Shown here one piece after another: positions 1 through 64,000 of a stretch of DNA of 64,000 nt (the first letter of the stretch is position 1; every line of letters begins with the position of its first letter). Below the pieces are notes generated by a model, which did no database searches, was not told the origin of the DNA, and saw nothing but the letters and a program-made list of their open reading frames with translations. A program made the translations under genes and the position numbers. Origin of the DNA: Cristatella mucedo (lineage: Eukaryota; Bryozoa; Phylactolaemata; Cristatellidae); NCBI GenBank assembly GCA_009760855.2, contig WPIO01000003.1, forward strand, positions 3,696,001 through 3,760,000. Reading direction: 5' to 3'.

Positions 1-231
1 GCAGTGGCAGAGGGTCAGGTCAGGTGCCCACCTCAGGTGGGCGAGGCAAACGATGGCTTCGCTCTGCCGGGCTGTGGCTTTGTGCAATGTGGTGGGTGGC
101 AAGTGGCCCGATGGCGTGGCAATGACCAAGAACTGGCTTTCGTAAGGACGAGGCTTGCACGGCTGCCTGCGTGCGTTCGCCGCCTGCGCATGCCTGCCTC
201 TGGTGCGCGAGCGCACACCCAAGCAGGGTAC

Positions 232-381
232 CTGAACAATTTTGTCGCACACGGCCGGCTCACTGCTTGTCAGCATGGCGAGGCCGCCGGCGGCCGCACG
301 CTGCACCTCGAACTGCTCGTCGCCGCAGAAGAGCACGAACATTTTCACTCGGTCGTTCTCGCCCAGAAACGCCTTTTGCAC
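232..381 (-). CDS. unc45: unc45 exon 19 (residues 815-864, UCS)
   Basis: Lies 4.76 kb downstream of exon 18 but joins it in phase 0. Encodes [20 protein letters not shown], then [20 protein letters not shown], the near-invariant [12 protein letters not shown] block. Acceptor ttgcag before 381, donor gtaccc at 231. The final exon or exons lie left of position 1: I see nothing in 1-231 that fits the expected C terminus. Confidence 0.96.
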
Positions 382-3300
382 CTGCAACGTAGCAGCAGCG
401 TCGGTTGCACCTGGCACGCCGACTCTCAGGTCACGCGCCGTTGCAGCCCCTTGCCCATCTCGGCTCGTGCCAACGAGCGGCCGACAGCTTGGCGATGGTT
501 CGTACCTAGCTGAACTGCTGCACAAGTTTCAGCCTCTTCGTGCCAGAGGGTCCTCTATGGACAATAAATTAGCAGTTCTACTTCTAAGCTTACAGACGAT
601 TGACGGCAGAAGCTTTTGCTCTGCAAATCCTGCAGCACACAGAACTGCAAATCCTGCAGTTAACTCGCCTTTATGGCCTATGATAAGCAGGGCCATTGCT
701 GCAAAGGTCCTTCAGCTGCCTTCATAAATGAAGCAGCTAAACCGGCTTAACATTTGCTTTTTATTTTCATGCATCACCGTCTGTAACTCTTTTTTAGGGT
801 CGTAAAAAGTGTATCCCTGGGCTATGACCAAGGGGCGTGACAATACATTTAAGCCTTCCACACTAAAGATTGGCATAGGCAAGTTAAGTTTCAGTCCACT
901 TAAAAATTTCTTGCTAGGCATGCTTCTGTACCATTGCACTCTTACGTGGTTGTACACAAAAAAATAAAGAGAGAAGCGTAAGCATGACCGCAAGCCTATC
1001 AACTGAGGGGAAAGCATCCCCTTGTGCTACAGACCGTGCTCCCTCAGTGCTGCATTGTAGCCCGGCATAAGCCTCAGTCTGCCACTACGAAATGCTCTGC
1101 AGCTGCGACTGATAAATCACAGCTGACACAGCACGGTGACTGTACTGGCTCCTTATGAGTCCGAGCCACTGATCCAGATGTATCAGCAATCAATGGCCAT
1201 TTAGTTAAAGGATTAGCTGACATGACACACACACACACACACACACGCACGCACGCACGCACGCGCACACGCACGCGCACACACACACACACACACGCAC
1301 GCACGCACGTGCATGCACACACTAGCTGCAGGCAGGGGCAGGTAGCTTTTGAGAGTCCGCTGTCAGCTGTGCCTGCATAGCAAGTGTCACTTCAGTATCA
1401 GCCCGAAATGAACAATTGCAATCGAATGAGCTCCCAAGATGCCAGCTAGCTGTGCACAAGCAGCGGTCACTTATTCCTGGCCAGATTGCATCAGCAGAAG
1501 CAGCTGGACTGGAGGCTCAGGTGGAGCAGTCGGCAATGGGTCGAGTATTAAAACTAAAAAAAAATCACCCCCCTCCCCACGAGAGGCTGAGTCCGGGCAG
1601 TGGCGGCACCGGCAGCAAGCTGACACACGAGGCGGCGTGACCAACCGAGCCCTAGGGAGGTCGCCAGCTAATGCAAGCCAACCCAACACCCGACGGCCTA
1701 CAGCAGGCAGCGTGTCCGCTTGGAAGCAACGTCCACAGGCGACTGAGCAGCAAGCGACGATGCTGAAGGTCTGACCAGCGTAGGGGTTGTCAGCGGGACG
1801 GTGGCCACCCCAAAAGCTCGAGTGCGACCGTGCAACGAGAGCTCGCACTCAGCGATCCCTTCCTTCTTCCTGTGCTGATAACCTGCCACTACCGCCCACC
1901 ACTGCTGCAGCCACTCGGCCAGCCTCAGCAAAGCTGCAGCTGCAAAAAAAAATGCCGGTCCATGCAGGCAGGCAGGCAGCCAGGTAAAACGCCAGGCTGG
2001 CGAGGAGGGGGCATACAAACGCAAACACCAGCAGATCAGTTGCTTCACTTTTATGGAGGCAGAAGATCGACCCTGGGCGGCTTTCATCCGCTCGGGTGTG
2101 TGCAGCAGCTACACGAACTCGAAGAATGGCCTGCAGCTCACGATCGTGAAGGGTTGTGAACTGCTTCCTAGCTCCCTACTGACCGGGCTAAGACTGGGTA
2201 TGGCGGCTCGGCGATCAGGCAGCCATTGCTAGTGAAAACTGGGCAGCACTGCCGGAGTCAGCTACTTAGCAGCGATTGGCCAGTTTCGGATGGAGGGGGA
2301 CAACCGGCTCGGTGATAGGTGCTGAGGTCACTTCTTGAGCACGGTGCATCTATCAACACATCCTACCAATCACCCGGGCAGGTGCCTAGACCATACATCT
2401 CTCCTGACAGACTCTGGCACCTGACTGACTCTGGCGCTGCTGCTGCTGCAGTTGAGGACCACTGCACCTGCCGTGAGACCTGCAGTGCCGTACCATCTCT
2501 TCAGCTGCCCCTGCTGCCACGGCCATTTTACCCCTCAAGAATTAAGGAGGGACCACTGCCACCGGGAGCAGCAGCAGCAGCCACCAAGCTGATTTATTGA
2601 TTGAAGGTTGATTGAAGAGGAACGATTGACCTGCAAAAGCATTTAAATCCAAGCAAAAGGCTTCATTCACTCAACAGCCTAGTCGTGGTAAGGGTAGATC
2701 AGCTAGATCACTGCGACCGACTCATCTCATGCTAGCTAAGTGGTGCAATCTGTGCACAACAAGATCCACGCATTGCCATGGCCATGAAGCCACGGTAGAC
2801 TAGGAATGCTGATTCCTATGGCTTGTTTAGGATATGACGGCATCGATATACAGATGCCCCTTCTAATAAGAGGGCTCACTGTAGCAAACCATAGGGCCCA
2901 CTTCTGATAACAAACTCGGACCATCTAGGCGACCGTCCCCGCACTCAGGAGACAGAAGTGGATGTCGGTATGCAGGCGTGAACAAGAGAATGGTCTCCGA
3001 GCATCAACAGAACAAACCGACAGTTAAAGGTATTGCAGGTGAATGTGGGCATGCGTACAGCACCACACACAAACTTGGGGTTTAAAAGCTACAGCCCCTA
3101 CGAATATCTTTAAGCTCGAGGTAACCCAAACTCACCCACTCACTTTGAATTGCACGAAGAACTCCTAACACCAGCTCTGCCCACCTTCATGCTAAACAGC
3201 CCTGCCTACGCACGACTGCAAAAGGACACTGGAAACAGCCGGATCGTTCATACCACGTTCAAAAAATCGTTATATAATTTTGAAACTGAACTTTGTAATA

Positions 3301-4977
3301 ATCCAACTAGTGCACTAAGCAGTAAGTGAGATGTCACTAGAAAGTATGCCTATGTAAATATATACAGTATATACATATATATTTATTCATATGTGGGTAA
3401 ACACACAATTGTGTATATACACTCACCATCATGGGTATTTAAATAACAAAGGAACAGGCATATTTCCGAGGCCCCTGCAACTAAGAGCTGACTAGAAAGT
3501 AAGCGCCTAGCAAATGGAAATAATCTCCACTTCATATGGCTGCCGATATGAAGGCAACCAAGAATACCACACCCACACACAGGAATGCAACAAATCGACC
3601 AATTTAATCTAAAACAGCTGCCATTCATAAAATACATATACGTTTTAAGAATAAGGCCACATAGAACAGAAATGCTCTTTATCAAATTATTTATCGAAAT
3701 CTGTATGGGGGAGAGTGCGGGGATTCCCAAGATAGGCCCAACGATGTGTCCCATTTGTCTCTCCTGTACAATATTGTTGCCGAGAGAGCACGTCCTGTTC
3801 AGTAAGGGCATGTTGCTAGCGATTTGCAAACAAGGAATTAGCAATAGAAAGATCGCAGTCTTCTAGGGATTAGTAAAGACTCGCGTGACATTTAACCTGA
3901 CTAACTTCACCAGAAGTGATTGACGTCAAACTGATCTACCCTAGGACCTTTCACTGATGAGAGATCTGCACTATCCAATAGGAAGGCTAGCTTCACTGTT
4001 GCTCTCACCGGAACTGGAAGCCATTGCGGGACAGCACCAGCTAACCGGCAAACAATGAATCGTCGACTTGCGGTGTGAGTATACTTCGGCAAATAGGTTA
4101 GAATGTCAAGAGGCTGAGTAAAATAGTAAAAAGCCGATAGGCTGAAATGGACTTAAGTGCCAAGCCCACAGAATGGTCAAAGACTACTGCTCTACTAATG
4201 GAAGGGCATGAGCAAGTTCCAGCTCTATTAAAATAAAAAAGGGTTGCCTCCACGTCGGCCGATAAAAAGTATAGGAGCACCAAAAAGACAGACAGTGGCA
4301 TACTGTTAAGTAAGGCGGTGGCAGAATTTTCTTTTCCGGTGCTGGCATTCGGTTGCAGCATCTCATTCCTGGCATTACGGACTAAACAAAATTCGTACCC
4401 CTAATGTGTTTCAGAATGTGGGAATTATATCTGCCAGAAGTCTTGGGAGGTTAAGTTCATGTGTTAGCAGCACAACGACCAAAACATATTGCAAATTGGG
4501 TCAGAAATGGTGTATGACTTGTCGGTTAATGTCATGGATAAGCCCGACTCAGTTGTCTGATTACAACCCATAGAAAATCTAAAGGAGACTTACACCAGTC
4601 ACTGGGAGGCAATCCTAACCGGCCTATCGGTTACCCCTGTTTAGAAGTTGGTGGCTTCCATGTCCTGCAGGGGGGAGTCGGTTGCCAACGACAATGGTGG
4701 GCCTACTTCTTACCTACCAAGAAGATCGCTATTGCTTTTTCATATACTCCTGAGAGCTTAATCAATACTGCTATGCATCGTGCGTAGCTTTGGTCCACCG
4801 GGCTACCAAAATATTAGCCTGCAAACCCTACAGCAAATCAAGTCGGCCATATTGATCAGGGAGGGGGAGGGGTTGTAAATACCCATGGATGGCTGTAAAT
4901 ACCCATACGGGTGCATGCCTGCATACGCATGCACCCCTCCCCCACGCACACAAACATATACACGGGTGTGTGTGTGC

Positions 4978-5075
<98 letters not shown>

Positions 5076-8000
5076 TCACCCAAAACAGTTTTTGTCAAAA
5101 AAGCACATCCCTCACCATCAGCACGTGAGAGCCACACTCACCTCTTCGTTCATAGTCAAATTGCACAGACATTCCATGGCTGCCCTGCGAAGCATCTCGT
5201 GCTCATCCAGAGCATACTTTTCTATATCGTTGAGGCCCTTCTCCAAGACTATTCGTTGCCTAGAAGATCAAAATTTGATAGCACGCGAAGCCACAGTGTG
5301 ATGAGACAGCCGATAGCCATTAGACGCAAGGCACAAGCACATTTCATCAAGCTACCATGCTGCTCCATTTCGCAGCTCTGGACAGCTTCGCTACACGGTC
5401 TGACCACACATACCTGGCCCCATCACTGACGGAGGCCATGTTGGTGAGCGCTAGTAGCGCTTCGAAGCCCTGCAGAGCCGTCCTCTCGGGATGCAGCAGA
5501 TGCAGCAGTGGACGCACTACTTCCAGAATCTACGGCGAGATGTTTCTTCATGAACAGTTCAGCCTGACCGACCGACCTACCTCGACGAAACCGTGATGCA
5601 ACGACACACAACATCAGCGCTACGCCGGCGAGTCTAACGGCAGAGGCCTGCAGCAGAGGCATCGTCCTTGACTTCATCAAGGACGGCAGTAGGTCCCTGC
5701 AGACCAGCAGCAGGGACCGTATGCGGTGGCCCCACCACCACCCCGGGCAGCCAGCACCGGACGAACGGTCGATCACTTGCCCACCAACGCCCGGCAGCGG
5801 CTTTTATTCCCTGGGCGAGGCAAGGCCGTGGACGAACACACTGCACCTGCAAGTTACTGCAAGCCCTCGCGAAGCCGGCCCACAATGACCAGCCAGCGCC
5901 CCATGAAAGCCGGCCACCCCCCCCCCGACGTGCACTCCTACCCGCTGGCCCGGGAAAGCCACTTCCGGGTTGATGGTGATGGCTATCTTGGCCAACGCCT
6001 GTGCCGCCAGATGGCGACCTGTGTCGGTGTTGTCCAAAGACAGGGGAATGAGTGCCTGCAAGCATCCAAGAGCAGAGGCTGACCAGTGTCTCAGCCCGGC
6101 AGCAGCAGCAGCGGCATCAGAAGCAGACGCAGAGGCAGTGGCAACGGCTGGGAGGTCGCTGCCTTCTAGTTGCCCGCTTCCTCTGCTGCATGGGAGGGCT
6201 GCAGAGACGCGGTGGTGGCCAAGCCAAAGTCACCCAAGCCACAGTCGCCGAAAAGGTGAGCGGCAAGAACGGGTTGCACACCTTGCCACCGCCCTGCTGC
6301 ACCACGACGCCTCTGTGCTGCTGCTCTGTCACCAGCGCCAGAAAGACCCTAGCAAACAGAGAGAGAGAGAGAGAGAGACATCGAGCCAAGACTGAGAGCT
6401 GACGGAAGCGCAACCGGGAGCAAGCTGTCACTGTGCAGCTGCCGAGACAGCGGTGCAGACGCTTCGCTATCTCTTCCCCCACCCCTTGACCGACGGCCCC
6501 TGCTCGCTGAGCATTCACGAGACCACCACACCCTTCCCCTCACAAGCGCACGAGTGATGATCACCTGGGTCCTGGGACAACTACTAACGTTGGCTAACGA
6601 GGCCTCACACGACGGCCACATGCCAGCACCTACACAGGGATTAGATAGCATACGATCACAGTGTCTGGAGGTGCCGATTTGCTTGCTTGCATTTGGGCCC
6701 ATGCAGGCACATCTCGAGGGATTAGTCGAGCTCTTTGCAAGAGCAGAATGGCTGGCTGGCAGTGGCTGCTGAATCGTCAAAACCAGCCCTAAGCGAACAG
6801 CTACCCCAAGCCTCCATCCTCTCCCCCTGCAGTGCCCAACAGCCCAACAGCTGCTCACAGGCTGCACCCTCTGACTTGCCCTCTGACTTGGTGCAGGAGA
6901 CCAAGGCCTCTCCCTCAGGTCTCAAAGCCAAGAGCAACAGAGGGATGTGGCGCTCCGACCGCGTGTCTTAACGGTGCCCAAGGGCGTGGCTGCACAGCTG
7001 CGGCTTACCGTGCCAGCAGCTCCTTGCAGTTGGCGCTGGTCGTCTTGCACAAAGCCACGAGCGCACTGGCTACGTCGGCCTTTACCAGGGTGTCGATGCG
7101 CTGCTTGACAAACTCAGGCTTGTCCTGGAGACGCACAAGCGGCGCCCTGCGGGTTAGGTGCTTAGCCATTTCGGCGCAGCGACCACGAGCCGAGGCCACG
7201 CTAGAGCTAAAGCGTGCCATGCCGTCAGCAGCGTGCAGGAAAGAGAGGCGGCCATGCGGCACAGTGACCTGCGAAGCTCTCGTGAGCCGCCTCGGTCGCG
7301 CTGTGCCCGATGTGATCAGGTGATTGTGCACAGTGGCTGCTGTCGTCTATGCTGAAGCAGCCTCGGCCACTGAGAGCGAACAGATTATTTTCGATGCATT
7401 TTCTCGAGTAGTCATCCTGTTTAAATTTATGCACGGTGGCCACAGAATGCACGAGACTTCGAAGTGCTGCTGCACCGTTGCCACTCCCTGCCTCCCCCCC
7501 CCAGCACGAGGCCTCATCGAAGGAGTCGTACCACAGGGCAGACGCACACGTGTGCAGGACAGACCGAATGATGGACATTGCTGAAGGATCACCACTTCAG
7601 GCTGAGAGTCACTGAACAGCTGCAGCAGCACAGTAGGCGTCGTGAAAACGGCAAGGTCGGATGAGGGGGGGCACTGACGTTTTTCCAGCAAAATTCCGCA
7701 CAAAAGTAATGGTACAGCCACCCCTCCTCTAATGTGCGAATACCAACCGGGATCTGCTTGTCAAACCAAAACTAAAGTGAACCGACAAACTGAGACCACC
7801 CTAGCAGAAAACCAAGAAAGTGTAGCTCGGTGTTTAGCACTAAAATTGACATAAATCCATGAATCAGGCACCATCAAGTACAAAAGCAATGTTCTGGGTA
7901 TGTGACCCCCATATACATGTGCAAAAGAGTGAGATTGATGAGAAATGGATACAGATGAATGGTGCCTGTGGTTTTACCTGTCACCAACTGCCGGAAGCAA

Positions 8001-10153
8001 TGTCCTAATTTTTACCATCAGTGCACAGGTTCAAGGCATGGCGATGTGTCAGATGGTATATTTTAATGTTGATTCAGAAATTACAATGTTGTTCCAAATC
8101 GTTAGAAAACAAACCAAGGAGCATACTCATTTACTTTTCACGTTTTCCATTGCACATATCAGCAATCTGAGTTATGGTTTAAAAACCGAAAATGAAGCCT
8201 GCCGGACCAACTTGCAGCCAAGGCTCGATGCAGTTGCTACAATGTAGCAGCTGATAAAAGCAAGGCATGGGCACAATATTAGCATTCACCGACTTTTCTT
8301 ATGTAATGTAATGTAATGTATCTCTGTCTGTAACTCCATAAAGTCATACAGACTATGTGGATGTAACGCAGGAGAGTTTTGTATAGCGCACTCACAGCCT
8401 AAATGGCTTTCGGTATGCATTCGGTAGCCAACAGACTTCGTCTCACGCAACAAAGAGAAAGTGGGAAGCATAGCAGAGTCAGGAGAGCAGTTGAGGTAGT
8501 GAGTAGCATGGAGGTAGCAGCTCAGGACCGCTGAAAAGGATGAGCCATAGTCGGCAGTAGGAGAGTAGTTGTCGTTGCATAAGAATTGTGGAAGCGAGTT
8601 CCACAGTCTAGGACCTGCTTACAGTTCACCCAGCAAGGCTAGCCAGCTGGGTGTGCAGTAAGACTTCTGTGTCGATGTAGGCAGTTTGTGTCGTGTCGAC
8701 ATTATTTTAAATTACAGGGATAGAGCAGTGCATATGTTGCCAAAATAATTCAGAGGGGGAAACGATAATATTAGTACCAAAGAGATTACATGGACTTGCA
8801 ACTACTGCACACACTTGAAAATCCCAGCATGCAGTGCGTTGGTGCACGAAGCAACCGACCTACCTTTGGATGGTCTTCCGGTATGTGGTGTTGCGCATAC
8901 TTTGCCAGCTCGAGCAACTCGGGACTCACTTCTGGCTTGTCGTAGCTATTGGTCAAGTTTACGAACACGCTGGCAGCTGGATAAAGCACGGTCTGATCAC
9001 CTCCCTACAACCGACACAGCACGGCTTTCACATCCGACAAGGCACTGCCCAACGTAAATAACGGCAGTAAAGCGATCGCACTTTACGAGCGAGGTGGTGA
9101 CGAGTCCGTGTGGCATGCCTAGCTACAGGCAGAGCAAAAGCCTTTGCCAAAAACCCTTCAGCCACTACGGTAAACGAGGCCGTCGAATCAGCCGAACTTG
9201 ACTTTTTTTCCTTTTTACTGCGATGCTGGGTGTTACGTTGTTACGGTGTTACTTTCACTGCCAGGTGGCAATGACCTCGAGAAGCTTGCCGGGCTTATCA
9301 TGCAGCTGCGACGGCATTTCTCGAACGAGGTCGTATTGCAACAAAATGTGCTCGTGCATTCCTCTGGCGCTGCCGCTTCCAGCCGAAAAAGAACGGCGGC
9401 AGCAGCAGCAGCAGTGCCACGCTTACTCTGGCCACCTCGACGAGGCACGTGAGCGCATTTTGGTCGGTGACCAATTCGTCCTTGACGTCGGCATCCAGCG
9501 ACAGGTACGCCAGGCCTTCGCAGGCCCAGCGACGCAGATCGAAGTCCTTCGACGGATTCGTGAGAAATCTGCGTGCGGAAGCATCGCAACGAAATGCGGC
9601 CAGCCTTGGCGGCCACCGGTGTCAAGGCCATGCAGTGCGGCGGCAAGGGGTGCGAGGCCTGGGGAGCTACGAGCAGCCCGACGCGTCGTCGCTGGCAGCA
9701 GCAACGGACGGAGTGCACCTCACCTCTTGCAGGCCCGAGACAGTGTGAGCGTCGAGCCGTCAGCGAGCGCCTTCGCACTGGCATCTGTGCCACCGAACGA
9801 TCCCAGCTTGCACAAGCCCTAAGGATACAGCAGGTCACGTGCATGGGGCCAGCCGGCTAGACGCTTGTGTGCGTGAAGAGTGCGAAGAGTACACGCCTGA
9901 CGTGTGTGGCATGAGCATGCAGTGCGATCTGGCAGCAGCTGCGACGCGGCCGGCAAGCTGCAGCCATCCATTACCACGAGTGCGCGGGCTTTGACGCTGT
10001 CGTCAGCCGACGTCTGGTAAAGCTTCTTGAGCAGGGGCACGGCATGGCGCAGAGCACCGCTACATTTGTCCTTTTTGGACGCCGATTGCACCAGGGCCTC
10101 GACAGCAATTTTCTGCAAAACGGGAGTGTGCCGTGAGCAACCGCACAGACAGA

Positions 10154-10244
<91 letters not shown>

Positions 10245-13200
10245 ACACACACACACGCAGAGACAGAGAGAGATCGAGAAAGACCGGGTGCTTGCCAGCG
10301 ATTGAGGCATTTCTTTCAGACGGTGTGCAAAACCTGCCCGACAAAGAAGCGCACCTGGTGAAACGTGTCTGTCGAGTCGGCTAGCGCCATCATGATCTCA
10401 ATGACACCGGCGTTGGCAATCATGTGGTTGCCCAGGTCAAATGGACCCTGCAATGGCAAGAGGCTGCTACGCTGCAAGCAGCTGTGCTTCGCTCACCGAC
10501 GTGCCTGCACAGAAGGGTGAGCAGGCGTAAGGAGATTGCTCGGCCAGCGCAGCTATGACCTGGAGCAGGGCGGTGACGGCAACGATGGCCTCCAATTTGC
10601 TGTCCATGTCCACATCGCCGAACATTTCTCTACAAGTGAGCGAGAAAGATACAGAGACAGACAGACTCAGAGACAGACAGAAGAGACAGACACAGACACA
10701 GAGAGAGACAGACAGACAGACGGAGACAGAGAGACAGATGGAGACAGACAGAGATGAGAGGTGAGAGAGAAAGACATAAACAGAGATGCTGAGAGTCGTT
10801 GCAGAGCACAGCGGCTGCAAGTGCAGCGCGCACGGAAAGCACGCCAATGCAGCAACCAGAAGAAGCTCGACTGAAAACCTAAAAACAAATTGCACACGAT
10901 TGGCTCAGCCGACAAACAAATGAGGGTTTGGGTACTGGAAATATAAGAAGACCCGGCTCACTGGCAGGGCACCTAAGCTCATGACCTTCGACAAGAAGGT
11001 CAACTGACACGGCTTGCCCACAAGAATAGGAAAGATTCCCTCACGCATGTCACATACTAGCCAACTTTCTAAATGCAAAGCTGAACACTATAGCAGTAGC
11101 CATAGCAAACGCTCCCCGGGCGAACAGTGGCGACTGCTCATCATACTCCCATCGCTGATCAACGTTTGTAGCTACCATGGAGACCATTAAAAGAACTCTG
11201 GGGGGGAAGAATTACTCCCCACCTTTGAAGTCAACAAACGAGGAGCTTTCGAGCTGGCCGCACACAGTAGCCATAGCGACAGCCCGTGTCAACGACAGCA
11301 GCCGTAGCGCTCGTGCAAAGCGCCACCAAAGTGCGACTTCGGCAGCCATAACGAGGTACTCGCAAGTACCCATGAACCAGAAGTACTCACGCAAAGTATG
11401 TGCTGCACAGCTCTCTGCACTTGTCACGTTGCTGATCGCTCGTCGTGTCCTCCCACACCTTGCTCAGCAAGGCTGAACAGTGCATTCGCGTGTCCTTTGT
11501 CATCGCCAGAGTGGCTCGGTCGGGCAGCATGCCTGCCACCTCGAGGGCTCGGCTGACGCCTGGCAAGACATACACACCGACGGAATGCACGAGAGCCGAG
11601 GGAGCCTGCACCGCGCTGCTGCTCGCACAGCGCGGTGCGCCGTAGCCACCATCGCCGACAGCCGCGATGCAGCCAGCAACGAGGCGATAGGGCAAGCGTG
11701 GCTATCTCACCATCGGTGTCCAGAAACTTCCTAGTCCAATTGAAGCCATCCTTTGAGTCGACATTCTTGATAATAACTTCGAGAACGCTGTCACGGCCGT
11801 GGCCACTCAGCTTGTTGCTGTTGATCAGCTTAATGAGCACGTTGAAAACGCCGTCCACGATCGTCCAGTCGCTGTCGGCTGCGCGACGGGGGAAGTGGCG
11901 TCACGCGATCATCGCAAAACATCGCACACGAAGTGGCAGCATGCTTTCTGCAGCTTGGCTGGCACGACGGCCGCTTCCTATAGGTAGGGGGAACGACGCA
12001 GCAGATGCGTCCACGCAAGCGAGCGCTGATGCTAGCCTCCCCCCAAGGTATAGCAGTGGCTAATGCCACCCACTACTCGCATGAGAAAGCTAGACGATCG
12101 GTAATAGGAAAACCTTGGCTGACATTTTTCGGTTGAGACTGGCCGATACACCATGTGCGCTGTTCCACCGGCCGCTCTCAGATGCAGTGACGAGCATCGA
12201 CAGAGAAAAAAGAGTGCGGAGACATGGGAGCATGAAAGAGACGTGGAGATACAGCAATGATAGCAGCTTTTCATTCCAAACGAAAGCTGCTCAGGAGAGG
12301 CAAGCCGAGCAGGCTGCAGTACGATGCTGGTGATCGAATGGCGGTCAGGCCAAGGACACACATCTCAGCACTGCACACTCTCACGACGACGGCAACCGGT
12401 TGCAGCAGGAGGAAGCCGCAGCGAGTGCGTCAAAGGGAAATCGAGGACGATGCGCGCCGAGCCAGGCGGCGCATGAGCGAAAGTGACAGCGCTTCCAGCT
12501 CGGCACGTGACCCATTGGGGGGGAGACGACGCGTTCGCGAGCGCCACCAATGGGGTGCTTCGAGCAAGCTAGCGCGCGGAGCTGCGCGCTTACACAGCTG
12601 CAGCGGCTTGAAATGCCCGTGAGAGCGCCAGTCGTGGCCATCGGGGTTCTTGCTCCGCTCGTCCTCGAGCTTCTTCTTCTCCTTCCTGTACTTGTCGATG
12701 GCGCTGACTCCGTTGAGCAGCGACTGGACCAGGCAGCCGGCCGCCGTGCAGACCTCCGACGAGCCGGAGCTGAACAGGCTGCTGACCTTCACCTGGCCGC
12801 CGACCTCGCTCAGCACGGCCACCGCCTGAAACAGCGGCCGCAGTGAGGGAATGGAGGCCGTGCGACTTACCAGCTTCGAACAGATGGCAGCGGAGGAGGA
12901 CGAGGACGAGGAGGATGGACGACCGACGGTTAGACCTGAGCCTGTGCCCGGCGTGTGCTCGTCGGAAAGCGGGAAGAAAGTCGGACGGTGGGAAGGCTCC
13001 CACGCAGACTGCAGCCTGGTATTGCGGTTCCGGGGCAAAGAGCGACTGCGGTCGGAGGTGAAGCGGTGAGGGGGCCAGGGATCGAGCACCCACCCGCAAT
13101 CGGCTGCTGTTGACCATTGCCGACAGGATCCGGAGTGCTGCGAGCTGTGCGTCGGCGTCCTTGGAATCTAGCAAGCCGATCAGCTTCGACGTCACGCCGG

Positions 13201-14435
13201 CTTCGAACAGCCTGGTGGCTCCTGCTTCCTCTCGCGTGAGCACTAGCAGATTGTTCAGAGCCTGCAGGAGGCAGCGGCCGCTGGCAGCGACAGTTAGCAA
13301 GGTGGCGCATGGACATCGGCGCCAGGGGTCACATAGCTAACAGCAGGGTGCCTCAGTGGGCAGCGCTCACAAAACAGCCAGGTGGCCCGGACTAGGGGCT
13401 GACCGGCCGGCACTTGCCTGCTTCCTCTTCTCTTGGTCGACAGCATCTCCGCTTCCGAATGCAATCTGCAGCATCTGCGACACTCGGCCGTCCATGCTCT
13501 GTTGCTGCTTTACCTAAATTGAAAGTCAGTCGACGTCTGGAAATACGGATGATGACTAGTGGACGACAGTAGCCATCCAAAAAGTCCTAGCTGGCCATTC
13601 GGCACAAAAGCCCGGTGTGTGAAACCAGAGTGGGCAGCACAGAACCTGACAATTTGTGCATATGTACGTATGCATGCCTATCCGACAGTGCGCGGACGAA
13701 TGAGGCCTGTGGAAGGTGATTTTTCTGACGACTCATGCACTAGGAGCACAGCCGCCGATGCAACGCATGCGAGCATCCCCTCACCTTCTCCTGTACAACG
13801 ACAGCAAGCCGCTGGGCGAGCGCCTGGGCGGCTTTGTCGCGAGGCTCGAGTCGAACCAGCTGCACCACGTCTCGGTAAGCTTCCTCGACCCTGCCCAGCT
13901 GCTCCAGCGCCTGAGCGCGGCGGAAGAGCGCTTTGCCATCGTTGGGCGTGAGCTCCAGAGCTGTGGCAGTAACCTTACACAGTCACATGGCAGCTAGCGC
14001 TTGGAGCCCGGCTGCTGCTGCTGGCACTGACAGAGTTGCTGCACTGCTAGCGCGCCGAAGAGACGTGCTGCCACGACGATCTGTTCGTGGAAGCACGAAA
14101 GCTTGCAACCTGAAGCATATGACTTCAGCAGACAATAAAAACATGCACACCCTGCATACTGAAGCCGTAGCACGGACCCTCTACACTCAGAGAGCTTATG
14201 CATGGACCTAGCACAGGCATGCAGCAATGGCGTTGGCAAAGCAAGTGGACGTCAGCTACCTTGCTCTCGCCGACTCACACAAAGCGCCTATGTCCCTAAG
14301 TCCGTGTTTACAGTCCTTGCAGCACCGACCACGAAGACTGACCTTCCAAGACGGCGGCAATCTGACCAAAGGTGCACTCAAGCGACAGCAAGGGACTATA
14401 TTGGTTTCTTTCGAAGGAACACATCACATGCACGC

Positions 14436-14486
<51 letters not shown>

Positions 14487-15988
14487 TAGCAAGTGCACTC
14501 GCACACATGTCCTCTTATCATCCTCACCTTGGTGTCGGGACGTTTGTACAGTTGTTTGCTTGTTTGTGAGTCAAGTCAATCTGTCTTATGCCTTCGGGCC
14601 TTTAGCCTTGTCGAGAAACAAAGCACAACTACGGACCAACATTCTGACGCCTGCGCCTACACGAGCCTTGGAGTTGCTACGAGCTCTCGAAAAGATTGCA
14701 AAAGAGTGGCAGCTCTTTCATGAACTTGTGGCACATCTCTTGTTACGAACAGCTACTGATCAGACAGCATCAGGTTTTACCTCATTCAGTCGCCTCCAGC
14801 AGCACAGCTGTAGCACTGAGAGGCTTGCGAAGTAAATTAAGCCTCAACAGGATGATCTCTCAGTTTCTTTGTCATATACATCATTCCAGTAGGAGCCACG
14901 CAGCCTTCCATTTCTCCACAGCCGATGCAAGTCATTCCCAAATCAGCTGCTCACAGAAGGAGGAGCACACTGCCCCACCCACCTCTCTCGGTCAGCAGCC
15001 GGCCAGCAACGACTGAGCAACATCCAGCCGATCGAGGGAAGAGGGAAAGGGTGGTAGTGCATCACTATAAATCAGTAGCTTTATCGCTGGCCAGCCAGGT
15101 GGCCTGGCCATCCTCACAACTTCAACATCAGATAGATGCAAACACAGCTAAGGAAGGAACTATGCAGCTATGTCTCTCTTTGTACAGACCATCCAAATAG
15201 GCTAAGCAATCATTCACCGAAAATCCATAAGCATTATTGAATGCAGTGAGAGCATACTTTAAACAGTTAAACGGTCAGCTAAAAAGAAAACGTAGGGATG
15301 GGAAGGTGGCCAGCACTAAGGCCTTTCAAGGCACTCTGGTAAGCAGGGAGCCGGGCCCATCAGCTAAAAGCAACACATTAAGCCGAGCAAACCGATCGCT
15401 AGCAGAAACTGACTCCAGCTTGATCTCTATTCACCTGGCAAACAGCACGAAACAGAGAAGAGAGACGAGACGAACGGTTGGCCACAGCCAGTAATACCTA
15501 TCCCCCCCACTCCTTCCACATCCGGCCGACGATGCCCCTCCCCCACCAACGACGAGGCTGGCCGCTCCTCCTCCCACACAGCACTCGCTGCCATCCAGAG
15601 CCACCCTCCGGTCAACTCCAGCCGCCCAAAAGTCTCGACGCTCGCGAGGCTTGCCTAGTCGCTAACGAAGTGCAGCAGCAGAGGTACCCAGAGGCACTGG
15701 CAACCAAGCAGACATTTGCAATGCCGGCGGTGGCATGCGCAGGAGCACACACAATCGGCACTCACCGGCGCTGGCATCCTCGGCTGCGCTCTCGTAGGCG
15801 GCCAGCTTTAGATGACAGGCGGCTCTGTTCTTGAGAAGTGTGGCCCTGTCCTTGCTCGACTGGGCGGCGCAGAGCGACAAGCCCCGAGTGTAGCTCGCCA
15901 GCGCCTGCTCATAGCGGCCGGCCTGAAACTCCAGGTTGCCGGCCTCTTTCAGTGCCTCGCTGTCGCTACTGCTGCTGCTGCTGCTCAT
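232..15988 (-). CDS. unc45: UNC45 myosin co-chaperone, 19 coding exons, 3' end beyond window
   Basis: UNC45 proteins use an N-terminal TPR domain to bind the C-terminal EEVD tail of Hsp90 and a C-terminal UCS armadillo domain to hold myosin heads for folding; they act in the cytosol and at sarcomeres. Here the exons are joined on the minus strand from the ATG at 15988 to the donor after 232. All 19 pieces match the family in order, all splice phases agree, and the sum is 2,592 nt = 864 codons. Family members are about 930-945 residues, so 70-80 C-terminal residues are missing to the left. TPR repeats occupy about residues 12-125, with the carboxylate-clamp residues visible (K14, N18, N54, K84, R88). 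The armadillo central part covers about 130-470 and the UCS domain follows to the edge. Introns are GT-AG except intron 3 (GC-AG). There are no internal stops, so the gene looks intact. A single UNC45 is seen; I cannot say if it corresponds to vertebrate A or B. Confidence 0.97.
495..700 (+). mobile_element. LINE family B, 3' ORF fragment
   Basis: Matches the element at about 50,065-50,260: both read LAELLH.FQP, then a frame through DG(R/S)FCS with in-frame similarity. It is the C-terminal tail region of a reverse-transcriptase ORF, 5'-truncated and only about 200 bp. It lies antisense to unc45 within intron 18. Confidence 0.7.
811..1505 (-). repeat. Dispersed repeat R1, copy 1 (inverted relative to copy 2)
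   Basis: Homologous, in reverse complement, to 33,771-34,419. The 811-1020 part is about 97% identical by eye, while the 1325-1505 part is nearer 85%. Copy 1 has a CA/CG dinucleotide expansion (1222-1320) where copy 2 has about 50 bp of other sequence. No reverse transcriptase, transposase or terminal repeat is recognisable, so the class is unknown. Confidence 0.85.
1222..1320. repeat. (CA)n / (CACG)n microsatellite in R1 copy 1
   Basis: Alternating CA and GCAC units, with CG-containing interruptions. Alternating purine-pyrimidine sequence of this kind can adopt Z-DNA. Confidence 0.9.
4981..5073. repeat. (TA)n microsatellite
   Basis: About 93 bp of TA with one interruption (aagta near 5034-5038). 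It starts 69 nt downstream of the exon 18 donor of unc45. Confidence 0.95.
5142..5259 (-). CDS. unc45: unc45 exon 18 (residues 775-814, UCS)
   Basis: Encodes [20 protein letters not shown], then [20 protein letters not shown], matching the family's HEMIRRAATECMCNL. Acceptor ttctag, donor gtgagt at 5141. A long (TA)n tract begins about 70 nt into the next intron. Confidence 0.96.
5414..5529 (-). CDS. unc45: unc45 exon 17 (residues 737-774, UCS)
   Basis: Encodes [15 protein letters not shown], then [18 protein letters not shown]. The family has EVVRPLV.LL and LQ.FEALMALTNLA. Acceptor ccgtag, donor gtatgt at 5413; two nucleotides carried forward. Confidence 0.97.
5942..6055 (-). CDS. unc45: unc45 exon 16 (residues 699-736, UCS)
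   Basis: Encodes [20 protein letters not shown], then [18 protein letters not shown], matching ALIPLALEGTD...AAQALAK and NPE..FPGER of the family. Acceptor ttgcag, donor gtagga at 5941, phase 0. Confidence 0.97.
6282..6348 (-). CDS. unc45: unc45 exon 15 (residues 676-698, UCS)
   Basis: A 67-nt exon encoding [20 protein letters not shown], matching the VFLAL...RG.VVAQGGG block. A (CT)n run sits 11 nt upstream of the acceptor. Donor gtgtgc at 6281, phase 0. Confidence 0.95.
6360..6379. repeat. (GA)n tract, CT on the unc45 strand
   Basis: On the unc45 strand it reads (CT)10 and sits just upstream of the exon 15 acceptor, where it acts as the polypyrimidine tract. Confidence 0.9.
7009..7124 (-). 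CDS. unc45: unc45 exon 14 (residues 638-675, UCS)
   Basis: Encodes [20 protein letters not shown], then CKELLA, equivalent to the DK..F...RVK.LL..GV.SA and ELLSRVF blocks. Acceptor ctccag, donor gtaagc at 7008; two nucleotides carried forward. Confidence 0.95.
8285..8620 (-). mobile_element. LINE family B, 3' fragment in unc45 intron 13
   Basis: Reverse complement matches 50,190-50,420 and the reverse complement of 33,280-33,600, from GPRLWNS-like coding sequence (here CRLWNSLP-like) through a 3' UTR reading ctcactacctcaactg and ggctaccgaatgcat. Same strand as unc45, 5'-truncated. It partly explains the 1.7-kb size of intron 13. Confidence 0.75.
8864..9004 (-). CDS. unc45: unc45 exon 13 (residues 591-637, UCS)
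   Basis: Encodes [20 protein letters not shown], then [14 protein letters not shown]. The family has NCTNSYD and AKYAKQHVPExHPKD here. Acceptor ttgtag, donor gtaggt at 8863, phase 0 at both ends. Confidence 0.97.
9150..9215 (+). mobile_element. SINE family 2, 3' tail fragment
   Basis: The sequence around aaacgaggccgtcgaatcag matches the tail of the SINE at 49,341-49,365 (aaacgaggctgttgaatcgg). Only the tail is present. It lies in unc45 intron 12. Confidence 0.5.
9427..9568 (-). CDS. unc45: unc45 exon 12 (residues 543-590, UCS)
   Basis: Encodes [20 protein letters not shown], the hallmark RRWAVEGLAYLT motif of the UCS domain. Acceptor cgcag, donor gtaagc at 9426, ending in phase 0. Confidence 0.97.
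9724..9818 (-). CDS. unc45: unc45 exon 11 (residues 512-542)
   Basis: Encodes [20 protein letters not shown], nearly the invariant GLCKLGSAGGTD of the family, at the start of the UCS domain. Acceptor ccttag, donor gtgagg at 9723; two nucleotides carried forward. Confidence 0.96.
9975..10112 (-). CDS. unc45: unc45 exon 10 (residues 466-511)
   Basis: Encodes [15 protein letters not shown], then [20 protein letters not shown], the family's AVEALIHA...LLKxLY block. Acceptor tttgcag, donor gtaatg at 9974. An (GA)n/(CA)n tract lies just upstream in intron 9. Confidence 0.95.
10157..10256. repeat. (GA)n(CA)n microsatellite in unc45 intron 9
   Basis: About 84 bp of GA followed by 16 bp of CA. On the gene strand it is a long CT run about 45 nt upstream of the exon 10 acceptor. 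Confidence 0.95.
10355..10447 (-). CDS. unc45: unc45 exon 9 (residues 435-465)
   Basis: A 93-nt exon opening with GPFDLGN, strongly conserved in animal UNC45, followed by [12 protein letters not shown]. Acceptor attgcag, donor gtgcgc at 10354, phase 0 at both ends. Confidence 0.95.
10560..10629 (-). CDS. unc45: unc45 exon 8 (residues 411-434)
   Basis: A short 70-nt exon encoding [18 protein letters not shown], then TALLQ. The acceptor cttgtag lies at the end of a roughly 120-nt CT/TCTG microsatellite that supplies its pyrimidine tract. Donor gtcata at 10559, phase 0. Confidence 0.9.
10637..10756. repeat. GACA/GAGA-rich simple repeat in unc45 intron 7
   Basis: About 120 bp of imperfect GACA and GAGA units, reading CTGT/CTCT on the gene strand and abutting the exon 8 acceptor at 10630. 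Confidence 0.9.
11391..11559 (-). CDS. unc45: unc45 exon 7 (residues 355-410)
   Basis: Begins after ttgccag and encodes [12 protein letters not shown], then [16 protein letters not shown], equivalent to the NSRMSASILLSKL segment of vertebrate UNC45. The donor gtgagt starts at 11390; two nucleotides are carried forward. Confidence 0.94.
11711..11878 (-). CDS. unc45: unc45 exon 6 (residues 299-354)
   Basis: Encodes [18 protein letters not shown], then [17 protein letters not shown], matching the conserved SGQGRD helix of the family. Acceptor gcgcag, donor gtgaga at 11710. One nucleotide is carried forward, completing Gly355. Confidence 0.94.
12594..12825 (-). CDS. unc45: unc45 exon 5 (residues 222-298)
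   Basis: Continues the central armadillo helices ([16 protein letters not shown]) and a lysine- and glutamate-rich stretch ([15 protein letters not shown]) where family members also have a charged insert. Acceptor tttcag; donor gtaagc after 12594. One nucleotide is carried into exon 6, completing Ser299. Confidence 0.93.
13094..13261 (-). CDS. unc45: unc45 exon 4 (residues 166-221, central armadillo)
   Basis: Opens [20 protein letters not shown], a signature of UNC45 central domains, and runs through [18 protein letters not shown]. Acceptor ctgcag, donor gtgggt at 13093, phase 0 at both ends. Confidence 0.96.
13418..13513 (-). CDS. unc45: unc45 exon 3 (residues 134-165)
   Basis: Encodes the segment linking the TPR to the central domain ([11 protein letters not shown], then EKRKQ). 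The acceptor is aatttag. The downstream donor reads gcaagt rather than gt, so the following intron is GC-AG. The phase-0 join to exon 4 reproduces the conserved family sequence, which fixes this boundary. Confidence 0.93.
13785..13960 (-). CDS. unc45: unc45 exon 2 (residues 75-133, TPR3 and linker)
   Basis: The acceptor ccacag precedes 13960. The exon opens with two nucleotides completing Ala75 and encodes the third TPR with [14 protein letters not shown] (clamp residues K84 and R88), then the helix ending in QEK. The donor gtgagg starts at 13784, phase 0. Confidence 0.95.
14440..14485. repeat. (CA)n microsatellite in unc45 intron 1
   Basis: Uninterrupted CA run. The rest of intron 1 (13,961-15,765) has no recognisable element. 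Confidence 0.95.
15766..15988 (-). CDS. unc45: unc45 exon 1 (residues 1-74, TPR1-TPR2)
   Basis: ATG at 15986-15988, then a run of seven serines from AGC/AGT repeats, then TPR helices containing KEAGN and KNRAACHLK, which carry three of the five carboxylate-clamp residues for Hsp90. The donor gtgagt starts at 15765 and one nucleotide of codon 75 is left over. The start is chosen because it is the first ATG upstream of the TPR in an open frame and matches the family N terminus. Confidence 0.95.
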
Positions 15989-16056
15989 GGCCGGCCGTCG
16001 GAGAGGCTAGGCAGCGAATTGGAGCGGCTTCGGCGGCTGCAGCTCAGACTCAGGAC
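15989..16056 (-). promoter_or_regulatory. unc45: unc45 5' UTR piece with likely upstream 3' splice site
   Basis: The 68 nt before the ATG are GC-rich and preceded by ctctgtctcggcag, a good acceptor, ending at 16057. A non-coding first exon further up is therefore likely. No TATA box is evident. This is inferred from the splice signal only. Confidence 0.4.
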
Positions 16057-16967
16057 CTGCCGAGACAGAGGGTTAGCAGCCGGCGGCCTGAGACCCGGCT
16101 CTCAATGCTGGACCTCAATGCAGGATCTCAATGAGATCTCAGGCCCGGCCGAGTCCAGGGCCGGCCCTTCGGCTCAGTTCGACGGCAGCAGCTGCCTGCA
16201 GCACAGGCACAGGCACAAGCTAGCACGTGCAGCACGTGTAGAGAGCAAACCGGCCGGTGGGGGATTGCATGGCTGCTATTAATGAATCTGGCCAGCTGGC
16301 TCTGGCACAGCAAGAACAAAGGGATGGAGGTCAGCTGACTGGCAAGCCGGTAACCCGATCCATTGCCTGCTTGTCCATCGGCCCAACACTAGACTACCAT
16401 GCAGGGAGAGCACACCGTGTATGGCCAGGCATGCCCACCCCCCTAACGACTGGGCAGCAGCTGCCCACTGGCTCCTTGGCGGACGAGGCAGCCTTGGCTT
16501 TTCGGAGCACGTAGGTGAGTGAGTCAACCCCTCCCCCCCACTCACAGAGAGATGAACGACAAGTGAGTCGCACCAACGACACGACATCCACGGTAACATG
16601 CCTGCGTAGGAGCAGGGATGTCAAAGCAGCGTGGCAGCCAGAAATAACGTTTTTAGGAGGGACCGGTCCTTGCCCTTGCCAAGACCAACCAATCAAAGGG
16701 TGACGTTCAAAAGAGTGGCACGGTACATCTGGGGCAGGGCCACGAAGACTTCATCACTCCCCCAAATCGGCAATGCCTGGTGAAGAGCAGCACTAGTCTA
16801 TTAGAACCAACGTCCCACTCTGCAAGTCTGCGACCAGAAGGGGGGAGGCAGCAGCAGGCTTTAGATGTGTCAAGCAGTCGGCCGCCCGGCACTAGCCACT
16901 TCAGTCGTCTTGTTATTGGCTTCGGCAGCAGGCACGGTCAGCTTTTGGCCCTCTCCTTTGGCGGCCC
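16057..16967. other. unc45 5' flank, no recognised feature
   Basis: GC-rich flank of unc45. A possible acceptor (ttctggtcgcag, minus strand, near 16,840) is followed by eight codons and a stop, which is too little to call. Confidence 0.4.
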
Positions 16968-17095
16968 TGGTTTGGCCCAGTGGTCAATGTGCTCGCCTTT
17001 GACGACCGAGGTCGTGGGCTCGAGCCCTTCGGCTAACGTGTAGCACCTGAATGAAGATTAAGTTTTCATAGGGCACTGCACAAATGAAATATATT
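16968..17095 (+). mobile_element. tRNA-derived SINE family 1
   Basis: Starts with a tRNA-like head (gtttggcccagtggtcaatg as A-box region; gtcgtgggctcgagccc as B-box region) and ends with a tail, agattaagttttcatagggc, shared with the L2-like LINE 3' end. Seen in several other places in this window in both orientations. Confidence 0.8.
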
Positions 17096-17614
17096 TTCCG
17101 TGATAACGAGTACAGGTACAGGCTGCTGTCACTTGCCCCTCCAACCTCTGCATGAAGCAACTGGGTAGTCACTTATTTCGAGCAAGGTCACTTGTTATGC
17201 AACAGCAGGTGAAGCTGAACAGACACGACTACAGCTGCTAACCCTGCAAGCCGCCCTGCTGTTCAGAGACAAGTGAAAAAGTCTGCCACTTCAGCAGTCC
17301 GACTCTTCACGGTCCATAATTTTTCACTGAGTCCCTGAGTGACTAGCTCAGGTTAAAGACCGCTGCTGCTAAGCAGACCGAAAATGGCGACAGCCGAGCC
17401 GACGACGTGCGATTGCAGCACTGACTGCAGGCGTTGGCTGCCTGCATAAGCGCTGCCGCCGGTGCATAGCCATTAATTTTTCACAGTTGCTAGAAAGCAC
17501 ATTACGAGCATAGTGCAGATATGACAGCAAGCAAATGAGCCACGGGTGCCACTTGAAAATAAATGCACATGCATTGCACTCTGCCAATGCCACACTATCG
17601 GATGACTCAGCCAC

Positions 17615-17701
17615 CTTCATTTGCAAGAAGCTCTTCTCCTCCCGAATTGGGAAGCTCTCCGAGCACAGGACGACATGAGCTTTGATCTCACGAAGGCGTG
17701 G
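17615..17701 (-). CDS. Candidate coding exon of unidentified gene
   Basis: Acceptor gtgtttag, then 87 nt open as 29 codons (PRLREIKAHVVL, then FPIREEKSFLQMK), then donor gtggct at 17614. It is phase 0 at both ends and follows a second such exon 127 bp upstream. I do not recognise the protein. Confidence 0.35.
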
Positions 17702-17828
17702 CTAAACACTGGGAGCTCCCTTTGAGCGGTGACATCGAGGTCGTCATCAGAAGAAAGACGACAAGAGATGAGAGGCTGAAGCTGCTTCAGCCTGCCTTGC
17801 CTGTCTGGTTTTCATCAACCGAGCAAAC

Positions 17829-17927
17829 CAGGATGCCTTGCCGCAAGCCAGAGAGCTGCTCCCTGGCTGGAGCATCCGGGTCAGCGAACCGATGAACTTC
17901 CTGCACAGAGTAGGAGCTCACAAAGAC
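17829..17927 (-). CDS. Candidate coding exon of unidentified gene
   Basis: A pyrimidine-rich acceptor (ctgcatccacccag), then exactly 99 nt open as 33 codons (VFVSSYSVQEVHRFADPDAP, then AREQLSGLRQGIL), then gtttgc as a mediocre donor. It is phase-compatible with the next candidate at 17,701. The composition looks protein-like, but no family is recognised. Confidence 0.35.
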
Positions 17928-18171
17928 CTGGGTGGATGCAGAGGCAGCAGTCCTCCGACGAGTTCATCCGGTTCCATGACTAGTTTCGTGTGCCAAAGCG
18001 GTTCATTTTTGAATGGGCATCGTCATAGCCAGATGGCAGGGAATGCCATAGAAAATTATCACGACGAAAATGATAAGCAACAGTGAGAGGCCTAACGGCC
18101 AAGAGCTGAGCTGCCAGTCGATCGACAGCCGAGTCCCAGCGACCGACGATTTGACATCTGAGAAAGAAGGT

Positions 18172-19540
18172 CTTTCGGCAGCTTTTGATACCATCGATCA
18201 CAAAGTTCTTCTGGAGCGCCTCTCATCTCGCATGGGCATCACTGGCACTGCTCTGCAGTGGTTCAGGTCCTATCTCAGTGAGAGACTCCAGAGTATTGAC
18301 GTGAATGGACAAAGATCATCTGAAGTACCTCTGAAATATGGAGTACCTCAGGGCTCCATTCTAGGTCCGGTTCTTTTCACGGTTTATACTCTCCCTCTTG
18401 CTGATGTGATTGCCAAGCACAATCTAGGCTTTCACTTCTATGCAGATGACACTCAGTTGTACATTTGCTTTCATCCCTCCTAGCCTTCGAGCACCTCAAA
18501 TTCTCTCAACTCCCTTGCTGCATGTATTCATGACATCCGCACATGGATGGCAGCAAATTTTCTAAAACTATACGATGACAAAACTAACTTACTAGTTATG
18601 GGCAAACCCAGTGTGATTCAGAAATTGGAAAGGCTGACTCTCAAAATTGGCTCTGCCAGCGTATCTCCTGTCGAATCAGCTCGAAATCTAGGTGCCATAT
18701 TCCAAAGCAACCTCTCGTTAGACGACCATATCAGCTCCACAGTCAAATCTGCCTATTTTCAGCTTCAAAACATTGCTAAACTTCGGGCTTGTTTAGATAA
18801 GGATACCACGTCCACGTTGGTCCATGCATTCGTGACATCCTGTCTCGACTTCTGCAACTCACTGCTTACTGGCCTACCAGCATGTGCGATCAGGCGATTG
18901 CAGCTGGTGCAAACCTTCGCAGCTAGGCATGTCTGTCGTGAGTGTCGCAGTTGACACATCACTCCACTTCTCGCGACCTGCACTGGCTACCAGTCAAGCA
19001 ACGGATTGAATTTAAGGTTTTGTCACTCACTTTTAGGTCCCTTCATTCTTTGGCTCCAGCCTATCTCTCCGATATACTCCCCTATCAGGCCAAGCATCGT
19101 ACCACCCGCTTTTCGGAATCCAACAGTCTACAAATACCTCGTACAAACCTTAAATCCTTTGGAGACCGTGCATTCAGTTCGTATGCTCCCAAAGCCTGGA
19201 ACTCCCTCCCGACCTGCGTCAGAACATCCCCTGACCTGACCACATTTAAAAGGAACTTAAAAACACCTATTTAGGACAGCATTTAGTGGGTCCCTGTGAT
19301 TCGTCCTTGATGTGCTTATGCGTGCTGACACTGTGCATGCTGCCACAAACCACATTTGCATGCTGACCCTGTGCATGTCACCCCTAACCATATTATTCAT
19401 TTTTTTTGTTTTTTAAGCATGATTTTACTTGCCATCTTATTGCATTTCCCTTTGCAGCAAATGTAAAGCACCTAGAAAGAGATTAAGTTCTCCGAGGGTG
19501 CTTTATCAAGTGCATTATTATTATTATTATATTATTATTA
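18172..19540 (+). mobile_element. L2/CR1-like LINE, 5'-truncated copy A
   Basis: Encodes the back half of a reverse transcriptase: [28 protein letters not shown], then FYADDTQLY (the catalytic YADD), and later the C-terminal tail with PKAWNSLPTCVRTSPD. An in-frame TAG interrupts the ORF at 18,481, and a small deletion near 18,950 shifts the frame. The 3' UTR ends in aaagagattaagttctccga and an (ATT)n tail (19,515-19,540). The copy lacks endonuclease and the front of the RT, so it cannot move alone. It is among the least decayed copies here. Confidence 0.93.
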
Positions 19541-19796
19541 AGGAGGAACGGCATGCGCTCTATCGATCGTGGCCGTCGGTCGTGTGCTTTAAAAATCCCA
19601 CTTGCCGACAGTGCACTGGTCGGTTTCCAGCGAAGCCTTGGTCCAAAGGAAGACATGTGGCAACCGCTCTGACTACGAAACTACCTGCTGCTGAGTTTTC
19701 ATCAGAACGACAGTTTTTGGCTGAGAGCAACCGGTTGGCTCCAGGAAAGCACACTGTGCCAGTCTCCAAGCGCCGCTCTCCTATCGAAAGCTTCGG

Positions 19797-19844
19797 TTAA
19801 AATGAGCAGCCGTCATCCAGACCTTCCCGCATCTTCTCATTGTG
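19797..19844 (-). CDS. Candidate terminal exon, unidentified
   Basis: Acceptor attcttaccttcag, then 15 codons (HNEKMREGLDDGCSF) and TAA. It is phase-compatible with the open exon candidate at 19,909-19,953. The extent is very short and no family is recognised. An alternative reading places an exon at about 19,680-19,780 instead (ESGAWRLAQ...). Confidence 0.2.
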   Translation of the reverse strand, partial: HNEKMREGLDDGCSF

Positions 19845-19908
19845 CTGAAGGTAAGAATGCATGCCGGACTGGCACATAAAACAGCCGGTCTGTGACAGAT
19901 TTCCTTAC

Positions 19909-19953
19909 CAGTGGTGGCTTTTCAGATGCATAAGATGCTCCCTTCATGCTGCG
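19909..19953 (-). CDS. Candidate small internal exon, unidentified
   Basis: A good acceptor (tgtcgttttgtgctacag), 45 nt open as RSMKGASYASEKPPL, then donor gtaagg at 19,908. The frame is also open further upstream to 20,033 with a CSHC motif, so the true left end is uncertain. It may belong with the candidates at 17.6-17.9 kb or with the minus-strand promoter candidate near 26.4 kb. Confidence 0.22.
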
Positions 19954-21356
19954 CTGTAGCACAAAACGACAGGCAGTCTCTTTCGAGCGCTTCCCACAGT
20001 GTGAACAAATGACGATTTCGGAAATCAATAATCAATGACAGCCTCGCACTATGACGGACCGGTCAGAATCGCGCGATGGAAATTTCAGTTTCATCCCTAC
20101 TGCATATGTCAACCCGTGAATAGCACAGAACACCAAGTTTTGCCTGCCACTCACAGCCAGTCGTACGGCAGTCCACGAAAGCGCTTTGAAGGATTCTAGA
20201 AAGCCAATAGAAGCCTGGAAATCTGTCAAATCGCAAATCTGCAGCATGCACCTTTGCCTGTTCTTGAATCCTGGGTCTCCACACTGCTAAGACCTGTCCT
20301 CCAAGCCTTGAAAACCACAAGCGCTTACAGTTACGTCCGCCATACGATGTCCGCACTCGTCGACTCCTGCAATTCCTTTCGCGAGCTAGATGTTATGCCA
20401 TGGCTCGCTTCGGACTACTCTTTTTCTATCTAGTCCGACGTACGGTAGACTTGTCGTAAGCCGGTGCCTGCTGTCATGCATTTGCACAAATCATAGTAGG
20501 AACGGCAACCTCCTCGATTATGGGAAAATGTGCAGGTCTGCAACTCTGCAACTCTGAGGGGAAATGCTGCTCACGGTCCACAAGCGAGTCTGGCGTGCCT
20601 AGTTCTGATGCGCATCGCCAGATACACGATCGACATGATCTGCTCCTGCCGGCCGGTCAGCAGGGCTCAAGACAGCTGAAAAGTGTGCCTGCCATTTGGG
20701 GCTCGACGACATAAAAAAAATGCCTGGCACTGGCTGCAGTGAAATGACCTGCTTATATAAACCCGTGGGCCAGGGAAAGGTTAACGACATGACAACGAAA
20801 ACCCTCGCAATATCCGGTGGTCTGACAACAAGCAGCCATCGGGGCTGCAAACGCTGCTGACAAAAACAGCAAAACAGAGTAGCAGCACACGAGGAAATCA
20901 AACGTGACAACATGAGCACAGAGCACAGTTCACCTTCTGAAAAGGGAGTATCCATCAGCCCTCATCCCAAGCCCTGCACTAAAGTGGCACTAAACAGCGG
21001 AGACTACAGTGCCGAGGTATACCGTGCCCATTTGGGAGGGGGGTTATCTTCCTGATGAGCATCGAATAAACGAACAACGAACAGGCATTCCAAAATCTTG
21101 CTAGGGAGGAGGACAGGAATGGCATGGAATGGCAAACAGGGCCCAAACTAATCCCAAGCAGTTCGGTGAGGCCTTGATAGTAACAGTCCATAGCTACATA
21201 CCTGCATCAATCTAGATCTTATATTTCTGCTAAGCATAATCATGAACATGCAGCTGCAAAAAAAAGAGTTGCATCCTAAAAACAAGATAAGCTCCTTAAT
21301 ACTAGCTAATGAGCTACACGGAAGATAGTGCCATGCACTGCATTGCAGTACAGTTT
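19954..21356. other. No recognised feature
   Basis: Moderate GC, short frames on both strands, none with family resemblance. Nothing I can support. Confidence 0.4.
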
Positions 21357-23015
21357 AAATAATAATAATAATACAGTTGCATAGCATCCTCATAGAACCA
21401 AATCTCTTTCCAAGCATTTTAGATATGCTGTGAAGGAAGCATGTCAACATAGCTAGTGACAACATGCAGTGTCAGAGCACATAAGCACACAAAGAATAAT
21501 TTACAATGACCCAGTAAATGCAGTGAGGAACAGGATGTTTTTAGCTTCTTTTGAAAGCTTGTCTAATAGGGGATGTCATTATGTCAGTCGTTGGGAGCAT
21601 ATCAACTAAAGGTACTGTCTCTGTATCTCCAAATTTGAGGTTGGTTCGTGGCAGTTAAATTACTTGAGTCGGAAGAGCAGGCAGTATACGATGCCTAGCC
21701 TGATTGCAAAGTAGTACTAAGTGGCTGGAGCAAGAGCATGAAAGGACCAAATAATGAGTGACAAAATCTTCCAAGTCAATTCGCTGCTTGATGGTGAGTC
21801 AGTGCACGTCGTCAAGAAGTGATGTAATGTGGAAAATTCGACGTTCACGATAGACAAGCCTGGCTGCAGAGTTTTGCACCAACTGTAAGCGCCTGATTGC
21901 ATAGAGTGGAAGATCTGCAAGTAATGAGTTACAGAATTAAAAAATGATTTAACAAATACATGGATCAACTTGGATGCGAGTTCTCTGTCTAAATACGCCA
22001 AAATGTTTGCAATTTTAAGTAGATGAACGAAGGCAGACTTGACTGTGGAGCTGATGTGGCCGTCTAGTGAACGGTCACTTTGGAAAACAACTCCCAGATT
22101 TTGTGCAGATGCAGCACTAGATAAGCTAGCAGAGCTCATTTTAAGAGATGTGCTTTCCAATTATTTTATTGAGTCACACCAGGTTTGCTTATAACTAGTA
22201 AGTTGGATTTATCGTTATTCAATTTGAGAAAGTTTGCTGCCATCCAAGTGTGAATGTCAGCAATACATGCAGCACAAGAGCTGAGTTTGACTTGCTGGAA
22301 GTACATGTACAACTGCATGTCGTGTGCATAGTGCATAGAAAGCTTAGATTGTGCTTGGCGATTACATCGGCAAGAGGGAGAGTATACATTGTGGAAAAAG
22401 TGGACCAAGCGGAAAGCACGGGACTACCCCATACTTTAGAGGCCCCTTGGGTAATCTTTGCCCGTTGGTATCAATGCTTTGGAGTCTCCCCCTGAGATAG
22501 GACCTAAACCAGTACAGTGCAAGTGATGCACTTGTGAGATGAGATGCGCTGAAGAAGAACTTGGTGATCGCTAGTATCAAACGATGCTGAGAAATCAAGC
22601 AAAACAAGCATAAGACTCTACCTAAGTCTGCATTTCTGAGAAGGTCGATGACTAGCTCTAAAACCTGAGTGAAACTTACTTGCTAGGTTTGAAATTTCGA
22701 TGTAAGAGCTTAGCTGGACTGCCATTATTCGTTCTAGTGTCTTTTATAAGAACAGCAGCAGGGCGACTGGGTGGAAGTTGCTCAAGTTCTCCTGGCCTAG
22801 TGTTGCTTTCTTAATAAGTGGCCAGACAACGGCCTTGTTGAAAGGTGCAGTGACCAGACCTGATGCTAAGGGCATATTTATTATAATAGTTAAGTATGGC
22901 AGCAGTAGATCTATGTATTGCAAAAGAACAGTGGGTACGAAGGGTCTAGTGGCAGGCTTGAATGCAGACAGTGAGGTGGTGCAAGCAATTGAGTCTTCCT
23001 GTGAGGATGTTACTG
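21357..23015 (-). mobile_element. L2/CR1-like LINE, copy C (decayed)
   Basis: Reverse complement follows the same order as copies A, B and H: a linker region, YRSYL.GRLQSID.NGQRLPKG, MHDMQLYMYF, HTWMAANFLKLNNDKSNLLV, QNLGVVFQSDRSLDGHISST, then a 3' UTR ending in a short (ATT)n at 21,357-21,372. It carries many frameshifts and stops, and the YADD region is degraded. Compared with A it is clearly older. Confidence 0.88.
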
Positions 23016-23110
23016 CGCATCGCCTCTAGGATAACAAGGTAAGGTGTGGACATGGTTGATGGTAAACATTAGCATTTTTTTTATTGTGTCTGTGATTCGA
23101 CGATTTTTTC

Positions 23111-23189
<79 letters not shown>
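23111..23189. repeat. (TA)n(TG)n microsatellite
   Basis: About 13 bp TA, then 66 bp TG, then a shorter TGTA mix, abutting the 3' side of a SINE. Confidence 0.95.
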
Positions 23190-23190
<1 letters not shown>

Positions 23191-23215
23191 ATGCGTGTGT
23201 ATGTATATATATTTC

Positions 23216-23340
23216 ATTTGTGTAGCACCCTAAGAGAACTTAATCTTTATTCAGGCCCTTTGCATATGCCACGGGACTCGAGCCTGCAACATCGGCCAGA
23301 CCTTGATCAGCTTGAGCAACTTAACCACTGGGACAAACCA
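23216..23340 (-). mobile_element. tRNA-derived SINE family 1
   Basis: Reverse complement has the tRNA-like head (ggttaagttgctcaagctga and a GGGCTCGAG-like B box, here ggactcgag inverted) and the shared tail (ttaagttctcttagggtgct). Confidence 0.75.
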
Positions 23341-23634
23341 ACTCGACGCTAGACTTGGCCTCTGCAAGGATAGACTGGCATACTCTATATAAAGTCAATT
23401 CACATTACGTTACATGATTTAGGTGTAGATGTATTAACTTCTCTAATTATGTAAATTAAGTTAGGCAGCCGCTTCCTTATGCTGGTGCACACACATCAAT
23501 CATCGTTTATTTTCGGCTGCTGGCCCACAGCAACTATTCTTAATTAAGAGACAGTGGTAGAGGTCAGTATAACGATAATAACCACACTGTGGTTACACTG
23601 GCATGGTCAACTTAAACTAGCCAGGTCTACTAAG

Positions 23635-25175
23635 TGAAAGCTTGAAAAACCATTCAACAGATCAGGACTGACTATCCATCGACAGGCATGTGAAGACTGC
23701 TGTAGGTCGTACCAATCAATCCTTGCAAAGGCCAAGTCTAGCTTCTATAAAAACATTGTTGAATCAAAGATGCACAATCCAAAAATGCTGATGTCGACGA
23801 CCAACCACCTCCTCAACCGCTCCCACATTAGCTCCCTACCTGATGATCCTTGTGATGATCTAGCCGATCGCTTCTCTCGATTCTTTGTGCAGAAGATAGA
23901 CAAGATCATGGAGTCCATCCCTGCGATGAAAACATCTCCCGAGAATGCTGTTCCCTGATTCCTGGCTGCACCTCAATGTCTACATTTAAGCAAGTCACTA
24001 GTGATCCTTGTCCTGAAGTTCATATCCCAATCAAAGAAGACAACAAGTCCTTTGGACCCTATTCACACTGTCCTGCTCCTACGTTGCATTGATCTGCTGC
24101 TGCCATGCATAACTAACATCATTAATGTGTCATTAGCCTCTGGTCATGTCCCAGCACCTTTCAAAAAAGCTGCAGTCAGGCTACTTCTCAAGAAAGCGAC
24201 ACTAGACCAAGAGAACTTGAGCCACTACCACCCAGTCTCCCTTCTACCATTCCTATCAAAGACACAGGAACAGGTCGTGGCAGACCAGCTGAACTCATAT
24301 ATAGCATATCTCCCGTTGAATCAGCTCGAAATCTAGGTGTCATGTTCCAAAGTGACCTCCCGTTAGACGACCACATCAGCTCCACAGTCAGATCAGATCC
24401 ACAGAAGTCTGTCTACTTTCTTCTAGGTAACGTTGCTAAAATTTGGGCTTGTTTAGATAAGGGTACCACGTCTAAGATGGTCCATGCATTTGTGACATCC
24501 CATCTTGACTTCTGTAACTCAACTCTTGCAGGCCTATCGGCATGTGCAATCAGGCGATTACAGCTGATACAAAACTCCACAGCTAGGCTTGTCTGTCGTG
24601 AGCGTCGCAGTTTCGACATCACACCACTTCTCGCCGACCTGCACTGGCTACCAGTCAAGCAACGGATCGACTTCAAGGTTTTGTCGCTCACTTTTAGGTC
24701 ACTTCATTCTTCGACTCCAGCCTATCTCTCAGATCTACTCCCCCATCAGGCCAAGCATAGTACCACATGGTTTTCGGAATCCAACAGTTTACCAATACCT
24801 CATACAAACCTCAAATCCTTTGCATTTGGTTCGTATGCTCCCAAAGCCTGGAGCTCATTCCCGACTTGCGACACAACATCCCCTGACTTGACCACATTTA
24901 AAAAGAACTTAAGAACATACTTATTTTGGACAGCATTCAGTGGGTCCCTGTGATTCATCCTTCATGTGCTTACTCGTGCTGACACTGTGCACGCTGCCAC
25001 TAACCACATTTGCATGCTGACCCTGTGCATGTCACCCCTAATCATGTTATTCGTGTTGTTTATCAAGCATGATATTACTCAACATTCAATCACGTTTCCC
25101 TTTACAGCAAATGTAAAGCGCCTAGAAAGAGATCGAGTTCTCTGAGGGCACTTTATCAAGTGCATTATTATTATT
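23635..25175 (+). mobile_element. L2/CR1-like LINE, copy B with internal deletion
   Basis: Begins in the linker upstream of the RT (FNRSGLTIHRQACEDCCRSY), continues through SLASGHVPAPFKKAAVRLLL and ends the RT front at NSYI. At about 24,303 it jumps to the post-RT segment (ESARNLGVMFQSDLPLDDH), so roughly 600 bp with the YADD core is missing. The tail runs to (ATT)n at 25,166-25,176. The C-terminal part (24,342-24,953) is open for 203 codons. Confidence 0.92.
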
Positions 25176-25339
25176 ATGACATACACGACCGAGTCTCACT
25201 TTCAGCTAGCATTGACCTATTATACTGCTGCAAGAAGCCTAAATGAAAGGAAAGGTCATAGCATTGTCAATAAATGCATCAAGGTGGATGACACAGAATA
25301 GAAAACCCAGATAGGCCTTTATAGATCTAGCCACAGCAC

Positions 25340-25398
25340 AGAGAAAGAGAGAGTGAGAGAGAGAGAGAGAGGGGAGAGAGAGAGAGAGAGAGAGAGAG
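25340..25398. repeat. (GA)n-rich tract
   Basis: Imperfect GA repeat with a GGGG interruption. Confidence 0.9.
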
Positions 25399-25708
25399 TC
25401 ATTCCAAGCCTAACTTCACGAGCAATAAGCTACTCAGCGTTAGGCATGACGATGCCCAATGCTTAGGTAGGATGTAAAACAGGTTCCGACTTCCGACAAC
25501 TAAATACCATAGATTTACCGCATAGCCTAGCACACCAAGAAACAGTTCTCGTGACATGAAAAGCTGAACACCACTGTGCCATCACGGCATTATCACTAAT
25601 TAAGTGCATTCAGGCTTCTAAGTAGAGCCTTCACAGCCCTGGCTTACAGACCATGGGTAACAGGAGGTTTTGTTCTGCGTACGGTGTTGGCTGCTGATCG
25701 CGTACCCA

Positions 25709-26105
25709 AAGCACCACTGTCTTTAGGTACGCTACTGATAACCTTAACAAACATTTAGTCCAGGTAGCTCTGTTAAGTTATTGATGGAGATACATCTGTA
25801 GATGCATATTTAAGTATATATTTACAGCATACATATAAGTAAATATAGAAGACTGTTGCGAAGAAGACTCCGGTCCAAAAGCCATAATTTATGCCACCAG
25901 CGACAGCCACAAGCACCACTGTCTTTAGGTACGCTACTGATAACCTTAACAAACATTTAGTCCAGGTAGCTCTGTTAAGTTATTGATGGAGATACATCTG
26001 TAGATGCATATTTAAGTATATATTTACAGCATACATATAAGTAAATATAGAAGACTGTTGCGAAGAAGACTCCGGTCCAAAAGCCATAATTTATGCCACC
26101 AGCGA
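25709..26105. repeat. Exact 202-bp tandem duplication
   Basis: 195 bp from 25,709 recur identically from 25,911 (period 202). The last part of the unit (gttgcgaagaagactccggt onward) is related to 45,270-45,360, so the unit itself contains an older dispersed repeat. Confidence 0.95.
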
Positions 26106-26379
26106 AAATGACTGAGTACACTTTAAAAATATACACGCTCGGCTGAGAATTCTCACCCTATCTCGGTAGCAAAAAATATAGAAAATCGTAGAACAGTGCT
26201 CAAAGTTGGTCGGGAACAGTAAAACCAAACGCATTTCATGCGGCTCACTGCTAAGCCGGCTACGGAAGCCCACGTGCTACTTTGCTACGAGCGAAGTCAT
26301 AAAGGAGCCTAGGAAGTCTGTTCAAATTATATCCAAAATACGCGTAACATGAGTCTGAAATGAGAGAGTAACGCAAGGC

Positions 26380-26488
26380 GTCGCTCAACAGCCGTTCAAG
26401 TTAGTGCGCTCACCGGCTCAACATCCCGCAGCCATATTACGTTGGGCGGACGGGTGGGGCGAAGGAAGAGGGCATTTCCGCCCACGGT
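26380..26488. promoter_or_regulatory. CpG-rich candidate bidirectional promoter
   Basis: CpG-dense sequence in an AT-rich neighbourhood. It contains gccatatt and, at the plus-strand start, atggcggc, both resembling YY1-type sites common at TATA-less housekeeping promoters. A plus-strand ATG with a good donor lies to the right. On the minus strand a donor (gccg|gtgagc, exon end at 26,414) follows an ATG. This is inference from sequence motifs. Confidence 0.4.
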
Positions 26489-26536
26489 ATGGCGGCGCTT
26501 GACCTTTTGTTTCGGAATTGCCGAGTATCATTCGGC
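26489..26536 (+). CDS. Candidate first coding exon, unidentified gene
   Basis: ATG in good context (ggtATGg), 16 codons (MAALDLLFRNCRVSFG) and a strong donor gtaagt at 26,537. The basic, hydroxylated N terminus would suit a mitochondrial targeting peptide. I found no convincing second exon on the plus strand. Confidence 0.35.
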
Positions 26537-26869
26537 GTAAGTTTTTACTGGTTCAAAAGCTTGTTATGAATGACGATTTAATTGACATCGTACGTAAAGT
26601 GGTATCTTTTCACATGTTGTGCGTAGTGATGTATACCTAGTGCATGTCCAAAGCTGTCCGAAAAGCGCCCGTTGGAAAGACTTGCCTGAAATATGCACTG
26701 AATACAGCGAATGTTGCAGTTGCATATGTGCGGTCTAGTCTACTAGCGCCAATCAATTAATCGATGGAAGAGGAAGTGTCGCATAAATGGCGTATAGTTA
26801 TAGCCCTCCTCTCCGCATCTTCGAAGCCGCCATTGTTAGGGCTCACCCGTAGGATTTAGGTCTAGGTTA

Positions 26870-27055
26870 GTAGGGTTTAAATACCATCGTTTTTACCATG
26901 AGAGCAGGTGAGGGCTCGATTCCTGCTCACACCGCCTTTAATTCTTATTTCCTCCGACGTGCACACTAGCATATGTTCCATGCTTAGAAAGCGATCAAGT
27001 TCTCTGAGAGCGCCATACAAATATATTTATATTATACAAATATATTATTATTACT
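26870..27055 (+). mobile_element. tRNA-like SINE fragment with LINE-type tail
   Basis: B-box-like gggctcgattcctgc at about 26,912-26,926, then a tail resembling the L2 3' end (gcttagaaagcgatcaagtt, then ctctgagagcgccatacaaa), ending in ATT/TAC repeats. Confidence 0.6.
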
Positions 27056-27084
27056 ATTACCCGCCAAGCTTGCATCTGGATCAA

Positions 27085-27215
27085 GAATAAACCCCAGTGG
27101 TTAAAGTGCTCACCACGACCAAGGTCTGGCCGAGGTCGTGGGCTCGAGCTCCGTGGCACATGCGAAGTTCCTAATAGAGATTACGTTCTCTTAGGGTGCT
27201 GTACTGCTACCGTAT
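27085..27215 (+). mobile_element. tRNA-derived SINE family 1
   Basis: Head ccccagtggttaaagtgctc, B box gtcgtgggctcgagctc, tail agattacgttctcttagggt. A typical copy, placed directly after another SINE-like unit. Confidence 0.8.
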
Positions 27216-30200
27216 GCATTCGTTCCGCCCAGAGTCCAGCCTATAGCTAGCGAAATGAAATAGCAGTCCGAGGGCTTTCCTGAAGTTTTGCAATGCAGCT
27301 GTGCGCGACCCACTCCTTCTCTCGCTATCTCCAGTAGTCCTTAGCTACAGCCTGGATCACACTGGTCATGACCAGCGTGACCAGAATTTCACTTAGTTGC
27401 TAAAGAAATACTCCGTTGGTTTATATTCAGATATATATTTTTTCTATATAACCTTTTGAACTGATCTATCCCGGCAAATGCCAATGCATGCACGATCATC
27501 TCTAGCTTGACAGAAACAGCTTAATGGTACTCTTGGACTCGCACCACGCGATTAATTAAGAAATTTGACTCGTGCGTTGCTCCAGCTCAAGCATTAGTAG
27601 AAACGATCGATATGCTCTGCGAAAAAGCTCACGTCGCTCTAGCGATGGAATTCGCACAAAGCTTCTGCTTCTCGTGGCTCTTTCTTGTACTTGCTCCGAG
27701 GGTGATGCTCGGAGCGATTCGCCTACTTTATGTACAAAGCTTGTGGAAACCCGACAAGTTATATGTCGGTTTGACGTCTGAAAAAAGCTCCTCGTTGTGG
27801 GCCTAAAAGGAATTTATCTGGGGCGGCGCTCCCGATGTAGGACGATTTATTTTTATAGTTTCCTCCATAAAAGCACGAGGTTAACCTACTGTTTTGAGAG
27901 GGATCGGTGTGCTCACTGTATCGGTGTAAGCGAACATTCTCTGAGCTTTGGATGTTATCGCGTTCGAAATCAATTGGCTCTAACTGGCTTTTGCATGAAA
28001 TGTAATCACGAATGACTTCGAGCCACCGCGACAACTTGATGTAGCAAACACGATCATTTGTAGACTGACGTCAGAGCAACTTCATCGAGCAACACTTATG
28101 CTGCCCTACGACACATAGATCCCATTATTGGCAGATTCTAGGGGATTTCAAGGAAAATGCTCAGTCTTGCAGATTTGCATTGGGATTTAGCAGTAACGTG
28201 CGAATGATTGTAGGCAGCGACTCACCTTGTTTGTCGGGTCATTCCACTAGCTTAGCGCTGACTGCGTTGGATCCTGGACTCTGACGTCCCCGATGTGAGT
28301 TCTTCTCGCAAAAGATTCAGTTGACATCGATAGTAATCGGTTCATTCAGGTGGGCTAAATGGCCCTTTGACAAGGCAAAGACCCAAATAAAGTTTCAAAA
28401 GGGTTTTTACCGGCCTCCTGGGCCATTGCAATCCACTATCACACGTAAATAAAGCCAAAAGAATTGTTGTTACTTTACCGGACTGCTCGCGTCTGTAGGA
28501 GCGAATGAAAGATGGTTGGTGGTGCTAACAGGCACGCGAGATGCTGTTAGTTACAGGATCTAGGGCGGAGCAGCGATTACAATATGCTCTCGTATGCTAC
28601 AAAGTCAGCGATTACGTCCGAGTATGCGACATTGAGACGTACCTCCTTTGTCCTTTGCCGTTCGCAATATATAAGTAGCACATTGTAGAGTCTATGAATT
28701 GTATCACTCTTGAAGAAATTACTAGACGGTTGTTTATCCCCCAAGCATTGGCCCGTTTAGTATATCCCGGGTACAAACTTAGTCAGTTTGCTATAGCTTC
28801 AGAGCTGCCTCAAGGCCAACGCTGTTCATTTGATGTAATATTTTTTTCTAGAAACTTGCTGCTCAGATGAGGCGTCCAACTTCTGGGCGGCTTTAGCATT
28901 AGGTCTGCTGTGCTATCATGAATGAGTGTGGACCTGTACAGAGCAGCAAAACTCACAGAACAATATTCGCGCTTTTTAAGCATTAAGGTGCATTTACCTT
29001 CGATTAGAAAGCCAACCATTTCAGATTTCTCAAATGCACTGCGAGCAAACTTCCCGGGCATGTAAAAGCGTAACTAAAGCAGGAAGCATTAGCCATTTAA
29101 ATATTACGAATAAGGACAAAGGAAGCTACATTCTGAGATGCAGGTCATTATATATTATAAAAACAATTCGTTCGTACTGCACCAATCTCTATCTACGTGC
29201 TTTACAGTTCGCTTTGCTGCGCCAGAGGAAATAACCGTGAGCTACCGGCGTGACACTTCTCACGAGCTCTAAAGTACACCACGTGACACTCAGGCCGCCG
29301 GCTACTAGGACCATGCACTGAATCGTGCTCGGGTGAGGGCAAGCACGAAAAAGCACATGCGAACGAAAAGGGCAAGTTTTCTAGAGCACGGCAAAAGCCG
29401 CTGAGCCGCACATACGCATCTTCAGCTGAGACTTGAATGATGCAACGCCAATGGAGGCGCTGACGAAAGCCGGACGCAAGCTCGAGATATTCGGATCCAC
29501 ACACTGTCGAACCCTTATGAAATTTAATTGTCTCACAACTTCTCGCAGTTCACAATCTTACACGGAGTTCCAGTTAATTTCGAAAAAACGATCTCGAAAT
29601 AAGTGCAGATACTGAAAAAGCTGGAGTGCAGACGCTAAATGGTTAAATCTCTATACAGCTCTCGAGTAATTAACTTAACTGGAGATGGTCAACCACTTAA
29701 AAGACTATGAATCCTCTAGACTAAAGACTAAACAAATAGCGATGGCCATGTTTGGAATGGGCTCCCTTTTAGCTGTCAGCCCAGTAGCAGAAGGTTACAC
29801 AATTAGCATTGTGGGATACATACGCTATGATTAATCTGGCTGTTCTAGGAAGTCGAGGGGCATTCAGCATTGTGCAGCCGCTTAGCAAAGTATTGACCTG
29901 GGGTTTGCAGCTTCTTTAGCCACTATCAGTTTCTTTCCAATAGCTATTTGTGAATGCTTTTGCTAGCTTCTGTCGCAATACGCACGGCGCTAAACACTTT
30001 ATAACTGTAGTCACTAGCCCTCTTTTTTAATTCTTGTGGGAAAGAACAAAGGATTACAATGAAAGTGAGCGATCCTGCTGTCTTAGCAAGTATCTAGAAT
30101 CTTAAGAGTAAGGATCGAGGATCCAAAGACGGGAATCTAGAATTTCAAGGATCGGGGATTTATGAGCTTAAGGAAATAGTTCTGAGCGTCGAAGCTTCAA

Positions 30201-30394
30201 CCTCTACACTCGTCTCGCTCCAGCTTCTACGAATCAATGAATCAGCTTGTGTAACGAGGAGAAAACCAGCGTTAGTAGAGTTGAAGAATTGCCTTGAGGA
30301 GTCGAATTCGCGAGTTCTGAGTTCACGAGTCATCCATAATAGAACTAGATTGTCAGAGCCCCTTTTAAAGTAGCAGCGTTCGGCCAAAAGAAAG
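27216..30394. other. No recognised feature
   Basis: Three kilobases of AT-moderate sequence without a repeat family I can match elsewhere in the window and without conserved coding segments. Short frames (for example 27,612-27,806 plus) show no splice support. Confidence 0.4.
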
Positions 30395-30555
30395 GTGCAA
30401 GCCTGATGGCGCAGTAGGTAAAGTGGTTGCTTTTCACGACCTTTTCACAACGCTTCCGATGTCGTGAGTTTGAATCCTGCGGTGGTCAATCCTTTATTGC
30501 TACTGCAATGTTCTGTCGCTATACAAAAGATGCTGCTAAATCAGCTTGTAATCAC
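30395..30555 (+). mobile_element. tRNA-derived SINE family 2
   Basis: Head gcctgatggcgcagtaggta (A-box region), B box gtcgtgagtttgaatcctgc, tail through gctatacaaaagatgctgct and aaatcagctt. Its tail matches the SINE at 49,222-49,375, not that of family 1. Confidence 0.75.
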
Positions 30556-31820
30556 TAGTCACGTCAAGTTAGGATGCTTCTTGGGAGCTTCAGCCATGTA
30601 GAAACGAGTGATTTGAATATTATTAAAAGCAATATCAACGATAGAACTTGTTCAGCTACCCGAGTCTAATTAATGAGTTTTACGAACCCAAATAATAAAA
30701 AAAGTAGTTTTGCTCCTAGAAATGCAAAGAATGTCGCTTAAGTTAAAACGTAAATTAAAGCGAGCGGGTTACTCCTAGGTGCTCAGCAGAAGCCTTGTAT
30801 TGAATGGGCGGTAACGCAGTTGCTTCGAACAACGGGTATGATTAGTCACAGATGTTTTGAAATTTTGGTGCCGAAGCGATCTTGAACGAGCTACCGTCAT
30901 CCGCGGCCATCATCATTTCAATTTACAACACCTAACGTTTTCTCCTAAAGTTGGCTACGCCAAAGGCGTGCGTAGGAAAAATCAGCAACTTTTGCAGCGG
31001 TTCTAACAAGTCTCCAGCGGGAAACAATATGCTTGCATTGTATGGGCCAAGCAGCAAGCGGCCATTCTCCAAATGAGCTTCACGAAGGTTATGAAAATCA
31101 CACTCAAACCAGCGCCGCTGACTTCGTAGACGTCGGGCTCCACTCCCTTCCATAAGGAAAGCTGCCGATAGCTCCCGGCTCCTAGGCGTTTGCAAATGAC
31201 GGGAGGCTGGCTATCTTTCCAGATAAATGCACCTGAGATTAATGCTTTGGCGAAAGTAGACGGCATAATAGGCTATTAAGATGCAGTGACATCGCCGATA
31301 TTATCTGCTGCAACAGTTAACGAGCGTCATAGATGTGCCAGGCTGACTTAATGTTTCACCCAGATATTTGAAACTAATGGACAGACGGGGGTGCCATAAA
31401 TCGTTAAGGTCTCAGCTAAAAAACACATCAGTTCAGCTCAATTTTTCCTTCGCCCCAGTGAACTTGTCTTATTTGCTGGGTAGGCTTCGCATACTACCTC
31501 TGAGTGATTCGTACGAGATAGCTGACTTACCACTGGTCGTGGATGCCTTCATGCTTGCTTTGCCATGCTGGCCTAAGCACGATACTTTTTTTTCTGCAGC
31601 TTGTTTGATACCACGACTGTCACTAAGCCTAGAGTATGGTTCGCAAGCAGCGTGCTGAAAAGCGCCTGGATAGCGATTTAGTTCCCTTGTGGCGCTATGT
31701 AAAAGACCCATTATTTTTACGATACTGTTATGGTTTTCTGTCACATCTGAAATGGCCTTCGTAGGCCCTGCTTTAGTATGAGGACCCAAGAGTCTGCTGC
31801 ATTCATGAAGGGGGATGAGA
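30556..31820. other. Mostly unannotated
   Basis: Contains one minus-strand frame near 31,100-31,230 (GAFIWKDSQPPVICKRLGAG) preceded by ctcag, with no clear donor. It is protein-like but unassigned. Otherwise nothing recognised. Confidence 0.3.
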
Positions 31821-31912
31821 GCTGAGATAAGAGTGCTGAGATAAGAGTGCTGAGATAAGAGTGCTGAGATAAGAGTGCTGAGATAAGAGTGCTGAGATAA
31901 GAGTGCTGAGAG
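31821..31912. repeat. 14-bp minisatellite, 6.5 copies
   Basis: Unit gctgagataagagt repeated six times without error, plus a partial seventh. Three units make 42 nt, which gives a false repetitive peptide on the minus strand. Confidence 0.97.
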
Positions 31913-32285
31913 CCAAACTGCCGCACGAGCCAGTGAATGATGCTTAGCAGGCGGTAAAAGCATAAAACGACATTCAAAGATCTGAGGTCACTGTATGCTT
32001 CGAACCGGAAGGCACCGACTTCGTCCGGGCTTGCCCTTGTATTTGAGCGGTCGCTGGTCAGCTTGGCACTCTCCTCGGCCTTATGCAGATCTCGGCTCGT
32101 AAATGGTCGCCAGTTAGATGCCGACGATAAGTCCGACGGAGCTACCGAGCGAGTCCATCTCTAGATTAGATCTGCCTTCGAGCTACCGGAGATTTTACTG
32201 CAAATATCGTGCAACATTCTTTGAGCAAAGCAGTTAGCCATCATTCCGTAGAGGTTGCTTAATCACAAGACTGCTGTGTCGGAGA

Positions 32286-33072
32286 ATAATAATAATAATG
32301 CACTTGATAAAGCTCCCTCGGAGAACTCAATCTCTCTCTAGGCGCTTTACATTTGCTGCAAAGGGAAAGGCAATTGAATGGTGAGTAATAGCATGCTTGA
32401 TAAACAAACAAAATGAACATGGTTAAGGGTGACATGCACAGGGTCAGCATGCAAATGTGGTTAGTGGCAGCATGCACAGTGTCAGCACGCATAAGCACAT
32501 CAAGGACGAATCACAGGGACCCACTAAATGCTGTCCTAAATAGGTGTGTTTTTAAGTTCCTTTTAAATGTGGTCAGGTCAGGGGATGTTCTGACGCAGGT
32601 CGGGAGGGAGTTCCAGGCTTTGGGAACATACGAACTAAATGCACTGTCTCCAAAGGATTTGAGGTTTGTACGAGGTATTTGTAGACTGTTGGATTCCGAA
32701 AAGCGGGTGGTACGATGCTTGGCCTGATGGGAGAGTATATCTGAGAGATAGGCTGGAGCCAAAGAATGAAGGGACCTAAAAGTGAGCGACAAAACCTTGA
32801 AGTCGATCCGTTGCTTGACTGGTAGCCAGTGCAGGTCGGTAGTGTTGTGTTGTGAGTAGTGGTGTGATGTGGCAACTGCGATGCTCACGACAGGCAAGCC
32901 TAGCTGCAGAGTTTTGCACCAGCTGCAATCGCCTGATCGCACATGCTGGTAGGCCAGTAAGCAGTGAGTTGCAGAAGTCGAGACGGGTGTCACGAATGCA
33001 TGGACCAACGTGGACGTGGTATCCTTATCTAAACAAGCCCGAATTTTAGCAATGTTATGAAGCTGAACGAGG
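32286..33072 (-). mobile_element. L2/CR1-like LINE, copy D (3' part)
   Basis: Reverse complement matches copy A from KLRACLDKD-like sequence through the C-terminal tail (VKQRIDFKVLSLTFRSLHSL) and 3' UTR to an (ATT)n at 32,286-32,298. The tail ORF is open for about 150 codons. 5'-truncated. Confidence 0.92.
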
Positions 33073-33274
33073 AGAACGAGGGCGTAGCACTAGAAAAATA
33101 AAAGGCTGACGATTGAGACTGATATTTTGCCATAATCGTGTATAGCATAGTTAAAGATACGAAAAAGTAAGTTTTCTAGCCAAAATTCTAAGCGTTGGAT
33201 GCATGAGGAAAAACAGGCAACTAGCAAAGCAGACAACCCTTATGTAATGTACCGTATATCCGTGGTAGCTCTAC

Positions 33275-33610
33275 GAAGCCATAAAGAATGAGTGGGTGCT
33301 TTCTATAGCGAACTTGAAGCATAAGCGGCTTTCGGAGCACATAGGGTAGCCATTAGACTTCATCTCAAGCAACCAAGAGAAAATGAGAAGCATAGCTGGG
33401 TCATAGGTCATGGGTCATGGGTCATGGGTCAGGGGGCAGTCGAGGAAGGGACGTAGCAGGGAAACAGCAGCTCCGTACGGCCAGAAAGGATTTGTAACAG
33501 TCGGCAGTCGCAGAATAGATGTCGTTTTATTAGGACTGTGGAAATTAGCTACAAAGTCTAGGACCTGCACAGCAAAAGCTTTTATCGCTAACGGTTGTCA
33601 AGCGTAGGAA
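33275..33610 (-). mobile_element. LINE family B, 3' fragment
   Basis: Reverse complement parallels 8285-8620 (ggtcctagactttgtagcta; then ggctaccctatgtgctccga). A short 7-bp direct repeat (catgggt) at 33,408-33,430 is specific to this copy. Confidence 0.7.
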
Positions 33611-33770
33611 TGGAGCACTCTTCACCTCTTCTCGCTAGAGGACCTGAGGAATTGATGAGGCTGGCACTGGTCTGAGGCTGCTGCCTGCTGCTGCTGCTTC
33701 TGCTTCTGCTGCTGCTGCTGCCTCTTCTACTTCAGCCGGTTCTGCTGCTGGCGTTTCTGCTTCTGCCGCT

Positions 33771-34419
33771 GCTGCTTCTGCTGATGCAACCTGGCCAGGA
33801 ATAAGTTCCCGCTGCTTGTGCACGGCTAGCTGACATCTTGGGAGCCCCATTCCATGGCAGTTCTTCATTTCGCGATAGTACTGAAGTGATACTCGCGATG
33901 CAGGCACAGCTCGCAGCTGGATTCTCAAAAGCTACCTGCTCCTGCCTGCAGCCAGTGTGTGGCTAGCTTGCCGTGTTAGCAGGAGGGTTCAGAACCTCGA
34001 GCTTTCCATATCAACTAATCTTTAAATAAATGCCTATTGATTGCTAATACATCTGGATCAGTGGCTCGGATTTATAAAGAGCTGCTGCAGTCGCCGTGTT
34101 GTGTCAGCCGTGATTTATCAGTCACAGCTGCAGAGCATTTGGTAGTGGCAGACTGAGGCTTATGCCGGGCTACAATGCAGCACTGAGGGAGCACGGTCTG
34201 TAGCACAAGGGGATGCTTCCCCTCAGTTGATAGGCTTGCAGTCATGCTTACGCTTCTCTCTTTATTTTTTTGTGTACAACCACGCAAGAGTGCAATGGTA
34301 CAGAAGCATGCCTAGCAAGAAATTTTTAAGTGGACTGAAACTTAACTTGCCTATGCCAATCTTTAGTGTGGAAGGCTTAAATGTATTGTCACGCCCTTTG
34401 GTCATAGCCTAGGGATACA
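33771..34419 (+). repeat. Dispersed repeat R1, copy 2
   Basis: The inverted partner of 811-1505, about 33 kb away. The 34,210-34,415 part shares a 59-codon frame with copy 1 that differs at only two residues (frame includes [17 protein letters not shown]). The CTG-rich stretch just left (33,655-33,770) is a triplet repeat outside the homology. Confidence 0.85.
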
Positions 34420-34639
34420 GTGCTCCCACTTTACCACTCTGTTGGGTCTGCTGTACCGCAACAGTGGACTACTCCGACAGAAGCCCCTGAGGCGAAAACA
34501 GTGGATCCACTTGCAGCAGCTCTTTCTCAGCCGGCATGCTGGCCGTGTGCCCGGTTCCACGGTTCCATAATAAATGGCATCTGCCTGAGCCGTCTTGATC
34601 TGTGCGCGACTGCCCACACAAGCATAACACGCCCTAATA

Positions 34640-34770
34640 AAATATTTCTGTTTCTATAGCATCCCAAGAGAACTTAATATACATCCAGGTAGCAGTACAT
34701 GTGCAGCTGGGCTCAACCCACGACTCTGGTCATTAAAGGCGAGCATCTCTCTCCTGCTCCAAGCCAAGGT
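34640..34770 (-). mobile_element. tRNA-derived SINE family 1 (decayed)
   Basis: Tail inverted as gcatcccaagagaacttaat; B box region recognisable as gctcaacccacgac. The head is partly lost. Confidence 0.55.
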
Positions 34771-34789
34771 GGCTAAACCTTTAATTGGC

Positions 34790-36075
34790 AGTTAAACCCT
34801 GAAAAAACAAAATTCAAAGTTCACACAGGAACAAAAGAGACATGCTCACTGGGGTGAAAGGAAATCTGAAGGAAACTTTAGCTCAGACTTAGATGGTGCT
34901 AGGTCATTACAGGTGGTGACTGAAGCTGGAAGTGAGTTGTAGACTTTAGTGAGTACGAACGGATGGCACAATCGCCAAAAGAATTCAATTTATTGCCAGG
35001 AAAAGAGTGAAAGTCAAAGAACGGCGGTATGAGGACTGGAAGAACAAGGTCAGATGGGTAGGCTGGTGCTAGTGAGTGAAGCTGAACCTGTAAGCTGAAC
35101 AAAGGTTATTAAATAAATAAATATAATTCATTTATATAGCACCCCAAGAGAACCTAATCTCTATTCAGGCGCTTCACATGTGCCTCGGCGCTCGAGCCCG
35201 CGACCTCAGTCAGACGTTGGTCGGTGCGAGCACCTTAACCGCTAGACCAAATCTTGAAGTCAATTCGATGCTTGGCAGGGGAAAGCTGAGTCTTGCACCA
35301 GTTTCGGACGGTCAAGGACACTGGCCGGTAGTCCTGATTAAAGGGAATCGCAGTAGCCGGACTCGATGTCACAAACGCTTTAACTTATTTCGCCATCGTA
35401 CTACTGTCTAAATAGGCCCTAGTTTTTGGCCAAGTTTGTTAACTGCAAGCAGCAAGCCAACCTGACAGTGGAGGCAGTTCATGCTCATCCAATGACGATT
35501 CACTTTGGAATAGCACGCCCAGAGCTTGGAGTGGCACTCGACAGAAGTGAAGCAAAAGGAACCAAGCTTGTGAGCAGCGGCAGCGATGTATTTCAGCTTG
35601 AGGTCGATTCGAGACTTGCTCATAAATATTACATTTATATCACGAGAGTTGAGGTTCCGGAAGTTAGTGGCTATCCAAGTGCAAATGTCGTCGATGCCGG
35701 CTGCAAAGACGGAGTGAGGGAATCGAAAGGGGAGGGAGGCTGAGCAAAGTCGAAGGCACTTTAACAAATCGCTTGACACGCTTCAGTGTCTACTGGATTT
35801 TCACAACTAGACATGATGGGATTTGTGTAAATATCAGTCGCTGTGAGGAAACTGGCAAGGATGAGGCTAGTAGACAGTGCACAGACTGCACGATCAGGCA
35901 CTGAATTGCTCAATAATGACTCCCAGCTCCACCACTGCCGACACCAGACCATATTTGCTGTCCTGCCATGTAGCAACATTCGGCAGCTGACAAAATGGCC
36001 AAGGTTTTGGTTGAGGACACCGGTGCTAATCTTCAAGATAGAGTTGTACTTCCTGGTCACTACAAAGACTCTATA
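34790..36075 (-). mobile_element. L2/CR1-like LINE, copy I (old, split by a SINE)
   Basis: Reverse complement retains IDDICTWIATNFRNLNSRDI (equivalent to HTWMAANFLKLN) near 35,650-35,715. The downstream tail resumes on the other side of a SINE (LAPAYPSDL-like sequence near 35,050). Heavily mutated. Confidence 0.7.
35112..35252 (-). mobile_element. tRNA-derived SINE family 1 nested in LINE copy I
   Basis: Complete head (ggtctagcggttaaggtgct in reverse complement), B box and tail ending ctatataaatgaattatatt. LINE sequence matching the same element lies on both sides, so this SINE inserted after the LINE. Confidence 0.85.
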
Positions 36076-36865
36076 GTACAGTCCATTCCAGTAGGATTAA
36101 AGGTCACAGACGTTACATTGCAAGCAAACAGCTGTAGCCAATGCGATTTAAAATAAAGTCACCACGACCGACAGAGAATTCACAAAAGCCTACTCGAGCC
36201 CCTACGACAGGAACGTTGTGAACAAGTTTAATAAGTCAAATTAGACACGCGACAAGAAAAAAACATAATTAGTAGTGGCTCGAAGCTTGCTTTTAGTCTG
36301 ACTGACCTGCATGTAACGATGCCATTCCGAGGTGCAGTGGTCTGCCTACGTAGTCATGCAGCTTAGCTGACAAGCAAAAGCTGCTCAGTGTTAGTACTTA
36401 GCCGCGCACGTGACAGTTTGAATCACATGCCTCACAGCCTTAAGCACCAAACCCAGCAACCAGTCAATGGTGCTTAGGGCCAGTACCAGAGCCTTCGAAG
36501 CTGGAGGCCTAGCCCTCAGAGCACTTGGACGACTCGAGTCACCTAATATTACAGAAGCAAAAGCTGGTTTATAATCGATGTGAGACTGTTTTGCCTGTTT
36601 TTGTTTGCCACCTGAGTCTAGACATAGTTGTTTGCATTTTCTTTCACTGGCAGTGTGTGTTTTGCACTCGTGATGCTTTTCTAATCCTATCTAGGTAGCT
36701 AGACCTAGCCATCTTGACATGACGATGGTCACAGAGATGGTGGTCAAGATGCACTTGATGGTTGTCTCAACATTCAAAGGTATGAGGTATGACATAATGC
36801 TTATACATGGTTCATAGCAACCTTCTCAGAAATACTACCTTAGGTCGAGTCTCTCTACATAGGTT
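36076..36865. other. No recognised feature
   Basis: Between two LINE copies; no frame or repeat I can assign. Confidence 0.4.
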
Positions 36866-38345
36866 CTGCAAGATCTCTCGGCAGCTTTTGATAGCACTGA
36901 TCACCAAATTCTTCTTGAGTGCCTGTCGTCTGGCCTAGGTGTCACAGGCATTCTGCTACAGTAGTCTAGGTCATATCTCAGAGTGAGGAATCAGACAGAA
37001 TATGTCAACGGCCAGTAGTCATCCAGTGAGACTCGCTAGTATAGCATGCCCCTGGGATCTGTGTTAGATCGACCTGTTTCCCGATATACACTCTCCCTCT
37101 GGCCGATGTAATTGCCAAGCACAACCCAAGCTTTCAGTTTCATGACCGGTGACATGCAACTGGTGCACCTGTGCTTTGATTCTGCCCTGCCTTTCAGCAT
37201 CTCAAACTCGTTCAGCTCCCACACGGCATGTATTGACCGACATTCCCCTTTTGGCTGGCAGGAAGCTTTCTCAAATTGATTAACGATAAAGCCAACTTGC
37301 TGACTAAAAGCAAACCGAGTCTTAGTGGGAAACTAGAAAACCCAAACGCTCACATCTGCTCGTACTGCACATCTCCTGTAGCATCTGAGCAGAATCTGTG
37401 TGTCCTCTTCCTAAAGAATTTTTCACTTGATGAGCTCAGGTCTGCTGCTCCACAATAAAGCATACGTTTGCCGACGTGCCTGTACAAACATCGGGCTGTC
37501 TTAGATAAAGAAACTATAGAACAAAGCTAGTTCACATTATTATTTATAACATACCGCCTAGACTTCTGTAACTCACTACTTGCAAGTCTTCCTGCCAGTA
37601 CAATTAGAAACTTAGAGACGGTGCAAAACTCTACAGCTAGGCTGACCTGTGGGTTGCAACTGACCCACCCCACCACAGCTCGACAATCTGCACTGTTTCA
37701 TGAGAAAGCAGCCTGTCGACTTCAAGCTTCTTTCACTCACAATTAGCTCCGCCCATTCTTTTGCTCTGGCCTACCAATCTAAATTATTTTCATATCAGCC
37801 CTTCCATTCAGCACCAGCTGCTGCATCTCTCTGACGTCTGGTCGATCGGTCGTGCTCATGACCAACTTCAAATACCTTGGAAACCGTGTGCTCAGTTACC
37901 ATACTCCCAAAGCCTGAAACTAACTACTGACTGACATCATGACATTTTAAGACATTCAAAAAGAAGCTAAAAACCTGGCTGTTCCCCACTATGTACCATG
38001 AAGTGTTCTTTGTTATCTTATGTGATCAGAAACTGTGAACATTGTGACTAAAGGCAAGAGTGAGACTCTTTTGTTAAACATCCCAGTGAACTTGTCTTTT
38101 TTGTTCGTGTTTGACTTTTGTACTTACCTGTGCAGGATACATTGCATGTTACTCGTCAGAGGCCTAACTAATTGGTGGCCCTGTGTGTCTTCTTGTGTAC
38201 TTTTGCATGCTTGTCCAAGCCTCTTACATTGCTTGTGATTAACTCTTTTTTATTGCTTCTCTTGCATTAAGTTGTAAAGCACCTGGGTAGATAGAGATTT
38301 GGTTCTTGTAGGGCACTATATGAAAGACATTATTACTATTATTAT
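36866..38345 (+). mobile_element. L2/CR1-like LINE, copy E (decayed)
   Basis: Follows the family order from a degraded RT block (ctctcggcagcttttgatag) through ATNSLLASLPA-like sequence to a 3' UTR (aaagcacctgggtagataga) and an ATT tail at 38,330-38,345. Many stops. Confidence 0.85.
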
Positions 38346-38982
38346 ATTGCCCATTTCTTATGAATAATTGCCACTCATCATGTACATGCGGTCAAGTAAA
38401 TAGTGCCTCTTGCACCAGTTCTCCATAATGCTTGGATGCATTATAGAGCGTTATTACGTGCAAAAAAGGGGAGCTTTAATACAGCCCATGAAAGCTGAAC
38501 TGAACAGTGCATACCTTAGGTGGCACAACCGTTGCTTGGCAATGTCAATGCCATATCTGCCGTAGCCGGCTAGCTGTGTGTCCTTAACTAATCCTGCTTG
38601 GGTGAGGGACGGATGTGCAAAGGGGAAGAGGGAGAAGATTTGCAGCCGTCGGTTATCGTCAGAGGAAGTAGGAAGGCATTTGAGGCCAGGGCATCCTTCC
38701 TCTGGCCTTTAACGAGGCCTTATCGTGCAGTAGGGAAGCCCGTGATTGATTAATCCCGATGATCTGCTTAAGCAGCATACTCCTGCCAGCTCTCGACTTG
38801 TTTTTCTTGCAGTGACCTCACTAAGTTGCAGGAAGAAGCAGTGAAGTAACCACTTTCCAGTTCCGAACATTCCTGCTCATGCTGTCGTCAACAGCTAAGC
38901 CGGGGCAGATAAAACCGAGCTGGGCTTTCGATGGTAATGCGTTGGACCGGTGGCAGCAGACCGGCTGCATTCGGTTCACGAC
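38346..38982. other. No recognised feature
   Basis: Nothing assigned apart from a TATA-like gataaaa about 75 nt upstream of the ATG at 38,983. Confidence 0.35.
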
Positions 38983-39009
38983 ATGACGACAGCGGCTAGT
39001 AGAAGTGAG
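38983..39009 (+). CDS. Candidate first coding exon (9 codons)
   Basis: ATG in acceptable context (gacATGa), MTTAASRSE, then a strong donor gtaagc at 39,010. No downstream exon identified, so this is a weak call. Confidence 0.22.
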
Positions 39010-39319
39010 GTAAGCTTTTTAACTTCACTCGGTGCAGCACACTTCTTGGAAGGCGTGTGGCTTCACTAGCTCGGCCAACAATCATTCACCACTTCCACAC
39101 TATCACGACCACCACCAATGGGGATTGCTCCACATTTCCGACTAAAACTCCGGAATTTGCTGGTATGGCCAGTGAAGCCACCCTAATTTAACTTAGTGCA
39201 AAAGAAATGCTGGCTCGGCTGCCGGCTGGGTTAGCCTCTTGTCAGAGCAGCCGGGTCTGCTGCCCGGTGGGTGTCACTCAATCGCTCAATCCAACCACAG
39301 ATGGACGACATTTTCAGGC

Positions 39320-39432
39320 CTCTTTGGCTTAACCCAGATGTAAGGTGCTTGCCTTAAACGGCCTAGAAGGTCATGGGCTAGAGCTCTGTGGCACGGCATA
39401 TATAAAGCCCCTAGATAGAGATCAAGTTATGT
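39320..39432 (+). mobile_element. tRNA-derived SINE family 1 (decayed)
   Basis: Head ggcttaacccagatgtaagg, B box gtcatgggctagagctc, then agatagagatcaagtta, ending at the CA tract. Confidence 0.65.
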
Positions 39433-39442
39433 ACGAATGTAC

Positions 39443-39558
<116 letters not shown>

Positions 39559-39745
39559 ACACATATACATATGTGTATTTAAATAAATATATATATATGT
39601 GTATACTGAGTATATATTTAGCGAGAAAATACGTCCGTCCGTCACGCAGAAAGATGGTGCACTTTCGGCACACGGCAAGATGGCATCATCTTCCTTGACC
39701 ACACTATGACTTCTATGACTCAGAAAAGCAAGTCCACCGGCAGTT

Positions 39746-39860
<115 letters not shown>

Positions 39861-39895
39861 ATGAGTCGCAACCAAATTTTTCTCTTTTATTGGTA

Positions 39896-40150
39896 TTTAG
39901 GACAGCATTTGGTGGGTCCCTGTGATTCGTCCTTGATGTGCTTATGAGTGCTGACACTGTGCATGCTGCCACTAACCACACTTGCATGCTGACCCTGTGC
40001 ATGTCACCCCTAACCATGTTATTTATGTTGTTTATCAAGCATGATATTACTCACCATTCAATCGCGTTTCCCTTTGCAGCAAATGTAAAGCGCCAAGAGA
40101 GAGATTGAGTTCTCTGAGGGTGCTTTATCAAGTAAATTGTTATTATTGTT
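39896..40150 (+). mobile_element. L2/CR1-like LINE, copy F (3' UTR only)
   Basis: Starts at ttaggacagcatttggtggg and runs through the 3' UTR to an (ATT)n-like tail. Only the last 250 bp of the element is present. Confidence 0.9.
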
Positions 40151-41144
40151 ATTATTCCTGAAGCTGGAGGGGCCTGACCTGAAAAAACTTATACGACACC
40201 AGTTAGAAACGGGGCGAGTGACGAAGTCATTGTCAAACAACATCGCGATGCTGAGAAATCTAGAAATGGAATTATTACTAGAACGGTTTGATGCTGTTCT
40301 GATGCATTCGCGAACAATAGCGAATCTGTATGCATGCAGAAACCTGAGCTATGACCGCCGGTGTCATTGCAACTCCATTTCTACTGCGCTCATCCAGATA
40401 TGTGGGCCGTGTATGACGACGATCCTCACTCCGGAAAGCCCGACCGACTGTGTGCTGGGAGGACTTTTTAGAACCCTAAAGCTTCAGCAAGGCAGACGTA
40501 CAGAAACGATGGTAAATCGACTCCGTTGTAAAGTCAGTTGCAGACCCAGCAGTTTTCTATCAACTCTCTGTGGCTTGTTTTTTGGCGTTTTTGGTAGTAA
40601 ATTAAATAAGAAGTCCAGAAGGAGGACTGCGACGCTCTAAAGAAACCGAAAACAGGGAGAGTCTGCTCGATAAAATCCTCGACAAAATCGTACCTTACGG
40701 TAGCTATGTGATTATGGTGGTGCTGACAAGTAGCTGCTAAAAATGGATGCATGCATTTAAAAAAATAGTGAAGGCCAGATTATGAAATGAACGTCCTTTC
40801 ATTTATTTTGTTTCCAATGACTCCAAAAAAACGCAACTATGCGGGTACGCCCGATTGTGGGAAGTATATGCCGAGCCCCATATCGAGCGAACGTGATGAG
40901 GACATCTCCTCTACGTTCGTCAGAAGCTGAGCGGTCCAGTAAAAAGTCGTGCAGCCGGTGGTTCTAGCGAAATAATCTGCCTCGGTGGCAGACCTTTTCG
41001 AAAACTCATTGAAACAAGTCTGAGTATCGCTCCAAAGCTTCAGCCAGCCTGTATTGTAGGCGATTCATACTAAGGGCATGCAATGGCAGCAACATATTTA
41101 AATGTGACGAAAAGATGATAGCTAAATAGCAAAGTGCCCAAAGT
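40151..41144. other. Unassigned, one 167-codon plus-strand frame
   Basis: A frame at 40,137-40,640 begins inside the LINE tail (GPDLKKLIRHQLETGRVTKS). I recognise no family and see no splice support. It is likely fortuitous. Confidence 0.25.
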
Positions 41145-41408
41145 CAGTGGCGGAGCCAGGCATCAGGACATTTGCTTCCCTAAAGAGGGGTAGCGACCTG
41201 GGCCCAGGGTCCCTCTTCCTCCGCCCACTGACTGTCACCCAGGACGAAATTATTTCTCGATTCCACTCGATAAGCAACTGCCAAGTTCGGGTCGAATAGC
41301 CACAGATTTTTTTCGCAACACTTTGATCAATTTCGGGTCTAGCCCCCGACATGAAAATTTTCGCGGGTCTAACCCTCTGGGTAAAAATCCTGGCTCGGCT
41401 ACTCCCCA
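41145..41408. mobile_element. Possible non-autonomous DNA transposon (MITE)
   Basis: The left end cagtggcggagccagg is imperfectly inverted at the right end as cctggctcggctactcc. The interior has no transposase. Inverted ends of this kind occur in hAT-like MITEs, but no clear target-site duplication is visible. Confidence 0.35.
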
Positions 41409-43929
41409 TGACGTAAAGTTCGAAATTGTGTTGTATACCCAATCATTGCTGCTCAGCGGATCCACGAGGTGAGACCCCAGCAAGGTGCCAAAGGATTCGC
41501 CACAGCCACCGAGAGCAAAAATCTTGGGCTCGTGGCGAATCTAGATCTCTGATGAACTGTGCGAAAGATTCTCGAACGATTCTAGGCAAGCTTAGCTGGG
41601 CGAGCCATTCATGGCGAGCGCCTCCCACTCGCTAGACGCTCCCACGTGACTAAGCCCGTGCTGCCTGCCCACTTCGCTTCAGTGTCCTCTTCATTTTCGG
41701 ACGACGATGCTTCCTAGCATGGCGTGCCTTCCCGCCGGCCGCTCTTTGTATTTGAAGTCTCTGTCTGCCCTACTGCTGATAACGAAGCACGAAAAATGCA
41801 GTCAGCGCTTCAACGACGGTTCACGGAGAGCTGCCCCAACCCGAAACCGAAAGCGAAAAAATCTCCGGCATTGTTTCGCTTTCGCCTTTGCAGTGAATTG
41901 TAATGATTCTTGGGCACGTTAAAAAAGTTTCTTAAGAGCGAGACCGTGTAACCACGACAAATACAAACGTATATGGTCTTGTTTCTGAAAAACTCTTGTC
42001 ATTACACTCGAGGGTCATTGCAATTCACGGTGGCAGACGAAAGCACGTCAGTGCCGGGAGATGCTCTCACTTCCGGTTGTAAGTTGGGGCAACTGTCCCT
42101 TGGGTAAACTATCTAGGGTTTCCCTCGATGACCATTTAACCTCGCACTTTGCCCCGCTTTAAGAGCTCGGTTGAAGGGTCGAGCTTCAAGACTCTCTTTG
42201 CCCACCACTGGGTGCTGAGCATGCAGCTAGAAGACTGCAGCTGCGTGCTTGGCTCGACTTCGAAGCAAAGCAGCGAATGCTAAAGATCGACACCTGCACA
42301 GCCGGCTTGCACATCGGACTGTGGGGCAATGAACAGATCGGAAGACCAGGCGTTAGCTCGCTTTGCACTACCACTGCTGGCTTCAACAGTGGAGGCAACA
42401 CTCAGGATTCTCCATCACGTCGCAGGATTTTTTGGCTCTACCTGTCCAGTTGTGGAAGGAGGGACTGCAAAATCGTGCCAGCTAGACTCGACCTTTGCAC
42501 TTGGCGACTTTGCTAGCCTCAGTAGTCGTTGCAATGCCGAGAGACATTGCTGCACTACTGTGATTTCTATGCTCTGATTGCCAATGCTGGAGCTATCTAT
42601 CTTGACCTTATTGTAGGCCTTAACACATTAGTAACAAGCTAGTCGTACCAGAGCTGCACTATGCAAAAAATTAAGTCGAGCTCAAACATCAAGCACGATG
42701 GATTTGCAAAAGGATTAAATCCCTACTGATTGGTAGATTATGCTTAAGTCTTTACTCGTAAGTTCAGGGGTACCTTGGTTGCACCTCACGATCTAGGTCA
42801 TGGGCTTGACTCCTGTTGTAGGCAATTCAGTATTGCCCATTTCGACAGGTGTGGTAGAGGCCATGGCTCTTCTGCAGCTATTTAAATTAGACTAGTGAGT
42901 CAGCCGACCTTATGCACAGATTATGCTTGGCACAGGAAGATTATGCTATAGCACAGATTATGTTTGGCAGAACAAACCAATAATCAGGACTGAACCAGGT
43001 GCCAAGTGAAATGAACCTGCTGAGGGAGGAGTGCTTGCAAGAGACAGACAAGCAGGTAGATGTGAAAAGACCAATAGATATGCAGAGTCGGACAAACAGA
43101 CAGACAGGCTGAGCTGGGCTACTGTACGCGGAGATATGGAGGGTGCTTGTCAGAGTTCAGTCATCCAGCAAAGAAGAGAAGGAACGCGAGGAGCAATGAT
43201 CGGCCCGTGCCGTTGTAAGAGATGCTGGCTCAGAAGCTTACATCAGTCTGATTGAGACTGTGCCATCCCGAAATGAGCCATTTGAGCGATGGAAATTGCT
43301 GGAAAAGGGGGGGTGCCTTCAACATGCAGGGATATCTCATTGCTGCCCTCACTACGGGCCTAGGAGCTATGGCCGTAGGCATAACGATTACCACAATTGC
43401 AATAAAACATCCATCCAGCACACCCCAAGAGATGCAAATCACTTTCCGGGCATTTCATTTGCCGAAAACGAAGCAAGTGATTGTTTAGATATAACAGCAT
43501 AATTTCAGCACAAGCCATAATTCAGGGTTCAGTTGGCACTGACCGAGCAGCGGCTGTGAGGAACAGGTAGGTTTACCATTCCCTACACTGGAAACCAGCC
43601 ATTGCCGGTGTAACCGTAGCATTGCTTGGGGGCCAGACATTGACCTTATCATGAGTAGCTGATAACACTATATAACACTAGTGTTATTTCCTAATTGTCT
43701 ATGCCTAATAGGTACGGAACATGGCCATTATTCCCTACCAACTTTGCTTTTTACTGAGGATACTGATTTTGAAATTAAATCGACAGATTTCCTTTGAGAA
43801 AACTGGCGAATTTGCACAATGTCGTTCAAATTTAGTAAGAAAGAACAGCAAATGAATCATAGTTAACATTTATTTACTCTGAAGTCCTACAAAAAATGGC
43901 ATCCCAAAAGGGTTCAGAAATGAGTAGAT
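41409..43929. other. No strong feature; one SINE-like fragment
   Basis: Around 42,770-42,850 a tRNA-like segment (cctcacgatctaggtcatgg, gcttgactcctgt) suggests a decayed SINE. The frame at 42,329-42,577 is protein-like but unassigned. Confidence 0.35.
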
Positions 43930-44900
43930 GTTATAGATTTTTGGCTATACTTACTTCTCGTGCTCGTCTGAGGAAGCTATCATGCTCTCCTTGAGTTTTA
44001 TCAAGATGAACATCCAGGATATTGACTTTCACGGACATTTTGCATCCCTTCCTAACATAGTTTGTTATGAAAGTCTGAACAAGCAGCTGATAGTTTTTCA
44101 GACTTATGCTTGCCCAGACAGCGGTGAACCTGTGCAACAAAACTGTTCCAAGCTGCTTTCTCTGTAATATTCAGCTTCTTGGCAAATTCGACGCACTCAC
44201 TGATCTTCTTTAGTCCGTCAAGGTTACCAGCTTTGACCTTTGTCTCTGACAGCTGTAGAAAGATACATTGGTGTTACTCACAGCTGCTAACCCATTGTCT
44301 AGAGCCGTGATCAATCGCTTGATAAGGCCTAACTTAATATGTGCAGTGGTGGCATCACCACCTTCGGAGAGTCTCTCGACTGCTCCCACGTGATGCTGTT
44401 CTTCCTTATAGAGATCGACAGGTTTACTCTGGTCAGTCCCTTTTGCACTAGTGCCCCTTAGTGTCCCGGCTGTCTCTCATAGGCAAAGAAAACAGGGACA
44501 CTTCTGTGAAACCGCTTTAGAGGCCCCTCAGTGATGACACCATTTTGAAGTCTCCAATGACTTTCCAGCCAGAGACACCATATGTCAAGGCACTCGGTAA
44601 CATCTTGACATTACTCATTACTGGCCCTTTAAGGTGCGCATAATGAGCCATAGAGTGAGGCAGGTACTTGTTTCAGTGGGACAAAAGTTGATGACGCTTC
44701 TAATTCTTTGGCCTAGTTGTCAGAAGCTCAGCATTGGTCTTGTTAAAAGCAAGGCATCTGATCAGACCTCAAGGTCTTTCTGGTCGGGGAAGTATGGCTT
44801 TCACCTCTCAGTTGAATCTTTGAAATCATAATCTAGGTAGGCAATATCTTCCATGCTGTTTGACTTGCTGTTCACTCCAAAAGATGGCTGATCCTTCTTC
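43930..44900 (-). pseudogene. Broken copy of a repeated uncharacterised animal protein family
   Basis: On the minus strand, in order: NAELL, then SGWKVIGDFKMVSSL, then DSRDTKGH, then HIKLGLIKRLITALDN, then LSETKVKAG, then EKAAWNSFVAQVHRCLGKHK, then GCKMSVKVNILDVHLD. The order and motifs match a long uncharacterised protein family that I recall as present in many copies in several invertebrate genomes, where the equivalents read IGDFKMVAFL, HIKLGLMK.FVKALD and GC.MSLKIHFLHSHLD. Several stops and frame changes separate the blocks, so this is a pseudogene. That family is plausibly transposon-derived, but I cannot confirm it. Confidence 0.7.
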
Positions 44901-45220
44901 TTTGTTTTGGACCACGGAGCTCAGAGCCGTGTGATACTGGGGCAGTTGATGAAGGAATGTGTGGATACACGATGGGAGGCAAGCTATTGCCAGTTAACTT
45001 TGGATGGGTCCACGATGCAGAACCATTTTGGCCCATTTCGTCACCGGTGATACCTCGGCCAATGATAAGCTAAGGTGCCTGGATGTCTCCTTGACCTGTT
45101 GAGTCAGCCCCTGCCTTAGAGACTCATGGTACACAACCAGAACATGCCGCCAGTTGTGCACCTTTCTGAGGGTGCACGAGCGTTTCTGATGTCGCTGCAC
45201 TGACATTGCCATTTAATAAA

Positions 45221-45420
45221 TATATATATATATATATATATGTGCATATATACATATGCAGCATAGATGTAACTCTATAGAAGGCTATTGCAAACAAGCT
45301 ACGGTCAAAAAGCCAGAAATCAAGCCACCAGCAAAAATGACGTGAGTACACTGTAAAGACAGACCCAGGCGAGGCTGAGAGTACAGCCATTCCTAATTCT
45401 CGGTGACCTGTCACACTTTT
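45221..45420. repeat. TA tract plus dispersed repeat related to 26,030-26,160
   Basis: After 20 bp of TA, the sequence agaaggctattgcaaacaag to gtgagtacactgtaaagaca aligns with the duplicated unit near 26,050-26,130 and its right flank. It is probably part of one dispersed element of unknown class. Confidence 0.6.
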
Positions 45421-47335
45421 TCCCCAGGAATTCGCTTGTCATATTAGCAACTGCTAGGCTGCTTGATGCGTCATGGCATGGGGACTGGTGGACCAAGATT
45501 AAGTAGTGCCCAGCCCTCAGGGGCGTGATCTGGGCATTGCAACTCTCGAGCAGTGCAGGGCGTGGCAGGCGGCCGAGTCTGCCATGCCCTGCACAGAGGC
45601 GGTGCATGCCTGGCTCTCCGGCAGCTGCTTCCATAGCAGAAGCTCGAGAATCAAACATCCCATCCTATCAGCAACTCCTACCGGGAGACATTTCCTGCAG
45701 AATGGCCATTAGGTTTACAGAAATGCATGTGCTGTCTGGCATTGAGCTGGAGCCCCGAGCTGGAGCCGAGGCCCCTGGACAGATGTAATGACTGCACGGC
45801 AGTAACTCATTCCCAATGCCAACACTTCTGGGTCAGAGGCCCAGAAGTCTGCTAGCAGCATCAGAGTAGCACCAGCATCAGCACCAGCAGCAGCATGATG
45901 AAACACCTGAGCACCAGCCATCTAGCCATCTCCTAAGCCTTCCTGGAAAGACAAGCCGACTGGCATGCCCATTGGCTGCAGATGCCACTGTTGCTGCTGC
46001 TATTGGCTGTTGTTGCAGAAACCCTTTGCAGTGACCTACTTTTTCGTCTACCCCCCCTCCTACCACCTGTGGTTGCCTAAGGGACTGCCATTGACAGGCT
46101 ACAGCTTGGTGATGGCTGCAGTACCTTAGCTTCCTGGGCGATTGATGGCCTGGCCAGTTGGTAGCCTGTGGCTTAGAATTGACCTTACTAGAATGAATGA
46201 TTAGCATTGACAAGTAGTCTTTAAAAGGGGTGATCCTGAATTCAAGAAACAATAACATTGAGCAAATAAATGTTGTTTAAACTAACCAGGAAAGTAAGCT
46301 CTCTGGCAGCTGATGGCAAACGACAAGGGGTGGTGCAGCTGCCAGTAGTAGCACTTGGCAGGAATGGCATTCTAGCTCGAACAGCTATTGCTAATAGCAA
46401 TCAATGAACCTTGACTTTTTGAAAACTTAGTATGGTAGATATCTATTTCCAATGGTGGCAATGTATAATGGTCTTCTAGAGTCAAGCTACTAGCAGCAAA
46501 CAACATTCAGTCGCCAGCTGGCTGGTTCAGCTTTCTGATATACAGGTATGCATTCGACAAGTCGACAGCCCCTTGGTTTTTATACATCACATAATCATTT
46601 CATTCAATTAAGAGTCAACCGGGACACAGTGCCCTTGCTAGAATGGGCATTTACATTTACGGTATAGACGCGTGCAATTTCCAGACCGAGCTACCGTTCG
46701 GTCACAAATATAGTCAGGAGGCCTGGGGTCACTAAAAGAGTGGTGGCAGGAGGCAGCTAGCTTACTGCTGCTACTTGATTCTCACTGCTTCTCGGCCCAA
46801 TAGATCAAAGGTCATGTAGCAGCAGCTACGTGTCACCCAGCAGCTGAGGTGGCAGCAGCAGTGGCAGAAGCTGCAGCCGGTCGGCCGACTTGCCTTCCTG
46901 TGGAGGCTCACAGGGCAGCGCCGTCGGATGGATCTGCAGTGCCGATGCCAGATCTTCGGAAGCCGGTGGCTTTGGCTTGCCCTAGCAACTGGCACACGAG
47001 TGCAGACGCATTATTACCAATCGCATCATGTCGGCAGACCGAATGACGGCATCATATCATTGCTCTGCCTCTGCCCTGCTCGTGGTCGCGGCAGCGATTG
47101 ACATCCTCTCGAGGTGGTGCGATTTTGTTCCTAGCTACGACTGACAAGTCTAACTGAAAGGGCTAGCTAAAAGTCACATCGGTCATTTGTCTTGATTGAA
47201 GGGGCATCACTCTTTTGCTCAACTCCCATCAGTCTCCCCATCAGCCGGCTCCAACGGTAACAACATTCCCATCCAAAACCATGCCATCACAAACCCCGAC
47301 AATCCGATCTGAGTTGATCGACTCAATGTAGACCA
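45421..47335. other. Mostly unannotated
   Basis: GC-richer patches (45,500-45,900; 46,840-47,050) give open frames (for example the one containing AAGRPTCLPVEAHRA) but have no firm splice sites or recognised family. Confidence 0.3.
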
Positions 47336-47500
47336 TCTTCACCAAGCTAAGCCTGCAGCCTCAGCTGCAGCACTGCACCAGCAGCAAGCGCAGCAGCAAG
47401 AGTAGCTGCGCCAGCATGTGCGGCAGCAGCAGCTAGAGCAGCAGATTGAGCAGCAGCAGCATGTGCAACAGACTGCAGTACACTGTCTGGCAGGTGGACC
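47336..47500 (+). pseudogene. Glutamine-rich frame with in-frame TAG
   Basis: One plus-strand frame reads ALHQQQAQQQE, a TAG stop, then LRQHVRQQQLEQQIEQQQHV. Similar glutamine-rich coiled-coil character lies on both sides of the stop. It could be a decayed polyQ exon or simply a CAG repeat. Confidence 0.3.
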
Positions 47501-47734
47501 AGCTGGGAAGAGAAAAAAATATACCTGATTTAACTGCCTCATTCGTAGAGTGGCAGAAGAGCCTAAACGGCTATCACTGCCGCTTGCAGTGTGGAATATA
47601 GGATCGCTCACTGCAAGATTTGAATGCGCGACTTCGGTCATGAAGAGCGAGCACCTTGCCAAATTGACAAGCATCATTAACTATGTGAGAGTGCCTCGAG
47701 TGGTCAGCTGCTGCATTAAAATAAAATATAATTC

Positions 47735-47870
47735 ATTTATGTAGAGCCCCAAGAGAACTTAATCTCTATTCAGGTGCTTCACATATGCCTCGGGGCTCGA
47801 GCCCACGACCTCAGCCAGACCTTGGTCGGGGCGAGCACCTTAACCGCTAGGCCAAACCATCTCGCGTGTC
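47735..47870 (-). mobile_element. tRNA-derived SINE family 1
   Basis: A near-complete copy: head ggtttggcctagcggttaag, B box gtcgtgggctcgagccc and tail agagattaagttctcttggg in reverse complement. Among the best-preserved family 1 copies. Confidence 0.88.
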
Positions 47871-48179
47871 ATCCACGGTTCGGCGTCTCACTAGAAAGGC
47901 CGAGCCCATACGGGACTCAGTGAGCATTACATGGTCGCCTTGTCAAATGGGTGGCAAACAAGGAAGAGTCGCTAGCCCAAGGAACCGACTGCCTTGACCA
48001 AACCTGCAAAAGGCCGGCGGCAGCAGCAGCAGCTTAGCTGTTAGCTTGAGATGCAACCAATGCTCTCACGTTTGTCAGGATACAATCTATATGACGCAGC
48101 AGATGCTGCTGTGCCCTGCATTGTGGACTTCCGGTTTGGCTCAACGGCCTGTCGTCGGCTTGTGCTGTGACTGTAAGTA

Positions 48180-48335
48180 AGAGCCAGCTGATTTATAAAG
48201 TCGCATTTACATAGCTGCAGAAGGGCATTAACGGCTGTCAACCTTGCTTGTAAGTAAAAGACTTTCCAGCCGTTACGACTCAAACCCACGAGGCTTCGGC
48301 AAAAAGAGCACTCAAGTACCGTAACCCTAGGCTAA
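48180..48335 (-). mobile_element. tRNA-derived SINE, family 2-like
   Basis: Reverse complement has gcctagggttacggtacttg (A-box region), gtgggtttgagtcgt (B box) and a tail with gctatgtaaatgcgacttta and aatcagctgg. Confidence 0.6.
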
Positions 48336-49221
48336 GATAGTGAACTAATTTTCTAGGCTTCAGCAGAAGGAAACTGGAGCCAGTATCTTGAGTTTGAGTC
48401 TTCAAAACCGAATCCACCCTGTTAAGCCATGTTCACACGGTCGCCTTGCTTCTGTCTTCATCCTGCTACCAAGTTTACACGATCGGTTTGCCTTCCATCT
48501 TGCATCCATCTGGCCATCTATCAGCTCCACCCCCTGATTATTCATGAGACAATTGCTTTTGTTAATGAGGTAGAAAATGACCTGCCGTGATGCACCTATG
48601 AATGAATTTAGACCTTTCCGAGATAGCCTGTATCGCCCACTGCCTCGTGATCTGATTCCTATGCGAAGATCAGGTTGTCTCCCATAAACAAACATGTACT
48701 CTTTCGGAACACATCGATGATTTTGCCGGTAATGTCGTCTGTCATGCCTTTCAAAGCAATGAAGAAGTGCCCTTGCCCTTGACGATGATCGATCGTTGGC
48801 TCGGTCAGGCCTTCACCTTGTCCTAGAATTAGAGCCATGCTAAGCTTATCCACCTTTATTCAGTCCTCCCATCAGTCCTGGAGCAGCTCCCCAGTCCTGG
48901 TGACAAGACGTGACTCAAGACTAAACCAGGACCTCGGCAAGACCGACCGCGTAAACGAAGGAAACTGGCGGCTTTAGCAAGCTTGGTGAAGACATGCTAC
49001 AAGTGCTGTCGGTTTTTTATTTAGAACGGCATGCCAAAAAAAGTGTCGACTTTCCATTCTGTAGCATAATGGAGAGCTAAAAGTGTTGACTTTGCGTTCT
49101 GCAGTACAAAGACGTCGGCTTTTTCGTCTAGACATTGCCGGCTTGAAATAACTTGCTGCTGCTGCTTCTCTGTGCACCGAATGCTGTGCTGCTGAGCAGT
49201 CCAGCTAGGCTTTACTGAGCC
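48336..49221. other. No recognised feature
   Basis: A 64-codon minus-strand frame at 48,659-48,853 is unassigned. Confidence 0.35.
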
Positions 49222-49375
49222 CCGATAGCGCATGAGGTAAGGTGCTCGCTCTCCGCGACCTAGGTCGTTGATTCGAATGCTGCAGTAGGCGATTCTTTAT
49301 GGTCAACTGCGAGCCGTGGCAATAGCCGTTTAGGCTATACAAACGAGGCTGTTGAATCGGCTTATATTTTTTTCT
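49222..49375 (+). mobile_element. tRNA-derived SINE family 2
   Basis: Head gatagcgcatgaggtaaggt, B box gtcgttgattcgaatgc, tail gctatacaaacgaggctgtt then gaatcggctt and a T-rich end. The reference copy for this family in the window. Confidence 0.8.
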
Positions 49376-49834
49376 CAACTTTTTTTAGGCATAGCTCCCT
49401 GCTTGCCGGCAGACCCGAGTCCGCGTAGAAGTCCGAGACGAGACAAAAGTCCCGGAATGCAGATGCCTTCACTTTCCGATGAGTCGTTTCCGATCGTTGT
49501 CCGTGTAGCACGAGTGGCTTCTCTGCCTGGTCTTAATAGGTTAGGACGCCGGAGGTCAGGCCTGTATAATGGGCGGTACATTACTGGCCGAAGGAGAGGT
49601 GTGTCTGGCGAGCATTAACGTTCCAAGGGCCCAGCCGACTGCATCGTCTGTATCTGTCAGCCGGAGCTGCACGGCCAGAGCTTTGCCTACCCACTGCACC
49701 AGCTGCTGCTGCTGCCACCGCCATACTGCGCCCGAAAGTCCCCGAACGCTTGGCTTGGACTCGACATCATTCCAGTCAAGAGTTGAGAACTGTCCAACCC
49801 GACAACCGGGTGAAGATCCTAGTAGCTCCCTGGT

Positions 49835-50430
49835 TCTGTATAGGCTGGACTACTGTAATTCTGTTTAGCCGGGCAACCGAAAAAAGCCATTAAGCTTCTG
49901 CAGCTGGTGTTGAAGATGGCTGCAAGATTGATCGGAAAATCCAAGAGGTTGTGTCAGGTGTCTCTTTTATTGAAGGAGCTGCGATAGCTCCCGGTCGATC
50001 AACCGAAGCAGAGCAAAATTCTTACTCAGACATATGAGGCTTACAATGGGTTAGCTCTTATAACCTAGCTGAACTGCTGCACCAGTTTCAGCCTCCTCGT
50101 AGCCTCAGGTTCTATATGAACAATACATTACTTGTTCCATTTCTTCGATTAAAGACCGTCGGCGATGGAAGCTTTTGCTCTACAGGTCCTCGTCTATGGA
50201 ACTCACGTCCACAATTCCTAAAAAACACTCCCCTGATGCCGACTGTGGCTCATCCTTTCCAGCCATCTTGAACTGCTACTTCCTTGGTACTCACTACCTC
50301 AACTGCCTCCTGACTCAGCAATTCTTCTCACTTTTTCTTAGTTCTTAGTTGCCTGCGATTAACAATCTGTTGGCTACCTAATTCGTATCGAAAGCCAATT
50401 GGGCTTTGCATGCACACTCTCGTTAGCCAG
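49835..50430 (+). mobile_element. LINE family B, C-terminal RT segment and 3' UTR
   Basis: Encodes YRLDYCNSV, IKLLQLVLKMAARLI, then LLKELRWLPVDQR, the standard post-RT block of non-LTR retrotransposons, then GPRLWNSRPQFLKN and a 3' UTR. Several stops and frame changes. The longest copy of this family here; it differs from the L2-like family in sequence and 3' end. Confidence 0.85.
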
Positions 50431-50599
50431 CCTTTGCTTATTACCATTTGTGTTACTCCTACACTCCATTAAGAGTACTCCAAGTGTTTTGCCTTCATTC
50501 TCCAGCGGTGCAAAATTTTTGTCAGAACCGTCAAAAAGTCAAAAACGAGTGAAGAACCAAGACAGAAAGCCTGGTTAACAATAAGTTTGTATGCTGGGA

Positions 50600-50700
50600 T
50601 CTTAGTGGTGTAGTCCACCATTTTTTTCAGGTTTTTCTTCTGCTAATGCTAGGCAGGTTCGAACCCTGTAGGCATTTACATGCTTCATTAATTTACCGTG
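50600..50700 (+). mobile_element. tRNA-like SINE head fragment
   Basis: An A-box-like ttagtggtgtagtcc and a canonical B box ggttcgaaccc lie about 56 bp apart. The intervening part does not fold as a good tRNA, so a decayed SINE is likelier than a tRNA gene. Confidence 0.4.
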
Positions 50701-51580
50701 TATTTGACAACGTGTCAGTATTGGCCATTGCCATTATTTGTGCACCTATTTTAATGTTGCAGATCACCATGCCTACTTGTGGCTGATGTGTGATGTTCGT
50801 GCTTTGGCCTCTGTATGGCCCTCTACTGTCTGCTTGTGCGTGAGCCACTGAATTAAGGCCTTTGATTAGGGCGTCTGTCCTTTGATGACTGCTTTCGACC
50901 TGTCCCTTCAATGTGCATTCCTGGCTGGTTCCTTTGATGTAGATCAAGTATACATTGGCCAAGGCAGGAGTGCTAAGGCAGTCAGCTGTGGCAGTCAGCG
51001 GGCCCCAGTAAGCACACGTTCTAAATGCACCTTCGTGGACCTTCGTGGACTTGCACATTTGTGCGGGAGCTTAATGTTGGGTCTTTTTTGTTATTTCTTG
51101 CCCCTCGTGCCCTCATATATTGCAACGTGGACGGTGTCGAATGCAGTACCGAGCGTTTCGAACAACCTCTGAGTTGTGCAGTAGCTGGTTGAATGTATGA
51201 ATGAATGAATAAATGAATGAATGTATGTAATGAACTATCAGTAGCCACACAAGGCTGCTTGAATGCATGTACTACTTTCATTTACTCAGTGTACCTGTAT
51301 TTGCTGAAATGCTTAGAGACTGAGAGAATTTCGGTAGATAGTCAGTCACCTCCTTCTAAATGTTTGGAGCCCGAGTATTCGACTATTTCCACTCTCTTAA
51401 TGTACGTTTTCTGCTTCTGAATCAGTCTATGTAAAAGCTACCAGCACAATGTACTAAGGAAATCGGAAATGGCATCCAAAAATACCATCACTCGGCTGAC
51501 CTCACGTTGACCTGGAAGCCTTGAAGCACATACAGCTGGCTAAACGCATCAAGTAAGTGAAATGAGGTAATATAAAGTAC
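50701..51580. other. No recognised feature
   Basis: Contains short ATGA-rich repeats around 51,195-51,230. No coding segment supported. Confidence 0.4.
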
Positions 51581-51720
51581 CTGCGATAACCCGGCCAACT
51601 ATAAATATCGCTTTTTAAGAGCAGAACCTGTGCATTGCCGGTAGCGAGCACAAGAATGGCATTGAATGAGACCAAGACAGTTCTAATATTGGGCGAGTGC
51701 AGCTCCTTGGCTTCTGACAT
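51581..51720 (-). CDS. Candidate first exon with hydrophobic segment
   Basis: ATG at 51,720, MSEAKELHSPNIRTVLVSFN, a hydrophobic run (VLVSFNAILVLATG), then a donor gtactt after 51,581, leaving two nucleotides. It could encode a signal-anchor. No family recognised. Confidence 0.25.
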
Positions 51721-51924
51721 TTTTGGGCGTTCCCCATTTGTTTTTGCCACTGCTTACTGTAGCAACTCGTTCATGCGGTTAACACCGTACTGCTGACCAG
51801 TGCTCATGCTGTAGGGTAATAAGCCGGTGCAGACGATGCCAGCTACCTTTGAAATACGCTGGCTGCTCTCCATCAGAACTTAATCTTGAAGCAGCACATA
51901 AAGACCAAAGCTCCTTGCTGACTT

Positions 51925-52060
51925 GACCCATTGGTTAAGGTGCTTCGCCCCCCCCCACCCGACCAAGGTCTGGTCGAGGTCGAGGGTTCGAGCCCCGTGG
52001 CATATGTGAAGCGCCTGGATAGAGATTAAGTTCTCTTAGGGCGCTATACAAATAAATTGT
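51925..52060 (+). mobile_element. tRNA-derived SINE family 1
   Basis: Head cccattggttaaggtgcttc, B box gtcgagggttcgagccc, tail gaagcgcctggatagagatt and aagttctcttagggcgctat. The tail is the clearest match to the LINE 3' end. Confidence 0.88.
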
Positions 52061-53221
52061 ATATAATTGTATATATTTTATATAGTCTCGCAATGGTAAG
52101 GCTGAGAAGTGATACCGAGTGTGTCGACCAAGTCATTTCAATAGCACTCGTCACTAATCACAATGTGTGAAGCTCATATTTTAATGAAATCTCTCTTTAT
52201 CTCACGACAGGCCACTTTGCTGAACCACCAAGCTGGTTGACCAACTTGTGCAGCCCAGCTGATTTTGCACAAGAACAGTCGCACACTGAAGCTTCGGAGT
52301 TTAGCCACCTAAAGCTAAAGCTTACCACATATGTCACAAATTGTTGATTACCTGCTCAGCATATTTTTTATCCTAACAAAGCATGAGTGCTGCAAAGATT
52401 AGTCACTTTAAAAAAGAACGTCTGCACAACAAATTTGTAAATGAGGGGAGCACTTGCTACGACAGCAGCATTATCAAGACTGTTCAGATTCTCTATGGGC
52501 CAGCATCAATGGATGGTGCTTCAAACGGTATGGTAGGTTCATAGATAGCTTGCTTTTTCTTGCTAGCTATTGTGAGTCATTATTTGTGCAATGCATGTGC
52601 ACTATGCAGTGTATGGTTCTTTATCCAGCTTCAGAGAATAAAGCAGGGGTTCTGAAAAGCAACAGATGAATGCTTGAATTTATTAATAAGCAAGTGGCTA
52701 CACTTGATTGTCTGATGCTTTGTTGTCTTTGCCATCGAGCCATCCAAGCGACCGACTGCTGCACTTGCACCTGCCGTGCTCATGCTCGGTCAGTGTGCAG
52801 TACCGTTGCTACATGCCAGCAAGAGTGCAACCACAGATGGAGCGAAACGTACTGCAAATGCAAGAAGAAAAGTCACACTAAGGGTGTCGGAAAAAGAGTT
52901 CGTGCAACGACTGGTTTCGAAACCACAGCCAGCCGGTGGCCAGTGGAAAGTGGCTTAACAATAAGGTGCATGCACATGATTGACTCTTCCACTGAATGAA
53001 GAACAATTATCTTTGCAAAACCCACCGACCGTTCACTGTACACGGAAATTTTTAGAAATTCAGCATACATACATGACTGCAAATAATTCTGAAAATAAAA
53101 CAAAACTTACTCCATCTGGTGTTACGTGCACACCAATCAACCTAAGTTGTGCACGCCGACCAACAGATGTCGGCGATCTGAGACCGATTTTTGATACCGA
53201 TTTTGATATTCTGTTTTTAAA
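52061..53221. other. No recognised feature
   Basis: Frames at 52,454-53,000 show no conservation I can identify. Confidence 0.4.
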
Positions 53222-54000
53222 CCAGTTTCCAGATACCAGCCGGCCTTCTCAAATTGAATGACGATGAAACCAATTTTATTGTTATGGGTAAACCTAGTGT
53301 CTGTCTCCTTTCAGCTATGCACCATTGCAAAACCTTTAGCTGAATTAGATAAGGGTACCACAGTCAAGCTAGTCTTTACAGTTGTGACATACCATTGAGA
53401 CTTCTGTAATTCACCACTTGCAGGTCTATCTACATGACAACTTCTGTCCAAACTTAACTGCAGTTGGTGCAAAACTGAAGCTGTGCCTGCTTGTCATGAA
53501 TGTCCCAACTGCCACGTTACACCACTTCTTACTGAACTGCACTGGGTCCCCATCATGCAGTGAAACGACTTCAAGGTCCTTTAGATCAATTCATTTGCTT
53601 ACTCCAGTGTACTTATCTTAAGCACTAACCACTCAGCTTCCTATCGTAGCACCAGCTCCTCTTATTCAAGTCGTTGAGCTGTACCTTAAGCTATTCTCCA
53701 ATCCTTTGAAGACTGTGCCCCAGTTCCAATGCTCCTAAAGCCTGAACTTTAACTTTAACTCCTACCGACTGACATCAGGACATCCCCCACAGGTGAAAAC
53801 ATTTTAAAGGAAACTTAAACATACCTGCTCTTCACAGCATCTGCTCAGTTGGTGTGAATTGTCCCTAATGTGCATATCCATACAAAAACTGTGCACGTTA
53901 TCCCTGATCAGTTGACATGCTTCATTTCCAGCATATTTAAAGTAACTAGAGAGAGAGATTTGGTCTCTTAGCGAGCTCAACAAATGTTTTACAATCGTTA
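53222..54000 (+). mobile_element. L2/CR1-like LINE, copy G (decayed 3' half)
   Basis: Recognisable by ctcaaattgaatgacgatga, gcagttggtgcaaaactgaa and the tail aaagtaactagagagagaga. Strongly mutated. Confidence 0.78.
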
Positions 54001-54429
54001 TTTATAGGAGAACGTCCATGCCTGCATGAGCAGGATGCTGCTGCTAAACATATCATGCTAAGCTCCTTCCTAGTATTGTAGCCTCTAATATATGCTAATC
54101 AAGAAGCTGTAGTTCTAATCTCGTTGAAGGTGGAATACATTCAATTGGTGAAATTGTCTATGCAGTCGTATTTCTCTTTTTCAGCAGCTGCATAGCTGTA
54201 ACTGTCGGGGGGGGGGGGCTGCATCGAGTGTTGGACAAGTGCCAATGCAGACATTTCCCAACCCTTTTCCGGAACGACTTTGAAAAGCTACTTCCGTACG
54301 AATATGTCTGCAAAGTCAGGCTCAGGTGCTTAATCGTGGAATGTAGGCGTTACTTCAAGCACTCCAGCACGCAAGCTTGTGCTCCGGAAAAGCGTTGGCA
54401 TTCGTTGCTGTACTGTAAGCATCAGTCGA

Positions 54430-54632
54430 ATGACCCCAATGATCTCACTGCAGCACTCAGAATCACCACCACCGACGGGAGAGTAGAAAGGAATGTAAGG
54501 TGACTCTGGCACTGAACGCGTGACCATCCATAAATGCAGAGCACTTTGTCTATGGTAACGCTTGCGAACCAAGCGATCCCCGGCTTCCAGACAGCCAGCC
54601 TGATTAGTCATGCAGGGCTTCCCCCTGTGGTG
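54430..54632 (-). CDS. Candidate coding exon, unidentified gene
   Basis: A strong acceptor (atttggtgtcttttacag) opens a frame HHRGKPCMTNQAGCLEAGDR and ALHLWMVTRSVPESPYIPFY. The 3' end is uncertain (donor options near 54,430-54,460). It is phase 0 at its start, compatible with the exon at 55,016-55,183. No family recognised. Confidence 0.35.
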
Positions 54633-55015
54633 CTGTAAAAGACACCAAATAGAGGAGCTGCAGAAGTACATTTGAACAAGAAATGTTCCAGTGACTGGAT
54701 AGGCTTATGGCATGCCAGGCAAATCAAAGGACTGACTGGATCAGGCACCTGAATGAATACTAATGAGGGAGGGGGTATTTGATGACTGTGAGGTAGGTAT
54801 TTGGTGACTAGCTAGATTGGCTAAGGATGGGAAATGAAGGGCTCAAGAAACCGGATTCCGTGGGTTTTGCAAAGAGACAAGCCCTGGGCGAGACAATCGT
54901 ACTCTATTGCATGCCAGACAGGCAAAGACATATGATTAAAGATAAAGGCAGAAAGACTGAAAGTCACAGGATTTAATGTCAGGGCTCAAGTAACTTGTAA
55001 CCACCCCCTCCTCAC

Positions 55016-55183
55016 CTGGTCGGCATCCTCCAGCAGCCTTTGATCCAGAGGGATCATCATGCTCACGACTGGAATGGATAGCTTAGGCTTAGACCGAGGC
55101 AGAATTAACAGCTTGGCTCTCCTGCCTGGTCTATTCGCCCACTCGTCTGTTTCCCTTTTATCTCTTCCATCACCCTCTGCCAT
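55016..55183 (-). CDS. Candidate first coding exon, unidentified gene
   Basis: ATG at 55,183, 56 codons (MAEGDGRDKRETDEWANRPG, then PVVSMMIPLDQRLLEDADQ), ending at CAG with a good donor gtgagg at 55,015, phase 0. It could join the candidate exon at 54,632 across a 383-bp intron. Confidence 0.4.
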
Positions 55184-55242
55184 TTCACATTAATTCACTG
55201 CCACCTTGCCTTCTTTCGTTGTTACTCTTGTGCAGAAAACAC

Positions 55243-55292
55243 ACATGCGCACGCGCGCACACGCGCACGCACGCACACACGCACACACACGT
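55243..55292. repeat. (GCAC)n/(CA)n simple repeat
   Basis: A mix of GC, CA and CG dinucleotides just upstream of the candidate first exon. Confidence 0.85.
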
Positions 55293-55695
55293 ACACACAA
55301 ACATGCAGATACAAGCACTTTCTCAGCTTCCCTGATTGCTAATTTGCTCTTGAAAATAGTCAGTTGTACAGCCTCATTTAAAACAATGCAACAGGTTATT
55401 GTAGGGTGACCTCTTTTGAGGTTTTCATTCACAGCTGCCCTTTGGTCTTCCCTTCACTGCCAATTCTCCATTAAAGGTGAAAACGTAATAATAACGAGAG
55501 GCATGCAGTGGGAGCAGCATCTTCACTGAGATGACATGCATGACAACGAACCGCGTGGTGCAGCAACTGGAATTTATCCTGTAAGATGGATATCCTGTAA
55601 AAACTCCTCGAGACTTCACTCTGGTGATTGAAAGCAAAGGAGCAGACTGCTGCTCAATCGGCCGGGCTATGAAATAAGCCGACCTGAGTGAAGTA

Positions 55696-58022
55696 GTTTC
55701 CGTGTTTCCCCGAAAATAAGACAGTTTTTTATAATTAATTTTACCTCGAAAAATTGCACTAGGTGCTTATTAACTTATTTTCAGGGGATTTTCCTCATCT
55801 ACAAACATCTATATTTATTCATGCACAAAAATCTGTTTTTATTCATGTACAAAAGTCTGTTTTATTCACTAACAAAAACATAATATTAAAACTATTTTTA
55901 TGCAAATATAATCATGTCGACTTCTTCTGGAACATCGTCATAAACCTCCAAGACCTTGATTCTTGTATGAATTTCTTGAGACATCACTTCTGTAGAACCA
56001 CTGGCCCCAATCTCGCAGTTTAGCTATAGAACCCTCTTAACTGAGCACTTCTTGTCCATGTAGCATGCTTGTAGTGCATTGGCAACACAGCTGTCAGTGA
56101 TTTTATCCCATGAATTCTTCACCTAAGTAACGACCTCTTGCAGGTCAGCCTTCACAAAGTTTCCAGGTTGATTTCTCTCCATTCTATATTCAATGTAGTT
56201 ATTGATTTCCATGTGCAAATGGTCCTTGGATGGTATGTTTTTTCAATATCAAAAGTCTGGAGATAGGTGGTCATTCCAGCAGAAATTATTATTTGATCTA
56301 TTCCCCTCTCTCTGCAAAGAAGTTCTTCATATCTTTAGCACGGTGAGTGCTGGCTGAATCCCAGTCTAGAAGACCTCTTTGGCCACCTCGAAAAACAAGT
56401 GGCAGAATTAAATAGGCCCACTTCTTTACAACTGATTGTGTGAACCAGGCGTTATCGGTTTTGAGAACATAGACTGAACCATATTCAATCTTATCTCTCT
56501 TGGCCTTACTGATGATCAGATGTGGGGCTTTTTTCCATCCAGAATTGCCAAAATACAGATAACACTCGGTTTCGTAACCAGTGGAGATAACCCTCTGATC
56601 AATTGTCATTTGAGAACCTTGGCCCATAAGCACTGAAGTTTCATCCATCGCAAATATGTTGAAAAGCTGTTATTTTGAAAAGTCGATGCCATCAACAAAG
56701 GACTTGAATTCGAGTGCACGTTCAAAACTTTGCTATCTTCCAACTTGAACAGTGTTGGCGATTGTCTTAGAGGCAGTTAAAAACGCTGAAGGGAGCCATC
56801 AATCCAGTGTTGTGATGCATTGAGCTCTTTGCTGAATATTTTTAACTGTGGTGCAATTGCAAGGGCAATGCTTGAATATCGGCCCTAATACACAACAAGA
56901 GCCTTGCTCTCCAGTCAACAATCCATTCACTGATGATGCCTTCCAGCTCAGGAAATAATGGTTGCCGACCTGATCCACACTTGTGCTTCTTTGCATTGCC
57001 CTCATTCGCCTGTTTACTGAGGTTATCGTACTCTGCTGGCCATTTCTGGACCCTTTGGAGATCCAATCCTTCTCTTTACAGAAAGCCGTCAGATTCTAGC
57101 CATGAGAGTCTTCCGAGATTCGCTTCTTGTACTCGACAGAATAGCTCTTTCTTTTTGCACTCATCCCGTCTGGGGGTCAAAATGTTACTCCCTTTAATCT
57201 ACAATTAAATCAAATGTTACCGTAGCATAATTGAAGACTTGTGAGCCGGGGTGGCAACAAAAACAATGACAGTTACCAGAGGCCCAGGTTGGGCAAACGA
57301 TACGAGACAAGAACGAGACGAATAAAGAAAAAGGTAACACGAGACAAAACGAGACGAACACGAGACTCGGCTAGTTGCCCCAACTTTGCTAGAAGCGTAA
57401 CTGCTGTAGAAATCGCCAAGTACTCTAGCAAAACTTTTTTGAGTGCCCCCTCCCCCAGAAAACTTTGCCCCCACACAATATTGTATAAATGTGCCCCTCA
57501 CGTACATTACGGTATGTGAGGAATGCATTCTCCCTAGGTGTGCCTTCACATACCGGATATATGCCCCCATATAATACCAGAAAGTGCCCACATATGGGAA
57601 CACACATGCCATAATGTGGGGGCACTATATTATGAGGGCATGGATTTTCCCTACGTTGCACCAACACAATGCAAAGCACCATTTGCCCCCTAACATTTAC
57701 AATATTTCCCAAAAAATCATTGGTTTCAGTGGGGGGATCAGCATTTGGTTAAACAAAAAAGTACTCACCACTAATGACACCGGTGTACACCGATCCTTCG
57801 TTGGGCATCCAGCTGCTTCCATTATTGCACTCTTTGTATCCCTCAGCCGCTAGTCACTACGTGACCACACTCTGCAACGTCTGCTGAAACGACTCCTCTG
57901 CTGCACAATGAAGCTGCCGATAGGGCTTCTTTCCGGGGTTTAGGGCTTACACCCCCTGCATGATTAGCATGCTAGGGCTTATTTTTGGAGTAGGTCTTTT
58001 TTCTGGAAAATACGGCAGAAGC
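55696..58022 (-). mobile_element. Tigger/pogo-group DNA transposon relict
   Basis: On the minus strand an N-terminal part (MSAKRKSYSVEYKKRI near 57,170; LFPELEGIISEWIVDWRARL near 56,940, a CENP-B-type helix-turn-helix) precedes a DDE domain: MDETSVLM (first Asp), LLDWDSASTHRAKDM (second Asp) and, after a one-base frameshift near 56,305, ITTYLQTFDI-like sequence (third Asp region). Ends are imperfect inverted repeats: gtgtttccccgaaaataaga on the left, and a reverse complement reading cgtattttccagaaaaaaga on the right. TA dinucleotides at 55,694-55,695 and 58,023-58,024 may be the target duplication. Multiple stops make it inactive. Confidence 0.85.
56298..56648 (-). pseudogene. Tigger/pogo transposase DDE domain fragment
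   Basis: A 116-codon open stretch with two of the three catalytic aspartates, in MDET and LLDWDSAS contexts. It ends at a frameshift-generated stop just before the segment that would carry the third. Confidence 0.8.
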
Positions 58023-58236
58023 TAACTCTTGGAACTGAAGGGAAGCTAGCATGTTGATGACATGAGTGACACATCTTACTTCTGATGTACTGTAGCAGTC
58101 ACTAGAAGACCATCATGTTGCTCAATCCTCTGCTTCACGACGTGGTTTCCTGGAAAGCAGATTGCCGGGAGATCCGATTACCGGTCATCTAAATGAGCCT
58201 TGGCTCGACATGGCCCAGCCACTGATTCAGGACAGA

Positions 58237-58239
<3 letters not shown>
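58023..58239. other. No recognised feature
   Basis: Short spacer between the transposon and the TC repeat. Confidence 0.4.

Positions 58240-58327
<88 letters not shown>
58240..58327. repeat. (TC)n microsatellite
   Basis: 88 bp of uninterrupted TC. Confidence 0.97.
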
Positions 58328-58328
<1 letters not shown>

Positions 58329-58556
58329 ATCATGCTGAAATCACTCTGCATGCCTGGCTTTGTCGTATAGCCATGACTTTTACTTCGAGCATACTCTGCT
58401 GTCTGTGGCCAGCTATTCATTAGTTAAAGGCATAAACTATCATTACCACTTAAAAATATGCTGATCACTGCTTGAAGAATGCCAGAAATTTGCACCAGTA
58501 TAACCAGGATGTGCTAGACAACTTTAGACAGTTATTCTCTGCCAGCGGTTGCTGCA

Positions 58557-58736
58557 GGCCTGCGAAATTCTAAAAAATACTCGGTGACCACAGCCGGCAC
58601 TGCCGGAGCTTGGGGGCAAGCAAAGAAGGTGGCACGGGAAATAGATGGAATGCAGTCCAAATTCTTCCACTTGTGCAACATCGGCAACTTGCTGTGCACA
58701 ACTTGGCGACCGGCAGTAGTTGGCAGCATTCTTTGA
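58557..58736 (+). CDS. Candidate exon, unidentified gene
   Basis: A pyrimidine-rich acceptor (tgccagcggttgctgcag) opens a frame with YSVTTAGTAGAWGQAKK and VAREIDGMQSKFFHLCNIGN, ending at TGA. A donor (aag|gtggca) could end it near 58,628. Protein-like but not recognised. Confidence 0.25.
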   Translation, partial: GLRNSKKYSVTTAGTAGAWGQAKKVAREIDGMQSKFFHLCNIGNLLCTTWRPAVVGSIL

Positions 58737-58898
58737 ATCGGTAACTGGGCACATGCCCAAGAGCAGGCATTCTGTATATGGACCACCTGTACCATCACTA
58801 CCCGTGGTGGGTTTAGATCACCTGCTGACAGGAGTGTGGTTCTCTCGCAATACCTTTTTGTACAAACTCCACATGCTATGCCCTCTTTACAATTTCAG

Positions 58899-58964
58899 CT
58901 GCAGTCCCCACTTGGGAGGAGCCGTCCCGGACGTCCAGACGTTGTGATCTTGCAGTCACTCCCG
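58899..58964 (+). CDS. Candidate 66-nt exon, unidentified gene
   Basis: Textbook signals: tctttacaatttcag before it and gtaagg after it, with exactly 22 open codons (LQSPLGRSRPGRPDVVILQS). A further acceptor-donor pair encloses 59,212-59,241. No family recognised. Confidence 0.3.
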
Positions 58965-59728
58965 GTAAGGGCAGCAGTACTGGAGCCAGGAGTGTTTGAT
59001 AAGCCACTGCCGATGCCGGCACCAGATGGCGCACTCCCTTGGTTGCACGACCCAGAGAGCAGTCATTCGACCCAGAGGCTGCCCGAGGGATTCACCCATG
59101 TGCCTTATTCCTGGGCTGAGATGCTCGTTCGCCACAACCCAGGTCCTCTGTTCCAGTCCAGCAGCAGCCGGCAATCTTTTATCAGCCTTCCTTTTATTTC
59201 CTCTCTGCAAGATGATGCCGTTAAGGCTCTTCTGCTACTAGGTAAACGAAATGCTGAAAGGCTGTCAAATCAGGTAGATGTCATCATTTATCAGCTAAAC
59301 CTGCATCATTTATTATTTTCACTATATTGGCCAGTGCACCGAGAGTGGGAGGCTGCAGCATGCCGATCGCCCTGTGCAACTCGGCCAGGAAGGCAATCCA
59401 AGGAAATCTTAAATTGGCAAGCAGCAGCCACAGCCGCCGAGCTAGCAACCGATTGCTGCATGCTGCTGACATCTCACTGCCACCCAGCCGGCAGCTCGGG
59501 AAAAGTCACCGGTGGCCAATCGTCATGACAGCAGACCACCAGGGATTTTTCAGCAGGCGAACAAGCAAGTCGATCGCCACCACAAGTGGTCACCTGCAAA
59601 GTTCGGATGCAAAAAAGCAAAGTATGTGTGCTGTATTCGGCCCAATTTTTTTGCTGGTAAAAAAGTACAATGAGTGAGGCTATGCGATTGCATAAACTGT
59701 TAACTGCACGATTCACGCAGCACGTGCA

Positions 59729-59731
<3 letters not shown>

Positions 59732-59780
<49 letters not shown>
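59732..59780. repeat. (GA)n microsatellite
   Basis: Uninterrupted GA run. Confidence 0.95.
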
Positions 59781-59785
<5 letters not shown>

Positions 59786-60860
59786 CCTGCCGACGTCTGC
59801 TTTCTGCATCCTATTAAGATGCTCGCATCTTCCCTTGACAGACTTTAAAATGGCTTTCAAACCTTCGAAGCGTCAGACCGACAAGCAGGACTGCATCCAC
59901 GGGCACGGGGGGGGGGGCGATGCTTTGTGTCAGCCCCTGGATCGATAGCTAGCTCATGCTCAAGGTCGGTGCATATCCTCTTGTCCGTCGGGCTTCGTGT
60001 TCGGAGAATGGACTCGAAGGCAGGAGCTAATGACAGCCTCTCATGCCACACAGTGGCAGGCACCCACGGAGAAGTCAGCAGGGAGTGAGTGGCTCAGCAG
60101 AGAGGAAATACCAACGAGTACCAAATACTGAGCTACTGCTGCTGCGCATAGCTATGGTAGTGAAGTAATTTACTATAATTTGTTTCCAGAAGACCGACTT
60201 TCACTAACTGCTCCTAGCAACAGCAGTGCAAACAACGAAGCAGCAGGCGCTCCACCCTCTACAATTGTGTACTTGCAACTGTCTCCGTGACACTGCTGGC
60301 TTTCTCGTGAGGCGAGTTAAGGCAATTTGCACAACGACCTATTCTATGCATCCTACCATAGATGTAAGGAAAGGCAGGGGTAGTGAGCCTTGACCCTTGC
60401 TTAGACCGACCTAAAGCATGCACAGGAAGGTTTGGCCACCTGGTTGGAACGCTTTCAGCTTTCCTATGAATGGTTGCCGTTGTGGAGGTCTGGCCTCTCA
60501 TTGGCTAAATCGTGGCTACCCCTACACATCCTGCGGTTTTCTAGATTGAGGCATCATTAATCCAGCACACTTGATCGTGCATATTTGGCACACTGGTTAA
60601 ACACATCCTGGCCTAGAGTCCACCTTCCGGAAGGGCAATCAATACTCCATCTAACCAGCCACCTGGAAAAAAATTCATGTCTCATTTAGCAGCCAGCCAG
60701 AGGTCCATTCATGTTTTGGGGTTGCTGGCTGGCTCAGTTGAACCGCTCGGGGTTCACATGTAAGCATGAGCACGTAGACTCAGATACACTCATACATTTC
60801 ACACTCGCACATACACACTGCATACGAATACAAACCCATGTGGTCTTGCCTTCATGTGCA

Positions 60861-60862
<2 letters not shown>
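59781..60862. other. No recognised feature
   Basis: Includes a G9 run near 59,910. No coding segment supported. Confidence 0.4.

Positions 60863-60910
<48 letters not shown>
60863..60910. repeat. (CA)n microsatellite
   Basis: Uninterrupted CA run immediately 5' of LINE copy H. Confidence 0.95.
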
Positions 60911-60913
<3 letters not shown>

Positions 60914-60929
60914 AAAGGCACTAGAATGA

Positions 60930-62295
60930 GTCGTGGCAGACCAGCTGAACTCATATATTGAAACTTCACACCTAGCTAGTAAGTTCCAGTCTGGTTTTAG
61001 AGGTAATCACTCCACTGAGTCAGCATTGCTTCGGGTTTATAACGACCTTCTTAGGAATTAAGACTAAGGTAGAGTCTGCTTAATCTGCTCGATCTTTCAG
61101 CAGCTTTTGATACTATCGATCATCAAGTCCTTCTCGAGCACCTCTCATCTCACCTGAGCATCACTGGCATTGCACTACAATGGTTTAAATCCTATCTCAG
61201 TGCTAGACTCCAGAGTACAGATGTGAACAGAAAAGGTCATCCGAGGAACCACTGGAGTATGGGTTACATCAGGGCTCTGTGCTTGGTTCTGTTCGTTTCA
61301 TGGTTTGTATTCTCCCTCTTGCCAGTATGATTGCCAGGCACAACCAAGGCTTTCGCTTCTATTCAGATGACACTCAGTTGCACCTTTACTTTGATCCCTC
61401 ACAGCCTCCCAGCACGTCAAATTCTCTTAACTCCCTTGCTGCATGTTTTGATGACGTTCGTTCATGGATGGCAGCAAACTTTCTTAAATTGAATTATGAT
61501 TAAACCAACTTACTAGTCATGAATAAACCAAGTGGGATTCCGATAGGAAAACCTAATGCTCAAAATCGGCTCTGCCAGCATATTTCCTGTTGAATCTGTA
61601 TGAAATCTAGCTGTCCTGTTCCAAAGTGACCTTTCGTTAGATGGCCACATCAGCCCAACCGTCAAGTCTGCCTTCTTTCAGCTACTTAACATTGCTAAAA
61701 TGTGGGCTTGCTTTGACAGGGATACTACATCTAACACATCACACCACTTCTCGCCGACCTGCACTGGCTCCCATTCAAGCAACGCATTGACTTCAAGATT
61801 CTGTCACTCACTTTTAGGTCCCTTCATTCTTTGGCTCCAGCCTACCTATCAGATCTACTCTCCCACCAGGCTAAGCATCATACTACCTGTCTTTCTGAAC
61901 CTAATCGTTTACCAAAGCTTCAAATTCTTTTGGAGACCGAGCCTTTAGTTTGTATGCTTCTAAAGTCTGGAACTAATTTCCGACTGACGTCAGGACATCT
62001 ACTGACTTGACCACATTTGAAAAGATGCTAAAAATGCACCTATTTATCACAGCATTTAGGCGGTCAATGAGTTTCGACCTTTCTGTGTTTATGCGTGCTG
62101 ATACTGTGCATGCTGCCACTAACCATATTTGCATTCTGACCCTGTGCATGTCACCTCTAGCCATGTTATGCTTGCTGTCATTGAGCATGCTATCATAACC
62201 ATTCGATAATGCTTCCTTTGCAGCAAATGTAAAGTGCCCAGAGAGAGAGAGATAAAATTCTCTGAGAGCGCTATACATATGTACTATAATTATTG
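60930..62295 (+). mobile_element. L2/CR1-like LINE, copy H
   Basis: Begins at cgtggcagaccagctgaact (the RT front, equivalent to VVADQLNSYI of copy B) and keeps the full RT core region in decayed form: cagcttttgatactatcgat, then FRFYSDDTQLHLYFDPS with YSDD in place of YADD, then RSWMAANFLKLN. A deletion near 61,730 removes part of the post-RT domain. The 3' UTR ends near 62,295. Confidence 0.92.
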
Positions 62296-62759
62296 TATAC
62301 AGATCTGGCACTAGTAACACACTAAATAGTAAGGACTGAGCATCAAACTGTCTCACGCATTCTTCTTAACAGCATCACTGAAGCAAAAAAGCAAAGAATT
62401 ACCAGTATATTGCGTTTGAAGCATACGCTCTTAACAAACATATAGCAGGTAATGCTTAATGTAAAAACCCACCCACGGTCAGACCAGCGCAAAAAAAGAC
62501 TTCGGTCACACTCTTTTGTTATATACTGTATCCTCTAGGTCGGAATGTATAAATAAATCCACTTACATAACTAAAATGCATTGCACAGTAGGCTGCTCAT
62601 AGTACCACTACCACTATTTCACATGCCACCCCTGTTTTAAATCAAGTGACCTAGTGTCCAGTTTGTAATTGAGGAAATTTCAGTATTGCATATTCAATCG
62701 ATGGCATTTGGTGGTCTGTTGGTGCTGCTGCTGCTGCTGCTGCTGCAGCAGCCACCACC
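62296..62759. other. AT-rich spacer, then CTG repeat
   Basis: No element recognised until a (CTG)n/(CAG) stretch at 62,722-62,752, just left of the hairpin pair. Confidence 0.4.
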
Positions 62760-62801
62760 GTTGCCATGCGGCCACTGCTGCTGCAGTGGCCGCATGGCAA
62801 C
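62760..62801. other. Perfect hairpin 1 (19-bp arms, 4-nt loop)
   Basis: Left arm ends ccatgcggccactgc, loop tgct, right arm gcagtggccgcatgg and onward. All 19 pairs match. It shares the inner core ggccactgc/gcagtggcc with hairpin 2, but the outer stem differs. Confidence 0.95.
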
Positions 62802-62808
62802 ATTAGCC

Positions 62809-62852
62809 GTCATTAGCTGGGCCACTGCTGCTGCAGTGGCCCAGCTAATGAC
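62809..62852. other. Perfect hairpin 2 (20-bp arms, 4-nt loop)
   Basis: Left arm ends tagctgggccactgc, loop tgct, right arm gcagtggcccagcta and onward. All 20 pairs match. It starts 8 nt after hairpin 1 ends. Confidence 0.95.
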
Positions 62853-63504
62853 CTGGGCAAGAATCAAAGCCAAGTGCTGGCAACAGGTTGCCCCGGGCAG
62901 AGATCGTCAGCAAAAACAAGGGCTGGCTTGTTACTTTTCAGCCACTAGATGCCACTTGCTGTTTGGCCACCATCTGCAGAGCAGCCAGCCTTGGCCCAGG
63001 CCTTTTTTGTCGGCAAGGTGGCAGGCCTCAGAAAGCCTTGCCAAACCGGCTGTCCGTGCAGCTGCTGTTCCAATGGCACCCCAATGGACACAGTGACAGC
63101 TGCGTGCCACCGACGTGTGGTTCGGACTAGCTAGCATGTTTGTTCATGCACACAGCTAGGCATGCCAGCAGGCAAACCGGGTGAGCAACAGGCAGCACGG
63201 CACAGACGGGTCGGCATGCTTTCGGGAAAGAACAGCTCTTCGGCACTGTGATTCCAGGGAAAGAACCCACTAGATTCAAGTTGCTGTGACAGAAAAGATC
63301 GCAGACAGCAGTCATTCAGAGGCTGTGTGCGAGTGCTGTTGACGCAGCTACTTTACTGCAGGATGTCAGAGAGTCTGGGAACTTGGCACTGCAGGAAATG
63401 TCAACGTTGCCACTGCACCTTCGTCTATCATCAGTCATTTTTTCATAAAAATTCGAAAAACCATGCAACCTCTACAGCCGGGTCATGCTGCTGCTTTCTC
63501 TCAG
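62853..63504. other. No recognised feature
   Basis: GC-rich. The plus-strand frame that runs through the hairpins (62,686-63,096) is broken by nothing but looks like CTG-driven low complexity. Confidence 0.35.
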
Positions 63505-64000
63505 TACGAGGTGAGAACCTCCGGCTGCGGGTGGGAACTTCCGGTTCGGCCGGTACACTGGTCCTTGCTGTCAGCCGGGAAGGTGGTCGCAGCCGCACAG
63601 CCCGGTTCACAGCCACACAGGCCAGCGCTGCCGGTCAGTCAGCGCCGTTGCCGCCGCGAGGCTCGCTCGATGATGGTCCCTCTCTTTGCATCGCACCGCA
63701 TTGCAGCTTCCTCCCGACAGCTCTGTGTCGCCCGGGAGTGCTGGCACTGGCTGGCAGTGGGCTTGAGAGCCAGAGGCCTAGTGAAAGGGAAAAAAGAAGG
63801 AGACGCCGAGCAAAATCAGGAGCGAATGCGATACTCCAAACAACAGGATGCCTCCGACACCCAGCAGCGGCAGGATGCCTCATCCGCAAATGCTTACAAA
63901 CGCGAGCGACACCACTGTATGCCCTCCTCCACACTTCTGGGCATGCCAAAAGCCAGTGGCAGCATGGTGAATCACCGGATGCAAGCTGTAGAAGTTGATC
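63505..64000 (+). CDS. Candidate exon running off the right edge
   Basis: After ctgctttctctcag, one frame stays open for 165 codons to the window end (YEVRTSGCGWELPVRPVHWS; later KGKKEGDAEQNQERMRYSKQ). The region is GC-rich and two other frames are also long, so openness is weak evidence. No family recognised. Confidence 0.25.

Follow-up and report, generated by a model that had tools for sequence, protein, structure and literature searches.

Short-range template switching has been described by a four-point model (PMC7954356), and switching of this kind during replication is reported to create perfect stems in one event and to produce multibase compensatory changes (PMC8794818). Template switching is also reported to perfect the arms of inverted repeats and to invert the spacers that lie between the arms (PMC8604942). 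Among the microinversions that separate human and chimpanzee, described lengths are 17–33 nt and each is flanked by inverted repeats; for many of these, the authors find simple template switching a difficult explanation and prefer microhomology-mediated break-induced replication (PMC8755829). Foldback at breaks is reported to leave inverted duplications of mostly 5–34 bp, and the same source credits the Mre11 nuclease with the ability to process hairpins with loops of up to about 8 nt (PMC11724301). Lastly, small inverted triplications have been described near microsatellites in cancer genomes and in yeast (PMC13334657).

Here we describe two adjacent, perfect hairpins with a common centre, located in a 64-kb window (that is, the whole stretch of DNA that was analysed, 64,000 nt). 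We interpret the pair as a neutral scar of template-switch mutation, left during replication or break repair by whichever route, and assign this reading a probability of roughly 0.8. A limited literature search, which is no proof of absence, found no published description of paired hairpins with a common core.

Results

Structure and rarity of the paired hairpins

Hairpin 1 (62760–62801) is paired at 19 of 19 positions and hairpin 2 (62809–62852) at 20 of 20, with 7 nt between them. The arms lie at 62760–62778 and 62783–62801 in hairpin 1, and at 62809–62828 and 62833–62852 in hairpin 2; both hairpins close on the loop TGCT (62779–62782 and 62829–62832). Their common centre is a 22-nt core, GGCCACTGC-TGCT-GCAGTGGCC, identical at 22 of 22 positions between copy 1 (GGCCACTGCTGCTGCAGTGGCC, 62770–62791) and copy 2 (62820–62841). 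Outside this core the two stems are unrelated: outer arm A (GTTGCCATGC, 62760–62769) and outer arm B (GTCATTAGCTG, 62809–62819), compared outward from the core, have 0 of 10 positions in common, and 4 under the best ungapped shift. Each outer arm nevertheless has its full partner, as A' (62792–62801) is the exact reverse complement of A over 10 nt and B' (62842–62852) that of B over 11 nt, which is what a template switch would leave. The layout of the 93 nt is A-core-A'-filler-B-core-B'. A preliminary description had given arms of 19 and 20 bp, the loop tgct, a common inner 9 bp and a spacing of 7 nt, and had stated that the outer stems differ yet are fully paired; we confirmed all of this exactly (39 of 39 pairs).

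Perfect inverted repeats with arms of at least 10 bp and loops of at most 60 numbered 173 in the window, and 11 of these were left after simple repeats had been removed. The twin hairpins alone among the 11 had arms of at least 12 bp. Three hairpins with a score of at least 13 were present in the window, compared with none in five dinucleotide shuffles of it; shuffling erases genuine repeats and elements, and the comparison sets a bound on chance alone and none on inverted repeats of other biological origin.

An imperfect (CTG)n hairpin immediately precedes hairpin 1, at 62709–62759 on the + strand (DNA fold −17 kcal/mol, z −2.75), and possibly creates a setting prone to stalling and foldback. 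Inverted repeats of 9 bp with loops of 3–8, similar to the core that we assume below for the ancestor, occurred at five other places in the window. A Pfam scan that covered 20 of the 44 open frames listed at 120 aa or longer yielded a reverse-transcriptase fragment and two matches below the cut-off; it gave no match for the open frame that spans the hairpins, and identified no gene in the hairpin region. The reverse-transcriptase fragment (RVT_1, E 1e-12) was located at 18070–18480 of the window. At 25709–26105 a 202-bp unit was present twice with 100% matches, probably through recent tandem duplication.

A proposed reconstruction from a single copy

A history of duplication followed by inversion reproduced 93 of the 93 bases. 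The ancestor would have been a single A-core-B' copy, in which the core, with 9-bp arms around a 4-nt loop, formed a short quasi-palindrome next to the CTG tract. The 43-nt A-core-B' unit would have been duplicated in tandem, together with a 7-nt, partly copied filler (GGCTAAT before inversion). A 46-nt stretch that takes in the first core's right arm, the second core's left arm and everything between them would then have been copied from the opposite strand and thereby inverted. In the product each core would stand between an arm and that arm's reverse complement; the same letters would also come from one compound event that involved several switches of strand. Such a history accounts for the perfection of both hairpins, for their common core and different outer stems, and for the presence of the filler alone between them. 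Moreover, identity between the hairpins falls abruptly from 100% to chance outside the core, which argues for backward copying of neighbouring sequence rather than stepwise compensatory evolution.

The filler (ATTAGCC, 62802–62808) appears to have been partly copied as well. Six of its seven bases, together with the preceding base (CATTAGC, 62801–62807), are repeated in the adjacent sequence at 62811–62817. Only 58 of 20,000 random fillers had a 7-mer in common with either adjacent arm, in a test that was chosen after the repeat had been noticed.

We parsed positions 62740–62872 (the hairpins with 20 nt added at either end) into copied pieces from five hypothetical ancestors. Three pieces were needed from the duplicated ancestor (equivalent to one inversion) and three from an ancestor with hairpin 1 already formed, five from each of two half-hairpin forms, and six from the unduplicated ancestor. 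Because both three-piece ancestors presuppose an earlier event, duplication plus inversion was favoured, not proved, and the route is not unique. We give this route about even odds; its ancestor, direction, number of events, enzymes and neutrality are what we infer from the letters.

The template-switch reading also covers a second route, which we hold more tentatively. Two separate template switches by foldback, each producing a backward copy of an arm already present, could have acted on a direct repeat (GGCCACTGCTGCT) that stood behind two different sequences. Five pieces then sufficed to spell the observed letters; the 94-nt ancestor included 40 nt of flank, and in it the 7 nt between the hairpins were original. 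Single hairpins of like form do exist elsewhere in the genome, in locus L026 (20 bp, 4-nt loop) and in locus L008 (13 bp, 4-nt loop, same inner 8 bp and loop). However, separate foldbacks require a pre-existing short direct repeat and two events 7 nt apart, and they leave the CATTAGC repeat across the gap unexplained.

Some evidence weighs against a scar by any route. That all 39 pairs are intact implies youth, conversion or selection. The human–chimpanzee microinversions, at 17–33 nt, also count on this side, given their authors' doubts about simple template switching for many of them (PMC8755829). In addition, because Mre11 is reported to process hairpins with loops of at most about 8 nt (PMC11724301), foldbacks with 4-nt loops might be expected to have been removed.

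The core sequence in the genome and beyond

We searched the 572-Mb assembly (688 contigs) for the core. The exact 22-nt sequence occurred in the two copies described here alone; with two mismatches it occurred at six other places, one of which (C656, in L008) retains every arm pair. The 601 bp around the hairpins had no match but itself among the best candidates scored, very common words being skipped. An exact search for the inner 16-mer gave 10 places, including the two here, versus four for a reversed control pattern, and the 16-mer is therefore not far above background. Seven of its eight other sites lacked any pair beyond the pattern, whereas the remaining one (the C656 site, L008/L034) had a perfect 13-bp stem. 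This hairpin (L008:5174–5203) has the inner 8 bp and TGCT loop of the twin hairpins, different outer pairs and unrelated surroundings. Seven further pairs at one of eight sites exceed chance, so the site is a real hairpin, and we interpret it as a further foldback that formed at a CTG-like tip. We also considered whether the core founded a family of repeats, and rejected this given the six two-mismatch places and the unpaired flanks at seven of the eight 16-mer sites.

These searches bear on a further explanation, that of a mobile palindromic element resembling mitochondrial double-hairpin elements or GC clusters. The locus does consist of two GC-rich hairpins in tandem, and such elements are reported from mitochondria (PMC5910586, PMC4478555). 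But with the exact core at this place alone in 572 Mb, no paired flank at seven of the eight other 16-mer sites and no flanking direct repeat visible by eye, we consider a mobile element very improbable. The earlier suggestion of a foldback element end is not supported: no other copy was found in the assembly and no flanking direct repeat was seen by eye.

Outside this genome, the exact core was absent from the viral contigs searched, and phage records gave no match. The prokaryote collection contained one exact match, in Pontibacter (L041:4272–4315), where it sits at the centre of a perfect 20-bp hairpin; the outer arms there are different, and six T follow the hairpin (pairs counted by eye). 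Judging from its sequence, we take the Pontibacter hairpin as a terminator-like coincidence. Considered together, the L008 and Pontibacter stems leave room for the core sequence itself being linked to hairpin formation.

Other hairpins in the genome

Our sample comprised 190,000 fetched bases (including 7,500 N), or 0.03% of the genome, that had not themselves been picked for a core match, some of them adjoining places that had. Six hairpins (score at least 13, loop 3–20) were present, versus none in 950,000 shuffled bases (five shuffles). The sequences and loops of the six are unrelated, and four of the six carry mismatches (1, 1, 2 and 8). The hairpin at L026:6880–6960 has a perfect 20-bp stem and a 4-nt loop, an 11-nt bulge separating the stem from a further 7 pairs, and L039 contains a perfect 14-bp hairpin. 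The two hairpins in L010 and the one in L012 have 1, 2 and 1 mismatches, and the sixth is a 56-bp, element-like inverted repeat with 8 mismatches in L037. The L026 hairpin has AGCTAATG in common with arm B', probably by chance.

Loci fetched for a core match contained further hairpins, among them a perfect 25-bp stem in L021, with arms that are partly CCG repeat, and, in L036, a 19-bp stem that has one mismatch. A wider scan of 330,216 bases, with the window and overlapping loci included, gave 20 entries, and three Markov simulations gave 0 each; among the 20, two stand for places that appear twice, two belong to a single tandem array and three come from the window. In L023 (4020–4473) we observed a tandem array of a 10-bp, palindrome-containing unit (CTTCGAAGGG).

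Unrelated, partly mismatched hairpins would be the remains of a mutational process with subsequent decay, but they do not prove such a process. Their recurrence also bears on the possibility of an assembly or sequencing artefact. The 93 nt are shorter than common read lengths, contigs of up to 15.8 Mb suggest long reads, and similar hairpins recur elsewhere, some with mismatches; an artefact is accordingly a very improbable source of the pair. Hairpin copying, one of the origins put forward in the preliminary description, gained support from the abrupt core boundary, the exact reconstruction, the partly copied filler and the unrelated short-loop hairpins elsewhere, some of them decayed.

Tests for RNA genes

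Animal microRNA precursors have stems of about 33–35 bp that include a lower stem, and Drosha needs this lower stem; pre-miR-451 is a Dicer-independent hairpin of about 42 nt. We weighed whether the locus could be a pair of functional short hairpin RNAs, for example of the 42-nt miR-451 type, or structured UTR elements, kept by selection. Hairpin 1 has 42 nt, 19 bp and a 4-nt loop, close to the size of pre-miR-451, and the folding of 62700–62900 is extreme (RNA z-score −9.6 on the + strand and −9.0 on the − strand). The host is also probably a bilaterian animal, to which group let-7 is, to our knowledge, confined: the let-7 model matched the genome at 58.6 bits (cut-off 53.5) and was absent from 14 control genomes. 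A second let-7 match, at C660:663345–663413, scored 45.6 bits, below the cut-off, and was about equal on both strands; that site may therefore be another near-perfect palindrome.

However, Rfam returned 0 matches at the gathering score, so that neither hairpin falls into a described family of microRNA precursors at that score, and ARAGORN found no tRNA or tmRNA. The stems, at 19 and 20 bp, stop abruptly at both sides and offer no lower stem for Drosha; the preliminary description had likewise remarked that they are shorter than typical animal microRNA precursors. No second copy was found in the 572-Mb genome, the outer stems have nothing in common, and unrelated hairpins of similar shape occur elsewhere. 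A functional RNA pair is thus improbable. The earlier proposal that the stems are selected as RNA or as a cruciform likewise found no support, given the missing Rfam match and second copy, the unpaired flanks at seven of the eight 16-mer sites, and the short stems.

Discussion

When the two sides of a stem have changed in step and stayed paired, this is usually taken as a sign of selection on RNA structure. At this locus, two hairpins with different, fully paired outer stems could come from one or two mutations without selection, and the locus is a caution for covariation arguments. It is doubtful, in our opinion, that an unusually active short-loop foldback mode writes near-perfect hairpins of about 20 bp, and occasionally compound doubles, into this genome. 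If that were true, some of the hairpins may be transcribed and could provide the starting point for new small hairpin RNAs of the Dicer-independent type. A genome-wide density of such hairpins that turned out to be high by animal standards would point to a lineage in which foldback copying is easily studied.

Several known systems resemble the locus in part. Mobile double-hairpin elements and GC clusters have multiple dispersed copies, whereas here the exact core occupies one site and the 601-bp region matched itself alone among the best candidates scored. Foldback inverted insertions at breaks are alike in being very short inverted copies (mostly 5–34 bp) primed at inverted microhomology; those described were at induced yeast breaks with a 41-nt loop, in contrast to the 4-nt loops and two hairpins seen here (PMC11724301). 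Small inverted triplications, as reported, have direct duplications around inverted sequence and short reverse-complementary junctions, and often lie near microsatellites (PMC13334657). Their middle is one inverted fragment between direct duplicates (DUP/IN/DUP), but the middle here is A'-filler-B, an order that is impossible for one continuous inverted copy, and we rejected this class for the locus.

The inversion of inverted-repeat spacers and microinversion are alike in that the stretch between the arms would here be flipped exactly while the arms are unchanged (PMC8604942, PMC8755829). The yeast spacer-inversion set, as described, has arms above 9 bp and changes of 2–5 bases, whereas at this locus 9-bp arms enclose a 28-nt spacer, and the inversion would lie within a tandem duplication. 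Short-range template-switch mutations have in common with the locus the reverse-complement copy of adjacent sequence and the perfect inverted repeat that results (PMC7954356, PMC8794818). The locus departs from them in having two hairpins around one common core, for which an extra duplication or a second switch would be needed, acting on a hypothetical ancestor. We read the twin hairpins, then, as the scar of a template switch at a quasi-palindrome rich in CTG, a known mechanism in elaborate form.
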